The position numbers and the translations under genes were made by a program. A stretch of 64,000 nucleotides of DNA from Dichomitus squalens LYAD-421 SS1 (taxonomy: Eukaryota; Basidiomycota; Agaricomycetes; Polyporales; Polyporaceae): positions 264,939-328,938 of the forward strand of contig NW_006766905.1 in the NCBI RefSeq assembly GCF_000275845.1, written 5' to 3'. Positions within the stretch are counted from its first letter, which is position 1. Every line of letters begins with the position of its first letter. Shown piece after piece: positions 1 through 64,000 of the stretch. Under the pieces are notes generated by a model that was not told where the DNA came from, did not search any database, and saw only the letters and a program-made list of their open reading frames with translations.

Positions 1-1548
1 GCGGTTTCGGCGCAGATATGATGTCGCAAGTAATAAGTGACGTAGAACGACATTGTTGCTGCAATTGTAGTTAACACACTGGGATCTTTGTGCATATAGA
101 GAATCAGACGCAGTTGCGCATATCCTCGCACTGTCAAAGAGGGATATTGACTCGTCCTCTGTCGTTTGACCATCGCCGCCGCTCGTTTCGGTCTCCCCGT
201 CGCTGTCGAGGTGCTAGGAGCTGGAGCTATGATTGAGTCTGGTCCATTGTAGTCTTCGCTCTCATCTTTCAACTGAGCCTCTACATCCTCCTCTGATTCA
301 GAGTCGACCTCTGTCGTTTTCCGTTTCGAGCCAGACCCGTGGGCGCGGCCTTTGAGCTTCCCTGCCTTGATTTGGTCTTGAATCTCCGTCCAGAAGTGCT
401 TATTGCGAACAAGAGTGTCGATGAACTCGGCGTCGTACCCTACGCAACGCATCCGATAGGTGCCTATTTCCTACCAAGGCATTCGTCACCTAGCTGAGCT
501 CGAGGATGCCACCGAATACGGACACTCACCTCCTCTCCGCGATCAAAAGCGCCGCTGATATCTTCCTCGGTGAGGTTTGCTCTGATGTGTTTGAGCATCG
601 GCCTCGCTTCTTCCTTATCCTCGGCAGTTATCGTGCAGTCTGAGCCTCTCCGCTTGCGGATCCAGATAGCAATGCAATTGTCTTCGCCCCACCTCTTGCT
701 TAGGATACTCTTCACCCACGTCTTTCGCACCTGCACTCATAACCGCTATAAGTCATCGTATCGTATGCCTATCAACCCTGAAGGTGACACACCGACGTCT
801 TTTGCTGCTTCCATGCCTCGGCCGAGAGGGAGACACCCGGCTCCATTGTATACTGGCCCATGTAGACCCACCTGCCGGAGACGACCCGTACGAACGTTCG
901 TTGGATACCTGGCCACGAAGGGGCCCCGTAGCTCGTAAAGAACAAGCCTGAGTGCCCGGGTTTGGTAGGTGCGTGGGGATTGAAATCCAGGGTCAGGAAA
1001 AGCCAATCGTTCAGGCCGTGCCACGCCAACATGTCTTTGCCATGCTCAGGGGTAGTGGCTAGCGGGTTTCCTCCATAAAGATGTGAGATATATTCACGGC
1101 GCAACCGGCACTCTGCAATCTCTTTGGGTAAGGGGATCGGGTATTTGTGGTTGCTTCCCTCCCAAGTGAGTGCGTCGAGCAGGAACTCGTCGTTGAAGAG
1201 TAGCTCCTTCTTCACCTTGGCATCTGGCTGTAGGACGCGACTTGGATGAGCACCGCATGTCTTGTGCTCAGCTGGACGAGTCAGCACACCTACGTGTCGT
1301 AGCTTTTGGACGGCATTGTGCAAGATCTCGACGACCTCGTCAGGGTCGTAATCTTCCAGTGCTACCAGGGGTTTCACGTCCTCCTCCGGTTCGATCTCGA
1401 TGAGTCCTGAATCATGGCGAGGTGCGGAGGCTGAGTCTGAGAGCTCTGGGAGACGCGACCGCCCTGCGAGAGTGTCGCGGGCCCGTTCAGCCTGAATCTT
1501 CTTCCTTCTACGGACGTCCTCCCATCGCGGCAACACAACCTCCACCAT
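1..1548 (-). CDS. DUF6697-type protein, copy 1 (runs off left edge)
   Basis: This is the first of four copies in the window of a basidiomycete family that I recognise as DUF6697-like; its function is unknown. The exon from 1548 starts with a basic helix-like stretch (EVVLPRWEDVRRRKK). The core follows (ELLFNDEFLLDALTWEG, then YISHLYGG, LAWHGLNDWLFLTLDFNPHAP, GRWVYMGQY). After an intron comes VRKTWVKSILSKRWGED, and then an acidic segment ending FDRGEE at about 530. The next exon (EIGTYRMRCVGYDAEF) begins near 473 and stays open to base 1 through an acidic, Lys/Arg-rich tail, so the stop lies outside the window. Introns sit at the same places as in the other copies; the one near 1245-1310 is a multiple of three. 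The start is uncertain because copy 2 has an upstream exon. No stop or frameshift is visible. The acidic and basic tail suggests a nuclear protein, which is inference. Confidence 0.6.
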
Positions 1549-2361
1549 TGGAAGAACCGGACCGTCCCGAGAGCGATGCTGCGATACGAGCTGACGCCGA
1601 GGTGATAGCAGACATGGGGCATGAGATGGGAGCGACTGACGCTGCTGGGGTCTATCCGCCTGGTCGCGACCGAAGCCCTAGATGGGGATGTGTCTCCGTG
1701 AGGCCGCAATGATATCTCCCACAGGAAGACACGTACTGGCACTTCCGCTGCGTCCTCAACTTTCTCTTCATCTCTGGGGCGCGGAATGTCTAGGCGGCCG
1801 TCAGGGTGGTATTCACGAAGGCGCCGAATGGGGAAAGCCTCCGACTTGACAAGCTCTTGCTTGATGTCGGATGGCTTCGCATCCTCGGCTTTTACTGCAC
1901 AGCACCATAAAAATTATAGCGCCACTGCAGGAACTTCTTCACTACAGACCTGTTGAAGTCAATCCCGCCTTTTGATTGGGCGGTGAAAGCACGACGTTAG
2001 GGTGCTTTTGATCTAATCCAAGGGGGATCGAGGTTGTATCGCCCTTGACGTCCTGTGTCCCTATAGTCTTTGATCGTCCACCTCATTGAGCCCCGAGCAA
2101 GCTGCACACCTGAGCATCGCGACTGATATTGCCCGTGGTCAACGGTATCGTCTACCCTTGGGCGATCAAGCTCCACCTTGATCCTGCCTGTTGTCGCAGA
2201 TTTGACTCGACGCACTGCGTGGGATAAATCTAACATGTAGGAAAATGCGGAGACTGGATGGAATGCGAGAGCAAGTGGCAGTTGTTAGCGTGAGTGATCA
2301 AGGCGGCCTCTGGCCCTGGAGGCAGAGTCGTCGCGTGGCGGCCAGCAGTTCTACAGGTCGC

Positions 2362-2607
2362 TTACAGCGGTTTTCAAATGACTTGTCGTTTGGGCGCCGA
2401 CAAATGCGCGCGCCACACCTGCGTCCGACGCCCACTGATGCGTCCCTTGTGGACCTTCGACCGACCATATCTCCTCGTCCGCTGCACCAATTTACTTGCT
2501 TGTTGCAGATCCCTATTCTTTGAGCTTCCCCGCACATGCACATATCGATTTCGTAGCAGGCTCCAATGCTCCTGTCGCGCTAGACGCAGTTCGCGTCTCC
2601 TGCACTC
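2362..2607 (+). repeat. Inverted repeat, left arm
   Basis: The reverse complement of this arm is found at 3378-3634. About 125 bases (2374-2500) match with only a few substitutions; the outer part toward 2607 is more diverged. The arms enclose about 770 bases with no recognisable gene. This could be a foldback element or two insertions of the same repeat in opposite orientation. I saw no target-site duplication. Confidence 0.75.
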
Positions 2608-3377
2608 CCTCCAAAGTTCGGACAACACAATTCACGAATAGGCATGGTTGTCTCTTCCGGAAACCATCGGATTCACGAGGGTATGGTACCATCGAGTGGA
2701 GGATGTGAGAGGTCTGTGATCTTTTGGGAATTTCATTCTGCACACAAGCGGCCTGGGGGCAGCAACCCTGCGTGTTGTCTGGCTCTCTCGTCATGTGCTC
2801 GTATGCGTCATACTTCGTGAGTACTACAACATGTAGATGCCCCGGTAGTCCTATGCAGCATTGGAGGACATGTATCGTTACTATGGGACTGCTGGAGAGG
2901 ACAGGAGAGGACGCTAGCCAAGATGTGTGCTACACTACTGTCATTAAGAATAATATGATTGGGGGTGTGCGCGCAGGCATACAGCAAAGGTATAGAACAT
3001 GAGTGAAACTGATCTTTGGGGAATTTGATGATGTATGGTGGGGTGGCTTATGAGGCACATGCAGGTAGTCCGCATAGAAGCGGGGAGACGTGGAAAAAGA
3101 GAAACTCACCGTGCTCTGCATACTCTGCGCCACTTACCACCCACTTCCTATGCAATCCTCAAGTGTCACCATGCAGTACAAGGCAAAGGGAGTGCGGTCG
3201 ACATGGAAGGTCCGGCATACAGGATGGAAGTTGGACGTCCCATGCGTGATTTGCAGTGCTGGGATCAAAATAACATACCCTGAGATTTGCTCTTAGAATC
3301 CCAGTATTGAAGGATCGAAGGCGATATGTGGAGCCGTTGAAGAGTATTCGCCGTCTCAGGTTCCAGAGGTGGCGCTT

Positions 3378-3634
3378 AGGGGGGACCCAGTGCGCGAGAC
3401 GCAAATTGGGTCTGGCATAAGGAGGGCATCGAAGTCCGCGACGAAATCATTATGCGCATGTGCGGGGAGGCCCAAAGGATCAGAGTCTGCAAGAAGCGAG
3501 TGAATTGGTGCAGCGGACGAGGAGATATGGTCGGTTGAAGGTCCACAAGGGAGGCATCAGTGGGCGTCAGACGCAGGTGTGGCGCGCGCATTTGTCGGCG
3601 CCCAAACGACAAGTCATTTGAAAACCGCTGTAAT
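3378..3634 (-). repeat. Inverted repeat, right arm
   Basis: Right arm of the pair with 2362-2607. The match ends at a shared stretch reading ttacagcgg on the reverse strand. A related short piece (cttacagcggtt) also appears near 5290, so the element may have more relics nearby. Confidence 0.75.
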
Positions 3635-3689
3635 GCCGCGCGTCTTGCCTCGTGATCGCACGCCCTTCAGCCTCAGGCGCCCAAACCAG

Positions 3690-3765
3690 AGATGCCTATA
3701 GCTTGACCACCGACCACGATCCCGAGACAGGGCCATGTATAACTCATTGCATCAGAAGGCTTTCT
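3690..3765 (+). repeat. Diverged direct repeat, copy 1
   Basis: Shares an about 75-base stretch with 5667-5745, starting gcctatagcttgacc and ending around tcagaagg. Both copies precede a DUF3237-like gene region, so they may be remains of one segmental duplication that carried the genes at 4.3-5.0 and 6.5-7.2 kb. Confidence 0.6.
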
Positions 3766-4293
3766 CTACTTATGGTGCATTGTGATGCAACACTGGAGCC
3801 AAAGTTTTTCCTGACGCTGATACTGCACTCAATCTCGTATACGGTAAATCACACGCTCTGCCTCAAAACGACTCGATCCAGCCTCCTTTTCTTGCTAATT
3901 CATTCTGTTCCCCGTAGATCGCGCCAGACCCATTGCGTGCCGATGCATGACACGAGGGAGCCACTGAACGAGAGCCCAAAATCATGATGTGCAAATGGCT
4001 ACATCCACTGACGATAATGTGCATGTTTCTACCGTCATAAGGCACGCACCAGTGCGGCACCACGTCGCCCCTGTTGCCTTGAATCTTATGCTGGTCCCGC
4101 AGTGGATGGACGTTCTACGAAGCGCGCGCGTAACTCAACATCCACCCGAGACCGTAGTACAAATGTAGGTCAATCCATGCGTTGTCACATGAAAACATCA
4201 GCACTCTGATATGTACGTCCCAGATTCCCATGTCCCCACTCGGTCTACAACCAACGCACGTAATGCCTTCTCGCAGCCCCTCTCTACTACCGC

Positions 4294-5021
4294 CTATTGG
4301 GTGGTATTGCTCACACCATACAAAGTAAACTCAGGCACGAGCGGGTTCGCAGTTGTCACAAGTCTGATGATAAAGAAGTTGCTGTTCATCCAAGAGTACG
4401 TCGATGAGTCCGTTTCCACATGCCTGCAGATTCGCAGCGTTAGTGAGTACCCGCTTAAGTAGCGCGCCTTTTCTGTCAGCTTATGGTTCTGCGGACTTAC
4501 GCATAGGCGAAGGACCCTGTACTTGAGTTTCTGATAGCATTCGACGAGAAGGAGGTGCGTCAATCCTGTCCCCTCAAGTGGTGTCATGTCCTGTGCACTC
4601 ACCCTATGCCGTGGACAGTAATCGAGGCCAGCGTTCCATCTACCTTCCAAACATATGGAAGGACAGACGAAGAGAAGAATAGCCCCGAACTGGTGACAAT
4701 CCCGTTGTCTGCAGTAGGGAGAAGCGTCGCGACAACATCGCCTGTATTGGCATCCGTGAGGTTCCCCCTGCAAACGGACGCTCTGCAGTGAGACGGCTGG
4801 AATTGAGCTCTGCGCTTTGCGACTTACCCCGTAATGGGTGAGTGTATGCGGGTGCCGAATGGCCCCGTCGTATTCACGGTGTCTTTGAGATCGCCGTTGA
4901 TCAGTTGTCCTGCAAATAAGGCCTCGAATGTTGGTGGTGGCTGAGGAGTCTGAGCAATAACCACCGCCGAAAGCGAGGTGAGGATGCTTGTAAGCGACAA
5001 GAGAGTTTGGCAATGGCGCAT
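4294..5021 (-). CDS. Secreted DUF3237-like protein, copy A
   Basis: Small secreted protein in four exons. Exon 1 starts at 5021 and encodes a hydrophobic signal peptide ending near VVIAQTPQ, then FEALFAGQL and GPFGTRIHSPITG. The second exon begins with GNLTDANTGDVVATLLPTADNG and ends with the block ASITVHGIG. A small third exon encodes STGSFAYA. The last exon carries ETDSSTYSWMNSNFF and ends in LYGVSNTTQ. The order beta-rich core, PITGG-like turn, LPTAD, GIG and ETD..Y.W(L/M)N is the pattern of the DUF3237 fold (PF11578); family members have no well established activity. The reading frame joins cleanly across three introns, so the gene looks functional. Two paralogues with the same structure and orientation lie at 6.5-7.2 and 32.8-33.5 kb. 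Confidence 0.75.
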
Positions 5022-5093
5022 GCTGTGATGTGTGCTTGACGTATGCTCCTAGGTGAGCTTCGCGTTTTGTGATGCTCTCGCTAACGCAAGGCC

Positions 5094-5099
5094 TTTATA
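5094..5099 (-). promoter_or_regulatory. TATA box of DUF3237-like copy A
   Basis: TATAAA on the minus strand, about 75 bases upstream of the start codon at 5021. The two paralogues have an equivalent box at a similar distance. Confidence 0.55.
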
Positions 5100-6478
5100 C
5101 TTGGGTCCCAGTAATGATATGCGCTGTCAATGACCCCGCATGAGACGACCCGCGTGAGTGCATCAAACTGACACGATCGCTGTCCTGACGTGAGCAACCA
5201 CATGCCGCTGGGGCTTGAACTCAGCAAGACAGTCATGCCGTATGACTTCTTGTATCATCACCCTCAAGCCGCCATGAAGCCACGCCACTTACAGCGGTTT
5301 GCACATTCATAGGCCGTCTCGAGAAAACCACGCTCAGGTCGGATAGAGAGCCGATCAGGATGCGAGTCCGATCCGCCACTGAAGACCCTGGAGGGCACCA
5401 TCGAGAGACTGGATTGAAATCGGTAATTTCCTGGACGTTCTGAGAATGACTTGTCGGGTTTCTGTAAACTAAACAAGGGAGTCAGAATGACAGGCAGAAA
5501 TAATCAGTTCTATCCCTCGGGCGACAGTACACTGTAACAGGAGAGGGTGTCTCACCAACTGAGATGCTCCCATACGCCTGAAGTTTTGGCTTTCCATCGC
5601 ATGCATGCCAGCCTATAGCGCTAGAGCTGTCATAGAACACTAAGTAGTGCGTGGTCGCCTCAGCCGAAGGCGCCTATAGCTTGACCGCCAACCATGACCA
5701 CGGCCCTGAGAGGGGCCCGTGTCTACTTCATCGCTTCAGAAGGATTTATCCCTCTGCATGAAGTCATCCACACTCTCCATGCTACATACACAACAACGCA
5801 GGATCGCGCTTCTGATAGGTCCTTCTAAGTTCTACTCCTGCCTTGAATCAACAATCACTTCTTACGCAATCCGAACTCAGGGACAAGTGACCTACGGCTG
5901 ACATCGTGGTCAGAGAAGCGTCAGTGGCGGATCTTGTGATACATGCCCAAAGTGTGCTCCTTAGTAAGTGCTATGTGCGCTCTTGTTACGCGTGCTCAAA
6001 TGAGACTCCAATTCGAAGCGTCAATCAATGAGGCGACATAGTGTTTGGACCGCTGCGCTGTGAGGGGGGCGTAGTCCAACCCTGCCCTGAATAAACCCGT
6101 GCCACTAATGCCTTTCCTCTGCAGGCGTGGGGCTTGGCCGCCGTCAGGACCCAATCCAGCGCTCAGCCAAGAGACCAGATAAACCTGTCATACCGTGAGC
6201 TACAAGGTCTCGCTTGCAATCAATTACTGATACAACATACTACTCAGGTGGTTCACGCCCAAATCCAGTCAGGAATGGACATAATCTTCTCCGTGATCAA
6301 CCCGACCCTGTCTCAGCGGAACCATCGACTGTGCTTGTACCGCTCTCGTTGCCTCGCACACCCTTAGCTCCGAAAGATGCCAGTTCATGCACCATCGCTT
6401 AGGGAACCCTCGTCCTCTTCGAGACCAACATGATGCATATACGCCTATGACTTGTCTACTTCGGTGTCTCTCTACCTC
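5100..6478. other. Intergenic, no gene recognised
   Basis: Contains the second copy of the short direct repeat (5667-5745) and fragments resembling the inverted repeat near 5290. No exon set could be assembled. Confidence 0.5.
5667..5745 (+). repeat. Diverged direct repeat, copy 2
   Basis: Partner of 3690-3765, with scattered substitutions throughout. Confidence 0.6.
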
Positions 6479-7183
6479 TCAACTCGTCGTGTTAGTGACG
6501 CCATATAATGCAGAAGTAATCTCCGGGGGATCCATAGTCACCATCGCCTTGAATACGAAGAAGTTGCTGTTCATCCACGAGTACGTGGGCGAGTCCGTTT
6601 CAACATGCCTGCAACATGTCGCCACAGTGAGTATCGTTGTTCGTCCACTGACCGATGCTCTGTCCAGACTCACACGTAGTTGTAGGTAAGGCCGTTCAAG
6701 GCCCTTCTCGCGCAAGCATGAAACGAAGGTGGTCATCCTGTGAGGTTGCTGTAATCTGGTCTTGCACAAAGACTTACCCGACGCCGTGAACAGTCATCGA
6801 GGCAAGATGCCCATCTACGGTCCAAACATATGGTAGGACAGCAGAGGGAAAGAATATCCCCGAATCGCTGAAAATGCCGTTATCTGTTGTCTGCAGAAGC
6901 GTCGCGACGACCTCGCCCGTCTTGGGATCTGTGAGGTTCCCTCTGGCGGTAGGAGTGTAGAGTCACAGTAAGATTATAAGCGGAACTCAAGGTGATATCT
7001 GACTTACCCGGTGAGGGGTGCGTGCATCCGTGTGCCGAATGGGCTCGTGGTATTCAATGCCGAGCCAAGAGTCGTCTTTGACATGAATATCACTTCGAGG
7101 TTGAGCGTGGGCTCAAGAGATTGTGAGGTCCTAGCCACTATTGCAGAGACGAGGATGCTGATAACCAATGAGATCAAGTGCAT
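6479..7183 (-). CDS. Secreted DUF3237-like protein, copy B
   Basis: Paralogue of the gene at 4294-5021 with the same four-exon layout. I chose the start at 7183 (MHLISLVISILVSAIVA), because it gives a clean signal peptide; an in-frame start 45 bases upstream would put a polar stretch before it. Conserved blocks in order are FGTRMHAPLTG, GNLTDPKTGEVVATLLQTTDNG, YVWTVDGHLASMTVHGVG, a short exon encoding LNGLTYNYV, and HVETDSPTYSWMNSNFFVF, ending in LYGVTNTTS. All splice junctions preserve the frame. Expected to be secreted; the substrate or partner is unknown. Confidence 0.75.
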
Positions 7184-7271
7184 CTTGAGGTTCGTGTGCA
7201 AGGTATTAGTATGAACCTGATTGGGCAAGTGCTGGGACTGCTTCTGCTGCGTCTACTACAGGCTGAGGCCC

Positions 7272-7277
7272 TTTATA
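7272..7277 (-). promoter_or_regulatory. TATA box of DUF3237-like copy B
   Basis: TATAAA on the minus strand about 90 bases upstream of the start at 7183. Confidence 0.55.
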
Positions 7278-8336
7278 ACAGCTTGAGAGAACCGCGCTAG
7301 CCGGGAAGGCCCCATGAGAGCGTAATGTGGGAACGCTGCGCTGCAAGCAGACGTCAACTTGCTTCTAGGGTCAGCTTGGAGGTCAATGAAGCGCTAGAGT
7401 GTTCCCTATGTAGGATACTGCGGCAATTGCGGTGGTGTCGTTATTTTCAGACTCTTGCCTTGCATAGCAAATGCTTGGGGGATTGATAGATTATTGAATT
7501 TGTTGGTAGGGGTCTCACACGTTGGATGAACGTCATACACTGACATGACCACTGCCGCCACATCTCCGCCACCACCCTCCCTCCACTCAACCGAGGCGCT
7601 GTATGTGACCTCCACGCTGTCAATCGACGAGTGTCCGCTGGTATGCTCTTCCGGTGAAGTACAACGTAACTGAACCCGTGCTTGTGCTTTTTCGGTCAGC
7701 CTGACAACATCAACACTGTACAATACTCTCATGTGCGATGCTCCAGACGCTTGCGCCTCGACCTAACCTACTCGGGACATAAGTAGAGTGACTATCCTGA
7801 TTTCCGATGCCCCTTTGGTAGTCATAGCTATGACTGTATTGGCGCTGCTAGTGCCGTCGTGTGAATCTGAAACAGTCACACTCGACGAGCACCCTTTGCG
7901 CATGATTTCCTGCGTCTCAAACCGCCTGAGCTTCTGGCCCGAGTTTGTGTGAATGCGCCTCCTGGTCTCAATTTCACACAGCGACGTGCTTGCGCTCAAA
8001 GGGTGACAGTACTTGGAGAGAACGGTAGAGCTAGGTCAAAGCACCCGTTGATCTGGGAGTGCTGAAGGAGCTCTTCGCTCGCTCAGCGTCATGATTCGCC
8101 GTATCGGTTCCTGCATCGAATCGTCGTTGCCGTTACCATCGGTACTCCTTGCATATATTATCATACGCTACCTGTATCGCTGTGTTGAGGTATGAGTACG
8201 CAAGCATGTCTGTGCCAGTGTGACTGAACGTCTTTCTGTGAGCGAAGCAAGGGTAAATTCAGTTCTGACGCGACTAGTCGTACATGAGAGGGCCTAGCAG
8301 TGGAACAATGGGTGAATGAGGCACGATGCATCCGAA
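7278..8336. other. Intergenic, no gene recognised
   Basis: Short open frames only. None shows a family motif or plausible splice partners. Confidence 0.5.
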
Positions 8337-9822
8337 TCAAGTTGGCCTGAGACGCTTCCGGTTCGAGCGCATCCCACTTCGTTTGCGCTTATGCGAAAGC
8401 ACAGGCTGGAAAGCATCTTCTTCGTCCTCCGCGGTCTTCGCCTCAGCATCGGTATCGGAGTCTAGTACAGCGATCGGCCCTCGCTTCGTCCCCTTCTTGG
8501 ACTTCCCCGCCGGTTTCGGGTGCGTTCCTCTACAGAACGCGCTGGAACTCCTCGTCGTAGCCTACACACATCATCCTGAATTTTCCTATCTCCTGCATGC
8601 AAAGTCATACGGCGAAGCCTGATGCAGGTTACAGGTCAATGCACCTCCTCCCCACGGTCATATGCACTAATGACGTCTTACTCCTTCATCGTTGCACGTA
8701 TTTCATCCACTCGACTTTTATCTTTGGCGACCTTCATGTCCTCCTTATTGGGGTCAAAGTCGGAGCTTCTTTCACGACGCAACCAGACTCTGAGAAGGAC
8801 CGGAGTACCCCAATTCTTGAGTAGTAGACCCCTCGCCCAGGCACGACGGACCTGTCAGTGGATAAGCGGCGCTCAGTCACAGACTAACGTGGTTTGCACG
8901 TATAGGAAATATACAAACTTGGATGCTTTGCTCTCTCCAGAGAGCCGCCGTCAGCGACACACCAGGACTAAACCGGTACTGCCCCAGACAAATCCACTGG
9001 TTTGCCCTAAGCTTCACGAATGTCCGCTTCACTTGCTTGAAGGTATTGCACTCCTCCGCCGTGGCTGCATTGCAAGTGGCGAAGTACAGTCCTGAGTAAC
9101 CTGGGCGCGTCGGCGCGTGAGGGTTCCGTTCCAGAGAAGGAATGCCCAATCGTCGATGCCGTGCCACTCGACTTTATCCGGGTCCACTCTAGGATACACG
9201 TCCTGGGGGCATCCTCCGTAGAGATGCGATATATAGTCGCGTCTATACCCGAATTCGGCGATCTCCTTAGGGACCGGTATGGGATAGCGGTGGTTGATGC
9301 CCTCCCAGGTGAGAGCGTTCAGGAGGAAATTGTCGCTCAGCAAGAGCTCTTCTTTTATCTTGATGTCTGGCTGCAATATACGATAAGTCACTGGTGATTC
9401 AGGTACTGAAACGTGCGTACATTCTTCATTTCCTCGACTGCTGCACGGAGATCTCCTTGCGGTGGATGGTGTTCGTCTATGAGGAGGCCTACGCCGAACT
9501 TTGCGTTCTCCTCGTCTCGTTCCTCTAGGCGAGTAGCATGCGCTTGCTCAGACTGAGCGCGAGCAGCCCTCGCTCGACAGAGGTCCCTCCAAAGAGGAAG
9601 TACTACCTCCAGCCGCTGCCCAGGGCGCCGTTCATTGGGCAGCAGAGCTACTGCCTCTTCCTTGACTTCTGGTCGCTATGGAACGTGAGCAATTGTTTAC
9701 CAAGGTGGCTACTCTTGAACATTCCTAGCGATACCTACCGGACCTTGGTCAGCCATATCGTGTCTGGCGTCTCTCAGCACAGGTTCAACGATCTCCACCA
9801 TCGGACGTTGCTGGGCATCCAT
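8337..9822 (-). pseudogene. DUF6697-type protein, copy 2 (broken)
   Basis: The N-terminal exon can start at 9822 (MDAQQRPMVEIVEP). It continues after an intron into RPEVKEEAVALLP and the helix LEVVLPLWRDLCRAR. The core exon (9391 downward) has IKEELLLSDNFLLNALTWEG, YISHLYGG, WHGIDDWAFLLW, NPHAPTRPGYSGLYF and QWICLGQY. The C-terminal exon begins VRRAWARGLLLKNWG. There the gene is broken: an in-frame TAA falls in the acidic loop just before DVISAYDRGEE (about 8664). In the last exon, MMCVGYDEEFQRVL is followed by TAG and a frame change before a basic tail (SHKRKRSGMRSNRKRL). Two independent lesions make sequencing error less likely than decay. The tail ends with a stop at 8337-8339. Confidence 0.65.
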
Positions 9823-10704
9823 CAACGCGGGGAGTTGAGAGTTATATAGCGATGTGCAAGGCGGGGGCGGATGTGCTCACGACTCTGAGGTGAAGCCTCG
9901 TCCCACGCTCCCCAGTGCTGACTTTCTCGACACGGCTGGCAGAGCTGGATGGAAGTGCGGGCTGGTTCTCCCTGCCCGTCTTCTGATGTTGCATCAGTAT
10001 CACAGAAGATGCACGCCATCGCACAAAAAGCTGACCATCTGTCCACCCTCGAACTCAGGTTCCTTCTTGGGAATCACCTTTGCCACCGCAGCTCGTCCGA
10101 TTCGGTGGCGTCTCTGAGTCGAAGGCATATATGCAAGTTTAAAAGCTATTGCCGCCTAATCGGTGCTGGACCATGCGTAGAGACTATTGAGTCCAGACCG
10201 TTGTCCGATTTCAACGTTCAGTGCTCGAGGAGATCGATATGAAATTTACGAGGCCTGAGACATACGAAGCCTGGCAAGCTCTAGTGTGCGCATGCTCAGC
10301 GCAAGCGCCGCGAGGCATTAGTTGGTGACGTACACCCTTAGGAAATCACGAGACTGCAACTGTCGGGTCAATTGCCGAATCAATGGGTACATCACATCTG
10401 CACTTATTCATTCTTTTCAAGGTAAAATTCGAAGCAGCGAACTGAAGCAGCAAACAATCCCTAGCTCTAGTCTCGCAGTGAGTAGGACCTACCGCGAAAG
10501 CTGTTTGACGAGCGCTGAAGTCGATGTATTTTAGAGACTCATACATGGCATGATGGGCATGTAGTGCTCAGTACGACGGCAATGTTTACCTCAACGTGAC
10601 AGCGAGAAAGTACTGAGGTGATCATTGTCAGTAGTACTTGCCCGCAAAACATTGACGAACGTTTCTCCTCGCAAGTCGCAATACATTGAGCGCTTTTTCA
10701 GAGG
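9823..10704. other. Intergenic, no gene recognised
   Basis: Holds the upstream region of the methylthioadenosine phosphorylase gene. Nothing else was identified. Confidence 0.5.
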
Positions 10705-10833
10705 ATGATCCTATCGCGAATCCTATCGCATTATCGATCCTGCCATATAAGGGCAATTTCGCCTTGCAGGAGGTTTTCCCCAGCCTTTCGTCTCCACCAA
10801 CCTAGACCCGGTCGTCTCAGTAGGGTCGTTAAC

Positions 10834-12004
10834 ATGAGCGCAGATAACGAAAACGGTAAGCTGCTGGGGTGCGAGCCTTGGTATTACTGCTGATGGAACT
10901 GATGAGACTCGTAGTGCTCATCGGCGTCATCGGTGGAAGTGGCCTGTACCACCTTGACAATTTGACGCTTCTGTAAGGACTATCTCGCGACTTGTAATGG
11001 ACCACCACGCTCACACTATCCCGCAGGAACTATGTGAACCCAAAGACGGTCCGTTCGGGCTGAATCCTCTTCATGCTGAGATCCTGACCGAACGCTTGCA
11101 CAGCCATGGGGCCTCCCCAGCTCCCCCATCGCCATCTGCGCCCTTCCTTCCGGGACGAAGGTCGCCTTCCTCGCTCGCCACGGCGTCGGCCACTCCATCC
11201 CACCCTCTGCCGTACCCTCCCGGGCGAATATCGCTGCGCTGAAGTCGCTCGGCATCCGTGCCATCCTCGCGTTCTCCGCCGTCGGCTCCCTCCGCGAGGA
11301 GCTCGCCCCGGGCGACTTCGTCATGCCCGACCAGATCATCGACCGCACCAAGGGCGTCCGCCCTGCGAGCTTCTTTGAGGGCACGACAGTTGTCGCACAC
11401 GCCGCGTTCGGCGACCCTTTCGCGAGAAAGCTTATCGGATGGCTTGAGGGGCGCGTGCGCAAAGTTCTTGAAGAGGCAAGCGAGGAAGAATATTCCACGC
11501 GCGGGAAGAAGCCTCAGCTGCATACGGGAAAGACGATCGTGTGCATGGAGGGGCCACAGTTCTCAACGCGGGCGGAGAGCAGGATGTACCGCCAGTGGGG
11601 CGGGGATATCATCAACATGAGCGTCCTCCCTGAGGCGAAGCTCGCGAGAGAGGCCGAGCTTGGGTATGCACGGTCTCGAAGCGGTCTTAGCTGGATGGAA
11701 TCGCTGACGTTTGTCTCCCTCCAGGTATGCTCTGATCGCGACCGTCACGGACTACGACTCGTGGCGCGAGAACGAGTCGGCCGTCACCGCTGCCGAGGTT
11801 ATCAAGACCCTGCACGCCAATGCAAAACTCTCGCGGCACATCGCTGCGACGGTCCTCGAGGAGCTTCACGAGGCAGCCGCTCAGGGCGACATCCTTACCG
11901 AGGAAGTTGGCGCGATGCAGTTCTCCATCATGCCGCGCTCGGAGCAGCAGAAGCCGGAAGACAGGCAGAAGCTAAGCTATATCCTTCCTGCGTACTTCAG
12001 CTGA
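10834..12004 (+). CDS. S-methyl-5'-thioadenosine phosphorylase
   Basis: Phosphorolysis of methylthioadenosine to adenine and methylthioribose-1-phosphate, in the methionine salvage pathway. Five exons by eye: 10834-10855, 10915-10972, 11027-11048, 11104-11663 and 11725-12004. Family signatures are [14 protein letters not shown], the phosphate/nucleoside segment [41 protein letters not shown], the active-site block [19 protein letters not shown], and [31 protein letters not shown]. Length is close to that of the family. The start at 10834 (MSADNENG) was chosen because it gives the usual cytosolic length. However, an in-frame ATG at 10705 would add a 43-residue Arg-rich, acid-free extension (see findings). 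Confidence 0.93.
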
Positions 12005-13524
12005 ACATTGCAAACCACACGACGGAATGCGAAGGTAGACGGAATAGATTTTGGCTATCTAGATGTAGAGCAGTATTGTGTATGTACAGATAGGAGGTTG
12101 ACGGGTCCCGAGAGAGCTATTGAACCCTCGGCTTACTACCTCCGGTTGGTGGACAGTTGATTCAATACTTCGGAGTCAACAAATTTCGTGACGGTGCGAT
12201 GTGTGTTGTTTTGACAACACGATACATACATATCAAATGCCATCGTACAGAATCCCTGTTAATTTGCACGAAACATTAGACACTAAAAGGACGTGCCGCA
12301 GAAACACTGGAGTAGGGTGTATTTCGGTCAGTACTTTTTCGTTGCTCGGACATCCCGGACATACATTCCCCACGAGCAATCACAAAGGAGGGTACTCCGT
12401 TCATTCCAGTCCGTCAGTGAACCCGCATGCCGCCTCGTGGCTCAAGCGATGTTCCGGTTCTTTGGAACCCTGCTACGCCTACGCCACCGTTTCAGGGCTC
12501 ACCGCCAGACGTCAAGATTCCGACTACACTTTGCGAACTCCTGTGCGGTGCGGTAACAGGCCTGTCAAGTGCATGCGGTTAGAGGCTTCGCATTGACGGC
12601 CGGACCGCAGGGGGGTCGTATGCCGCGCATGCACGACAGCACCTCAGAGGATTGATGTCTGGAAGACGGTGGTCTTGGACTGAGTGAACCCATCCCTTCT
12701 AGACGGTTGCAGAGCCGCGGACAGCACGGCTATACAACTTGCCTGAAGGATGGAGGATGGTCATGGCGAAGGAGCCAAGGTTTAGGTACAGCGCATCATG
12801 AGCTTACCGACGGCAAACCCTGGGTAAGGCTGTCAAGCATTAACGTGGCGCACCCTACTCGGATCCTTATTTGAAGGGTTTGATCCGTAGCACAGGAAAG
12901 TGATACAAGTCTTGTCGTAGAAAACTCGAGATTGGACATTTTGGATGGGAGGGAGTACTCACCGTCGACAAGGCGCACAGCACCTTGTTCACCCACCATC
13001 TTCTCATACACATGCACAGGGAAAAGGGCCATACAGAATCGCGACAAGCAACAGGGAGGTGAGCCTATCCATGCTCTGGTGGGTGGTGTCTTCATTGGAC
13101 TGGTATCATCAACAGTACGGCTGACGGCAGACAGACACCGCTGAACAAGAGAGTACACATACAGTTAGTGTGGTGACGGGGAACAACTTGTGTGCAAGTG
13201 GCGTACGAAGCGACAGTCGTTATATGCTCCGTCCATGCCGCAACACCTGCCATGCTCGTTGCCTCCTCCAAGCATCCTCATGGTAATGCTGCGCCTTCGA
13301 TGCGCCTGCTGCTGCCCATGCCTTCAAAACGACGAGTGGTCCAGCGACGCCGGTCCCTTCCCACAGCCAAGCCAGCACTAGCAGAGAGGAGAGCTGGAAG
13401 ACACGGTGAGTAGCACGTTGCACGCGGTATCGGCGATGGGCAATATCTTGGCGATTTTGACACTCAAGGTGCTTATCCCTGGCCTTTCATGCGAAATAGC
13501 ATTTCTGAGTTGACATTGCCATAG
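12005..13524. other. Intergenic, no gene recognised
   Basis: May contain the first exon of the SH3 gene: a short open stretch at 13322-13404 ends at a good GTGAGT donor. The frame it would give does not match the downstream long exon, so I did not join them. Confidence 0.4.
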
Positions 13525-14979
13525 CGAACGCCCCTTCGGAGTCTCAATTGGATTTATCCTCTATTCGGGGAGGCTTGGTATTTCTTGAAATCTCTCCTCA
13601 TCGCGAACCTCGACGAGCAGCACCCGCCCGCACCGAACATCCTTCCCCCGACCGCGTCCGGGACCTCTCCCCACAGAGAAAAGCCCGTGCAAGGCATGGC
13701 CTCCGTCGTCGCGCAGGACACCGCCGGTATGTGTTCCGAGAGAATGGGCCGAGCGTCGAGCTTATTTTATTGTGCCCATCGCGCCCACATCTGCATCTGC
13801 CTTCCAGAACTGCGTCTGACGCTTCCGGTCGAAAGAGCGTCTACGTCTCCCTTCCCCTCACCAGGTTCGCCCTTCTACCCCCCGCCGCGCCTCGGTGCAC
13901 ACGAGTTCGCATCGCGCCCATCGTCCTCCAGGAGTAGCAACGGGACCCGCGACAGCTCGGACAACAAAGACAAGATGCCACTCACCGATGGTGCTATTAC
14001 ACCTACGGGTACGGTAGCCTCCAGCCCATCGCTTTCCGTAACCCTCAATGCCGCATCACCCACCACACCTACCCCAGGTTCCGCCTTCCAAGTCAAGACG
14101 CCCACGACGCAGATCACCATGCCTGAACCACCCTCAAACTCAGAGACACCCGTCTCGCTGAACGCGGCCGCAGCCGCTCTCACGAACAGCTCGAATCGTG
14201 ACTCGCTCACCTCCTCCCGCCCCGCGCCTCCTAGTCCCGCCGTCTCACGACGAGCTTCCGCAGCGCTATCACGCCATTCTTCCACCGCCCGCTCGCGCCG
14301 CCAGTCCAAGGGATCCTTCCTCCAAGCATCTCACGAACCTGAGCCATCCACATCCTCCACGAACACCGTGACCCCCACGCCATCCTCACTGCCCCGTCCC
14401 CACTCGCTCCTGTTCAAGATTCGTGACTTCGCGTTCCCGCCCTCGGATGACCGGCACACGGGCAGGGGCCCGGATGCCCCGCGCCCGAACCGGCCGCGGA
14501 AACGCTGGTCTACCTACTCGACCATGTCCCAGTCGTCCGTCGACTCGTCGCGTGCGGACGACGAAGAGGACGCCGGCCAGGGGGAGTGGGGCAAGTTCCC
14601 GTGGAACACCCTGAGCAGCCGGTTCTCGTGGGGCCAGCAGGAAGGCGGGGCCAGCCGACCGTCGCAGTCGGACCTCGATAACAACTTCAACGTGTCCTCC
14701 CCGACGGAGGAGCAGGACGACCCGTATGGCGACGAGTACGATGAGGGCGAGTACGAGTACGAGGACGCACAGGGCGGGGAGGAAGCCCTCGTTCCCGGGC
14801 TGTACCGCGCGTTGTACGCGTTCGAGCCAGAGGGTACGGCGGAGATGGCGCTCGAGGAGGAGCAGATCGTGCACGTGGTTGGGCGCGGTGGGGGCGTCGG
14901 CTGGGCGGTTGTCGAGCGAGAGGGTGGAGGGCACGCGCTTGTGCCCGAGAGCTATCTCGAGCTCGTCGAGGCGGACTAG
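13525..14979 (+). CDS. Disordered SH3-domain protein (5' end unresolved)
   Basis: A long open exon codes for a Ser/Thr/Pro-rich disordered region, an acidic Glu/Tyr stretch near 14703-14790, and a C-terminal SH3 domain. The SH3 reads ALYAFEPEGTAEMALEEEQI, then VGWAVVE and ALVPESYLELV. This keeps the ALYxF start, the conserved Trp and the ALxPxxY end that bind proline-rich ligands. A likely intron at about 13726-13864 (GTATGT donor, 138-139 bases) lies in an open frame, so it could be retained. The frame is open from 13525, just after a possible TAG acceptor, and has no ATG near there, so the first coding exon is missing from this model. The role is probably scaffolding, perhaps at the cortex; this is inference from the SH3 alone. 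Confidence 0.7.
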   Translation, partial: RTPLRSLNWIYPLFGEAWYFLKSLLIANLDEQHPPAPNILPPTASGTSPHREKPVQGMASVVAQDTAGMCSERMGRASSLFYCAHRAHICICLPELRLTLPVERASTSPFPSPGSPFYPPPRLGAHEFASRPSSSRSSNGTRDSSDNKDKMPLTDGAITPTGTVASSPSLSVTLNAASPTTPTPGSAFQVKTPTTQITMPEPPSNSETPVSLNAAAAALTNSSNRDSLTSSRPAPPSPAVSRRASAALSRHSSTARSRRQSKGSFLQASHEPEPSTSSTNTVTPTPSSLPRPHSLLFKIRDFAFPPSDDRHTGRGPDAPRPNRPRKRWSTYSTMSQSSVDSSRADDEEDAGQGEWGKFPWNTLSSRFSWGQQEGGASRPSQSDLDNNFNVSSPTEEQDDPYGDEYDEGEYEYEDAQGGEEALVPGLYRALYAFEPEGTAEMALEEEQIVHVVGRGGGVGWAVVEREGGGHALVPESYLELVEAD

Positions 14980-17757
14980 GCCTAAGGGGGCGGAGAGCAA
15001 CGGGTGTGGGAGGAGAGCGACGGCGGGTGAGCGCTGTGGTCAAGGCGTTGCTGCGTTGCGATATATGTACTTCCTGCCCTTCCGCGCAGGCGCGGCGGCT
15101 GTATATCAAATCCTCCCCCCCAAGCACCCCGGTACTACGACTAGGTCGCTCCCCCGGATCCTCGCGTTTCCTAGGCCGCCCTCCATCATGATGAAATGTG
15201 ATCAATGATACGACCTTCCCCTTCCTCGCGATCGCAATACGTACCTGTGTTCCATCGTCGTAGAAGTTGCATGCGTGTGCACATACGTGTTATCTATACT
15301 GTACGTCTCTTTACATCTGTGTTACCTACGACTCAATCACTGTCACATCGTTCACTCAAGTTACATATTATGTATATCCCGTGCAACATCTCCGAATCCG
15401 AGGATATTGGCAGGTTACTCAATGCTGCTATTACAGTCTTCACCTTGTTCATACCTTGTAGCCATGCTCCCGCCACCGGATGTGTACGGCTACCTGCGTC
15501 ACAGAATGACTACACGAGCGACACCAATATTGGTGGCACCGAGGACGCACCCAGAAGACGAACGTGTGTGCAGGAGAGGGGTGCCGAGCAAGACTTACTA
15601 CCATCTATCGCGAAGGACCGGTTCCTGAAAGCCTGGGATCAGCGTAACAGGGTAGGCAACTAAAAAGGCCACACAGTCCACCCATACGTAGTAAGGGGGC
15701 TGTAGGGTATGACGTTCCAGTTCGCAAGACAAAGCTGAGTCGGGAATGGCTCCGGAGTATGCGCATGGAATGATAGGCTCACAACGATGTGCGACAACTC
15801 CGCTGCCAGTGCACACGATAGATAGCCTGTAGCGGGCCGTGTTTAACCAAGAGTGCTCGTAGCACGGGTCAATAGCAGCAGTTACGATCTCAAGGATGGC
15901 ATGCCTGTACAATTCACTGGTCAAGCTGATCACTTACCCCAGGAGTTCCCAGTGCATGGAGCGGCGGACTCACCGCAGACCCGCTCGTGGTGATCAATGG
16001 AGGCACGGAAAACAGCTTCGCACGACAATGCTTGACTATACGCAGGAAACGTCTCTATTGCTCGCGTCACGACACGGTGCCGCTCCGAATCCGACAGCAC
16101 CAAAACATGATATGCCCGTCATGTAGAGCCAGTGAGGTGATGATAGCTCCACGCAAATTTCCATGAGAGGTGATCATAGGGTATTCTGCGAGGTGTAGGG
16201 GTGATCGACAGAGGCAGTGGAGGACCGGCAAGGGCAAATGCTTGCTGACGATGCTGCCTACTTCTTAGCAGTCTTCTTGCTCTCTACGAACAACACCCTA
16301 CTTTTCACTATACGTACAGGTTAAGGTTAGGTATGGAACTAGATGCACGGAATAGGTTTGCGCACCTCGAGGATCGTACTTCACTGCCGCCAATCTAGGA
16401 CCCAGCCGGAGCCTCTGCGTTGTATAGAAATAGCCCGTCTGGGCGGTGGAGACCATCCGAACAATGAGGGTCCTACGTAGAGGAGCATTCGTCTATGTCT
16501 GAACTGTATGGAGACTGTCTTTCGCTTGGAGCCACTCACCTTGCCTTGGATTTCGCTGCCATCACCAACGTCGAGGATCAGTGCAGGGGCAGCAAACGCC
16601 TGTCTCTTCCGATTGCAGAGATGCTGCACACGTGGCCGTCACATGGCTGAAAGCCACGGAGAACGAGTTTGCCGCCCAGCTTGCGACGACACAACGGTGC
16701 TAGCACTATTTGGGTTGCTCGTGGCCTATGTCCGGGACAGACCCCCGATTTACGCTTTCTGATACGTCAATTTGGATGCCGCAGAGCCAAAGATACGTAG
16801 CTGAAGTATGGTGGAAGATAGCCCCCATATAGGACGGTTACCACAGCTGCCGCACAATCAGCCATGGGGTCGCTCGACTAGAAGTTCTGCATAGCCTCGG
16901 AAGGTGAGTCTCTGACTCTTCTGAGTGAGAGAGCTTCCTTCCACCAATCAATGTGGCACGAAGGATTCACGATTGATGGTGAGTAACGAGTCATCCTCCT
17001 ATCGTTGACACAGTTTAAAATCTCTGGCTCATCCTACCACGGTCTACCAGGCAGACATCCGCATGAACGTCGTCTCGAGTTTCCCCCAACACGAGCGAAC
17101 TACCCAGTGGGTACTCACGGGGTTTGAGACCTGAGGGCCCGCACAGCGGTGTTTCACACGAACGAGAATGGCCCTGATCCGCTGCCTGCGATCGGAGACT
17201 TCTATGCGCAGATGGTCGGCAAGACGAGCCACGCGTCGGACTCGAAATACTGACTTGCGCGCGAAGTCTTACCTTCCGTGCAGGAAGTGAAACACCTAGT
17301 GCAACATCTCCTCCTGCCGCACAAACATCCCTTCGCGATCTACAATGACCATATCAGATGGGAGCACTCTCACGTCGATGTCACAAGCCCATGCTCCCCT
17401 AGCCCTCTCGGTGCTCTATCTTCCGAGATGCGCTTGATGGAATGATCTGAGGGGTACTGGCGTTGGACACGCCATATATACTCCGTACGTCGCCGCTCTC
17501 CTGCTCCGTCTATTACTGCGTAACGCATGCTACGCACTAAATTTGGCCAGGGCTAGATCTCTTCCATGGGAGCAACGACCTACAACCACTTCCACTTCCA
17601 TTCACAGGACATCTATCACACCAAGGACTAGTGCTGCCGACGGCCACACGGGGGACCGCGAGCTTCCTGCGGCCTGTCTGCTCGTCCCTTCCCATCTGTA
17701 AGGTCATGATCGTTGGTTCGACGGCCGCTGGTTGAGCCTTGGCTTCTCGAAACATCG
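14980..17757. other. Intergenic, no gene recognised
   Basis: Nearly 2.8 kb with stop-rich frames. Several GTGAGT-like donors are present, but no assembled exon shows a known motif. It could hold decayed genes or non-coding transcripts. Confidence 0.45.
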
Positions 17758-17764
17758 TATAAAA
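17758..17764 (+). promoter_or_regulatory. TATA box of GH79 gene
   Basis: TATAAAA 54-60 bases upstream of the start codon at 17818. Confidence 0.5.
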
Positions 17765-17817
17765 TGCGTGGTACCTGTTCATGCTGCTGCTCAGGCCACC
17801 CACCTTGCTGTATTACG

Positions 17818-19571
17818 ATGACGCGCATCAACGCTCTGCTAGCTGCCATCGCCCTCACACTTCCCTTTTCCAGCTTGGTGGGGGCAGTGAACGTCACCGT
17901 TCCGTTCTCCGCGCCTTCAGGAGCGCAAACCCTCTCGCCAACACTTCTCTCGTTCTCTATAGAGCAAGATAACTGGCCTGACTGGGTCGGCACTAACTCA
18001 CCAAACAACTTTACGACTGCCGCGCTCCAGAATTTCGCTGCTCTCACTGGTACGCCGCCCAACATCCGCGTCGGTGCCAACTCGGAAGACAAAACTACCT
18101 GGTCGCCGACCGTCACGATTAACGTCGACCAATTCCCTCCACCGAACAGCATCACTCCGTTTCCTGAGGCTAGCAGTATCACTGTCGGCGATGGGTTCTA
18201 TCAGCTCTCTCGTTTCCTCCCACGCGGGACACACATGACGTGGGGGATCAACTTCGGTGCCAATAACGCGACGAACGCTGTCAACATGGCCAAGTCGATT
18301 TTCCGCGCATTCCAGAACGCTGCTGTCATCGCGTCCGGAGTAGTGCTTGACCGCCTCGAGGTGGGGAACGAGGCCGATCTATACCTAAACAACGGACTGC
18401 GGACGGGCACATGGACTGTCAATACGTACGTCTCGGACTGGGAATCCATCGCAGGCCCCGTCGTACAAGCCGTTGGAATCACGGACGCAACTGGACCCGT
18501 CACACTGCAAGGCGCCTCGTTCGCGAACCAAGGGTTCACACCGAGCGAACTGTTCAACCTCGGCATTCTCGGCAGCACCCCTGGCAAGGCGATCTCTGTG
18601 TGAGTGTTTTTCCTTTCTCGACATGCTCGTCCATCACGCGGATAGGTACTAAACTGAGCTCCATTTGCAGGATCTCGCAGCACCACTACTCGGCAGCGTT
18701 CTGCAACGGCGGCAACTTCCCGCTCGTGTCGTTCCTGAGCAAGAGTGCCGTTCGTGGAAATCTGTCGGTCTTCACTGACGACATCTCTGCCACGCATGCG
18801 CAGGGGCTGCCGTATATTCTTGGGTATGGCAGCATGTCTTAGTCCTCGTGTCAGTAGTAAACACTAACGAAGGTGGACACTTGCGCAGTGAGACAAACAG
18901 CATTGCGTGCCATGGCGCGCCAGGCGTCAGCAACACGGCCGGCATCGCTCTTTGGGTGGTGGATTACACGCTCCATGCCTCGACGTTGGGCATCAAGCAG
19001 GCATTTTTCCATGAAGGAGTCGGATACAAGTATGACTTCGTGAGTGCCTAAGATCGCTTCGTGTTGCTTCCCCCTCAATACGAAACTCCAACAGTTTCAG
19101 CCTATCAGTCTAAATCGTTCCATTGTCGACGGTTCACCGGTCGACCCACCCGCTCTGCCTCACGTCCAACCGGCATACTATGGCGGCATTCTCATCGACA
19201 CCCTCATCGGCTCCACTGGTTCCTCCCAGATCGTCGAGCTGACCGTGGACGACTCGAATACGTCCGGCTTCGCTGTATTCGAGTCTGGGCAGCTCGTCCG
19301 TGCTGTGTTCATCAACCTCAATTCCTGGTTGACCACGAGCACCGGAACGCGGCCGTCAGTGCACATCGATTTCGGGGGTCTGACAGGGAGCGCTACCGCG
19401 AGGCGGCTGGTCATCCAGCATGCGGATGATACGTCGAACGTGACCTTCGCGGGGCAAAGCTTCGAGACCCCGGGAAACCCCTTGCCTGTGGGGGAGGTGG
19501 TGACAGAGGATGTGGTCTTGAGCGAGGGCTTGGACTTGAGGTCGACGGAGGCGGTCTTGGTCGATTTCTAA
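17818..19571 (+). CDS. Secreted GH79 beta-glucuronidase-like glycoside hydrolase
   Basis: Secreted retaining glycosidase, expected to remove glucuronic acid (possibly 4-O-methylated) from glycans such as arabinogalactan. Four exons: 17818-18599, 18671-18823, 18889-19039 and 19095-19571. The signal peptide is MTRINALLAAIALTLPFSSL. The catalytic domain contains NIRVGANSEDKTTW, THMTWGINFGANN and LDRLEVGNEADLY, where the Glu (codon 18370) is the expected acid/base. GETNSIACHG holds the expected nucleophile Glu, codon 18890-18892, made only after splicing. A beta-rich C-terminal domain (from FQPISLNRS to AVLVDF) matches the GH79 C-terminal type. Total about 520 residues, full length. The earlier in-frame codons upstream of 17818 would bury the signal peptide, so I chose this start. 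The exact substrate cannot be read from sequence. Confidence 0.88.
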
Positions 19572-20228
19572 GATTGGTGACGAATACCGCTGCACCGTTT
19601 CGATTATGGTACAAGTTGTTCGATGTGACGCGAGCCAGAGTGAACTCTCGTCTCTGGGACGGTATGGGGGCCTTGTATCGTGTACAGTACTAACCACTCT
19701 GGCATAGCAATGTTTTCAGCAACTTTCTGTACTGGAGCTATGAGAACACTCCGAGAACGCAGCCCCAGTGCTTGCCGCTGAAGACTGTCGCGAATCCACG
19801 GTCACGAGACAGGACACGCACGTTTTCGCGTGCCAGTGGTCGCAAGGTGAAAACGAACTTCTCAGTTTGTCACGGGCCGAAGACTGTCCATGGTACATTG
19901 TCCAGCCGCACTTGAAGCCAAGTAGAATATGTCCTCTCGGTTTAGAGTTATCTCGCACGTTGAACACTCGAAAGATGAAGGGCCGTGCACTGACACCAAA
20001 GCACGGGACGCCACACCCACCCAGATGCAAACAAAGGTACGAGCAATTGTACCAGACCTTCCAGTGCGATTTGAGTAAAGTGCGTCTTGTAGGAGGATGA
20101 TCAGGATTACAGCCCTGGGGCCACCAACATACGATCGGAGCTGGATCAACATGTCCCTGGTAGAGTCGTATCGTCAATGCCGATCAAGAAGATTGAACGC
20201 GAAAGCGATAGACGACGCTGCGACTCCA
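19572..20228. other. Intergenic, no gene recognised
   Basis: Lies between the GH79 gene and the broken DUF6697 copy. The expected N-terminal exon of that copy is not recognisable here. Confidence 0.45.
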
Positions 20229-21323
20229 CTAGCCCAAATTCAAGGTCAAGGAGGAGATGCTGCTCAGTGACGAGTTCCTTCTCGACGCTCTCACTTGGGA
20301 GGGTCTCAATCACCGGTATCCCGTCCCTCTGCCAGAAGGGGTCGCAGAGTTCGGGCTGTCGCGCAAGTACATCTGCAGTCTCTACGGCGGATGTCGTCGA
20401 GGGACATTCATCAAGCCCGGCGACGAATGGCTGGGGTGGCACGGGCTCGACGACTGGGTGTACCTCACTATGGAGTTTGCTCCTCACGCTCCCACAAAGC
20501 CAGGACGTTCTGGTCTGTTCTTCGCGTGCAACCGGGCGACGGAGACGTGGCCTCCTGAGATCAACAAGCCACGCAGACTCTTTGTCCGCCTTGCACATTC
20601 TCAATGGGTTTACATGGGACAATACCGGATGGCGCCGGGCCTGTCACTCACCGCAGACGCGTGGAAACAACAAAAGGATCAAGTACGTATCGGTTTTCAT
20701 TGGCCAGCATAACAGGTGGCTAACCTTGATTGGGATCGCTGTGACCAGGTTCGCCGCACCTGGACGAGGAGCATCCTCCATAAACAATGGGGATTTCAGA
20801 ACCTCGCAAGGATCTGGATCCGCAAGGAGAAGGGCGTTGACTAAAGATCACCGAAGAAGACATGGAAGAAGCGAGGGCGTTGGCCAAGCATATACGGAGC
20901 GTCGTGACTGAAGAGGACATGAGTGATGCTTTTGACTGTGGTGAGGAGGTACGCCCAGACGTCATGACCATGGTCCCTCTGTACCGCTCGCTCTGACGAA
21001 GTGTCTAGGAGATGGGAACGTACACTATGACATGCGTTGGCTACGACGCAGGGTTCTTGAACACTCTAGTGCGCAACGCACATAACTACGTTGAGGAGAG
21101 AAAGACATCCGAAAACCTGGAGAAACGTGTTACGAAGAACGGCAAGGAGAATACGAGCAAGAGGCGGAAACCGAAGAACATAGAGCCAGAATCCGATGGA
21201 GATCATGCAAGTAGCCTAGTCTTGAGTGCCGAGGAAGAATATGCGGACGACAAGCCTCCTGACGATACGCAGTCGCGATCCTCAGGGCGACCAGCGAGGA
21301 GCAAACGTCGGAGGATGACTTGA
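20229..21323 (+). pseudogene. DUF6697-type protein, copy 3 (frameshifted, N-terminus missing)
   Basis: The core reads VKEEMLLSDEFLLDALTWEG, YICSLYGG, WHGLDDWVYLTMEFAPHAP, RSGLFFACN and QWVYMGQYRMAPGLSL, ending at a GTACGT donor near 20682. The next exon starts VRRTWTRSILHKQWG and continues IRKEKGVD, where a TAA interrupts the frame at about 20841. The family sequence then resumes one base out of frame (KITEEDMEEARALAKHI ... FDCGEE). The last exon (EMGTYTMTCVGYDAGFLNTL) ends in an acidic region and a basic tail (GRPARSKRRRMT), stop 21321-21323. The single-base lesion could be a sequencing error, but the N-terminal exons seen in copies 1 and 2 are also absent. I therefore call it a probable pseudogene. 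Confidence 0.6.
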
Positions 21324-24300
21324 TTGCTTCCTGTAGGGCCACTGCCATATCTGTCAATAATAAGACTATGGGACACCTGATTATAGCCCGTCCGTCATCT
21401 CAATATACTTCGTGGCCATATGGTTGCCAAGAAGTGAGAGTTCTCGAGATCCATGAGAGAGAACAACCTGCACAGCGGCCGCGTGCTGCTGCGGCCGAGT
21501 ACACAGCGCAAAGTGCGCGGCAAATACCGAGAAAAACACATGGACGCCGCGTATGGGGCGATGAAGCACGCGAGGACCACGCGATGCATGCATGTCGAGT
21601 GCACTCTGATAATTGGTTCAAGTACTGCCGCTGTTGACCTCGACAGCCTTGATCTTGGGTGGGCCTCGATCGTGTAATACAGCATGGGGTCGGCTTCTTC
21701 TCCATTCCTTTCGCATCGTGGGGTTCTCGTGGTGCTACGGTGCAGGAAACTATCCACGTATGTCCATACGTTCTCGTTCGCCCCTCATGTCGTACTTCAG
21801 TATCCGGGGAATGAAGTTCAGTCCTCGAGGGCTTGGCGGTGTGCGTACAGCGAGAGGATGAAGTGAGTCGCTGCATGAGCGTGTCTCGAGACACTCACGC
21901 TTGCGCTCAGACGGTCCTGTATGGGATGGGCCTGTTTCCGATATCTGTTCAAACCTCAGCCCGTGAGACTCTTGCCGCCTTACAGAAGAGATGCCCACCG
22001 ATAACTCCTGAATATCAATATGCTTGTTAACTGACTCGCTGTCCACCTTAACACAATGTCAACGTAGGAAGCGCATGCATGCACCCCTCTATCGAAGGTG
22101 TCGACAAGCACTCACATCCTCTCCGATGGCGGCATCTATTCGATCATATTGGAGAGAAGTCAGATGTGCGCACAGGTGGTCTCCGATGTCACCGAAGCCA
22201 GCTTCGCCTCACGCGACACCTGCTCCTGGTTTCTCGGCATTTGTAGTTAATCGCTAGTGCTGGCGATGCGATTGCACGCAGGGAATGACACGAAGTGCAT
22301 GCTCCACCTTACGCCGAACCAGTCCAAGTTGCCGCATAGTATGTACTGTCATGAACAGGATCAGATATATCTGTTTCCAACGCGTCTTAATGTTATGTGC
22401 TTACCGCGTGCTTAGGAAGGGATCGAGCCATGCCTTTGACGTCGTCCCTGCTTGCCGTGCGTAGTAGATTGTACGTGCACTCGATCGCTGCCCTGGGCAA
22501 AGAGATCAGAACCCATACAGGTGAACTGAGCAAGCGCGGGCATATTGGCAGCGCCGCAGAACACAAGTATCGCTACATCCGCAAATTACGCTCGAGTGAA
22601 AGCATACGGGCGTGCGACTGCTAGGCTAACGTTGTTCTATGATCGAGCACGGAGATGAGATGCAAGTCCACACCCTTATCACATGCTGGGAAGCATTCTT
22701 GCGATCTTCTCGAAACAGCTCGCTCCCGTTGCCCGTTCGCCCTGTAACCAGCCCTTCCGTAGCCCACCACCGCGATCCATGGTGAGTACGACATCATGAC
22801 CAAAGGACACCGTCTACATGAGTGCATGCGATGAACGCTGCTGATTTGCGGTACCCTGGCCGCATGTCGATCGTTTCCGGATCAAGCGCGAACAGCTACA
22901 TCCCGTGCACAAAATGTACGCTCCAGAGATGACGACGTACCACCATCACCCATCGCGCACTCTCCAAGAGGCCGCGCGTTGTCCGATGCGGTGTCGTTTG
23001 GTTTGCCGCAGGCCACGGGTCGATGTCACTGACAATCTGCTCCCATAACCTTGGGTGACGTTGACGGGTCATTTCCAGCGCACCCCGCGTGTGCACGAAG
23101 GACGTGTGCCCTTCGAGTGACCCGAGATTGTGATTCCTACGAATAACATGGTGCGATTAGGGAACTCAAGTTCTGAACAGTCGTTAACAATCTCGCGCGT
23201 TGGGTGCTTGTTGAAATTTTGCTATCAACGCGTCGTTGTCGGTCGTCGCCCGACAGGATCTTACGCGTATTTATACTGACCCACGTGTGCCTGGACATTT
23301 CATGTAATCTGTCCCCTCGGTCGCCTGTAGACCGTCCATCGATATCCATCATCGTGAGCTGTCAATGTGTCAATGACTCGAGTCACTTGAGTCAGAAACG
23401 CACCTGCGGTGGGCAGCGCACGCGCGGGATCCTCTCGATGGCGTTCGTTCGTCATTGTCTATCTTGTGATATCATGCTCGCGAATGCTTCTGAGGAACTA
23501 AATGCAGCTGCTGAGATGAATGGCGAAGCAATGTGTGCTGGAGCGGCCTGGGAGCCAGGCGGGGGCGCAGAGTGGCGGAAGCGCTGAAGCGTGGCAGAGC
23601 GCGCGGCGCACGGCTGTCGCTTACGCTCGACCACGACCACCAACACCGGCTTTTGGGCTTCCTCGTCGAATCGAACGTCTCGGCAGAGGAGCGGACATGA
23701 CCGCAAGAACTGGTGCAGGGCACGGCGCTCGCATGAGCTGATTATGGGACCGGTCCGAAGGGCTGCGAACGGCGGTAATCAGCCTCGAGGCAACCACGAC
23801 TTGCCATACAGGGCCACTCACCACATTGTGTAGCAGGTCGACGTCCTTGTACCCGCACACTCGCCCGCCACGTTGGAAACGCGAGTACAATGGATCGCCT
23901 CCTATGAAGGTGCGATCTCTTATGCTCCGCACGTCTATCCTTTCCGACGTGTCATCTCTCTCATCCCCCGTCTAGTGACTTTGGCCTCCCAGAACCCCTC
24001 CGTAGATTATGTCCAGTCTATCGCCTCAGCGCAGCCGGATAGTAGCTCAGTCTCCTCCCGGACAGCAAGGTTAGTCATCGTTCAGCTTCTCACATCGCCC
24101 TTTGTTCTTCGCATGGTGTCGCTTCGCCGGCCTCTCACTTCACCGTGCTTCATTTCTCTTTGTAGTCGGTGCGGTAACCTATCATCGATCTTGTCACGGC
24201 TGAGCGCACCGGGGCGGGATCGCCAACTCTCGAAACAACGAGCCATTGTTTATTATGTGCGCTTGACGTCTGACGGGTTAGGCTATCAACCGTTTTGTCG

Positions 24301-24400
24301 TATTTGAGCCCGGAATCGACTTCTTTACGCCAGCACGCTTCTTTCTCCTCCTGCGTTCCCACCCAAGCTTATCAGTCCACTCTCCGCCACAGCAGGTCCA
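21324..24400. other. Intergenic, no gene recognised
   Basis: About 3 kb with only short open frames. The final 300 bases are pyrimidine-rich and probably form the 5' region of the gene at 24401. Confidence 0.45.
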
Positions 24401-27400
24401 ATGCAGAACATAACTCCCCGTGAGATGACGCCCTCGCCTTCGTTCCGGGAGAAACAGCGGACGATCAAGGCGCACTCGATGCCCGCCGTCCCCTCCCTCG
24501 GCCAGGTCCTCGCAAGCCAGAACGGCCAGATATCGGCGATGTACCCCCAGCCTCAGCAGCAGCAGCCGAGCCCTACCGCGTCCAATTCGTCCCACCAATC
24601 CCGCCGCTCGCCTCCCCCGACGTCGCGCATCTCCCCAACGACGTCTTCCAAGCTCGCCTCCGGCCCCGCAGAGCGATCAGGCTCTCCGGCCCCGCCCCTC
24701 CACCACGCCCACAGCACACCCGTCGTCCCACAACTCATCAGCCAGTCCTTGCCGAACCCGCACCATCCCCGACCTGTCCCTCGAGCGCCGCCGCCGCCGT
24801 TCCTGAACCAATACCCGAACTCGGACGACCGGTGGGCGGTGACAGAGGAGCTCATGGCCGAGTTCGAGCGTGAGCACTACGCTTCTCACCCGGCAGGCAT
24901 CGCCGGGGTCGCGTACGCTGGAGGTGCGGCGTCTAGCAACCTCAAGCGCCACGACCCGCTCAATGTCAACGTGAACGCCCCAGCGAAGGATCCGGCCGTA
25001 GAGCGCGTGAAGGCGACAGACCGCGCATCCCCGAAGGACTCGGATGGTGGGGGAGGAGCGAAGCGCCAGATGCCAGTGCAGATGAAGGAACAGAGTGGCC
25101 CCGCGGGTGCACGCGAGAGCCCGAAGGGCCACACTCGCGAGCGCTCAGGCACGGTGTCATCTGCCCAGGCTCAACAGCTCCAAGGCGAGGTGCGTACGCC
25201 AGAGTACCGTGGCTCCCCGCAGTACCAGACCCCCATGGCCAGCCCGAACGAGCGCACCGCAGGCTACACGCAGTACGTGCCGGAGAACTACCAGCAAGGC
25301 GCCCAGCAGAACGTGCCGAGGAAGCCCGTTCCGGGAGCTGTTGGATCCGATGCGAGCTCGAACCGCCTCACGCCCCCCGCATCGTCGAAGCTTGCCACGA
25401 ACACGCACACACCCCCGTTGCAGGTTATGGGCTCCCGCCCGCCGGATCGCTCGCTCCCGTTGCAGGAACCCGAGGAGGATAACGGGCACGAGGACTTTGA
25501 CCAGGACGAGCCGGAGTACTCGGATCGGCATCATGGATCTCCCACGCCTTCCTCTGACTTGTATCCTGAAGGCCACACGAACCGTTACGACAACCGCCAC
25601 GACGATGACGACGATGACGACGGCACCCTCAACGAAGAGGGCGAAGAAGAGCGACAGCAAAACAAGGGCAGCGAGGACTCCGAAGCGAGTGGGTACACCC
25701 CTCGTTCCCCGTCCACGACGCTCCCCGAACGACCTCCGAACGTCCCGTATGCCTCGCAATCAAACCAGTATGTGGAGAACCAGAAGACGATCCGCGCCGC
25801 CAAGCATCGTTCAGGGATCACTGATCAACTCGGTATGCGTAGCTTTGATCCGACGATGTTCGAGCGCGACACCGTCAACAACCTGAGGAACGGCAGCGCT
25901 CAGGACGTTCCGTTGGCTGGCACACGGGAGCGTGCATCGCAATCGCCTCAGCAACAGCCCTCGCCTCCTCAACAGGATCCTCATAGACAGCAGATTCCTT
26001 ACCCTCCGTATGATCCTCGTCAGTATTCTATGAACCTGAACCGCGTTCTCGACCAGCGGCTTGGATACGGATGGAATCAGACGAGCGTCCAATCCGACGA
26101 CATGCAGAGCCTCATTGACGACCCTACGTCCTCGTACCTCCGGACTTTCCTGGGCTCAGGGAGCGTCCGACCTGGTGCACCCATTCCGCCTACTCCCCAG
26201 AGCCACACCGCAGCCCCTTCTCCCTCCCCGCTCATCTCTGCCACTCCCTCCGACATCGAGCCCAGGCAGATCGGCTCGCCGTACCCATACCCATTCACGC
26301 ACATCCGCCGCTCGACGGTGTCCGGCCCCACGCCTGCGCTGTCCTCGACCTACGATCCGAACAACCCGAACATCATCCGCGAGCAGCTCGCGCTGCAGAT
26401 GCAGATCTATGCACTCAACAACGGCCTTGCGCCTCCCTCCTCCGAGTCCGCGTTCTCCCCGTCTTCGACGCCCTTCCCGGGCCCTGGATACAACCCGTGG
26501 GCGTTTGTACCTGCTGGTGGGGGTCTCGGACTCAATGACCAGTCAATGGCGGCGAGCATCCGGTCGAGTCCGAGTCATGAACCCGTGAACTTGCCCCCAC
26601 CCCCGGCGATGCGCGGACGGGGGTTGCGGCGGCGCGAACAGAACGGGCACTTGCACGCGCAACCGACTGCTCGGCCCGCTCGTAGGGCCAAGCCTCCTCC
26701 GCGTGTCGATAGCACCCAGCCGAGGGAGACAAGTCCGGAGCCGTCGTCTGGCGAGGAGACCGCAGGTGAAGAGCGCTTCGTCGATCAGTACGTCAGGGAG
26801 CTGGATGGGAGCGTGAGCGGGAAGGGACGGGACTGGAACGGAACGGAGATAGAGGTCTCGCCGGCTGCAGATGACGACGGAGAGTGGGTCGATGAGGAAG
26901 AGGATGGCGAGGGGGATGATCTGTTGGACCTGGAATTCCACCCCACATACGTGAGCAACCCTCAGAAGCGGAGAAGACGGTTCGACACGCGTTGGGATGC
27001 TTTGGTCCAGGCAGTAAGTTTGACGATGGTCGTCTTCACGCAACTTGATCTGACATCCTGTATCAGTTCCAGGCTCTCGATCGCGAGACGGATGCGACCT
27101 TGGTCGTCCTTGCTGCGCCATCTCACACTACCAAGCTTCACTCACTCGCGTCGCGGTCGCTCCGCCGGGACCCAGCCCTCATCAATTCTACAGCGCTTGC
27201 GAGCGTCCGTCGCTCCTTCTCGCATCTCGCGGCTGAGCGCCGTGCTGCACGCAAGGCTCAACGCATGTCGCTCGCGGAGCGCTTGTCGAACCGTTCCGAT
27301 TCGTCCGCTGACGGCTCGCCCGGCTCTGGCACCCCAGGAGAGGTTGACCTCCGTCGTGCTCTGGACACCGCGCTCGGCAGTCTTGGTGCATTGTCCACTA

Positions 27401-27537
27401 TCTACGAGCAGAGGGAGGCGCGGTGGCGCGATGAGATGCGCAGACTCAACGAGGACCGCGAGCGCGTCGAATTGCTGCTGGCCCAGGCGTTGGGTCCAGT
27501 GTTGTTGAATGGGCACGTGGGTGTCAATGGAGAGTAA
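24401..27537 (+). CDS. Large disordered conserved-type protein, function unknown
   Basis: Two exons, 24401-27013 and 27067-27537, give about 1,027 residues. The first 850 residues are mostly disordered: Pro/Ser/Gln-rich, with a poly-Gln/Pro region, a run of aspartates near codon 25605, and acidic clusters at 25460-25530 and 26875-26930. Order appears near the C terminus. A short basic RRRRFDTRWDALVQA is joined across the intron to FQALDRETDATLVVLAAP. A helical, coiled-coil-like end follows (LSTIYEQREARWRDEMRRLNEDRERVELLLAQALG). A segment around 25770-25900 (NQKTIRAAKHRSGITDQLGMRSFDPTMFERD) may be a second conserved motif. I do not recognise a family. The start is the first ATG of the open frame. 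Confidence 0.75.
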
Positions 27538-28442
27538 AGTTGGTTCTTAGAGAGGGCTCCGCACATGACTGTACCCAGTGTCTCGACGCGTGTGTATGTT
27601 ATTGAGCAGATCTGAGCCCATCAGGGTCTCTCTGTACAGTTGTATGTCTCGAGTGTACCCATACATGTACCTGCGCTCCATTATGTAGTTCTACATACAT
27701 GCCACAATGCACGAGGACCTGATTTCTCCCCTGCAAGCCTATGGCCGTCGAAGCTGACACCTCCGCAGTACAAACGGTTGTAGTAGAAGGTGACGGCCAG
27801 GTGAGTTCTCTAGCATGAAGGAGGTCTAGCCTTGACATGCCCTTCTCAGTGCAAAGGCCGAATGTTATGGTTTAGACTTGACTTATTCAGTTACTCTTGG
27901 ACCCTTGCTACCTTGCTTGGACAGACCCAAACGCTACACCTGTCTTAATATATGTGCTTGAACGCTAAGTACATGGAACAATTGCACCATGATCCCGATC
28001 ATCGCTCGGATCGCCCGATCTTCCGAGTATGCATCGTCCACCGGAGAGCACCTACGGACGCAATTCGCCGTGACGGATGCGAGCCCTGCTGTTTCAAATT
28101 ACAACACCCTGGAGTAAACGCCTTGTCTTCCAGAAGCTCGGCAAACTCGGCTGCGCGCAGGCTGTCGAAAATCAAGGGTCGTTGAAGTTAGGTGCGACAT
28201 GCCGGTACGTCCACCTTTTCATTGACTCCCACCACACTTTCTCAATAGTCTGCGGACTGCAGAATAGAGTCGTTTTCAGTTCTGCATCACTTCTACGTCG
28301 GTCGAACAGGCTCCGGAAAAGCTACGTGACTGAGGAACCCTAAGCAACAGCGCCCAGAACCACCGGGCGGATTCATCTGGGCAGGGGGTAAGTATGGATG
28401 GAGGACGCAAGAGAAGGGCGTTAAGAGGTGAAGCGAGCGGAG
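27538..28442. other. Intergenic, no gene recognised
   Basis: Holds the 3' region of the preceding gene and the promoter of the next DUF6697-type gene. No other signal was identified. Confidence 0.45.
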
Positions 28443-30434
28443 ATGAGTGGAAGCGGGAACAAGGCCTTGCAAGCGACAAGTGAGTCTGTCTCCTGCAATT
28501 TTCGTACTCGTGGGGGCTGGACGCTGTACGCAGAGGAGATGCCATTGGGATTCACAAGCAACAGATGGACAGCGCTTTGCACGAGCTTCTCGCAGCGAAG
28601 GACTCAGAGATTGCGCTTCTCAAGCAGAAGCTAGCCATTTACGAACCATTGCAAGCATCGTTAGACAGCGCAGGCGCTCTGGGTGCCTTGAGCTTTAGCA
28701 ATAATGAGATGGCCGTAAGCTTGAACCCATTTTGATGTGTACCACGTCAGACTGAATCGACTACGCTTTCCCTTCTTGCAGTATAGCGGCCCCCCCTCGC
28801 GTAGGAGTGGTGGAAGACCAATCCAGGATGGAGGTGCTTCGCAGGGGAGTCCAGGCAAGCTAATTGATACCGACGATCCTGACAAGGAAGCCGCTCAACT
28901 TGTGGGTCCAGACCCTGCGCAGGCTGGATCGCCTTCGCCAACCCAGAAGAAGCTCGATCTCCAGGATGATATCGAACTCTCAGATCCCGCATCCGATAGG
29001 GAGATCGTCGGTTCCTCCAACTTGTCCGGGAGAGGAAAACGTCGGAGGAAGGTTACGTGGAAGATCCGAGAGGGGTTTGATACCAAGACCAGGAGTAACA
29101 TCTTGTCGGACAACGTGTGCCAGCGTAAACAACGTAAACTCAATGCTGCGAGTAAGTGTAGGTCGCTTTCACATGCTGATGGGGACCAATTCTCAGCCGC
29201 CGTTCTGCAGCTCACCTTCAAAGGGACAGGATCAATGCAAAGAAGGAATCAGATGGCAGCACTCGATTTGCTCATTGGGATGAACAGGACGTCAAACCGA
29301 GTGTCCCAATGGAGAGACCCAAAAAGCCGAAGGTCAAGGTATGCTACTACACAGTATCACAGCGCCACTATCGTTGACTTCACATTCTCAAGGAATCCAT
29401 CAAAGAAGAAGTGCTGCCGGAGAGGCTTGTTTCAGATGACCAAATCTCAGTCAAGGACGACCCGCAATCGCTATCCGGTATGGGATTGAAAGACAGCTGC
29501 AACGTCAATGTCGGGCAGCTAGTAAATGTGGGTGCCTCCCGAGGCCGGGACCAGAACGTCTGTACTATCGTGCTGACGTCGCTTACGCCCCTCCCAGCCC
29601 AAAGCCGAAGTCAAAAAGGAATTCCTTCTGAAAGAAGAAGACCTCCTCCAGCTCGTCGCCCCCTCTGCCCTCTGCCCGCACCCCATTTCTCTCCCCAGAA
29701 ATCAACGATTCGTTACCATCACCCGCGAACAGCTCAAGCAACGCTTCGGGGGCAATACGATGGAGACGTTTCCCCGCCCCAGCGCGCAACGCATCGCCGC
29801 ACACGGCTACAACAACTTCATGTGCATCAATCTTCTCTGGAACCCACACGGACCCCAAATCCCCGGGCATGGGGGGCTTTTCTTTGAGACGACGGTATGG
29901 CCGGGAGATCCATGGACGGCAAATCCCAAGCATTCGGCGGTGCAAGTGTTGTTCACGAGGGTGTCCCAAGGAAAGTGGTTGTACCTTGGCGAGTATGAGT
30001 TGAGCGACGCTAGACCATTGACGGTGGAGCAGTGGAATGGGATGCATGAAGGGGTGGGTGGGATGTCATTGGCGCGTTGAGTAGCGTATTCACGTCCAGA
30101 CCTGATCGCCAGAATCGAGTCATTTGGCCGAAGGAGATCGCGGAGAGAGACTGGGGCATTTCGGTGCGCGCCCGCATCCACCACCGCAGAGCGCTAGGTC
30201 GCGAGCCTACTCGAGATGAAGTCGAGAATGCACAAGGCAGATTCAAGAACATCATGATGGATCAAGTACGAGCTGCGCTCGACTCGGGAGAAGAGGTGCG
30301 CATTGAAACATGTTTTCGTCCGTGCATTCCACACTCAGAACGTACCGCAGTCTATCCAGGCGTGGTCCATGAAGTGCGTCGGATATGATGAAGACTTCCA
30401 GAGAGAGGTCATTAGGCTCGCAGGAAGAGGCTGA
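28443..30434 (+). CDS. DUF6697-type protein, copy 4 (apparently intact)
   Basis: Longest and best preserved of the four copies. It starts MSGSGNKALQAT at 28443. An exon with a coiled-coil-like helix follows (MDSALHELLAAKDSEIALLKQKL, 28567 on). Next is a Ser/Asp-rich linker with a basic patch (GRGKRRRKVTWKIREGF), then the domain: VKKEFLLKEEDLLQLV, VTITREQLKQRFGG, AAHGYNNFMCINLLWNPHGP, GHGGLFFET, GKWLYLGEYELSDARPLT. After an intron come WGISVRARIHHRRALGREPT and ALDSGEE, then MKCVGYDEDFQREVIRLAGRG with stop at 30432-30434. Several short introns in the linker were not all fixed. The N-terminal coiled coil and basic patches suggest a nuclear or DNA-associated role; that is inference. Confidence 0.7.
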
Positions 30435-32786
30435 GTATGATTGTCACAGAAAATCCATGGTAACTATACGTGTATGATCCAGTGCGATCCAGACATTGAT
30501 GTATGAACGTTAGACTGTAAGGGGGTGAGGAAGCAATCGCATGAGGGAATAGGTTCGGGGAATTGCCGAATTGCACCTGAGAGAGCGATTAGTCAGCTTA
30601 GGGCTGCCCGCGCGCCGACTCAAAGCGCCATGAACTTGTCGACTTCGTCTTCTCATATAAATCCTTCCCAGCGACTGGCTCTCTTTTCAAAATAAAGAAT
30701 TACTTCTCATAGTACTTCTGCTCTAAGAAATACCCATCCCATGCAGGTCTCCAGTACAGCAGCCACATGGTTCCGGTTCCCACCGACAATTGTCTGCACG
30801 CCCCCAAGCATTCCATAACTCGAAAGGGGATGCATACCCAATGAACTTGTGCCCAGGGTGCAAGCCAATGAACGAGGCAGAGCTCCACTGGGAACTAAAG
30901 TATCAAAGGATCCCTTGACGAAGCCAATGAGGAGAACATGCAGAAATCCATCGACGCCACCAACAAGTTTGTGGAAGAAGTTACGCGCATGAAGGGAGTG
31001 CGCGCGATGGTGACTGGGGTGCGTCATTCATCTTTCCGTCTTGCATCTTAGTATCCGGAGCGAAGGGCTTAAAACGAAACCTTCGTCAGAATTTCCAGCT
31101 TCGACTACACAATCTGCATGTGGGACGGGAGCGTTGAAGCACACAATAATTATAAGTTCTTCCTCGACTATGACCGTCGTTGTGACCTTCCTGTCAACCT
31201 TCCTCACGGCCACTCGCTCTGGTCATCGCTAGCGCGAAAATGCATGTCGCATTCAGAACGGCGGGCGAACTCTTGGGAGAGGGCCGCAAATGAGCTGGCC
31301 GTTCTGGTCAGGACTTCACGTTCCCGGTACCGCGCAAGCAACCTCTGCCAGCTGGAACCGCGCAACCTGTCTTCTGAAGGCGAGTTGGTCTGCCCCCCGC
31401 GTGCTTCCCTCTCGTTCTATGCTTCCTCTAAACATCTTGAGCGTTCCTTGTGCTCCCAATACCCCTGTCTTATCCTTGGCCGCGTAAGTGGACCGGCCTC
31501 CCTTACTAAGGCGAGTCTGGCCGTTGCATTTTCATAACTGGTCAAGAGGGATAAACAGGCTATGGCTCCCTTGGACACTGCGATCTTTCTTTTGCCTTCG
31601 CAAAGCACTGTATCATACGAACAGACCCGTGCCCTGGTGCCTGGCCATACAAGGCATCTATGCCCCACTACCCCCGTAACTTCGCCACCCTCAAGCCGCT
31701 ATCCAGTGAGCAACCCAACCGGCCTGTGAGTCATACTCTGGGATTCACGGCGGGTGCAATTGCTCATTTGGGTCTTACGGACTACGCGCTGTGCTCGGAC
31801 ATCTTGGTCAGAGACGATACTTTGCTACGATACGACCCGACCCTTCGTAGCCGCACCTCCTACCATAACCGTCTCGGAATGCACTCCCAAATTGGCGACA
31901 TTCGCCCCCTGTTCGAACTGGTTACCAGCAGCTCCTCGACGTGCCGCTCTGTTCTCAATGGAATGCTCATTAGTACTCGACGTTGCAAACCCCTGTCATC
32001 CGCGATTGACCTCTGGATAACTGGAGTGTCTATTTCGCTGACGCCAGCTTCCGCTTCCTTGCATATCCATGTCCTCCACATCTCGCACCTGACAACAGGC
32101 TCACCAGATGCTAAGTGAGAATAAGGGAGCTAGCGGGGCCCGGCTTCTTGTGTGCGGCGAGCTTACGTGACAGCAGCTACAAGAACCTAGAAACATCCGG
32201 GGAGAAGAGGGTGCCTGGGACAGCTAATCCTCGCTCTGCCGCAGTCCTTGTACGTACGCTGGTTTGATCGCATGACGTTGATCTGCCAATCTGAAAGGCG
32301 AGGCCCGGAAGGTACGTTCCGGTAAACCGCTAACCACCAGAAACATCAACCGAACCTGACCGCACTACATACACAATGCATTGTGATTGGCAACCGTCGA
32401 CAGAACTCTGTTGTTGGTAAGTTGACTTATATGCATCTTTGCCCCACGAATTCACTGTCATGGATGGAGTCTCGTTTTACCTTTGTCGTGTCAAGCAAAC
32501 ATCCTTGGGGTTTCTGTTTCTTCGTGATCGGCGACGTCATCTGTGCGGGGATACAACACTGCAGTACGGATGCTAGCGCCTCAATCCTCAAGGACGGATT
32601 TTATAGTCTTGTCCATGACCGGGGCGCTAGGCCCGCACCCAGTGTAGCGGCTTCACTGGCATAATCACCTCAACCCCCGACAGAGGCTAACCAATGCGCT
32701 GTGGCTCGGAAAATCGTCTTCTCTTAGCCCAACCCAACACAATGCATTCACGTCTACGTGCGGTCTACAGCAGAGTCTGTTACCCT
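30435..32786. other. Intergenic, possible decayed coding sequence
   Basis: A helical-looking stretch at 30910-31020 (DEANEENMQKSIDATNKFVEE) ends at a GTGCGT donor. A 150-codon open frame at 31660-32118 has no recognisable motif. I could not connect them into a gene. Confidence 0.35.
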
Positions 32787-33539
32787 TTACTCGTTCCCCT
32801 CTACAGTCCCATGTGTCGTGTTGGCGGCGCCATATAATGTGAATACCATCTCGGGCGGCTCCTTATTCGCAAGGAGCGAGAAGAGGAAGAATTTACTGTT
32901 CATCCACGAGTACGTCGGCGAGTCCGTTTCGACATGCCTGCAACGCGTTGCTACGGTGAGTACCCGCTCAATTGGAGCGCGTCTACTACCTAATATCAAA
33001 GTACGGTTTTGCGGACTTACGCGTAGGTGATAGAAGCACCGTACAAGGTTCTGGTCGCGGACACAGAATAGAATTAGTGATGTATTCCGACACCTGAATT
33101 ACGTTATTGCAGGAAGGCTCACCCGATCCCGCGAACAGTTATGGATGCGAGATGGCCGTCCGCCTTCCAAACGTATGGCAGGATTGCAGAGGGAAAAAAT
33201 TCCCCCGAGTCGCTGATGATGCCGTCGTCGGCTGTCGGCAGAAGCGTGGCGACGACCTCGCCCGTCTTGGGGTCTGTCAGATTCCCTCTGAACACAAGAG
33301 ATGTATCACAGTAAGACACTGAAGCGGAGCTCAATGTGATAGTTGACTCACCCGGTGAGCGGTGAGTGGAGGCGTGTGCCGAACGGACTTTTGGTGTACA
33401 AGGGGTCGGAGCCAATGGTCGTCTTCCCCGTCAAGATGGCTTCGAAATGGAGCGGGGGTGCAGAAATTTGGGAGGCCATTGAAGCCACAACAGCAACGAG
33501 GATGCTGGCCAACGACGAGATGAAGTAGCGGCAGTGCAT
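32787..33539 (-). CDS. Secreted DUF3237-like protein, copy C
   Basis: Third paralogue, 25 kb from the other two, with the same four exons and orientation. The start at 33539 (MHCRYFISSLASILVAVVA) gives a signal peptide. Blocks are FGTRLHSPLTG, GNLTDPKTGEVVATLLPTADDG, YVWKADGHLASITVRGIG, a mini-exon encoding LYGASITYA, and HVETDSPTYSWMNSKFFLF. It ends GAANTTHGTVEGNE, a C-terminus slightly longer than in copies A and B. Splice phases match those of the other copies. Apparently functional; activity unknown. Confidence 0.75.
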
Positions 33540-33625
33540 CTTGGGATTTGCGGGCAACGTATGGGTCTGCTTGGGCAAGCACTAGTGCGTCGTCTGTCTT
33601 TGTTCCACCTACCAATTGGCGTCAT

Positions 33626-33631
33626 TTTATA
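33626..33631 (-). promoter_or_regulatory. TATA box of DUF3237-like copy C
   Basis: TATAAA on the minus strand, about 90 bases upstream of the start at 33539, as in the paralogues. Confidence 0.5.
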
Positions 33632-34324
33632 TTCCAGAGCTCGAGTACATAGCGCTAGCTCGCGAGGCTGCATGAGAGAACCTGAGGGCAGAAGGCTGCG
33701 CTGTAGTAAGGCAACTGCATTCCTCGCCCCTCTATCTCAATCAGTCCCCCAGTGCCTGAGTGGTGTCAGCGTTGTGCGCCCGTTCACCGGCGTGCGCAAG
33801 GTAAGCGGTTTGACAGCCTGCGCGGAGCACTATGACCTTAGGAACTGATCGAATGTTGCTTCCGTGGAGAGTTTCACCTGAAGCCGAGTGTTGTCATAAC
33901 CACCACCCTTCCGCCGCCAGAGTTCGGTCAGGATGTATTCAATGGTATCCCGAAATACTCTTCGGTTCTTTCAAGTGTACAGTCAGTCATTCCATGCCTA
34001 TGCTATTCGGTCAGCATCAGCCTTACATAGCGCTCTGATTACTGTCACGCGACTCGTGCAGAGATGCTTGCCCTTCATCGACGGTTTCGTCAGCAATCAG
34101 CGTACTACTGCAACTGCTGCGCGTAGCAAGCGAGGCTGGTTCAGTAGAGCAATGGTCCAATGCATACTAACAGGAGACGCGACAAGACTTGGGTGAAAGA
34201 GAGCAAGACAGCATGCGAGTGATGACGTCGACGAACCTACGATATACACGATATTATTAGTAGAGCTGCGGTGATAGCGTATATCGGATGTTGCTTCTCA
34301 AGCGGCACAACACCTACGGCTGGC
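33632..34324. other. Intergenic, no gene recognised
   Basis: Lies between the start of DUF3237-like copy C and the 3' end of the next minus-strand gene. Nothing was identified. Confidence 0.5.
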
Positions 34325-36217
34325 TCAATCGACGTCATCCATGCCATTCCATCCCGCATACCCACCACCATCAGCCCCTCCACCTCCCGTAGGGACCGCA
34401 GGAGGAGGCACAGGCGCAGTCATACCGGTATAGAACGTGAACAACGGCGCAGGAGCCGCAGGCCCCGCATAATCATGATTCGCATGCGCAGGGCCGATCG
34501 GCTCGAGCGGCGGCGGCGGGGTCTCCGGCCGGTCCGGCACGGCGTCGCTCTCCTCCGGGGTCGTCTGCGCAGTCCCGAACATGAACATCGGCATCCCCGG
34601 ATGGGGATGGGGATGAGGTGGGAGATGAAGCGATGGGCCGGAGCCAGAGGAGGCGGTCTGGCTGGCAGCGTTCGCGCGGCGCTTCTGCTCGGACTTGGAC
34701 GCGGCGAGCTTGCGCCGCTGGACCTTGACGAACGCGGAGAGCGCGTCGACGGCGTCGATGAGGTGCTGCTTGCCCGGCTTCTCTGACACCCTGTCCGCGG
34801 GGAGGGAGCGAAAACGAACTCAGCCGCGCGCGCAGAGGGACGGGGACGATGCACGAGAGGACGGGGCTCACCTGGCGAGCATCTCCTCGACGACGTCGCT
34901 CGCGCGCAAGAACGGCATCGAGCCCACTAGCTCCCTGTACACCCGCGCCAGCACCCCCGCGCCGCTCTTGCCCGCCGCGGCCGCGACGTCCGTCCAGCCC
35001 TCGAACCGCTGCCTCAGCCGCGGCCGGAACTCCTCCCGCAGGTCCTCCATGTCCGGGTCGTTCGGGTCGAGGTCGAGGTAGCCCAGCGGGTCCGCGTCCC
35101 CGTCGAGCCCGTCGCCCCCGAACCCGAGGGCGGCAGGCCCGCCCCCGGGGCCGACGGGCAGGGGGATGCCCATGACGAGCGCGGCGAGCGCCATGGGGTT
35201 CGGGCCGACCGCGCCCGGAGTCGTGACGGCGTCGACCCAGTGCTCGACGCGGTCCTGCCGCCCGGCGGCGCTCGAGCGCAGCTTGACGATCGCGTCGAGC
35301 TCGGTTTTGTTCGCGAGAGTGTCGAGCCGGGAGAACACGGAGGAGACGAGGGCGGCGCGGACGGTTCTGGCTGTGTCGAGGAGCTCCTTCTCGATGATCG
35401 CGAGCGCGTGCGAGTGGTAGGCCGGGTCGGACGCGAGCGTGGTCACGGCGGACTGGTGGATCGGAGCGTCGCGCGGGCGGAGGAGGTGCGAGTGAGTGGC
35501 GAGGAGGGCGGCGATGGCGGAGGTATTGTTCTCGAGCGCGTGGATGTCGAGCGCGGCGGCGAAGACGTCGGGGGAGGAGGTGGCAGATTCGGAGAGGAAG
35601 GCAGTGAGTTCTGCTTGAGTCGTCTGCGGGTCGGCGGAGGACGCGAGGAGGGCGGAGTAGAGCCGGAGGGATGGGTTGGATCTGAAGACGGCGAGCATCG
35701 CGGCGTGGACGTGCTTGCGAAATTGCCACACTTGCGAGCTGATCCGGTGCGACCAGTGTTTGGCGTGCGATGGTGTCGTGCGGCGATTGAGTTTGGGGAC
35801 CCAATCGGCGTCGGAGACGGGCGCGTCGAGGTCCGAGTCGTCATCTGTGTACGCGTCCTCGTCTTCGTCGATGTCCGAGTCCACGTCTGACCACTCTTCG
35901 TCCGGACCGTATTCGTCGTGTGGGCCTGGTCAAGACGCCAGTCAGATCTGCAGAAACGAGTTGAGGGGCAGGACCATCGTACATTTCCGACCACCGTACA
36001 GCAGCCGCTCCAGCGCCGTCCAGCCCATGATGTCCTCGATGTCGTCCAGCATCTCCGGGATCTTCTCGATCTGCCGCCGCGTGCCCGTCGCGAGCATGCT
36101 CAAGAACAGGTCGCGCCAGATGAACTCCAGCACCTCCCCGACGTTGTGCGCCCCGTTCACCTCCCACGACTTCACCACCTTCCCTGACCGCCGCTTGATC
36201 GTGATCGGGACGTACAT
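34325..36217 (-). CDS. Conserved-looking protein, function unknown
   Basis: Three exons: 36217-35983, 35925-34872 and 34790-34325. The N-terminal block is well ordered (MYVPITIKRRSGKVVKSWEV, then GEVLEFIWRDLFLSMLATG and IPEMLDDIEDIMGWTALERLLYGG). An acidic Asp/Glu-rich linker follows (35900-35820). Then comes a long helical region (WQFRKHVHAAMLAVFRSNPS to FLRASDVVEEMLAR) with Leu/Ala-rich repeats that might fold like an armadillo/HEAT stack. The tail is Gly/Pro/His-rich and low in complexity. The first intron has a GTACGA donor and a CTGAC branch site 15-20 bases before its CCAG acceptor. I do not know the family. The start is the only ATG that precedes the ordered block. Confidence 0.75.
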
Positions 36218-37285
36218 GCTCGTCAGAGCGCACCGACAGCTGCGTGGACCATGTCAGCAAGCTGATTCCATGCGTTATAGAGACGACAAAAATCGCGGGA
36301 GGTCCACGGCCGGACATTGAGGGTAGGACTCAGCACCGCTTCTGAAGCGCTTCCGCAACGCTTCGGAGGAGCGGCTCCACGTCGCTCTCGAGTCTGCTAG
36401 CGACTTGCGCATAGCGCTGCTGACCTTTGCTCGCACAGCCCGAACAGCGAGACCCAGACGTATATATCGCTGCCGGAAGAGCATACAAGCAGCCAGACGA
36501 AGCGACCCAATCAAGAAAGGCAGCATGCGGCTGATATCCAAATAGGCCGCTGCTCAGACGTCCGGAGGCGAGGGCAGGTTTCCGCCTCTCGATGACACAG
36601 GCCAGCGTGGGATCACTGGGGAATCGCCTGCTGTGTATCCCCCTAATCTCGCCAGCTCCAGGCACCCGCGAGAGGAGCCTGGCGTCCGAGAGAACGCACA
36701 GACTCTGTGCTTCCATACGCGAATGGGGGTCCTGTTACATGACGCAAACCGACATCCGGCGAGGCCACTATGCGCTGCATTCCGTGCCTCGAAAGCGAAA
36801 AACCACCTGCCCTCGTGTTCCTCGCCAGGTTCCGCCTCACATGAGGGGGCCAGCGGGGAGTCCAAGCTAGCACTCGCCTCAGGAGAGAGGCTCTGGAAGG
36901 CGACAAGTGTCGCAAGCGCGGGGTACGTGTGCGCCTCCGGGATGCGTATACAGACCCATCGGCCAAGCAGCAGTCCGTCCCGGCAAACGATCAGCCTCAT
37001 AGCTGCATCACGGGGAGCTGACCATCGTGTGTAACTCATTGTAGTCAAGCACGCTTCGGGTTAACGCCGTTGTTTTATTGTTGACACACAATCGTACAAC
37101 GAGCTCTACAACAGCACGGACGCACGCCGCTGGCCAGCAGTTACGGCTGCTGGGGATGGGACCGACACGCACAGAGTGTCGTGCAAAGTATACTCGTGCA
37201 TGGGTGTAGTCATGCACGAGGACGCATATATGCCACTCTCCGGGCCAGCTCGACGACAAGATGGAGATCACACCAGTGGACTCAC
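36218..37285. other. Intergenic, possible 3' exon of the gene at 37286-37769
   Basis: A further exon of the neighbouring minus-strand gene should lie here, because its coding frame stops at a GTGAGT donor at 37285. The most obvious open continuation (37008-37250) has no confident acceptor. Confidence 0.4.
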
Positions 37286-37769
37286 CTGGCACGCGCGTGG
37301 CCAATCTGATCGATGGTGTTCATGGTGAAGACGAGACACCTGTGCGCGAGCATAAAGTCGACGTTGTGCTCGTAGACGACGCGCCAGATGTCGTTGAGCC
37401 AGCAGGTGACGCTCTCGACCGTCTGCTCAAGCAGCTCCGTCCGGCGGGAGCGGTCGTGGACAAAGGACCGCTTGGCGTCCCGGTGGAGGTCGTCGAGGAG
37501 CGCGTTGACCTCGCGCTGCTTGGAGCGGAGGTCGAGGGCGGGGATGCGCGCGTGGCGGCGGTGCATCTTGGCAGCGGTGGCGAGGACCCTGTTGCGCCTG
37601 GTTTTGGAGGCGTGGTCGAGGAGGGGGATGAGCTGTTTGTGGACGATGGCGGATTGGACGTCGGTGGGGAGGGAGTCGTAGAGGGCGGCGAACCTAGGGA
37701 AAGCACTGGATTAGCCACTGGGAGTAGATGAAAGGTTGGGATAGCATACCGCGCGCTGTGTGAAGACAT
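37286..37769 (-). CDS. Small helical protein, function unknown (3' end unresolved)
   Basis: Exon 1 at 37769-37750 (MSSHSAR) is joined across a 56-base intron to 37693-37286. The product is an all-helical, strongly charged protein. It begins FAALYDSLPTDVQSAIVHKQ and continues SKTRRNRVLATAAKMHRRHA, LLDDLHRDAKRSFVHDRSRR and TVESVTCWLNDIWRVVYEHN, ending MNTIDQIGHARA at a strong GTGAGT donor. At least one more exon is expected downstream. No signal peptide or transmembrane segment is visible. I do not recognise the family. Confidence 0.6.
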
Positions 37770-38034
37770 CTTGAATGCCAGCAGAGGGAAGAGTGTAGTA
37801 CCGATCGCCGTCGGTGGACGTCGTCCTGTAACTTAGTGGCAGCGAAAGCAGGTGAGCGCCGTGACGCCATAACGCGTCTCTACACGCGTGACCGGCTGTG
37901 ACGTTCCGCGCCCGGGCGGTGGCACGCGTCTGGTCAAGTCATCACCGCGTCTTGCCCTGCCCTCGCCCCCTATAGCAGTCTGCTGCTTCACTCTTGGCTT
38001 AGCTTAGCTTAGCTTGCGGTATCTGCACTGGAAT

Positions 38035-41000
38035 ATGGCATCAAAGAAGGCAAAGGCCCCAGCAAAGCCGCTCGGAGGCGACATCCGCGGTTTCTTCGCA
38101 AAGGGCAGCAACCAAACCGCTTCCGGCAGCTCCCAGACGCCCCCTCAGCCCCAGAAGAGCTACGGCGTGGTGAGTGCGCACCGTTACTGGCTACGTACAC
38201 ATCTCAGAACGGCGTTCAGCGTCGCGCGGCCGGCACCGCGCAAGCTGCAGCAATAGAGATCAGTGAGCCTGCTCTGCCGTCCTAAGCGTGTACCGGATTT
38301 CACAGTGGATCAACCCACTAAGGCGACGATGAGCAAGACAGGCGAGTACCCTCCGTTTTTCGTTGTATCACGCACGCCCTGACCGACTGTCCAGGAAGCC
38401 CAAAAAGGCTGTGAAACCGTACGTCATCCCACTGTGCTCCTGTCCTGCGCGTTCGACCGCGCTCTCATCCACGATGCTCCGCAACAGGAAACCGAGCCCT
38501 GCAAAGGCCAAGCCTGCCCCCGCAGCGAAGGCGCCACCTGTGAGTCCGTTCAACCCAGAACAGCAGAGCGCGTAGCAGGGCGCGTAGCGGGACGCTGGTG
38601 GACGATCGCTGTAGGGCTCGAGCGCATCTGACCTTGCCCTGACAGAAACTCAAGAGCGCACAGGCGATGGAGGTCGACGGCGACGAAGATGACGAAGCAC
38701 CCGTCTCGGCCCCTCTGAAGCGCAAGGCGAAGGTCGTCATCTCGAGCGACGAAGAGGACGATGAGGCTCCCCCGCCGAAGAAGCAGGCCACGTCCACGAA
38801 AGCAAAGCCGAAGAGGGCGGAGAAGGAAGAGCCCGCCCCGCCCAGGAAGGCCTCCCCGCGCAAAGCTCCGGCGCGGAAGAAGAAGGCAAAGGACGACGAC
38901 TTCGTCGTGGACGATGACGAAGACGAAGACGAGGACTTTGAGGCGGACGAGGACGACGCACGCGGGAAGAAGAGGGGCAAGAAGCCTGCCCCCGCTCCTG
39001 CTCCAGCGAAGACGAAGAAGCCCCCCGCGAAGTCGACGCCCGCGAAGGTCACCCCCGCAAAGACGGCAATGGCCAAACCGAAGGACGAGGAGAAACCTGC
39101 CAAAGCGGAGGACCAGCCCGCCCCCGCAAAGAAGCCAAAGTGCGTCTCGGTCTCACCTCCCCGCTCTCGCTCCTTGCTGACAGACGGGCCATCGGGGGCG
39201 CAGCTGGTACGCGATGAAGACCGCGCGCGCAGGCCCCTCCGCCCCGGGCTCGAAGCAGATCCCGATGGCGCAGGACCCGAACTGCCTCGCGGGCCTCTCG
39301 TTCGTCTTCACGGGCGAGCTGAGCAGCCTCTCGCGCGACGAGGCGGTCGAGCTCGCGAAGCGCTACGGCGGGTGCGTCGCATCTTCCCCGCATCCTGCCT
39401 CTGCATGTAATCTAACCGGCCACGTTTGAATGATTCAGGCGGGTAACAGGCCAGCCGTCGTCCAAGACGTCGTACGTCGTCCTCGGGGCGGACGCGGGGC
39501 CGTCGAAGCTGAAGGCGATCGCGAAGAATAACCTCAAGACGCTCGACGAGGACGGCTTCTTGGCGCTCATCGCCACCCGCGTGACGGACCCTGCGAGCCT
39601 CGACGACAAGACGCGGAAGAAGATAGAGAAGGAGGAGGAGGCGATCCGGCAGAGCGCGCGGGAGATGGAGGCGCGCGAGAAGGCCGCCTCGAAAGCCGCC
39701 GCGGCCACCGCCCCAGGAGGAGCAGGAGGAGCGGGTGCTGCGGCACGGACGGCGAGCGAGAACCTGCTGTGGACGGCGCGGTACGCGCCGCAGAGCCTGA
39801 AGGAGATCTGCGGGAACAAGGGCCAGGTGGAGAAGCTGCAGACGTGGCTGGGCAGCTGGGCGGCGAACGTGCGGAGCGAGTTCAAGAAGCCGGGCAAGGA
39901 CGGGATGAACGTGTTCAGGGCGGTGATGATCACGGGCCCGCCGGGGATCGGGAAGACGACGAGCGCGCATCTGTGCGCGAAGCTGGCGGGGTTCACGCCG
40001 GTCGAGCTGAACGCGAGCGATGCGCGGAGTAAGAAGCTGGTCGAGGTAGGCGCGCTTTGTGTTTTTGCGACGTGGGGGCGAGGCGGGCTGATGTGCGCGC
40101 GTGCAGAATAGTACGAACATCATGAACACGTCCCTCGACGGGTGGATGTCGGGCGGACAGGTGAGTTGTTGAACATCTTGCGGTACAATTTTCGTGCTCA
40201 CGCCCGGAGGGGTCCCAGAAAACGAACGCCGCTGGTGTGACGATCACCGACAAGTCCTGCCTGATCATGGACGAGGTCGACGGCATGTCCGCCGGGGACC
40301 GCGGCGGCGTCGGCGCGCTCGTTGCGCTCATCAAGAGGACCAAGATCCCGATCATATGCATCGCGAACGACCGCGGCGCGCAGAAGCTCAAGCCGCTCGT
40401 CTCGGCGACGTACAACCTCACGTTCAGGAGGCCGGAGGTGAACATGGTTCGGTCGAGGATTATGAGCATCTTGTTCAAGTGAGTCGTGCGCCTGGGAACT
40501 CTGTCGGGTAGAGAGCTGATTTGGGGGAGTAGGGAGGGGATGAAGATCCCTGCGAACGTCGTGGACCAGCTCGTCCAGGGCGCGCAGGCGGACATCCGGC
40601 AGGTGCTGAACATGCTCTCGACGTGGCGACTGGCGAACAATACTATGGACTTTGATGAGGGCAAGAACCTGTGAGTGCCCAAGAACCCACCCTGCCTCTC
40701 CGTGCGATGTGGAGCTGACGCAAGTGCAGTGTGAAGATGAACGAGAAGTACACGGTCATGACCCCCTTCGGGGTCATCAACAAGATCCTCGGCCCTGGGA
40801 TGTTCTTGCCGACGACGCGCGAGACACTGGGAGACAAGATGGAAATGTACTTCCACGACCCGTCGTTCGTCCCGCTCTTCATGCAGGAGAACTACCTGAA
40901 GACCCAACCCTCGCGCATCCGGAACCTCGACGGGCCCGAGAAGACGCTCAAGCATCTCGAGCTCATGGACAAGGCCGCAACGTCGATCTCAGATGGGGAC

Positions 41001-41936
41001 ATCGTCGACAGCCTCATCCACGGTCCGAACCAGTACTGGTCGCTCATGCCCCTTCACGCCGTCTGCTCGACCGTCCGCCCCGCGTCGTTCTTGTATGGCA
41101 TGGGCGCGGGCTATGGCGGGCCGAACGCCATGTCGTTCCCTCAGTACGTGTCTCCTGCTGGCTCCGGGGTGTACAGGACTGAGCAGGGTTGCGACACAGG
41201 TGGCTCGGGCAGAACTCGAAGCAGTCGAAGCTCAGCAGACAGCTAACGGATGTGCAGGCCCGGATGCGGCTCAAGGTGTCGGGCGACAAGTCGGAGATCA
41301 GGCAGTCGTACATCCCGTCCCTGTTCCCGCATATCGTCCAGCCGCTCATGGAGCAAGGAGCGGTACGCGACTTGCATCGGATCTCCTCGTGCACGATGAC
41401 GCTGACTACGCGATGCAGAGCGCGGTGGACGAGACGATCGAGTTCATGGACGAGTACTTCCTCACACGCGAGGACTGGGATACGATCGTCGAGCTCGGCG
41501 TCGGGGACCACAACGATGCCGGCGTGCTCAAGAAGATCTCGACGGCTACGAAGACGTCGTTCACCAGGAAGTACGCTATGACATTTGACATTCGCTCAAT
41601 TAGAGACTGATGTCTTTCGACTAGGTATAATTCTCGGGACCACCCTGTAGCTTTCCACAAGGCAGAGGCCCTCGGGAAGGCTCCGAAGAAGCTCGCCGCG
41701 GCGGGACCTGCACCAGACCTTGAGGAGGCCTTTGACGTGAGTTCTATCCTACCGGAAAATGAAAGGAACGCTGATGTATGCCCTTAAAGGTCGATGACGA
41801 AGTGCCGGAGGCTGAAGAGGACGAGAAGCAGGAGACCGATGATGATCCCGAACGCGACAGCCTCATCAAAGCCCCCAAGAAGGGCAAAGCCGCCGCAGGG
41901 AAGGGTAAAGCCCCTGCCAAAGCGAAGAAGAGTTGA
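38035..41936 (+). CDS. RFC1: Replication factor C subunit 1 (clamp loader large subunit)
   Basis: Large subunit of the nuclear RFC complex that loads PCNA at primer-template junctions. The N terminus (MASKKAKAPAKPLGGDIRGFF) has a PIP-box-like GDIRGFF. A Lys/Pro/Asp-rich linker leads to a BRCT domain (CLAGLSFVFTGELSSLSRDEA ... SYVVLGADAGPSKLKA). The AAA+ module has Walker A GPPGIGKTT (about 39934-39960) and Walker B LIMDEVDG (about 40261). The RFC1-specific C-terminal part includes WLGQNSKQSKLSRQL. Exons from the linker on: 38646-39139, 39204-39371, 39439-40045, 40107-40160, 40219-40478, 40533-40670, 40730-41143, 41200-41362, 41419-41570, 41625-41736 and 41790-41936. Small exons between 38170 and 38540 are only partly settled. 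The tail is Lys-rich, as in other RFC1 proteins. Confidence 0.95.
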
Positions 41937-42378
41937 TTGGAAGGAAGGATAGTCCAGCCCTATGTCCCTCGTATTGCTATCGTATGTTCGGTTCTCGTCT
42001 TGCAGTATAATTCTCTTGTATCAGACTTGTAGTCATGTACCAGTTCCTCCGATTGGTTTCAGAGCCGCCGAATACAGTCGCTGCAAATCACCAATCAGAA
42101 TCAAGGACGATGCCAGTCCCAAAATCATTCCCGTTCCACAATTTATCGACTAACGACAAGCTACATAACCCTTTTCAATCTACGGCGACAGGAGTCCCAG
42201 CGCCGCAGAATGAGCTATCGTACACCGTAAGAGACATGCTGTCCCAATCCCAACTCGCGTTGAGCGGAGACGGGTAGCACAAGAAAGGAGTGCATATGGA
42301 TGAGTCGTTCGAGTCCGCGTATACATTCCGTTGTCTTTTTTCGAGTCGTTCCCAGAGGAGCACTGTGCCACCAGGTGC

Positions 42379-44191
42379 TTACTTGCGGCTGCGGCTGTCT
42401 CCGCGGCCACGAGAGCCAGAGCCATGGCGGCGGGCCTCGAGCTACATAGGGGCAGATCAGTCGCATGCAATGTTAATCGCAGGGAGGCAAACGTACCGCG
42501 CGGCGGTCGCGACTGTCTCCGCGACCGCGGCTACCGGAAACGTGACGGCGAGCCTCAAGCTTCCTTCACGTGTCAGAAGGATCCTTGTAAGGCATGCAAA
42601 AGACTCACAGCGCGACGGTCCCTGCTGTCACCGCGTCCGCGGCTGCCCGAGCCGTGGCGGCGAGCCTCGAGCTGAGATGTTGTCTGTCAATGGTGGCCTG
42701 AGAAGAGGATGCTATCGACATACTCCACGACGGGTCCTGCTATCGCCACGGCCGCGACTGCCGGAGCCATGACGGCGGGCCTCCAGCTGAAGAAACCACA
42801 TAATTAAGTACAGAGCGATGTGGACAACTTGGCAAGGTGCCTACCGCGCGGCGGTCCCTGCTGTCGCCGCGACCGCGGCTGCCCGAGCCATGACGGCGAG
42901 CCTCAAGCTGCTTGGATGTCAGAATGATCCATATATGATGTGCGAGCGACGTACAGCGCGGCGGTCCCTGCTGTCACCGCGACCGCGACTTCCGGAACCA
43001 TGGCGGCGGGCCTCGAGCTGGAAGGGCTAGTGATCAACTAGAGAGCGACGTGTCAAACTCGAAAGGGTGCCTACCGCACGGCGGTCCCTGCTGTCGCCGC
43101 GACCGCGGCTCCCGGAGCCGTGACGGCGAGTCTCAAGCTGTTTCAAGATGTCAGCATTCTCCACACAAGGCATGTGTGAGCAACGCACAGCGCGGCGGTC
43201 CCTGCTGTCACCACGGCCACGGCTCCCAGAATCATGACGGCGAGCCTCGAGCTATCATACTAGGAGTTAGAAAGCGAATTGCAAGACATTCATTCGGAAC
43301 GTACTCCACGGCGAGTCCTGCTATCGCCGCGGCCGCGAGAACCTGAGTCTCCGTGACGGCGAGCCTCGAGCTGCAGAATGAGACGATCAATCCCTGAGAG
43401 ATGCGTGACTATCTGAAGTGGCGCGTACCGCACGACGATCGCGACTGTCTCCACGACCGCGACTGCCGGAGTCGCCGTGGCGGCGAGCCTCGAGCTATGA
43501 AGGTTTGTAAGCAAAAATAGTGGAACATTGTGTTGGTGGCATACTGTACGGCGGGACCTGCTATCGCCACGACCGCGACTCCCAGAGCCGTGACGACGGG
43601 CCTCGAGCTAGTATTTGGTTAATAAAGCGTTCAGGTGATAACAGGCTAGTAACGTACTTCACGACGAGTCCGACTGTCACCGCGGCCGCGAGAGCCTGAG
43701 TCTCCATGACGGCGAGCCTCGAGCTTCAATACTCTGTCAGAGGCCTATACCTAAGTGATCGTGTGATCAACTTACAGCGCGTCGGTCCCTGCTGTCACCG
43801 CGGCCACGGCTTCCGGAACCATGACGGCGGGCCTCGAGCTGGACAGGGTATGATTAAATGCTGATCTATATGAGAACTTGGAAGGTTGCCTACCGCACGG
43901 CGATCCCTGCTGTCGCCGCGACCCCGACTGCCAGAGTCGCCGTGGCGGCGAGCCTCGAGCTATTTCAACCCGTCAGAATTATCCAAATATGATGTGCGAG
44001 GGACCTACAGCGCGGCGATCCCTGCTGTCACCACGACCGCGACTTCCGGAACCATGGCGGCGAGCCTCGAGCTAGAAGCAGTAGCTGTTAGTCTACTGTT
44101 TTAACAGCGTCAAAGGCATGCATACGTCACGACGGGTCCTGCTGTCGCCACGACCGCGGCTGCCGGAGTCGCCATGGCGGCGAGCCTCGAG
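42379..44191 (-). repeat. Array of sixteen repeated mini-exons
   Basis: Near-identical 63-66 bp coding units alternate with diverged 47-58 bp introns, giving a period of about 107-121 bp. Differences among units are mostly synonymous, plus one optional Asp codon after His-Gly. Some introns are also related: 44008-43960 and 42954-42908 share most of their sequence. Introns beginning GTAGGCA recur after mini-exons 3, 10 and 12, which suggests duplication of two-exon blocks. Confidence 0.9.
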
Positions 44192-44527
44192 CTGGCAGAG
44201 CGAACTCAGAGTCAGTCTCGGCAAGCGAGGGTGATGCAAAAGTACATACTCCGCGACGGCTACGGCTGCCTGAGTCACCACCGTGACGGGGGTCCCGAGC
44301 TTCGACCTTGGCGGGGCTTCGGCCTCTGACAGGGATGTCCACTACGATGCCCTTGTCGACGAGAGCGTTAGTGGGTGAAGCGACCTCGACGCTACCCGGA
44401 AGCTGCGAGAACAAAAATAAGAGAGGGAATGGATGAGATGAGCTACACCATAGCTCACAGGAACAGCGGCAACGGACGAAACGACCGCCGCGATGACGAG
44501 CAAAATGAAGTTGTTCTTGAACTGCAT
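42379..44527 (-). CDS. Secreted mini-exon repeat protein, Kex2-type peptide precursor (novel)
   Basis: Eighteen exons, all joined in phase 0, about 414 residues. Exon 1 (44527-44459) is a signal peptide, MQFKNNFILLVIAAVVSSVA. Exon 2 (44402-44250) is a leader ending in a degenerate unit (VEARDPRHGGDSGSRSRRG). Sixteen mini-exons of 63 or 66 bases follow, starting at 44191, 44071, 43959, 43838, 43723, 43607, 43494, 43370, 43251, 43137, 43017, 42907, 42786, 42671, 42559 and 42441. Introns are 47-58 bases. Each mini-exon encodes LEARR (once LETRR), then typically HGSGSRGRGDSRD, then RR and one variable residue. The last ends RSRK and TAA (42381-42379). Kex2-type proteases cut after RR, so a set of 13-14-residue basic peptides is expected. 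The architecture resembles fungal Kex2-processed repeat proteins; the repeat itself I do not recognise. Every splice site is canonical and every frame is intact. Confidence 0.85.
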
Positions 44528-44614
44528 GTTGATGGAAGCGAGGAGGTTGACCCAGTTGTACTTGGAAGTAGCTAGAGATGTGAGGCTGGAGGAGGATCGT
44601 CTTCGACAATTCTC

Positions 44615-44621
44615 TTATATA
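44615..44621 (-). promoter_or_regulatory. TATA box of the mini-exon repeat gene
   Basis: TATATAA on the minus strand about 90 bases upstream of the start at 44527, a spacing like that of the other TATA boxes in this window. Confidence 0.5.
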
Positions 44622-46914
44622 CCGGCATGGTGTCGCCCAGAGATTCCCTGACGATCTCCTGTCCAATTTTTGAACAGGGAGCGTTGAGGCTAAAAGTGCT
44701 TGGAGATGGTGCAACACCATCTTGGCATTGAGAAAATTCGTGTTCCTCGCTGCGCCTACAGGAAAACGCAGTGGCAGCTCTCCGCTCCACCATAAGTTCT
44801 TGGCACTACTGTGGGAGCAGTCGTAAGAAACTAAATATAGATCCTCTACCTAGTACTCAAACTAAGGTGCACGTACGTCGAGTTTGATGTTCTATCCTGT
44901 AAGGTAGAGCCTGTAAGTGGTGCTCGTGACAAACGTCTCGACATGACCTGTGTCGGCCGAGCGACTCGTAATGTTCACCAATCCGACGGACCGGTCAACA
45001 CGATGCTGGAACAACTATCCTATTCTGTTAGCCATGTGAGAAACAACCTATGCATGTGGATCTGGGAAAGCCTTGACGTTAGGGCGTACAGCGAAGAAAG
45101 ATCACTTGAGACTTGTCGACGGACGATTATGGTAGGCATCGAGCCCGACAGGCTGTCAGATGCAGTCGGTGTTCACATAGAGCAAACAGTCCGGTCTTGG
45201 CGCATAAGAAATTACCTGAGTTCCCGCTGCGCGCGAGCGGTGGGATCCACACGTCAGACGGACAGGGCTTCGAGAATAATCTTCACACGACGTCCCTAGT
45301 CACGTTGGACAGTCACGTAGGTTCGTCAACAACGAACGCTATAGCTCAGACAAGTCAGTGTTAAGCATCTTCACGTTCAGTGATGAGACTTCCAGGACTT
45401 ACGATGAGACAGTCTTGATCCGAGCGCGAGAACAGCGCGCCTATTCTCGGACTAATGTGTGGGGCAGTGAGTTAGACGTATGTCTCGCTTCGTTATGGTG
45501 TCGCTGTCACTTATGAGAGACTCACAGATGAGAGCAAAGATGCCTAAGGCACATCATTCTGGCGATTCCCACCAAAAGACAGTTCCACCAGCGCAGACTT
45601 GCTGCGCGTTCTCATGGTCATGTCCGCTTCCCCGCCCTCTACACACAATCGGTGGATTCAAAAGAATGCGACGCCCCATATTGCACAGGCGCAAGGCGGC
45701 CGCAGAGGGTACTCAACGACCCAGACACCACCACCTTGTGCCGATGCAGGAATATCATGGGGATAGTCCCCTGCTCAGTAGAAAGCGGCACCGAAGCAGA
45801 ATAGTCCTTCGTCTACGACTCCTGCGTGAGACAAGAGGCCGGTCTGGCACCGCAATGTGTTTACTTGGCTGGAGTACAACATCCGGTGCGATCACGTCAG
45901 GCCTCGCGCATGTACCGGATCCATGGTAACGGGCTCAGGTCCCGAGCACTCATATAGTTGAGCAATCTCATCACGCAAGATGCGCCGTCGCATTCGTACA
46001 ATGCAAAGAGACTTGGCCACACAAAAGGAGTTTGTAGCGTACACCGTTGTCTCCGCACGTACGCAGCCATCCGCCCGGCATGCGACAAACCACTGTGCAC
46101 CATGTGCACAGTGCGTAGACATTTTACAGGAAAGAATCAGTCGTCGCGGACACTCACCGGAGCATCACTCATCGAGTGCTGCGGAACCCTTCTCCTCGGC
46201 CCTGTCGTGTGCCACACTCGTCTGAGAAGCCCATAGGATGACGTCCGGTGCGCGAGATTGAAATGGAATTTCTGGGAACAGAGTGCACAACGTAGCCCAG
46301 AGGTGCATGAAAGTACAACACACCACGACCGGTTCCTAGTTCAGCTACCAGGTCGAAGCTAATATTTTCAAAATTGGACGACTCACTAAATCTGAAAGAG
46401 AGACAAGCCACTGAACGGCAGTGGCAGATGCGAAGACGGCTCTCCGCATCCCGACCGGATTTGAAACATACTGACGGGCCGCTGTCGTTTTCACTATGCC
46501 AAGCCCGAGTGACATAAGGATCGCCGAACGTCCGCTTCACTGCGCTTGTCGCAGGGAGTCCGAAACCGAATTTGCTGGAAAAAGCTCCTGCTGTTTGGTA
46601 TTCATGCAATAGTATTGCGATATGCCAAGTGATCGATAACAAATTGACAGCGAGCTTGAATGGTATACTGGTATACACGTGCAGTGTCCATGAACTTCAT
46701 GCGATGCAAAGTAACGTCCGAGACTAGGACGACTGTCAGCACTTGCCACAGACGAACTCTCTTTTTGCCGAGCGCAGGACAAGGACATACCTCTAAAAGC
46801 TTGTGTGCGATACAAGGAACAACTCGAGGAGGGTCGACAGGGAGGCCATGAGACACGATGCCTCACCGCGCCCTCCCATCCTCCTCCCCGAAACACAATC
46901 AACCCCAAACCCTA
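44622..46914. other. Intergenic, no gene recognised
   Basis: A 149-codon open frame at 45480-45929 is His/Arg-rich without any motif or splice context, and I do not call it a gene. Confidence 0.45.
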
Positions 46915-48524
46915 CTACAACTTTGGCGACACCCTGGGAGACATCTTTCCAAGCGCTCCCATCCTCTCACCCGAAAGGTACATCGCCTCGCCCTTCTCCA
47001 GGTCGACGTTCTCGAGGATGACACCAGCTGCGCTCGCGGGAGACCCCTGGCCAAGCCCCGTCAACCCAAGCCCGACCATCGAGTCCGACACACGGTTCCT
47101 GTCCTTCTCTTTCTCCCTCTCCTTCTCCTCATCGGGCTGTGTCTTGGGCTTGTGCTTCTGCGCCCGTCCCCGTTCGCGCTCCTCGCCCCCCGCCGCCGCC
47201 ACTGCCGCTCCTGCTCCACGTCCAAAGCGGCTCCTCCTGTCCCTCCGCACAGAGATGTGGGAGTACGAAGAGAAGGTCGTGATGATCATCCAGAAATTCA
47301 CCAGCCCGAACACGAACACAGCCGAGATCGCGACCCGCACCCCCAGCGCCTGCGTCCGACTCAGCGGTGCGTATCCCCCTTGGGGGTCCGCAGCGGAGCC
47401 AGTGCGCCAGACGAACGACAGGATGGCGACGCAGAACGCGATCATCGACCACGCGAGCCAAACGGCGGGGGTAGCGAGGAGTACCCAAATGTTCCAGAGG
47501 AGCGCTGCGCGGGTTTTGCGCGCCTCCTCCGCCCAGCGGCTTGCGCGGTCCATGGAGCGCATCGTCCCGAAGTGCACGATGTACACGCACCCAAACGAGA
47601 GCGAGATGAGCGCGCAGACGAGCGAAAGCAGCGCGGACCAGCGCGTGAGCGGATCTCCCGCCGCCTCTGGGATCTGGAAGATCGTTAGGATGGTCCTGTG
47701 TAGCAGAAGGGGGCGTAAGCGTCGGCGCGTAGCATGTTAGGAGGCCAGGATGTCAATGCTTACGTGCATAACAAGGCGGAGACGAGGTTGAACGTCTTCC
47801 ACTCGCGCATGAGTGTGTCCACGAAGTTCTCCCACGAGATCTTGAACCGCGCCAGAGCTGGCGACACCATCGGCGGCGTCCACTCCTCCGGGTACGGCAG
47901 CCCATTCGGGAGGGGCTTCGCGTTATTCGTCGGGGTCGCGAACCCGGTCGCGATGACAGCGTCGACGGAGGGGTCGTGGGCGAAGTCGCCGCACGCGTCA
48001 ATGAGCCGCTGCATCTCGGGCTTGCTGAGCTCGGCGTCCTCAAACACGCGTGCGACGCGCTGCCAGTAGAGCGCGGGGAGGTGGAGGAGGAAGTTGAGGT
48101 ACAGTATGCGCGGCAGGGTGTATGTGAAGAAGAAGTTCGTTTCGTTGACGAAGGCGCGCCAACCTTTCCGTTTTCTGTGGTGCTTTGCGTCCTCGTCTTC
48201 GTCCTCGTCAGCGGCCTTGCGCCTCCGTATGGGACACAAAGCTGCAGCGAGACGAGATAGCAGCGGCAGCGTCGATGGGAGCTCTGCACCGGATTTCGGG
48301 GAGAAGGCCGGAGAGGGGGGTTCAGAGGGTCGTGTTGGGGAACGCTCGCGGCGAAATCCGAACCAACGTATATGCGAGCTAAAGGGATCAGGGGGTATGA
48401 AAGGGTCATCGCGGGTATGATTGCGATGTAAGTTAAAGCCGTGGAAAACCCTCAGGGGCGACGCTGCGCGCGACTGGGCAGGAGAGCGTGAAGACGGTGT
48501 CGGGAACGTATCCCGGGCGTGCAT
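46915..48524 (-). CDS. Multi-pass membrane protein, function unknown
   Basis: Two exons, 48524-47764 and 47695-46915, joined in frame across a 68-base intron. The N terminus is Pro/Ser/Arg-rich and cytosolic-looking with an acidic run (ADEDEDEDAKHHRKRKG). An aromatic block follows (NETNFFFTYTLPRILYLNFL, LHLPALYWQRVARVFEDAEL) and a segment ending FKISWENFVDTLMREWKTF. Exon 2 begins TILTIFQIPEAAGDP and holds three clear hydrophobic spans: SALLSLVCALISLSFGCVYI, the region of LLATPAVWLAWSMIAFCVAI, and VRVAISAVFVFGLVNFWMII. A charged Glu/Lys tail comes last. I chose the start at 48524 (MHARDTFPTPSSR), because upstream in-frame codons only add low-complexity sequence. No transporter or channel motif is recognised. 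Confidence 0.75.
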
Positions 48525-49184
48525 TGCAGGGGAGAGATTGTGCGTTGGGTGCCTTGCCCCCCCTTGGCCATGGCCACGTGAAGGAGGCGGGGACTGGCTG
48601 TACGCATGTCCACGGAGGGAACCCTCGCGTGAGCGGAGAGAGGGAGACGTGACGGCGGAGTCGCTGTGTCCAAAGCGACCTGCGGCAGCTGCGGCAGCAA
48701 AACGTGAGCACCTGCACATATATCTTTGGGACATACAAATCAATCTGCGAATCCCGAAACTCATAACGTCATCAACCAGTGAGTCTGGCCCTCTGCTGAG
48801 GGATACGGAACAACGCTAGCCCTGAAGCACTCGGCGGAAAGCGGATGTATGCGCCGCATACCAGAGCAAAAAGTATCGGACATGACTATATGCGTGCTGA
48901 GCTATGATGTTGAGGCCGTGCAGAGCACTACTTGACGTAGTGATAAAAAGGCCGCTCTGCATACGGAAAAGATGGGGCTTCACGCATCTCTCCGTGTTCC
49001 TCGGCAACTCGAAGAGGGAAGCCCCTCATCTGCCTAAACCAAGTTCACCAGACTGTCCGGACACGAGCCCTGCCTTCTTCTTCTGTTTTCCTTTTCATGC
49101 ATGTTCGCAATGCCGGTTCTGAGACTAGCAAACAGCAAATTGCAGTGGACTGCTGAACGCCCTTAGCAAGGGACGATATGCATC
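48525..49184. other. Intergenic, no gene recognised
   Basis: Separates two minus-strand genes. Nothing was identified. Confidence 0.5.
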
Positions 49185-49767
49185 CTAGGGCGTCACCGCA
49201 GTGTTTCGGTGTAGAGTATAGCGCGTAACAATCGCGCAACTCCCCGGCCATCCGTAGAGAAAGAACGCAGAAGGTGCGTAAGCGAAAGACTCACCAGGTC
49301 TGGTATTCGGGAAAGACGCAGGGAGAGAGCGCTCGCTCTCATTCCTTTGCCTTGGGGTATCCTTGGTAACCGAGGAGTCGGACTCGCTCTGTCGTATGGC
49401 TCCAGGAAGGGAATGCAAGGCCCCCAACGCCCCCAAGCTTCCGGAAGAGGAGTCAATGGAAGTGAGGGAACTTGATGCCTCAGCAGTTCTACGGGCATTG
49501 CGGCTGCTTGTCCTGATGCGGTCGAGGAGAGGGGTGGATTGCGATGGAAGGGCGGTAAGCTTGTCAGAGCTGGTCAGGTTGGACGAGGAGGAATGGGACT
49601 CTGTACCTGACGTTGAACGCAGTGAGCTGGAGGGCTGTGATACTTCACTCACCTTTCAGCCTCTCCTCCCCACTCTCCGACGGGAAGGGTACGGAGTTTG
49701 AGCGTTTGGGAGGCGAAGGACGCCCAGAAGGGGCGGCGGGGGAATCTGAGTTCGTCGGCGTTGACAT
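49185..49767 (-). CDS. Serine-rich protein, possibly the 5' part of a lost gene
   Basis: Exon 1 at 49767-49653 (MSTPTNSDSPAAPSGRPSPP) joins over a 46-base intron to an exon starting at 49606 (TESHSSSSNLTSSDKLTALP). That exon continues STPLLDRIRTSSRNARRTAE and FPNTRPG. At 49294 there is a consensus GTGAGT donor. If it is used, no following exon is recognisable. If it is not used, the frame runs on to a stop at 49185. The protein is low in complexity, and I do not recognise it. Either a short protein or the remnant of a longer gene is possible. Confidence 0.45.
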
Positions 49768-51206
49768 CGCTAGCGAGGGGTAGTACCAGGCGTTGGGATC
49801 GTCAGTGGTCGTCACAGGCACGTCAATCGTCGCACTGAGGGGAGGCGTGTATGCTGTTGTACCGTTGTCGTGGTCAGGGCATGGAGGACTTTACAAGCGG
49901 GTATAAGGACGAAAACAGTCCCGCAGACAGCAAGTACCCACGGTTTCCCAAATGGGTAGTCCTACGCGTCGGTGGCAGCGGGCGCCTCGGACGCGCCTCG
50001 ACGCGTCACATTAATCTTGCGCCGGTCCCCGGACCTCCTTGATGCGGCCACTGAATTCGACCTGAACAAGCGAAGTCCGTGCGCATATCTTCCTTGTACA
50101 TGATCTGGTCTAACATACTGTGCTGCTTGATCGTCTCCGAGTCCATTTTATCACGCATACATTTAACCTTAACGGTCGATTCTGGCATACTTCCACCAAC
50201 GTGGATACCACTGCGCCCCAGCCGTCTTCATTTGTTCTAATTAATGGTCAAGGAAACGAGGGAGACAAGGCTCAAGAGAAGCCAAGGGCGCTGTAAAGGG
50301 TCGGGAATGGTGCCAGTCTCCTCTCTCTTCCAGATGCACTCGATGCAAGGGTTTACGTGCCATAAATCATGTCGTATCCACGCGATATCAGCCTATCTTC
50401 TCCCCCACGAGAGCTACTTTTGGTCGAGTTTCAACGGGATGCGATGCGCATGCACCCCCGAAGTCTCGTCGTGGCCGCTGCAACTGGCGAGGCATGCTCG
50501 CCAATCCGTTACTCCGTGCATTGTACGTCTGACTGCATCCGATCCATCGAATCCCGGCAGATGGTGCAGGCGCTGAGCGCTGAACGCCGAACGAGCGCAT
50601 GACACCGTAGATCGTCAGCCCGGTTTACATGATCTGTACTGCTACAGGCTGTCAAGATACTTGGTGGGAGCTGTATCTAGGAACGCATCAACTTGCGAGG
50701 CACACACCATAATGAAACAGGGTACCGATGACAGCAGGAAAGCTCATCCTTGTCTAGATCTCCTTGTGCAAATTCGATACGGTGGGGATACGGGTCGTGA
50801 AGAGTCAGTTCTCAGCTTGTGAAGGCGCCACTACAGTCGTTTGCATCTGGTGAACTGACATTCGACATTCACAAGTCCGTGGCTCAGCCTTCAGCGCTTA
50901 CATAGCTTTGCGCGGTGGAAGCTGAGCAGCCTGTGAGCGGTAGCAAACCTTTGATGGTGCTTGGGCTCCTTGCCATTGGACATGGAGGAAATGGGTACAC
51001 TACTCGGGGTCAGATGATCAGAGGGCATGGTATGGAGATTGCTTAGGGTAGGCTATTCGTACATACAACATAACTCGATGGTACATGCGCTGGTGGTACA
51101 TACATAGACTGTTGGGTGGAGAATACAGTGTCTCCTGCGAGAAGGGTAGAATTACAGCTTGTTTGCTTATGGGTCACAAGCGAGCAACATGAACCGCCTA
51201 AGGGCT
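49768..51206. other. Intergenic, no gene recognised
   Basis: Holds the 3' flank of the alcohol oxidase gene. No other signal was identified. Confidence 0.45.
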
Positions 51207-54200
51207 TCACCGCCGCGCCTGCGGAGACGCGGGCTTGCCGGTCGGGATGGGGGCATGCGGAACAGGGGCATGAGGGAGACGAAGCTTGAGGCCTGCAATT
51301 CGCGATGTCAAAAAACAGGGGTCGACACACTGTACCAGGAAGTGCTCACCGAGGTCCTCAGCAATGAGGTCAGCGCCCTTCTCGCCGACCAAGAGGGCGG
51401 ACGAGTACGTGTTCGTGCCGAGGTTATCTGGGCATATCGAGAGGTCGACGCACTTGAGGTTCTCCGTACCGTAGACGTTGAGACGCTTGTCGACAACACC
51501 ACCCTGCTCGCGCGGCTTCATTGCGCAAGTGCCGAGCGAGTGCCAGGTGGTCTCGACGTGGTCCGCAATCCAGTCGTCGATGGCCTTGTCATCCTCCTCG
51601 GTGTACTTGATGTCCTCGTGCACCTTCGACGCGTCGAAGGGCTCCGACGGGCGGTGCCACGTACCCATGTGGATACCGACGGTCAAGCTGTTCGGGAGTA
51701 TCTCCCTCGCGGTCTTGATATCGATGTCGCGGCATGCCGCAGATGAGTCGGGGTGGAAGTGCGGGTGGTGCGAGGCGAGCTCCCCGCGGAAAGCTGTGGG
51801 CAAACGTGAGCGAACTGTAAAACTGCAGAGGCTCGAGAAAGCCCTCATACCATCCATGCGGCGGGCGACCTCACGCGTCTTCTTATAGCTCCAGCGGATC
51901 GGCGCGAAGTCGGCCTTGTTATTCATGAAGCCGGAGTCAAAGAACGGCTCGACGTATGGGTTGGCGCTCTTGATGTGGATCTTGCCGCGCGACGCGGGGT
52001 ACTCGAGGTACTGGAACATCGTGACGTACTTTCCAGGCGGGAGGAGGGAGTGGTCCGCGTATGCGCCCGCGACGATGGAGCCGAACATGACAGGCTTGTC
52101 GGGCTTGTCCTTGAAGTAGCGGTCCCAGAGCTCGTTGAACTCGGGGCCCATCTCCTTCAGCTCCTCCTCGGTGGGACGGATCTTGAATCCAGCGTCGATG
52201 GCGTTCGATGAGAGGCGCGCCTTCTCCGGGCTGGTCTCCCACTCGGCGAAGAGCTCCTTCTGGACCTCCTTGTCGCCACGGAGGAAGTCGTCGAGGGTCG
52301 ACGTCTCATTCGAGACACGATAGACTAGGAAGTTGAGATAAGTGAAGACAATCAGCATCTTTCGCGGGCTAAGTCAGGAGAGCGACTCACTGGAGAGAGT
52401 AGTGTAATGGTCCTGGTACTCCTCACCGACGCCCGGGAGGTCACTAACGACGGGGATGTTCAGCTTGTTCAGGAGCTCGGCGTTACCGACACCAGAGCGC
52501 TCGAGGATCTACGCCAAAGACCGATTTAGATCCATGTCGCACGACATACAGGGCCCGAAGATTCGCTCACCTGCGGAGTACCGAGCGTACCGGAGCTCAA
52601 CACGACCATCTTGCGAGCCTTGACGATGGTCTCGACGACCTGCCCATTGTTCGCACGATTGCGCGAAGGCACATAGGCGACACCGACGGCCTTGTTGTTC
52701 CCGTCGAAGAGGACGCGGTTGACGCGCGCGTTGCAGCGGAGATAGAGATTACTCTGCACGTCCATGACGCTGTGGACATACGCTGCGGGAAAGGATCATT
52801 ACTCGGTTTACGTTATGGCTAAGTAGTATGGCCCATACCAGTTGCGGCATCGGAACGACGGCCGGTATGGCGATTGATATACTTCGCCCAGATCTCAGCG
52901 CCGTGAGCGGTCTTCAGATCCTGAATATCATCTGCCGCGAACGCGTGTCATCTTTTATTCAAGATGCGAAAACCTTGAGAATCTGAAACCTACCGCTATA
53001 GGGAACGCCAATGGCGTGCGCTGCGCGGAGGAAGTCTTGAGCCACAGGCTGAATCTGTCCACCGTTGCTGATGGCGATAGGGCCGTCGTAGCCGTGAGTG
53101 TCGTTGTTCACCGGCTTCTGGTAGTTCTCGAGACGCTTCATGAGGGGGAGGAGGTCGTTCGCGGTCCAGCCCTCCATCTTGAAGTCGTCTGTGTAGTATA
53201 AGTCAAGTTAACAGTTACTACTATACGTCCTCGACCAACTTACCCCAGTCGGAAGCGGATGCACGAGTGTACATCTGGAAGTTGATACTGGAACCACCGC
53301 CTAAGATATTCGCGCAAGGCACGATGGCCTGGCGACCACGGAGGTACGACGACTTCATGGTGTCCGTGTAGAACGTGGCTTTGTCATTCCTGGGATACTG
53401 TGGTAAGCGACCCTTCGTGACTCTGCAGGACCCAAAGGCACTTACACCCCATCGCGCTGCATGTTGCGCACGTAAATACCGGGGCGGTACACCCAGGGGT
53501 CATCGCGGTTGTTTGCACCACCTAGCACAACATAATGTCAAAGGCAAGACTTGGGCTCCAACAGGTCTGTACGTACCCTCAATGAGCATGACCTTGAGGG
53601 TGGGGTCGGCATAGGCGAGACGGCCAGCAACGACGGACCCAGCGGGACCACCACTGTGGGAAGGGTCAANNNNNNNNNNNNNNNNNNNNNNNNNNNNNNN
53701 NNNNNNNNNNNNNNNNNNNNNNNNNNNNNNNNNNNNNNNNNNNNNNNNNNNNNNNNNNNNNNNNNNNNNNNNNNNNNNNNNNNNNNNNNNNNNNNNNNNN
53801 NNAAGGATCATTACTCGGTTTACGTTATGGCTAAGTAGTATGGCCCATACCAGTTGCGGCATCGGAACGACGGCCGGTATGGCGATTGATATACTTCGCC
53901 CAGATCTCAGCGCCGTGAGCGGTCTTCAGATCCTGAATATCATCTGCCGCGAACGCGTGTCATCTTTTATTCAAGATGCGAAAACCTTGAGAATCTGAAA
54001 CCTACCGCTATAGGGAACGCCAATGGCGTGCGCTGCGCGGAGGAAGTCTTGAGCCACAGGCTGAATCTGTCCACCGTTGCTGATGGCGATAGGGCCGTCG
54101 TAGCCGTGAGTGTCGTTGTTCACCGGCTTCTGGTAGTTCTCGAGACGCTTCATGAGGGGGAGGAGGTCGTTCGCGGTCCAGCCCTCCATCTTGAAGTCGT

Positions 54201-54767
54201 CTGTGTAGTATAAGTCAAGTTAACAGTTACTACTATACGTCCTCGACCAACTTACCCCAGTCGGAAGCGGATGCACGAGTGTACATCTGGAAGTTGATAC
54301 TGGAACCACCGCCTAAGATATTCGCGCAAGGCACGATGGCCTGGCGACCACGGAGGTACGACGACTTCATGGTGTCCGTGTAGAACGTGGCTTTGTCATT
54401 CCTGGGATACTGTGGTAAGCGACCCTTCGTGACTCTGCAGGACCCAAAGGCACTTACACCCCATCGCGCTGCATGTTGCGCACGTAAATACCGGGGCGGT
54501 ACACCCAGGGGTCATCGCGGTTGTTTGCACCACCTAGCACAACATAATGTCAAAGGCAAGACTTGGGCTCCAACAGGTCTGTACGTACCCTCAATGAGCA
54601 TGACCTTGAGGGTGGGGTCGGCATAGGCGAGACGGCCAGCAACGACGGACCCAGCGGGACCACCACTGTGGGAAGGGTCAAGACATGCTTAGTATCGGGA
54701 TAGAAGAAGACAAGAGTTTCTCAGCGTACCCGCATACGATGACATCGACTTCCTCTGGGTGACCCAT
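51207..54767 (-). CDS. Alcohol (methanol) oxidase, GMC family
   Basis: FAD-dependent oxidase of short alcohols giving aldehyde and hydrogen peroxide; in wood decayers it feeds peroxide to lignin attack. It starts at 54767 ([14 protein letters not shown]). The FAD-binding [13 protein letters not shown] is joined across an intron, followed by [37 protein letters not shown] and, later, [20 protein letters not shown]. The catalytic His lies in [11 protein letters not shown] and the paired Asn in [11 protein letters not shown]. The protein ends [10 protein letters not shown], stop 51207-51209. The last intron (57 bases, in frame) splits LGLKL. The C terminus lacks the peroxisomal tripeptide of yeast enzymes, in keeping with secreted basidiomycete forms. 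The middle exons appear twice around a run of Ns (see repeat entries); with one copy removed the gene is complete, about 650 residues. Confidence 0.9.
52791..53669 (-). repeat. Exact 879 bp duplicate inside alcohol oxidase, copy 1
   Basis: Identical in register to 53803-54681, including introns. It directly abuts the N run. An exact copy of both exons and introns beside a gap is the signature of an unmerged contig overlap rather than a real duplication. Confidence 0.9.
53670..53802. other. Assembly gap (133 Ns)
   Basis: Run of unknown bases between the two identical 879 bp blocks. Confidence 0.99.
53803..54681 (-). repeat. Exact 879 bp duplicate inside alcohol oxidase, copy 2
   Basis: Carries the same exons as 52791-53669. 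This copy is contiguous with exon 1 at 54767-54730, while the first copy is contiguous with the downstream exons. Confidence 0.9.
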
Positions 54768-57164
54768 GTCAGCGCGCGGGCGAGCAGGTGAGCAGCGGTA
54801 AAATTAGAGATGGGAGCCTCGACTGAGGTGGGGTCCTCCAATTCTTTCGAGGGGCTTTTATGTCGTCCTTGGTATGGCTGTTATCTCTCGCCTGCCGCTG
54901 GAGTTCCCAAGAGGTCAACGCGAAGTCATGGGCCCTCCCACAACGGATGCGATACGCATAAGCAGGGAAGTCAGCTGGACGGGGGCACTGAAGACGGTTT
55001 AGCACAGAACCCCCGGGGTTGCAAACCATACGCCGGAATGGGGGTCCTCATGGGAACATGACTGCCCCCTTGGCGGAGTGAAGAATGGATTGTCCGTAAC
55101 CCGCAGCGGCCATGGGGCCGTTGTATTGACGCCACCAGATAGGGTGCAAAGTGAAGAGGTTCTATAGACGTACTAACTTCTTGAACTACCCACGACTACC
55201 CTTGCCCCAACGTCAGCACAACTAATAGACATTGGACTTGAATGGGACAACTTACTCAACGAAAGAAGATAGGCAATGTTTTTGCCATTATACAGACTTC
55301 AATACCAGCGCTCTGGTACTCTGCCAAAGACACTCAGGAGAACCTACGTCAAGAGTTTGGTCGCGTTCTGCATCAAAATGGAGTGGAACCACGGCGTAAC
55401 GCCCAGGAAGTCGGTTTACCGACTGCAGAGGTCGCCGAAGGGAGCACTTCTCCCCTCCGCACGATCATGAGGTCGAGGCATATGATGATTGGATGGCCTC
55501 GAGTTCCTTCTCAATTCAACGAATGTGATCAAGCATTCGGAAGACAAGAACGAGACGTCCCGAAGGGACGCATGAATGTGCGAAAAGACGGCCGTATCCA
55601 TCCGTGCCTCGCAGTCATACGGCTTCGCGCGGGAGGACTACGACATGTGGCTCTCACCCTACCACTTCAAGTTCGCATTGGAGGGCTCGGTCGCGGCCGC
55701 CGTTGCATGTTCAACGGACCAACGAGCCGCGTTACATTTCTCTAGGCTACAGCCAACAAATGGGCACGAGTCTTCCAATAGTTTGGCTTCATCTTGGGGG
55801 TCTCTTGACTTCATCTATCAATAGCCTTCGACAGGGGTTAGAGCTACCAGGAGACTGGACGAGTGACATACCAGAACTGTGAGGTGCAGCTGACCATAGA
55901 TGCCGAGACACCGTGATCGCCAACTCAATCATGCTCCCAATTCAGTTCACGAGAACGCCTTGCTGAGCGGAGTACGTCTACCATTCAGTGTCCCTGGGAG
56001 ATTTGGGGAAGTCATTAGTCCATAGTCGACGTGTGAAGAGGACCTGAAGAGGTGGTACAGAACCAAGTACCAAGCGCCGGTAGCCACCCGCGCCAGTTCG
56101 AGTTCGAGTTCAGCTGACCAGCGCCGACCCCAGGGTAGCACCGCTCGAACTGTTGTTTCTTGGATCCGAGGTGCGCACTGCAAGCCTGAGTACGCTAGGG
56201 ATTTAGTAGCTCCATATGACCTTCAAGTGGTACAGAAAGAGCGTTGTGCTTGGAGATCGGTACGCTCGTGACGACGCTCGGCCTCCCGAGCCCCACATCC
56301 CTCATCCGTTTGTCACCGATATGTCATAGAAAGACGGTTAGTATCTTCGCGAAGACGTAGGGAATAGGATCATGACAGGATCATATGTCCTCGGACCCTC
56401 GTATCAATTCAAATTCGCGGCTGAGGTCTCAACACATCCCCCAGTTACCTCCGCAGCCTTTGTATGGCCCTGCAAATCTAGGGGATGCACGGTGTACCGA
56501 CTGGGCTTTCCAGGACGGCACGGTAGCACTATTCGTGCCTGATCTGCCTGCGTTCGTGCCTATGCGATGCATGACAAGCCGCTTCGCGCATACTGGGAAG
56601 CTCTGGTCTACACTCAGCAGCCCCAGATACACATGCACATGCGTCATTTGCACTTGACCGCGCCGACAGTAGATGGATGAGTAAGCTTCCATGACTTCAA
56701 GGCCGATGCGCGTAGATCTTTGGAGTATATGTCCTTTTGCTCGCTCGCGGTGGGAACTTGTTATGAAGCTATCAGCACGGTAGGTCCGTTGTCGCTGGCG
56801 ACAGAAACCCGTGCCAGTGGAAGGGCAGTCTGGTAGCAGTTTAGGACAACTTGAATGTCCTACCAAAGTCAACCATTCTTCCCATGTAACAATGATTGGG
56901 GGAGCAGCATGTTACACTTCGTCCAAGGAGTCCTCACTGAGTCACTTGGCATGAAGAGCGGACTATGGTCCGGACATGGTCGATTGTTATGATCTCGAGT
57001 GCGAAGCGGGGCATACTCGTCGGCTACCATAATTGGGAATTCGAACATTGACGGCGGCCCAGGTACCGCAGTCGTCGCCTCCCTTCGCACTGCCTCACGA
57101 CCTGTTACGCCCTGGAACGCTCCCTTTTCCATGTTACAAAAAGTCCTTGTTTCTATTAGTACAG
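54768..57164. other. Region that may hold the missing RdRP N-terminus
   Basis: Its left end is the alcohol oxidase promoter. Open pieces at 55242-55745 and 55576-55824 (for example REDYDMWLSPYHFKFALEG) could be exons of the polymerase N-terminal half, but they do not splice into one frame. Treated as unresolved. Confidence 0.35.
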
Positions 57165-59698
57165 CAGTATGCCAAGACGGAGTCAACATCAGCAACAAAG
57201 AACAACAAAGTCATCCAGAAACGCGTGCGACGCGTCTAGTGCAAGATACGACGCGTTTCTTGCTCGTCTCAGTCAACAAGAAGGCTAGAGATAGCACGCT
57301 GCGACAAACGCTAGCGAGATGGATTTACGAGGGCATCGAACACAACGGCACTGTGTTAGCTTTGGCTTGACTTCCACTTCGTCTGAACAGCAACACTCAA
57401 CTTGGACCTATCCCACAGATACCGGTTTCTCGGATATACGGAGTCCCAGGTGAAAGCCGGCAAGCTCATGTTCTTTCATGAGGGCGAGGGGTGGACCGTG
57501 GAGCGCATGCTCGAGAGCTTCGGGGATCTTCCTGGTGTGTACCTGAAGTCTGGGTACGGCAAGTATGCCGCACGGTTGGGATTGTCCTTCTCATCCACGG
57601 TGCAGTCACTTGATGTACGAGAACTCCGTTACACCTTCTTCTCCGTTCACTGCTTAATATGGGCCCTCGTAGATACCCTTAGAGTGTGCAATTGAGATTC
57701 CCGACCTCACGGCTCCGGACGGCTCTCTCCACAGCGACGGTTGCGGTATGATCCGTGACAGCTTCGCGGCTCAGCTGTGCGCACGACACAACTTACCGCC
57801 GGACACAACAGGTGCGTGTGAGTATGTAAGCACACCCTACCTTCTTGACGTCTTGTGCAGTGTTTCAAGTCCGTCGTGGAGGCATCAAAGGGCTTCTAGT
57901 CCGCTATCCGGACAATGAGTTCGACGTGCGCTGCAGAACACACTCCCGAACGCGTGGAGGTCATTACATGATCGCCTACCGCCCCTCCATGTTCAAATAC
58001 GCTGGCGGCCCAACATGCCTTGAACTGAACAATCACAACTCGCCCTCAGCGTCAGCGCGGCTCAACGTGCAGTTCATGGCGCTACTGCTCACGCTTGGGG
58101 TTCCTTTTGCGATCTTCCAGAGACTCGTGCTGGATCAGCTGGACCTCATTGGAAGCATTTTGACTGATCGTGAGAAAGCGCTCCAGTACGTCAAGGGTGA
58201 ACTGGACGCAGCTGCAGAGGACGACTTCGCTCAGGGCCGTAAGTCCATCGATACCACTTCTCGTTGTGGTCCTTCCTCTAAACATATGATTGTAGTGTAC
58301 GCAATGCTTCTCGCGCGTCAGGATCTATCCGAGCCGTACGTAAGGCACAAGCTTGAAACCTTCCAGAGAAAACAGTACATTACCCTGCGCAACAAGATGA
58401 GTCTCAGGATCCCGGATTCTGCTTACCTCTTCGGCGTAGTCGATGAAGCAGGTGTTCTTGCGCCGAACGAGGTGCATGTGAATCTACCCAATCGGAGCGG
58501 TGTTCTCGTGAGGGATGTGATTGTGGGGCGGTGAGGCAGATCATTCATTTTACTGTCTTGGTGCCTGACTGGACTGTCCCCCAGGAATCCTTCTTACTAT
58601 CCCGGAGGTAAGTTGGGGCTCCCATCCATGTCATGGCGCCGATGTCTAAAGTTACCAATAGACTTTCGGAAGCTTCGTGCCGTCGATCACCCGTCGCTTC
58701 GGCACCATCGCAACTGCATCGGTAAGTGCGCCCCACGGACAGCCCCTCCCCATATCTGAACACAACTCCACCCAGTGTTCTCATCGAATGCTGCTCACTC
58801 GATACCAGACACTATCGCTGGTGGCGATCTCGATGGTGACATGTACTTCGTCTGCTGGGACCCTTGCCTTATCCCTCCGAGGGAGGCGCCCCCGTTTAGC
58901 CGCCCGCAGTCTGCTACTGCTGCCGCACAGGCAGGCACTGCCCCGGCTTCGGCCACTCGCCAGCTCTCTAATATGCCTAAGGCCGCCATCGATACGTTCA
59001 TGCAGCTCAAATTCAGTAGGCTGCTTGGTATGATGGCGAAAGAGTGGACGCGGCAGGTCGAGCTGACGCCGGATCTCGCGAGGTCGGCGTACTGTCAAGA
59101 GCTCGTTCCGCTCATCGAATCTGCGCTGGTGCGTACTCGGCAAGTACAACAAGAGGTATCATCACCTCACACACATTCATCTCGACAGGATCTGATGAAG
59201 TCCGGCGAGGATTTCGCGAGGCTTGAGAAACGGTTCAAGCAGCTGCAGTCGCGCCATGCTGGCCACAATCTGGATGACTTCAAGAGCCCCATTCAGCGTC
59301 TGCGCGACCTCATACCGGAAGGAGAAGGCGAAAAGTTGCAGAATCTCAGCGGTCGGCACGATTTGTCGTTGATCCTCCGAGATGAAGATCCTACTCGGTG
59401 GAATCGCCACCTATCAGAGGCTGTGAACGTACTCCCCAGGTTCAACAAGGAGCTCTCCAAGGCCATCAACCTTGACAGCGATTATGGTCAGTTACGCAGC
59501 ATATGCGGCATCAAACCTCGCACTTACACCAGTCACTTCCCAGCGGAGAGCTATGCTTTGTCTGCTGATCGTGACTCGAAGAATCGGCGCGCAGATATGG
59601 TGAAGCAGTCATACCAGTCCCTGTATTTTGGAGGTCCAAGTTCTGCTCGTTCAGGATCTAGGCAGACGATTGACTTGTGCAACTTTGGCCGTAAATAG
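57165..59698 (+). CDS. RNA-dependent RNA polymerase of RNA silencing (5' part unresolved)
   Basis: Cellular RdRP of the QDE-1/RDR family, which makes double-stranded RNA for quelling and small-RNA production. Conserved blocks in order: RFLLVSVNKKARDSTLRQ (57253 on); YRFLGYTESQVKAGKLMFF; SGYGKYAARLGLSFSSTV; IPDLTAPDGSLHSDGCGMI; VFQVRRGGIKGLLVRYP; MFKYAGGPTCLELNNHN; YLFGVVDEAGVLAPNEVHV; and the catalytic GGDLDGDMYFVCWD, with DLDGD at 58826-58840 and all three aspartates present. The C-terminal region runs to DLCNFGRK, stop at 59698. Several introns are clear (for example one ending at 57684). The junction before the block at 57419 lacks a donor in the right phase, and I could not build the N-terminal half. 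The gene may therefore be 5'-decayed; the catalytic core looks intact. Confidence 0.8.
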
Positions 59699-59931
59699 GG
59701 GGCAGCAAGGAACAGCAGTGCGAGCAGCGAATGCGAGCCTCCGCGTGGTTTGTACTATGCAGAAATATTGTAACAACAGGTGCTCATTTAACGGAGTCAG
59801 GTATTACTATGGCTACACGCAAGACAAACCAGCGTTCGCCTGGCTTGGGGAGAGATATCTCAACGAAATCAAAGCTTGTGAGCGAACCATCCCTTCTAGC
59901 TGAAGGAGGGCTGTATTGACTATTGTATGCA

Positions 59932-61164
59932 GGGTGGTCAAACGGCAACCGGCCGCCGCTCTTTGTGGGAGCTGCAATTCCCCGTCCAGCTGTCTGCACC
60001 GCTGCGCCTCTCTCACGGGTTGACACACAAGAAACTCTTATTGACCAGCCTTGCAAGACCTCTCAATATTCCTCTTTCTCGGAGACCCGGAATGAAGTAC
60101 CCATGGAGATCGACGGCGAGATGATCCCGGACGACGAACCGCCAGTCCGCCACAAGCATCAGGCGCCGGGTGAATGCGAGGTCCGCAGGCGCGATACCGT
60201 ACTGAACGAGCATGTCGACGTTGGTATATGTCGATCTCGTCCAAGATGCATCGAGTCCATGCAATCGAACGCTCCTGTCGAGCTTGTCCGTGTCGCCGTC
60301 ACGAGTGACCCCACACCCAAAGCACCTGTGGCTACAAAGATATCTGTGCCCCCCGGCAGATGCTCCGTTTCCACGCACGAGTGGACAGTCATATCTTCCA
60401 ACGGATTCGCGCGGCGCTATCTCTGCAAGTGCGGGATTGAGGTTCGGGAGAAGAAAGACAATGGTTTTTGGATCGCAGTGCAGTATACTATCGGCGAGCC
60501 TCGCGACGCTAACCATACGCCACCCCAGCCTCGACATCTTCATCCCGGACCCGAGCCGGACAAGTCACCTGTTCCCAAGAGACGGGCTGTCTTGGTACCT
60601 GTGCAAGGAGACTACTCACTCGACGATGACTCTGACGACTCGATCTATATGTCCGCTGATGAACGCACATCCCAATTGCCTATACACGAGCTATCTCTCC
60701 CATCTCGTCTTCGACGTTCTTCTGCAGATCGGACCTCTGGGGGAACCACGGTCTCTGACGCTCCCAGTTCTTTGTCTGGACTTCCGTTGCGACGTCTCCC
60801 CCGTCGTCCTGATTCGGATAGTTTGAGCGCCGTAGGACGTTCTCGTCAAGTCTCGGGCTCGCGCCGAACGTCCGATTCTACGGCGGAGTTCCGCACTCCC
60901 GCTTCCCCTGCAATAGAACTGTCCCCTTCTGGCGCACTCTCACCGTCCGTCATCACCTCCCAGTGGCCTTTAGTCTCAGCGAACCCGAAACCCACGGCTC
61001 CCATCGCAACACACTTCGCGCCGCAATGCAGCATCAGCGGAGCCTTTCATCGCTGGAAAGTCTGGGGGAACGCTACTCATCGTCGCTATACGTGCCTCGG
61101 CTGCTCTACGGTGGTGAAGGAGCGAAAGTTTGGGCAGCCCCAGGTCTGGGTTCCCGCCGATTGA
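59932..61164 (+). CDS. Protein with duplicated Cys/His motif, function unknown
   Basis: A long exon of about 410 codons after an acceptor at 59931. The middle is disordered (Ser/Pro/Arg-rich with an acidic DDDSDDS patch near 60625). A motif occurs twice. At about 60361-60500 it reads C-S-V-S, H-E-W, RRYLCKC, VREKK. At the extreme C-terminus (about 61027-61160) it reads C-S-I-S, H-R-W, RRYTCLGC, VKERK. The spacing of one Cys, one His and a Cys pair in both copies suggests a small zinc-binding fold. The first exon is uncertain: a short exon starting at 59809 (MATRKTNQRSPG) is out of phase with this one, and an internal ATG at 60103 is an alternative start. It lies 230 bases behind the RdRP on the same strand, but there is no sign of shared function beyond that. 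Confidence 0.6.
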   Translation, partial: GWSNGNRPPLFVGAAIPRPAVCTAAPLSRVDTQETLIDQPCKTSQYSSFSETRNEVPMEIDGEMIPDDEPPVRHKHQAPGECEVRRRDTVLNEHVDVGICRSRPRCIESMQSNAPVELVRVAVTSDPTPKAPVATKISVPPGRCSVSTHEWTVISSNGFARRYLCKCGIEVREKKDNGFWIAVQYTIGEPRDANHTPPQPRHLHPGPEPDKSPVPKRRAVLVPVQGDYSLDDDSDDSIYMSADERTSQLPIHELSLPSRLRRSSADRTSGGTTVSDAPSSLSGLPLRRLPRRPDSDSLSAVGRSRQVSGSRRTSDSTAEFRTPASPAIELSPSGALSPSVITSQWPLVSANPKPTAPIATHFAPQCSISGAFHRWKVWGNATHRRYTCLGCSTVVKERKFGQPQVWVPAD

Positions 61165-61490
61165 ACAACTTGTTGTGCACGCTTTGGTGACCGCTGTATC
61201 TTATGTCTATCTGTGTTGTTGCTACCGTCCCGCCCAGGCGTTACATATACATTCATTACGGAATTGTACCATACTGTGCACATGTTTATACGCATCTCGC
61301 GATACCTATAATAATCCCCACACTTGGCCCCGACCGCGATACCTCCTGACCAACCCTTCCTATAGCTAGGTACATTGTAGTGGTACGATTCTATATTAAC
61401 GATTCGCCCTTTACGAGTAAGTAGACTATGCAGGTGGCAGCTAGTGCCTACTGTACAGAGTAGTCGAGTATGCCATGTATGCAGAGCATC
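61165..61490. other. Convergent 3' region
   Basis: Space between the plus-strand Cys/His gene and the minus-strand transporter. No other feature was identified. Confidence 0.6.
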
Positions 61491-63596
61491 TTATGGCTTC
61501 ACTCCAGCCCTCTCCGCATCCATCTCCGCCGATCGCTCTTTGAGCGCGTATGTACCGTCCGTGTGTCGGAGCATTGGAATCTCCTTGAGCAGGAAAACAG
61601 ATAATAGGCCCGTCGCACAGAACCCTATCATGACCTTCCAGATTACTGAGAAGCTCGCCGCGAAGGCATCTTGTACCTCGGTTTTCAGAGGCTCTTCCAA
61701 AGAAGGTATCATGGGAATCGTGGCATAAGCGATCTCGACGCCTTCGGGATATCGCGCGACAAATGACTTCGGGAGTCTGCTCTTCAGTTGGTTCTGTAAG
61801 ATAACTCCTGCGATAGTAATTCCCCAGGTCTGCGGAGAATTGGAATGGTACCCGAGTGAGTGGTCTAAAACCGGCTCGTCACCAGGAGCGACTGACCTGG
61901 GCAAACGAACGACAGAACGAGAAGAAACCGAGGGCAGCGGCGATCCTGGTAACTGGGAGCGGTGCGAGGACGGGGTATATCACTGCCGCCCACTTCAAAA
62001 CACATGAGAGCATGTGAGGAATCGTAAACATCAGCACTCACCACAATGCCAACACCTGCTGCCATGAGAAATTGGAAGCCAACCAATTGTCCCATGGGAG
62101 TCGTGGGTCGCAGTAATGTTAAAAGTCCGAACCCGATTATGGATAAGACCCAGCCCAGAAGATTAATCGGACGATATGTTTGGGTGATCTTGGTAGTAAC
62201 GCCACAAAGTATAGCGAATGGGGAGATGACTAGTGCGATCGGTAGGGTATCGACACTTGACCGCATAGGTGATGCCCCCTTGCAAGCCTGGAAGTACACG
62301 GGTATGTAGTCTCAAGACGTAGTGTCAGCGTGACTCCGACTACTTGTATAGCATGCTTACAGATTGCAGCCAAAGCCACGATACCGTGGACAAACGTAGC
62401 GAAGTTACTACATTTTCGTCAACTCATCAGGTGGAGTAACAGTTGAGAAATAGAACCCACGCAGCAAGGACTGTGCGGTTATTCAGCACATCCAGTGGCA
62501 AACTTGGCTCCACCACGACCGCACGCTCGTAGGCAAAGAATATCGCCATAAGAGCAATGCCCAATACCAAGGGAATCAGCACATGGGCAGAGCTCCATGA
62601 ATAGCGGATCCCGCCCCAAGTAAGGCCAATGAGGGTCAGCGTGGAGCCTGCCACCATTAGGGCATTGCCACTGCCAGTGGAGACCCTGTTAGCCTAGCTC
62701 TACGATTATGCACATCAACGGGGAAGAACACGTACAACCAATCCATTCGAACCAGTTTTGCCCAGATGGATCCTTCAGGAGAGTGAAGGTGCAGGAAGAC
62801 GGCTGTCAAGAAAGCTGCGACCCCCGTCACGGGTAGGTTGAGGTCTGCACATGAGGAGGTACGTTGCTACTGGTTAATGGCAGTGTTCTGCTTGCGGGTT
62901 GCAACTTACAGAATATCCACCTCCATGACGCCTTATCAGATAGAACTCCGCCCTGCGGAAAGCCTTTCAACCCGCATTTTTGCAATGAGAATTACCGAAC
63001 TTACAACCACTGGTCCAATACCAGAAGCCATAGAATAGGCCAGAATCAGATATCCTTGATAGGTACCTCTCTCCGCCAGTGGTACTAAATCTGAAGTAAT
63101 GATTTCCGTCAACAGAAATATCGCACCACCACCGAGCCCCTGGACGACTTATACGGAGTAAATCAGCTCAGTGCACATATTGCGAGAGATATGGTACTAA
63201 CCTCGGGCTACGATCAACAAGTTCATATCCTGCGCCGCTCCGGCCAATGCACTTCCTAGTGCAAAGAGCGTGATGCTAGCAAGCAGCAAGTGCTTCCGGC
63301 CAAATACGTCCGCAAAGCGACTGCACGGGAAGAGAATAGCGGTACTGGCTAGTGTTGCCGCCAAGCCGGGCCGGCTTATCCAGCTAGCTCAGCTTGTCAA
63401 CTAGACGCCCAGCTTGTTGCAAGAAGCTAAGCTAAGCCGAAACGCCTAGAAACGAGCTGATCGTCAGCTCGTTTTCAAGCCAGCTCGCGGGCTAGCTCCA
63501 TTGATGATGTCATAATTACCAAAGTTGGTATCTCGTAGGACCGGGAGGTCCCGGGACAGCCGCGACTTCAATTACTTCGAGATGCTTGGCTGCCAT
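61491..63596 (-). pseudogene. MFS transporter lacking its first membrane segment
   Basis: A drug:proton-antiporter-like MFS permease with about 13 recognisable hydrophobic segments in many short exons. Blocks in order: an N-terminal cytosolic start at 63596 (MAAKHLEVIEVAAVPGPPGP, then TRYQLW); LASTAILFPCSRFADVFGRK (motif A region); FALGSALAGAAQDMNLLIVA; TEIITSDLVPLAERGTYQGY; DKASWRWIF; LTLIGLTWGGIRYSWSSAHV; VYFQACKGASPMRSSVDTLP; LLGWVLSIIGFGLLTLLRPT; and TWGITIAGVILQNQLKSRLP. It ends AERAGVKP, stop at 61491. Between TRYQLW and LASTAI, family members have about 45-50 residues forming the first transmembrane helix. Here that stretch is replaced by the palindrome-rich segment at 63357-63521. The rest of the frame is well kept, so the loss looks recent. 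Confidence 0.65.
63357..63521. mobile_element. Palindrome-rich MITE-like segment in the MFS gene
   Basis: About 165 bases with no coding resemblance. It contains a near-palindrome (agccgggccggct), a perfect hairpin (cgagctga, tcg loop, tcagctcg) and several agctagct motifs. The two ends are imperfect inverted repeats of about 20 bases built on agctagc..agct..cttg. No clear target-site duplication is seen. The class is uncertain. Confidence 0.45.
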
Positions 63597-63598
63597 GG

Positions 63599-64000
63599 TA
63601 TGGCCTGGTAATTCCTGGATGGATGTGTTGACTCCTCACGAGTCATGCCTTGAGCACAGCGGTAATCCTCATAATATCAAAGGCAGCAGTCACCCTCGGC
63701 ACAGAACAGCCTGGGAATGTGCGCTACAATTGTCGCGGCGACTAGGCGCGTAGACTCGGGCCGACGTTCGGCGACGACCCCGTAGGCGAGCGGCAAGGAG
63801 CCGAAAGGGAAAGAGAGAGAGAGAGAGGGATAAACGTGACAAGAAACTCGACGAGGGCAGAGCGGAGGCCGGCACGAAGGCACGAGACCTACGAAAGCTA
63901 GTCTTCACGCAGAGAGCGACAGACTAGTCCCAATGACCAAGTTATACATTAGCAATCAAAGAGAGATACAACGCTATGGTCACTCACCTAGTCCCAATGA
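63599..64000. other. Right-edge intergenic with GA microsatellite
   Basis: Upstream flank of the transporter. A short (GA)n run lies at about 63811-63828. No gene is seen up to the window edge. Confidence 0.6.

What the first reader, a model, noticed from the sequence alone, without database searches (positions are those of the whole stretch)
42379..44527. Secreted precursor built from sixteen one-peptide mini-exons
The gene has a signal peptide exon, a leader exon, then sixteen 63-66 bp exons. Each is phase 0 and encodes the same basic unit with RR sites on both sides of a 13-14-residue core. All seventeen introns are canonical and the last unit ends with a natural stop, so this is a maintained gene, not a decayed satellite. 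Fungal Kex2-processed repeat proteins and some fungal ribosomal peptides use signal peptide plus repeats plus dibasic sites. One exon per peptide with near-uniform exon size is unusual, and I recognise no family. The predicted products are arginine-rich and strongly basic, so signalling, wall binding or antimicrobial roles are possible; which one is unknown.
Basis: partly seen in the sequence, partly recalled or inferred. Interest (0 to 1): 0.92.

Follow-up and report, generated by a model that had tools for sequence, protein, structure and literature searches.

The report
Mushroom multi-peptide precursor, one peptide per exon
A fungal gene carries sixteen copies of a short peptide, each on its own tiny exon; it looks like an overlooked member of a known class of secreted multi-peptide precursors, and its job is not known.

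Summary
On the minus strand 18 exons (44527 to 42379) join into 414 codons: signal-peptide exon, leader exon, sixteen 63/66-nt exons, each LEA-RR-core-RR-x with a 13-14-residue core. All 17 introns are GT-AG and phase 0. Between units dS is 1.16 and dN 0.07: strong purifying selection.

It is not an orphan. Three searches gave 31 related proteins, none with a function name; 16 are named, from 14 Agaricomycetes species; the six species looked up span five orders. Shared signature: a similar signal peptide and repeated RR-HG(D/S) units. Three distinct public sequences seem to read an intron through at the same junction, and 6 of 31 hold out-of-frame units above shuffled noise.

Best reading: a KEX2-processed repeat protein (KEP) releasing sixteen hydrophilic, linear peptides with N-terminal His; no UstYa hit on this contig. 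"Strongly basic" fits the precursor (+65), not the trimmed cores (0 to +2), so a cationic antimicrobial role is unlikely. New: the mini-exon layout, which makes whole peptides the unit of duplication or skipping. Transcription, cleavage and function are untested.

The parts
44615..44621 (-). TATA-box-like TATATAA, 88-94 nt upstream of the ATG
   Evidence: sequence; consensus only
44459..44527 (-). exon 1: signal peptide MQFKNNFILLVIAAVVSSVAAVP
   Evidence: similar N-termini in relatives; no signal-peptide predictor was run
44250..44402 (-). exon 2: leader LPGS...VRGRSPAKVEARDPRHGGDSGSRSRRG, ends with a degenerate unit
44126..44191 (-). unit 1, core HGDSGSRGRGDSRT
44009..44071 (-). unit 2, core HGSGSRGRGDSRD
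43894..43959 (-). unit 3, core HGDSGSRGRGDSRD
43776..43838 (-). unit 4, core HGSGSRGRGDSRD
43658..43723 (-). unit 5, core HGDSGSRGRGDSRT (acceptor AAG)
43545..43607 (-). unit 6, core HGSGSRGRGDSRS
43429..43494 (-). unit 7, core HGDSGSRGRGDSRD
43305..43370 (-). unit 8, core HGDSGSRGRGDSRT
43189..43251 (-). unit 9, core HDSGSRGRGDSRD
43075..43137 (-). unit 10, core HGSGSRGRGDSRD (spacer LET instead of LEA)
42955..43017 (-). unit 11, core HGSGSRGRGDSRD
42845..42907 (-). unit 12, core HGSGSRGRGDSRD
42724..42786 (-). unit 13, core HGSGSRGRGDSRT
42609..42671 (-). unit 14, core HGSGSRGRGDSRD
42497..42559 (-). unit 15, core HVSGSRGRGDSRD (acceptor AAG)
42379..42441 (-). unit 16, core HGSGSRGRGDSRS, then RK and the TAA stop; P0005 and P0014 also end in RK

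Best explanation
A KEX2-processed repeat protein (KEP) gene. The pre-mRNA is spliced to an 18-exon message (inferred from the sequence); the protein enters the secretory pathway through its signal peptide (inferred); KEX2 cuts after the dibasic RR pairs on each side of each core (inferred), and a KEX1-type carboxypeptidase trims the C-terminal arginines (inferred). One precursor would thus yield 16 linear peptides of the kind HG(D)SGSRGRGDSR(D/T/S), each starting with histidine, plus short xLEA spacers. The peptides most likely act outside the cell as an endogenous signal or interaction peptide of Agaricomycetes (weakest step, about 0.4). Because every unit exon is symmetric (phase 0), recombination in introns or exon skipping would add or remove whole peptides without breaking the frame, so peptide number is the variable that the layout leaves free. 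Shown: gene layout, coding selection, existence of relatives. Inferred: expression, cleavage, function.
Against: No transcript, protein or peptide data; secretion and KEX2 cleavage not tested. The N-terminal profile was not controlled against unrelated signal peptides, and 11 of 26 sequences were not found by it at E below 1e-3. The xLEA spacer is about as conserved as the core, which a pure spacer would not require. Knock-out of C. cinerea kep genes gave no detectable phenotype (PMC9769878 abstract), which speaks against an essential signal.
Confidence: 0.8

Rival explanations
1. The secreted protein is not cleaved into peptides but works intact as a disordered, Arg/Ser/Gly-rich wall or matrix protein; the RR pairs are part of its charge pattern.
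For: Precursor net charge +65 over 393 residues, and a spacer as conserved as the core.
Against: The dibasic pair plus H stays fixed in relatives while cores differ in length and charge; precursors of this class are cleaved in related fungi (PMC9769878).
Confidence: 0.12
2. Cationic antimicrobial peptides are released from the precursor.
For: Three arginines per trimmed core, many copies per precursor.
Against: Trimmed cores here are 0 to +2 and, but for one V, have no hydrophobic residue; of 35 distinct family cores 17 are neutral or negative.
Confidence: 0.05
3. RGD-type adhesion peptide: the GRGDS in each core imitates the integrin-binding motif.
For: GRGDS in 16 of 16 cores here.
Against: Not the conserved part of the family: 14 of 35 distinct cores have GRGDS, 20 of 35 any RGD; the cores read in P0003 (Steccherinum) and P0021 (Psilocybe) have none. 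The role of RGD is recalled, from no call.
Confidence: 0.03
4. A decaying minisatellite that only looks like a gene.
For: The array is detected as a tandem repeat with a period of 230 nt, two modules.
Against: Open frame over 18 exons, dN/dS 0.063, third-position variation, relatives with a similar signal peptide and the same unit; exons average 79% pairwise identity and introns 55%, intron cores 0.51 against 0.48 for shuffled ones.
Confidence: 0.01

Closest known systems
KEX2-processed repeat proteins (KEPs): PMC9769878, PMC6339444, PMC7329392
   Same: Signal peptide (by inspection here), three or more near-identical repeats, KR/RR between them, repeats make up a large part of the protein
   Different: Each repeat is its own phase-0 mini-exon; the word exon occurs in none of the three main texts, and intron once, about intron-less cloning. 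Core begins with His; the spacer is xLEA between two RR pairs, not an XA/XP run as in STE13 substrates
Dikaritins (ustiloxin-type cyclic RiPPs)
   Same: Repeat precursor with KEX2 sites
   Different: Cyclised with DUF3328/UstYa proteins (PMC7329392 abstract); here 5 UstYa hits lie on contigs C11 and C27, none on this contig; no EDYXI core (motif from PMC6339444)
Ascomycete alpha-type pheromone precursors
   Same: Several peptide copies separated by dibasic sites and short spacers
   Different: No STE13-type XA/XP run; [quoted passage not shown]
Schistosome micro-exon genes (PMC4350168, passages)
   Same: Secreted products coded by many very small symmetric exons, so that splicing can vary the product in frame
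   Different: No relation claimed; one dibasic-flanked peptide per exon is not described in the passages seen
Ustilago Rep1 repellents
   Same: KEX2-processed repeat precursor of a basidiomycete
   Different: Rep1 peptides form amyloid-like fibrils (PMC9769878 passage); the present cores are hydrophilic

Membership tests
KEX2-processed repeat proteins (KEPs) | N-terminal signal peptide | tested here: inconclusive
   Charged start, long hydrophobic stretch and AA before the likely cut, by inspection; similar N-termini in relatives; no predictor run
KEX2-processed repeat proteins (KEPs) | At least three similar repeats bounded by KR/RR (criterion of PMC6339444) | tested here: met
   16 cores, each preceded by RR; 15 followed by RR, the last by RK
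KEX2-processed repeat proteins (KEPs) | Repeats cover at least 15% of the protein | tested here: met
   The 16 cores sum to 213 of 414 residues
KEX2-processed repeat proteins (KEPs) | Actual cleavage by KEX2 in vivo | not testable with these tools
   One P_proprotein match in the genome; cleavage itself needs peptidomics
Dikaritins | UstYa/DUF3328 gene near the precursor | tested here: not met
   5 UstYa hits, all on contigs C11 and C27; the window is on C23 (exon-wise search, counts are lower bounds)
STE13-matured alpha-type pheromone precursors | XA/XP dipeptide run between the KEX2 site and the core | tested here: not met
   Spacer is xLEA-RR and the core follows the second RR directly
Any Pfam family | Match to a curated profile | tested here: not met
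   0 families for the first 203 residues at E up to 1 and for 10 of 31 relatives at E up to 0.01

The most novel reading that the evidence does not exclude
An old, unnoticed Agaricomycete peptide family whose released peptides start with a free N-terminal His-Gly-(Asp/Ser), selected for binding a metal such as copper outside the cell, with the amount of peptide set by how many symmetric mini-exons are kept during splicing. The evidence does not exclude it: H follows spacer plus dibasic pair in 57 of 59 places, and skipping any unit exon but the last, which holds the stop, keeps the frame. The metal chemistry of an N-terminal His is recalled, from no call.
Probability: 0.1. Interest if true: 0.85.

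Novelty: new variant of a known kind. Interest (0 to 1): 0.55.

Why it matters
At least two of the three KEP studies start from predicted proteomes (PMC6339444; PMC9769878). A precursor split into one exon per peptide is easily mis-predicted: some relatives carry apparent retained introns or out-of-frame units, so a widespread peptide family may have been undercounted or missed. The layout also offers a test of how peptide copy number evolves and whether splicing sets peptide dose.

Tried and rejected
Cationic antimicrobial reading: set aside because trimmed cores are near neutral. RGD adhesion motif: not the conserved feature. Cyclic dikaritin: no UstYa hit on the contig. Decayed satellite: rejected by the codon pattern. 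Paralogues in the own genome: none beyond this array; weak overlapping hits to P0021 in shifted frames at C25:342278-342488 (E 0.06-0.10) were not examined. Relatives' DNA: the search for related loci on viral contigs returned errors for lack of a usable stretch and was dropped; genome contigs holds bacteria and archaea and was not scanned. Solved structures: 0 matches with alignment A3. Structure prediction was not run.

Literature: none of the five unit strings RRHGDS, LEARRHG, HGDSRGR, HGSGSRGR, HGDSHGRR is in the held full texts. Searches for mini-exons or exon duplication in such proteins gave 0 papers; one search listed 2 genome papers, not opened. One search listed 12 papers, of which the three KEP papers were opened. 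One search listed 1 (PMC8786786, passages: its proteins have a single intron); one search listed 1 (PMC4350168, passages); one search listed 4, not opened; one search listed 9, of which PMC3192844 was newly opened by passages (an unrelated histidine-rich family). Of PMC7329392 I saw the abstract and term counts only; of PMC6339444 the abstract, section 4 part 1, section 10 and section 24; of PMC9769878 the abstract, passages, section 4 part 1 and section 7. Supplementary tables could not be read, so the family may already sit among the 838 types of PMC7329392.

Full report
What is there. Translation of the minus strand shows a signal-peptide exon (44527-44459), a leader exon (44402-44250) and sixteen unit exons (44191 to 42379), with a TAA stop. 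In all 1245 nt, 414 aa. All 17 introns are GT-AG and phase 0, 47-58 nt; 15 of 17 acceptors are CAG or TAG, 2 are AAG. Each unit exon reads LEA-RR-core-RR-x (one has LET; the last ends RK and stop). The exon border lies inside the spacer between two dibasic pairs (RR-x|LEA-RR). A TATA-like box lies 88-94 nt upstream of the ATG.

More than chance. The longest chain of open 57-72-nt exons with 45-65-nt gaps is 16 on this strand, 6 on the other and 3-6 in five block shuffles. The first 60 nt of 15 unit exons (the last left out) average 79% pairwise identity, the 15 introns between unit exons 55%; intron cores are hardly above shuffled ones (0.51 against 0.48). Nei-Gojobori counts over all pairs of 16 units give pS 0.589, pN 0.069, dS 1.16, dN 0.073, ratio 0.063; codon position 3 varies in 21 of 22 columns, positions 1 and 2 in 6 and 5. 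14 of 17 introns have a length not divisible by 3; of the other three, introns 3 and 12 hold in-frame stops and intron 11 would read through. So each unit is kept by selection on its amino acids, not by recent homogenisation of the whole array. Some modules are younger copies: two-exon modules starting at exons 4 and 13 (0.82), 11 and 13 (0.80), 3 and 12 (0.78), 4 and 11 (0.78) are the most alike.

Mini-exons in relatives. Three distinct read-through stretches, V...Q of 51, 54 and 63 nt between RR-x and LEARR, occur in P0014, P0015 and P0005/P0008 (a fifth match of the pattern, in P0003, is a unit and not an intron). P0007 shows the same for intron 1, by eye. They fit GT...CAG introns at the same junction, but no DNA was seen. 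A profile of the unit in its two wrong frames matches 7 of 31 proteins; in shuffles it matches 0 of 620 and 2 of 620, best 6.8 bits, so the P0019 match (5.9 bits) is noise and 6 of 31 stand: P0001, P0002, P0004, P0008, P0015, P0027. Three of these are named gene models (P0001, P0002, P0004), most simply explained by mis-predicted splicing; real frame shifts or assembly errors are not excluded.

What the peptides are. After the tested spacer forms plus dibasic pair the next residue is H in 57 of 59 places: 15 of 15 in the window and 42 of 44 in 22 of 31 relatives. Trimmed cores here carry net charge 0 to +2 (His and termini not counted). A pattern that demands H at the start gives 35 distinct cores from 22 of 32 sequences (the window included), with charges from -2 to +4; a few run past an unclear border. 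GRGDS, in all 16 cores here, is in 14 of these 35. The shortest is HGDSHG (P0021 Psilocybe, P0018 Sphaerobolus). What looks old in the family is the start HG(D/S) and the RR frame, not the charge or the RGD.

Surroundings. At the 3' side, convergent on the plus strand, lies a replication factor C large subunit gene (RFC1 C-terminal domain; AAA and Rad17 matches), and on the far side a GMC oxidoreductase fragment at 51207-52358. 5 of 10 ORFs scanned had a Pfam match at E 0.01 or better, one of them (SPT6_acidic) under its cut-off; no peptide-modifying enzyme was seen among the ten, but the flanks were not scanned completely. UstYa hits are on other contigs.

Comparison. Of the Le Marquer criteria (section 24 read) the repeat and coverage criteria are met (213 of 414 residues), the signal peptide by inspection only. 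The word exon is in none of the three KEP main texts. The family strings are in no held paper. Supplements were not readable, so 'undescribed' reaches no further than those searches.

Mechanism and weight. KEP-type precursor 0.8; within it an extracellular signal or interaction peptide is my guess, about 0.4. The layout means that recombination or exon skipping would change peptide number without frame damage; that this is used is inference only.

Noticed in passing
window 52791-54102: Two identical 300-nt stretches 1012 nt apart; ORF limits repeat at the same spacing up to about 54.6 kb, so a recent duplication of about 1 kb or an assembly artefact.
   Followed up: partly
P0001-P0031, N-termini: The signal peptide looks unusually conserved across orders: 12 of 31 proteins start M-x-F-(K/N), with much alike hydrophobic stretches.
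   Followed up: partly
window 42379-44191: The spacer LEA between the dibasic pairs is nearly invariant (one LET of 16) although a cut-out spacer should drift.
   Followed up: no
window 42377-42384, minus strand: The terminal AAG TAA GC contains a donor-like GTAAGC, as if the last unit ended where a donor site is now read as a stop; P0005 and P0014 also end in RK.
   Followed up: no
intron 11, window 43138-43188: The one intron of 17 whose retention would keep the frame without a stop (51 nt).
   Followed up: no
G000 C25:342278-342488: Weak overlapping hits to P0021 in shifted frames, perhaps a short-period repeat.
   Followed up: no
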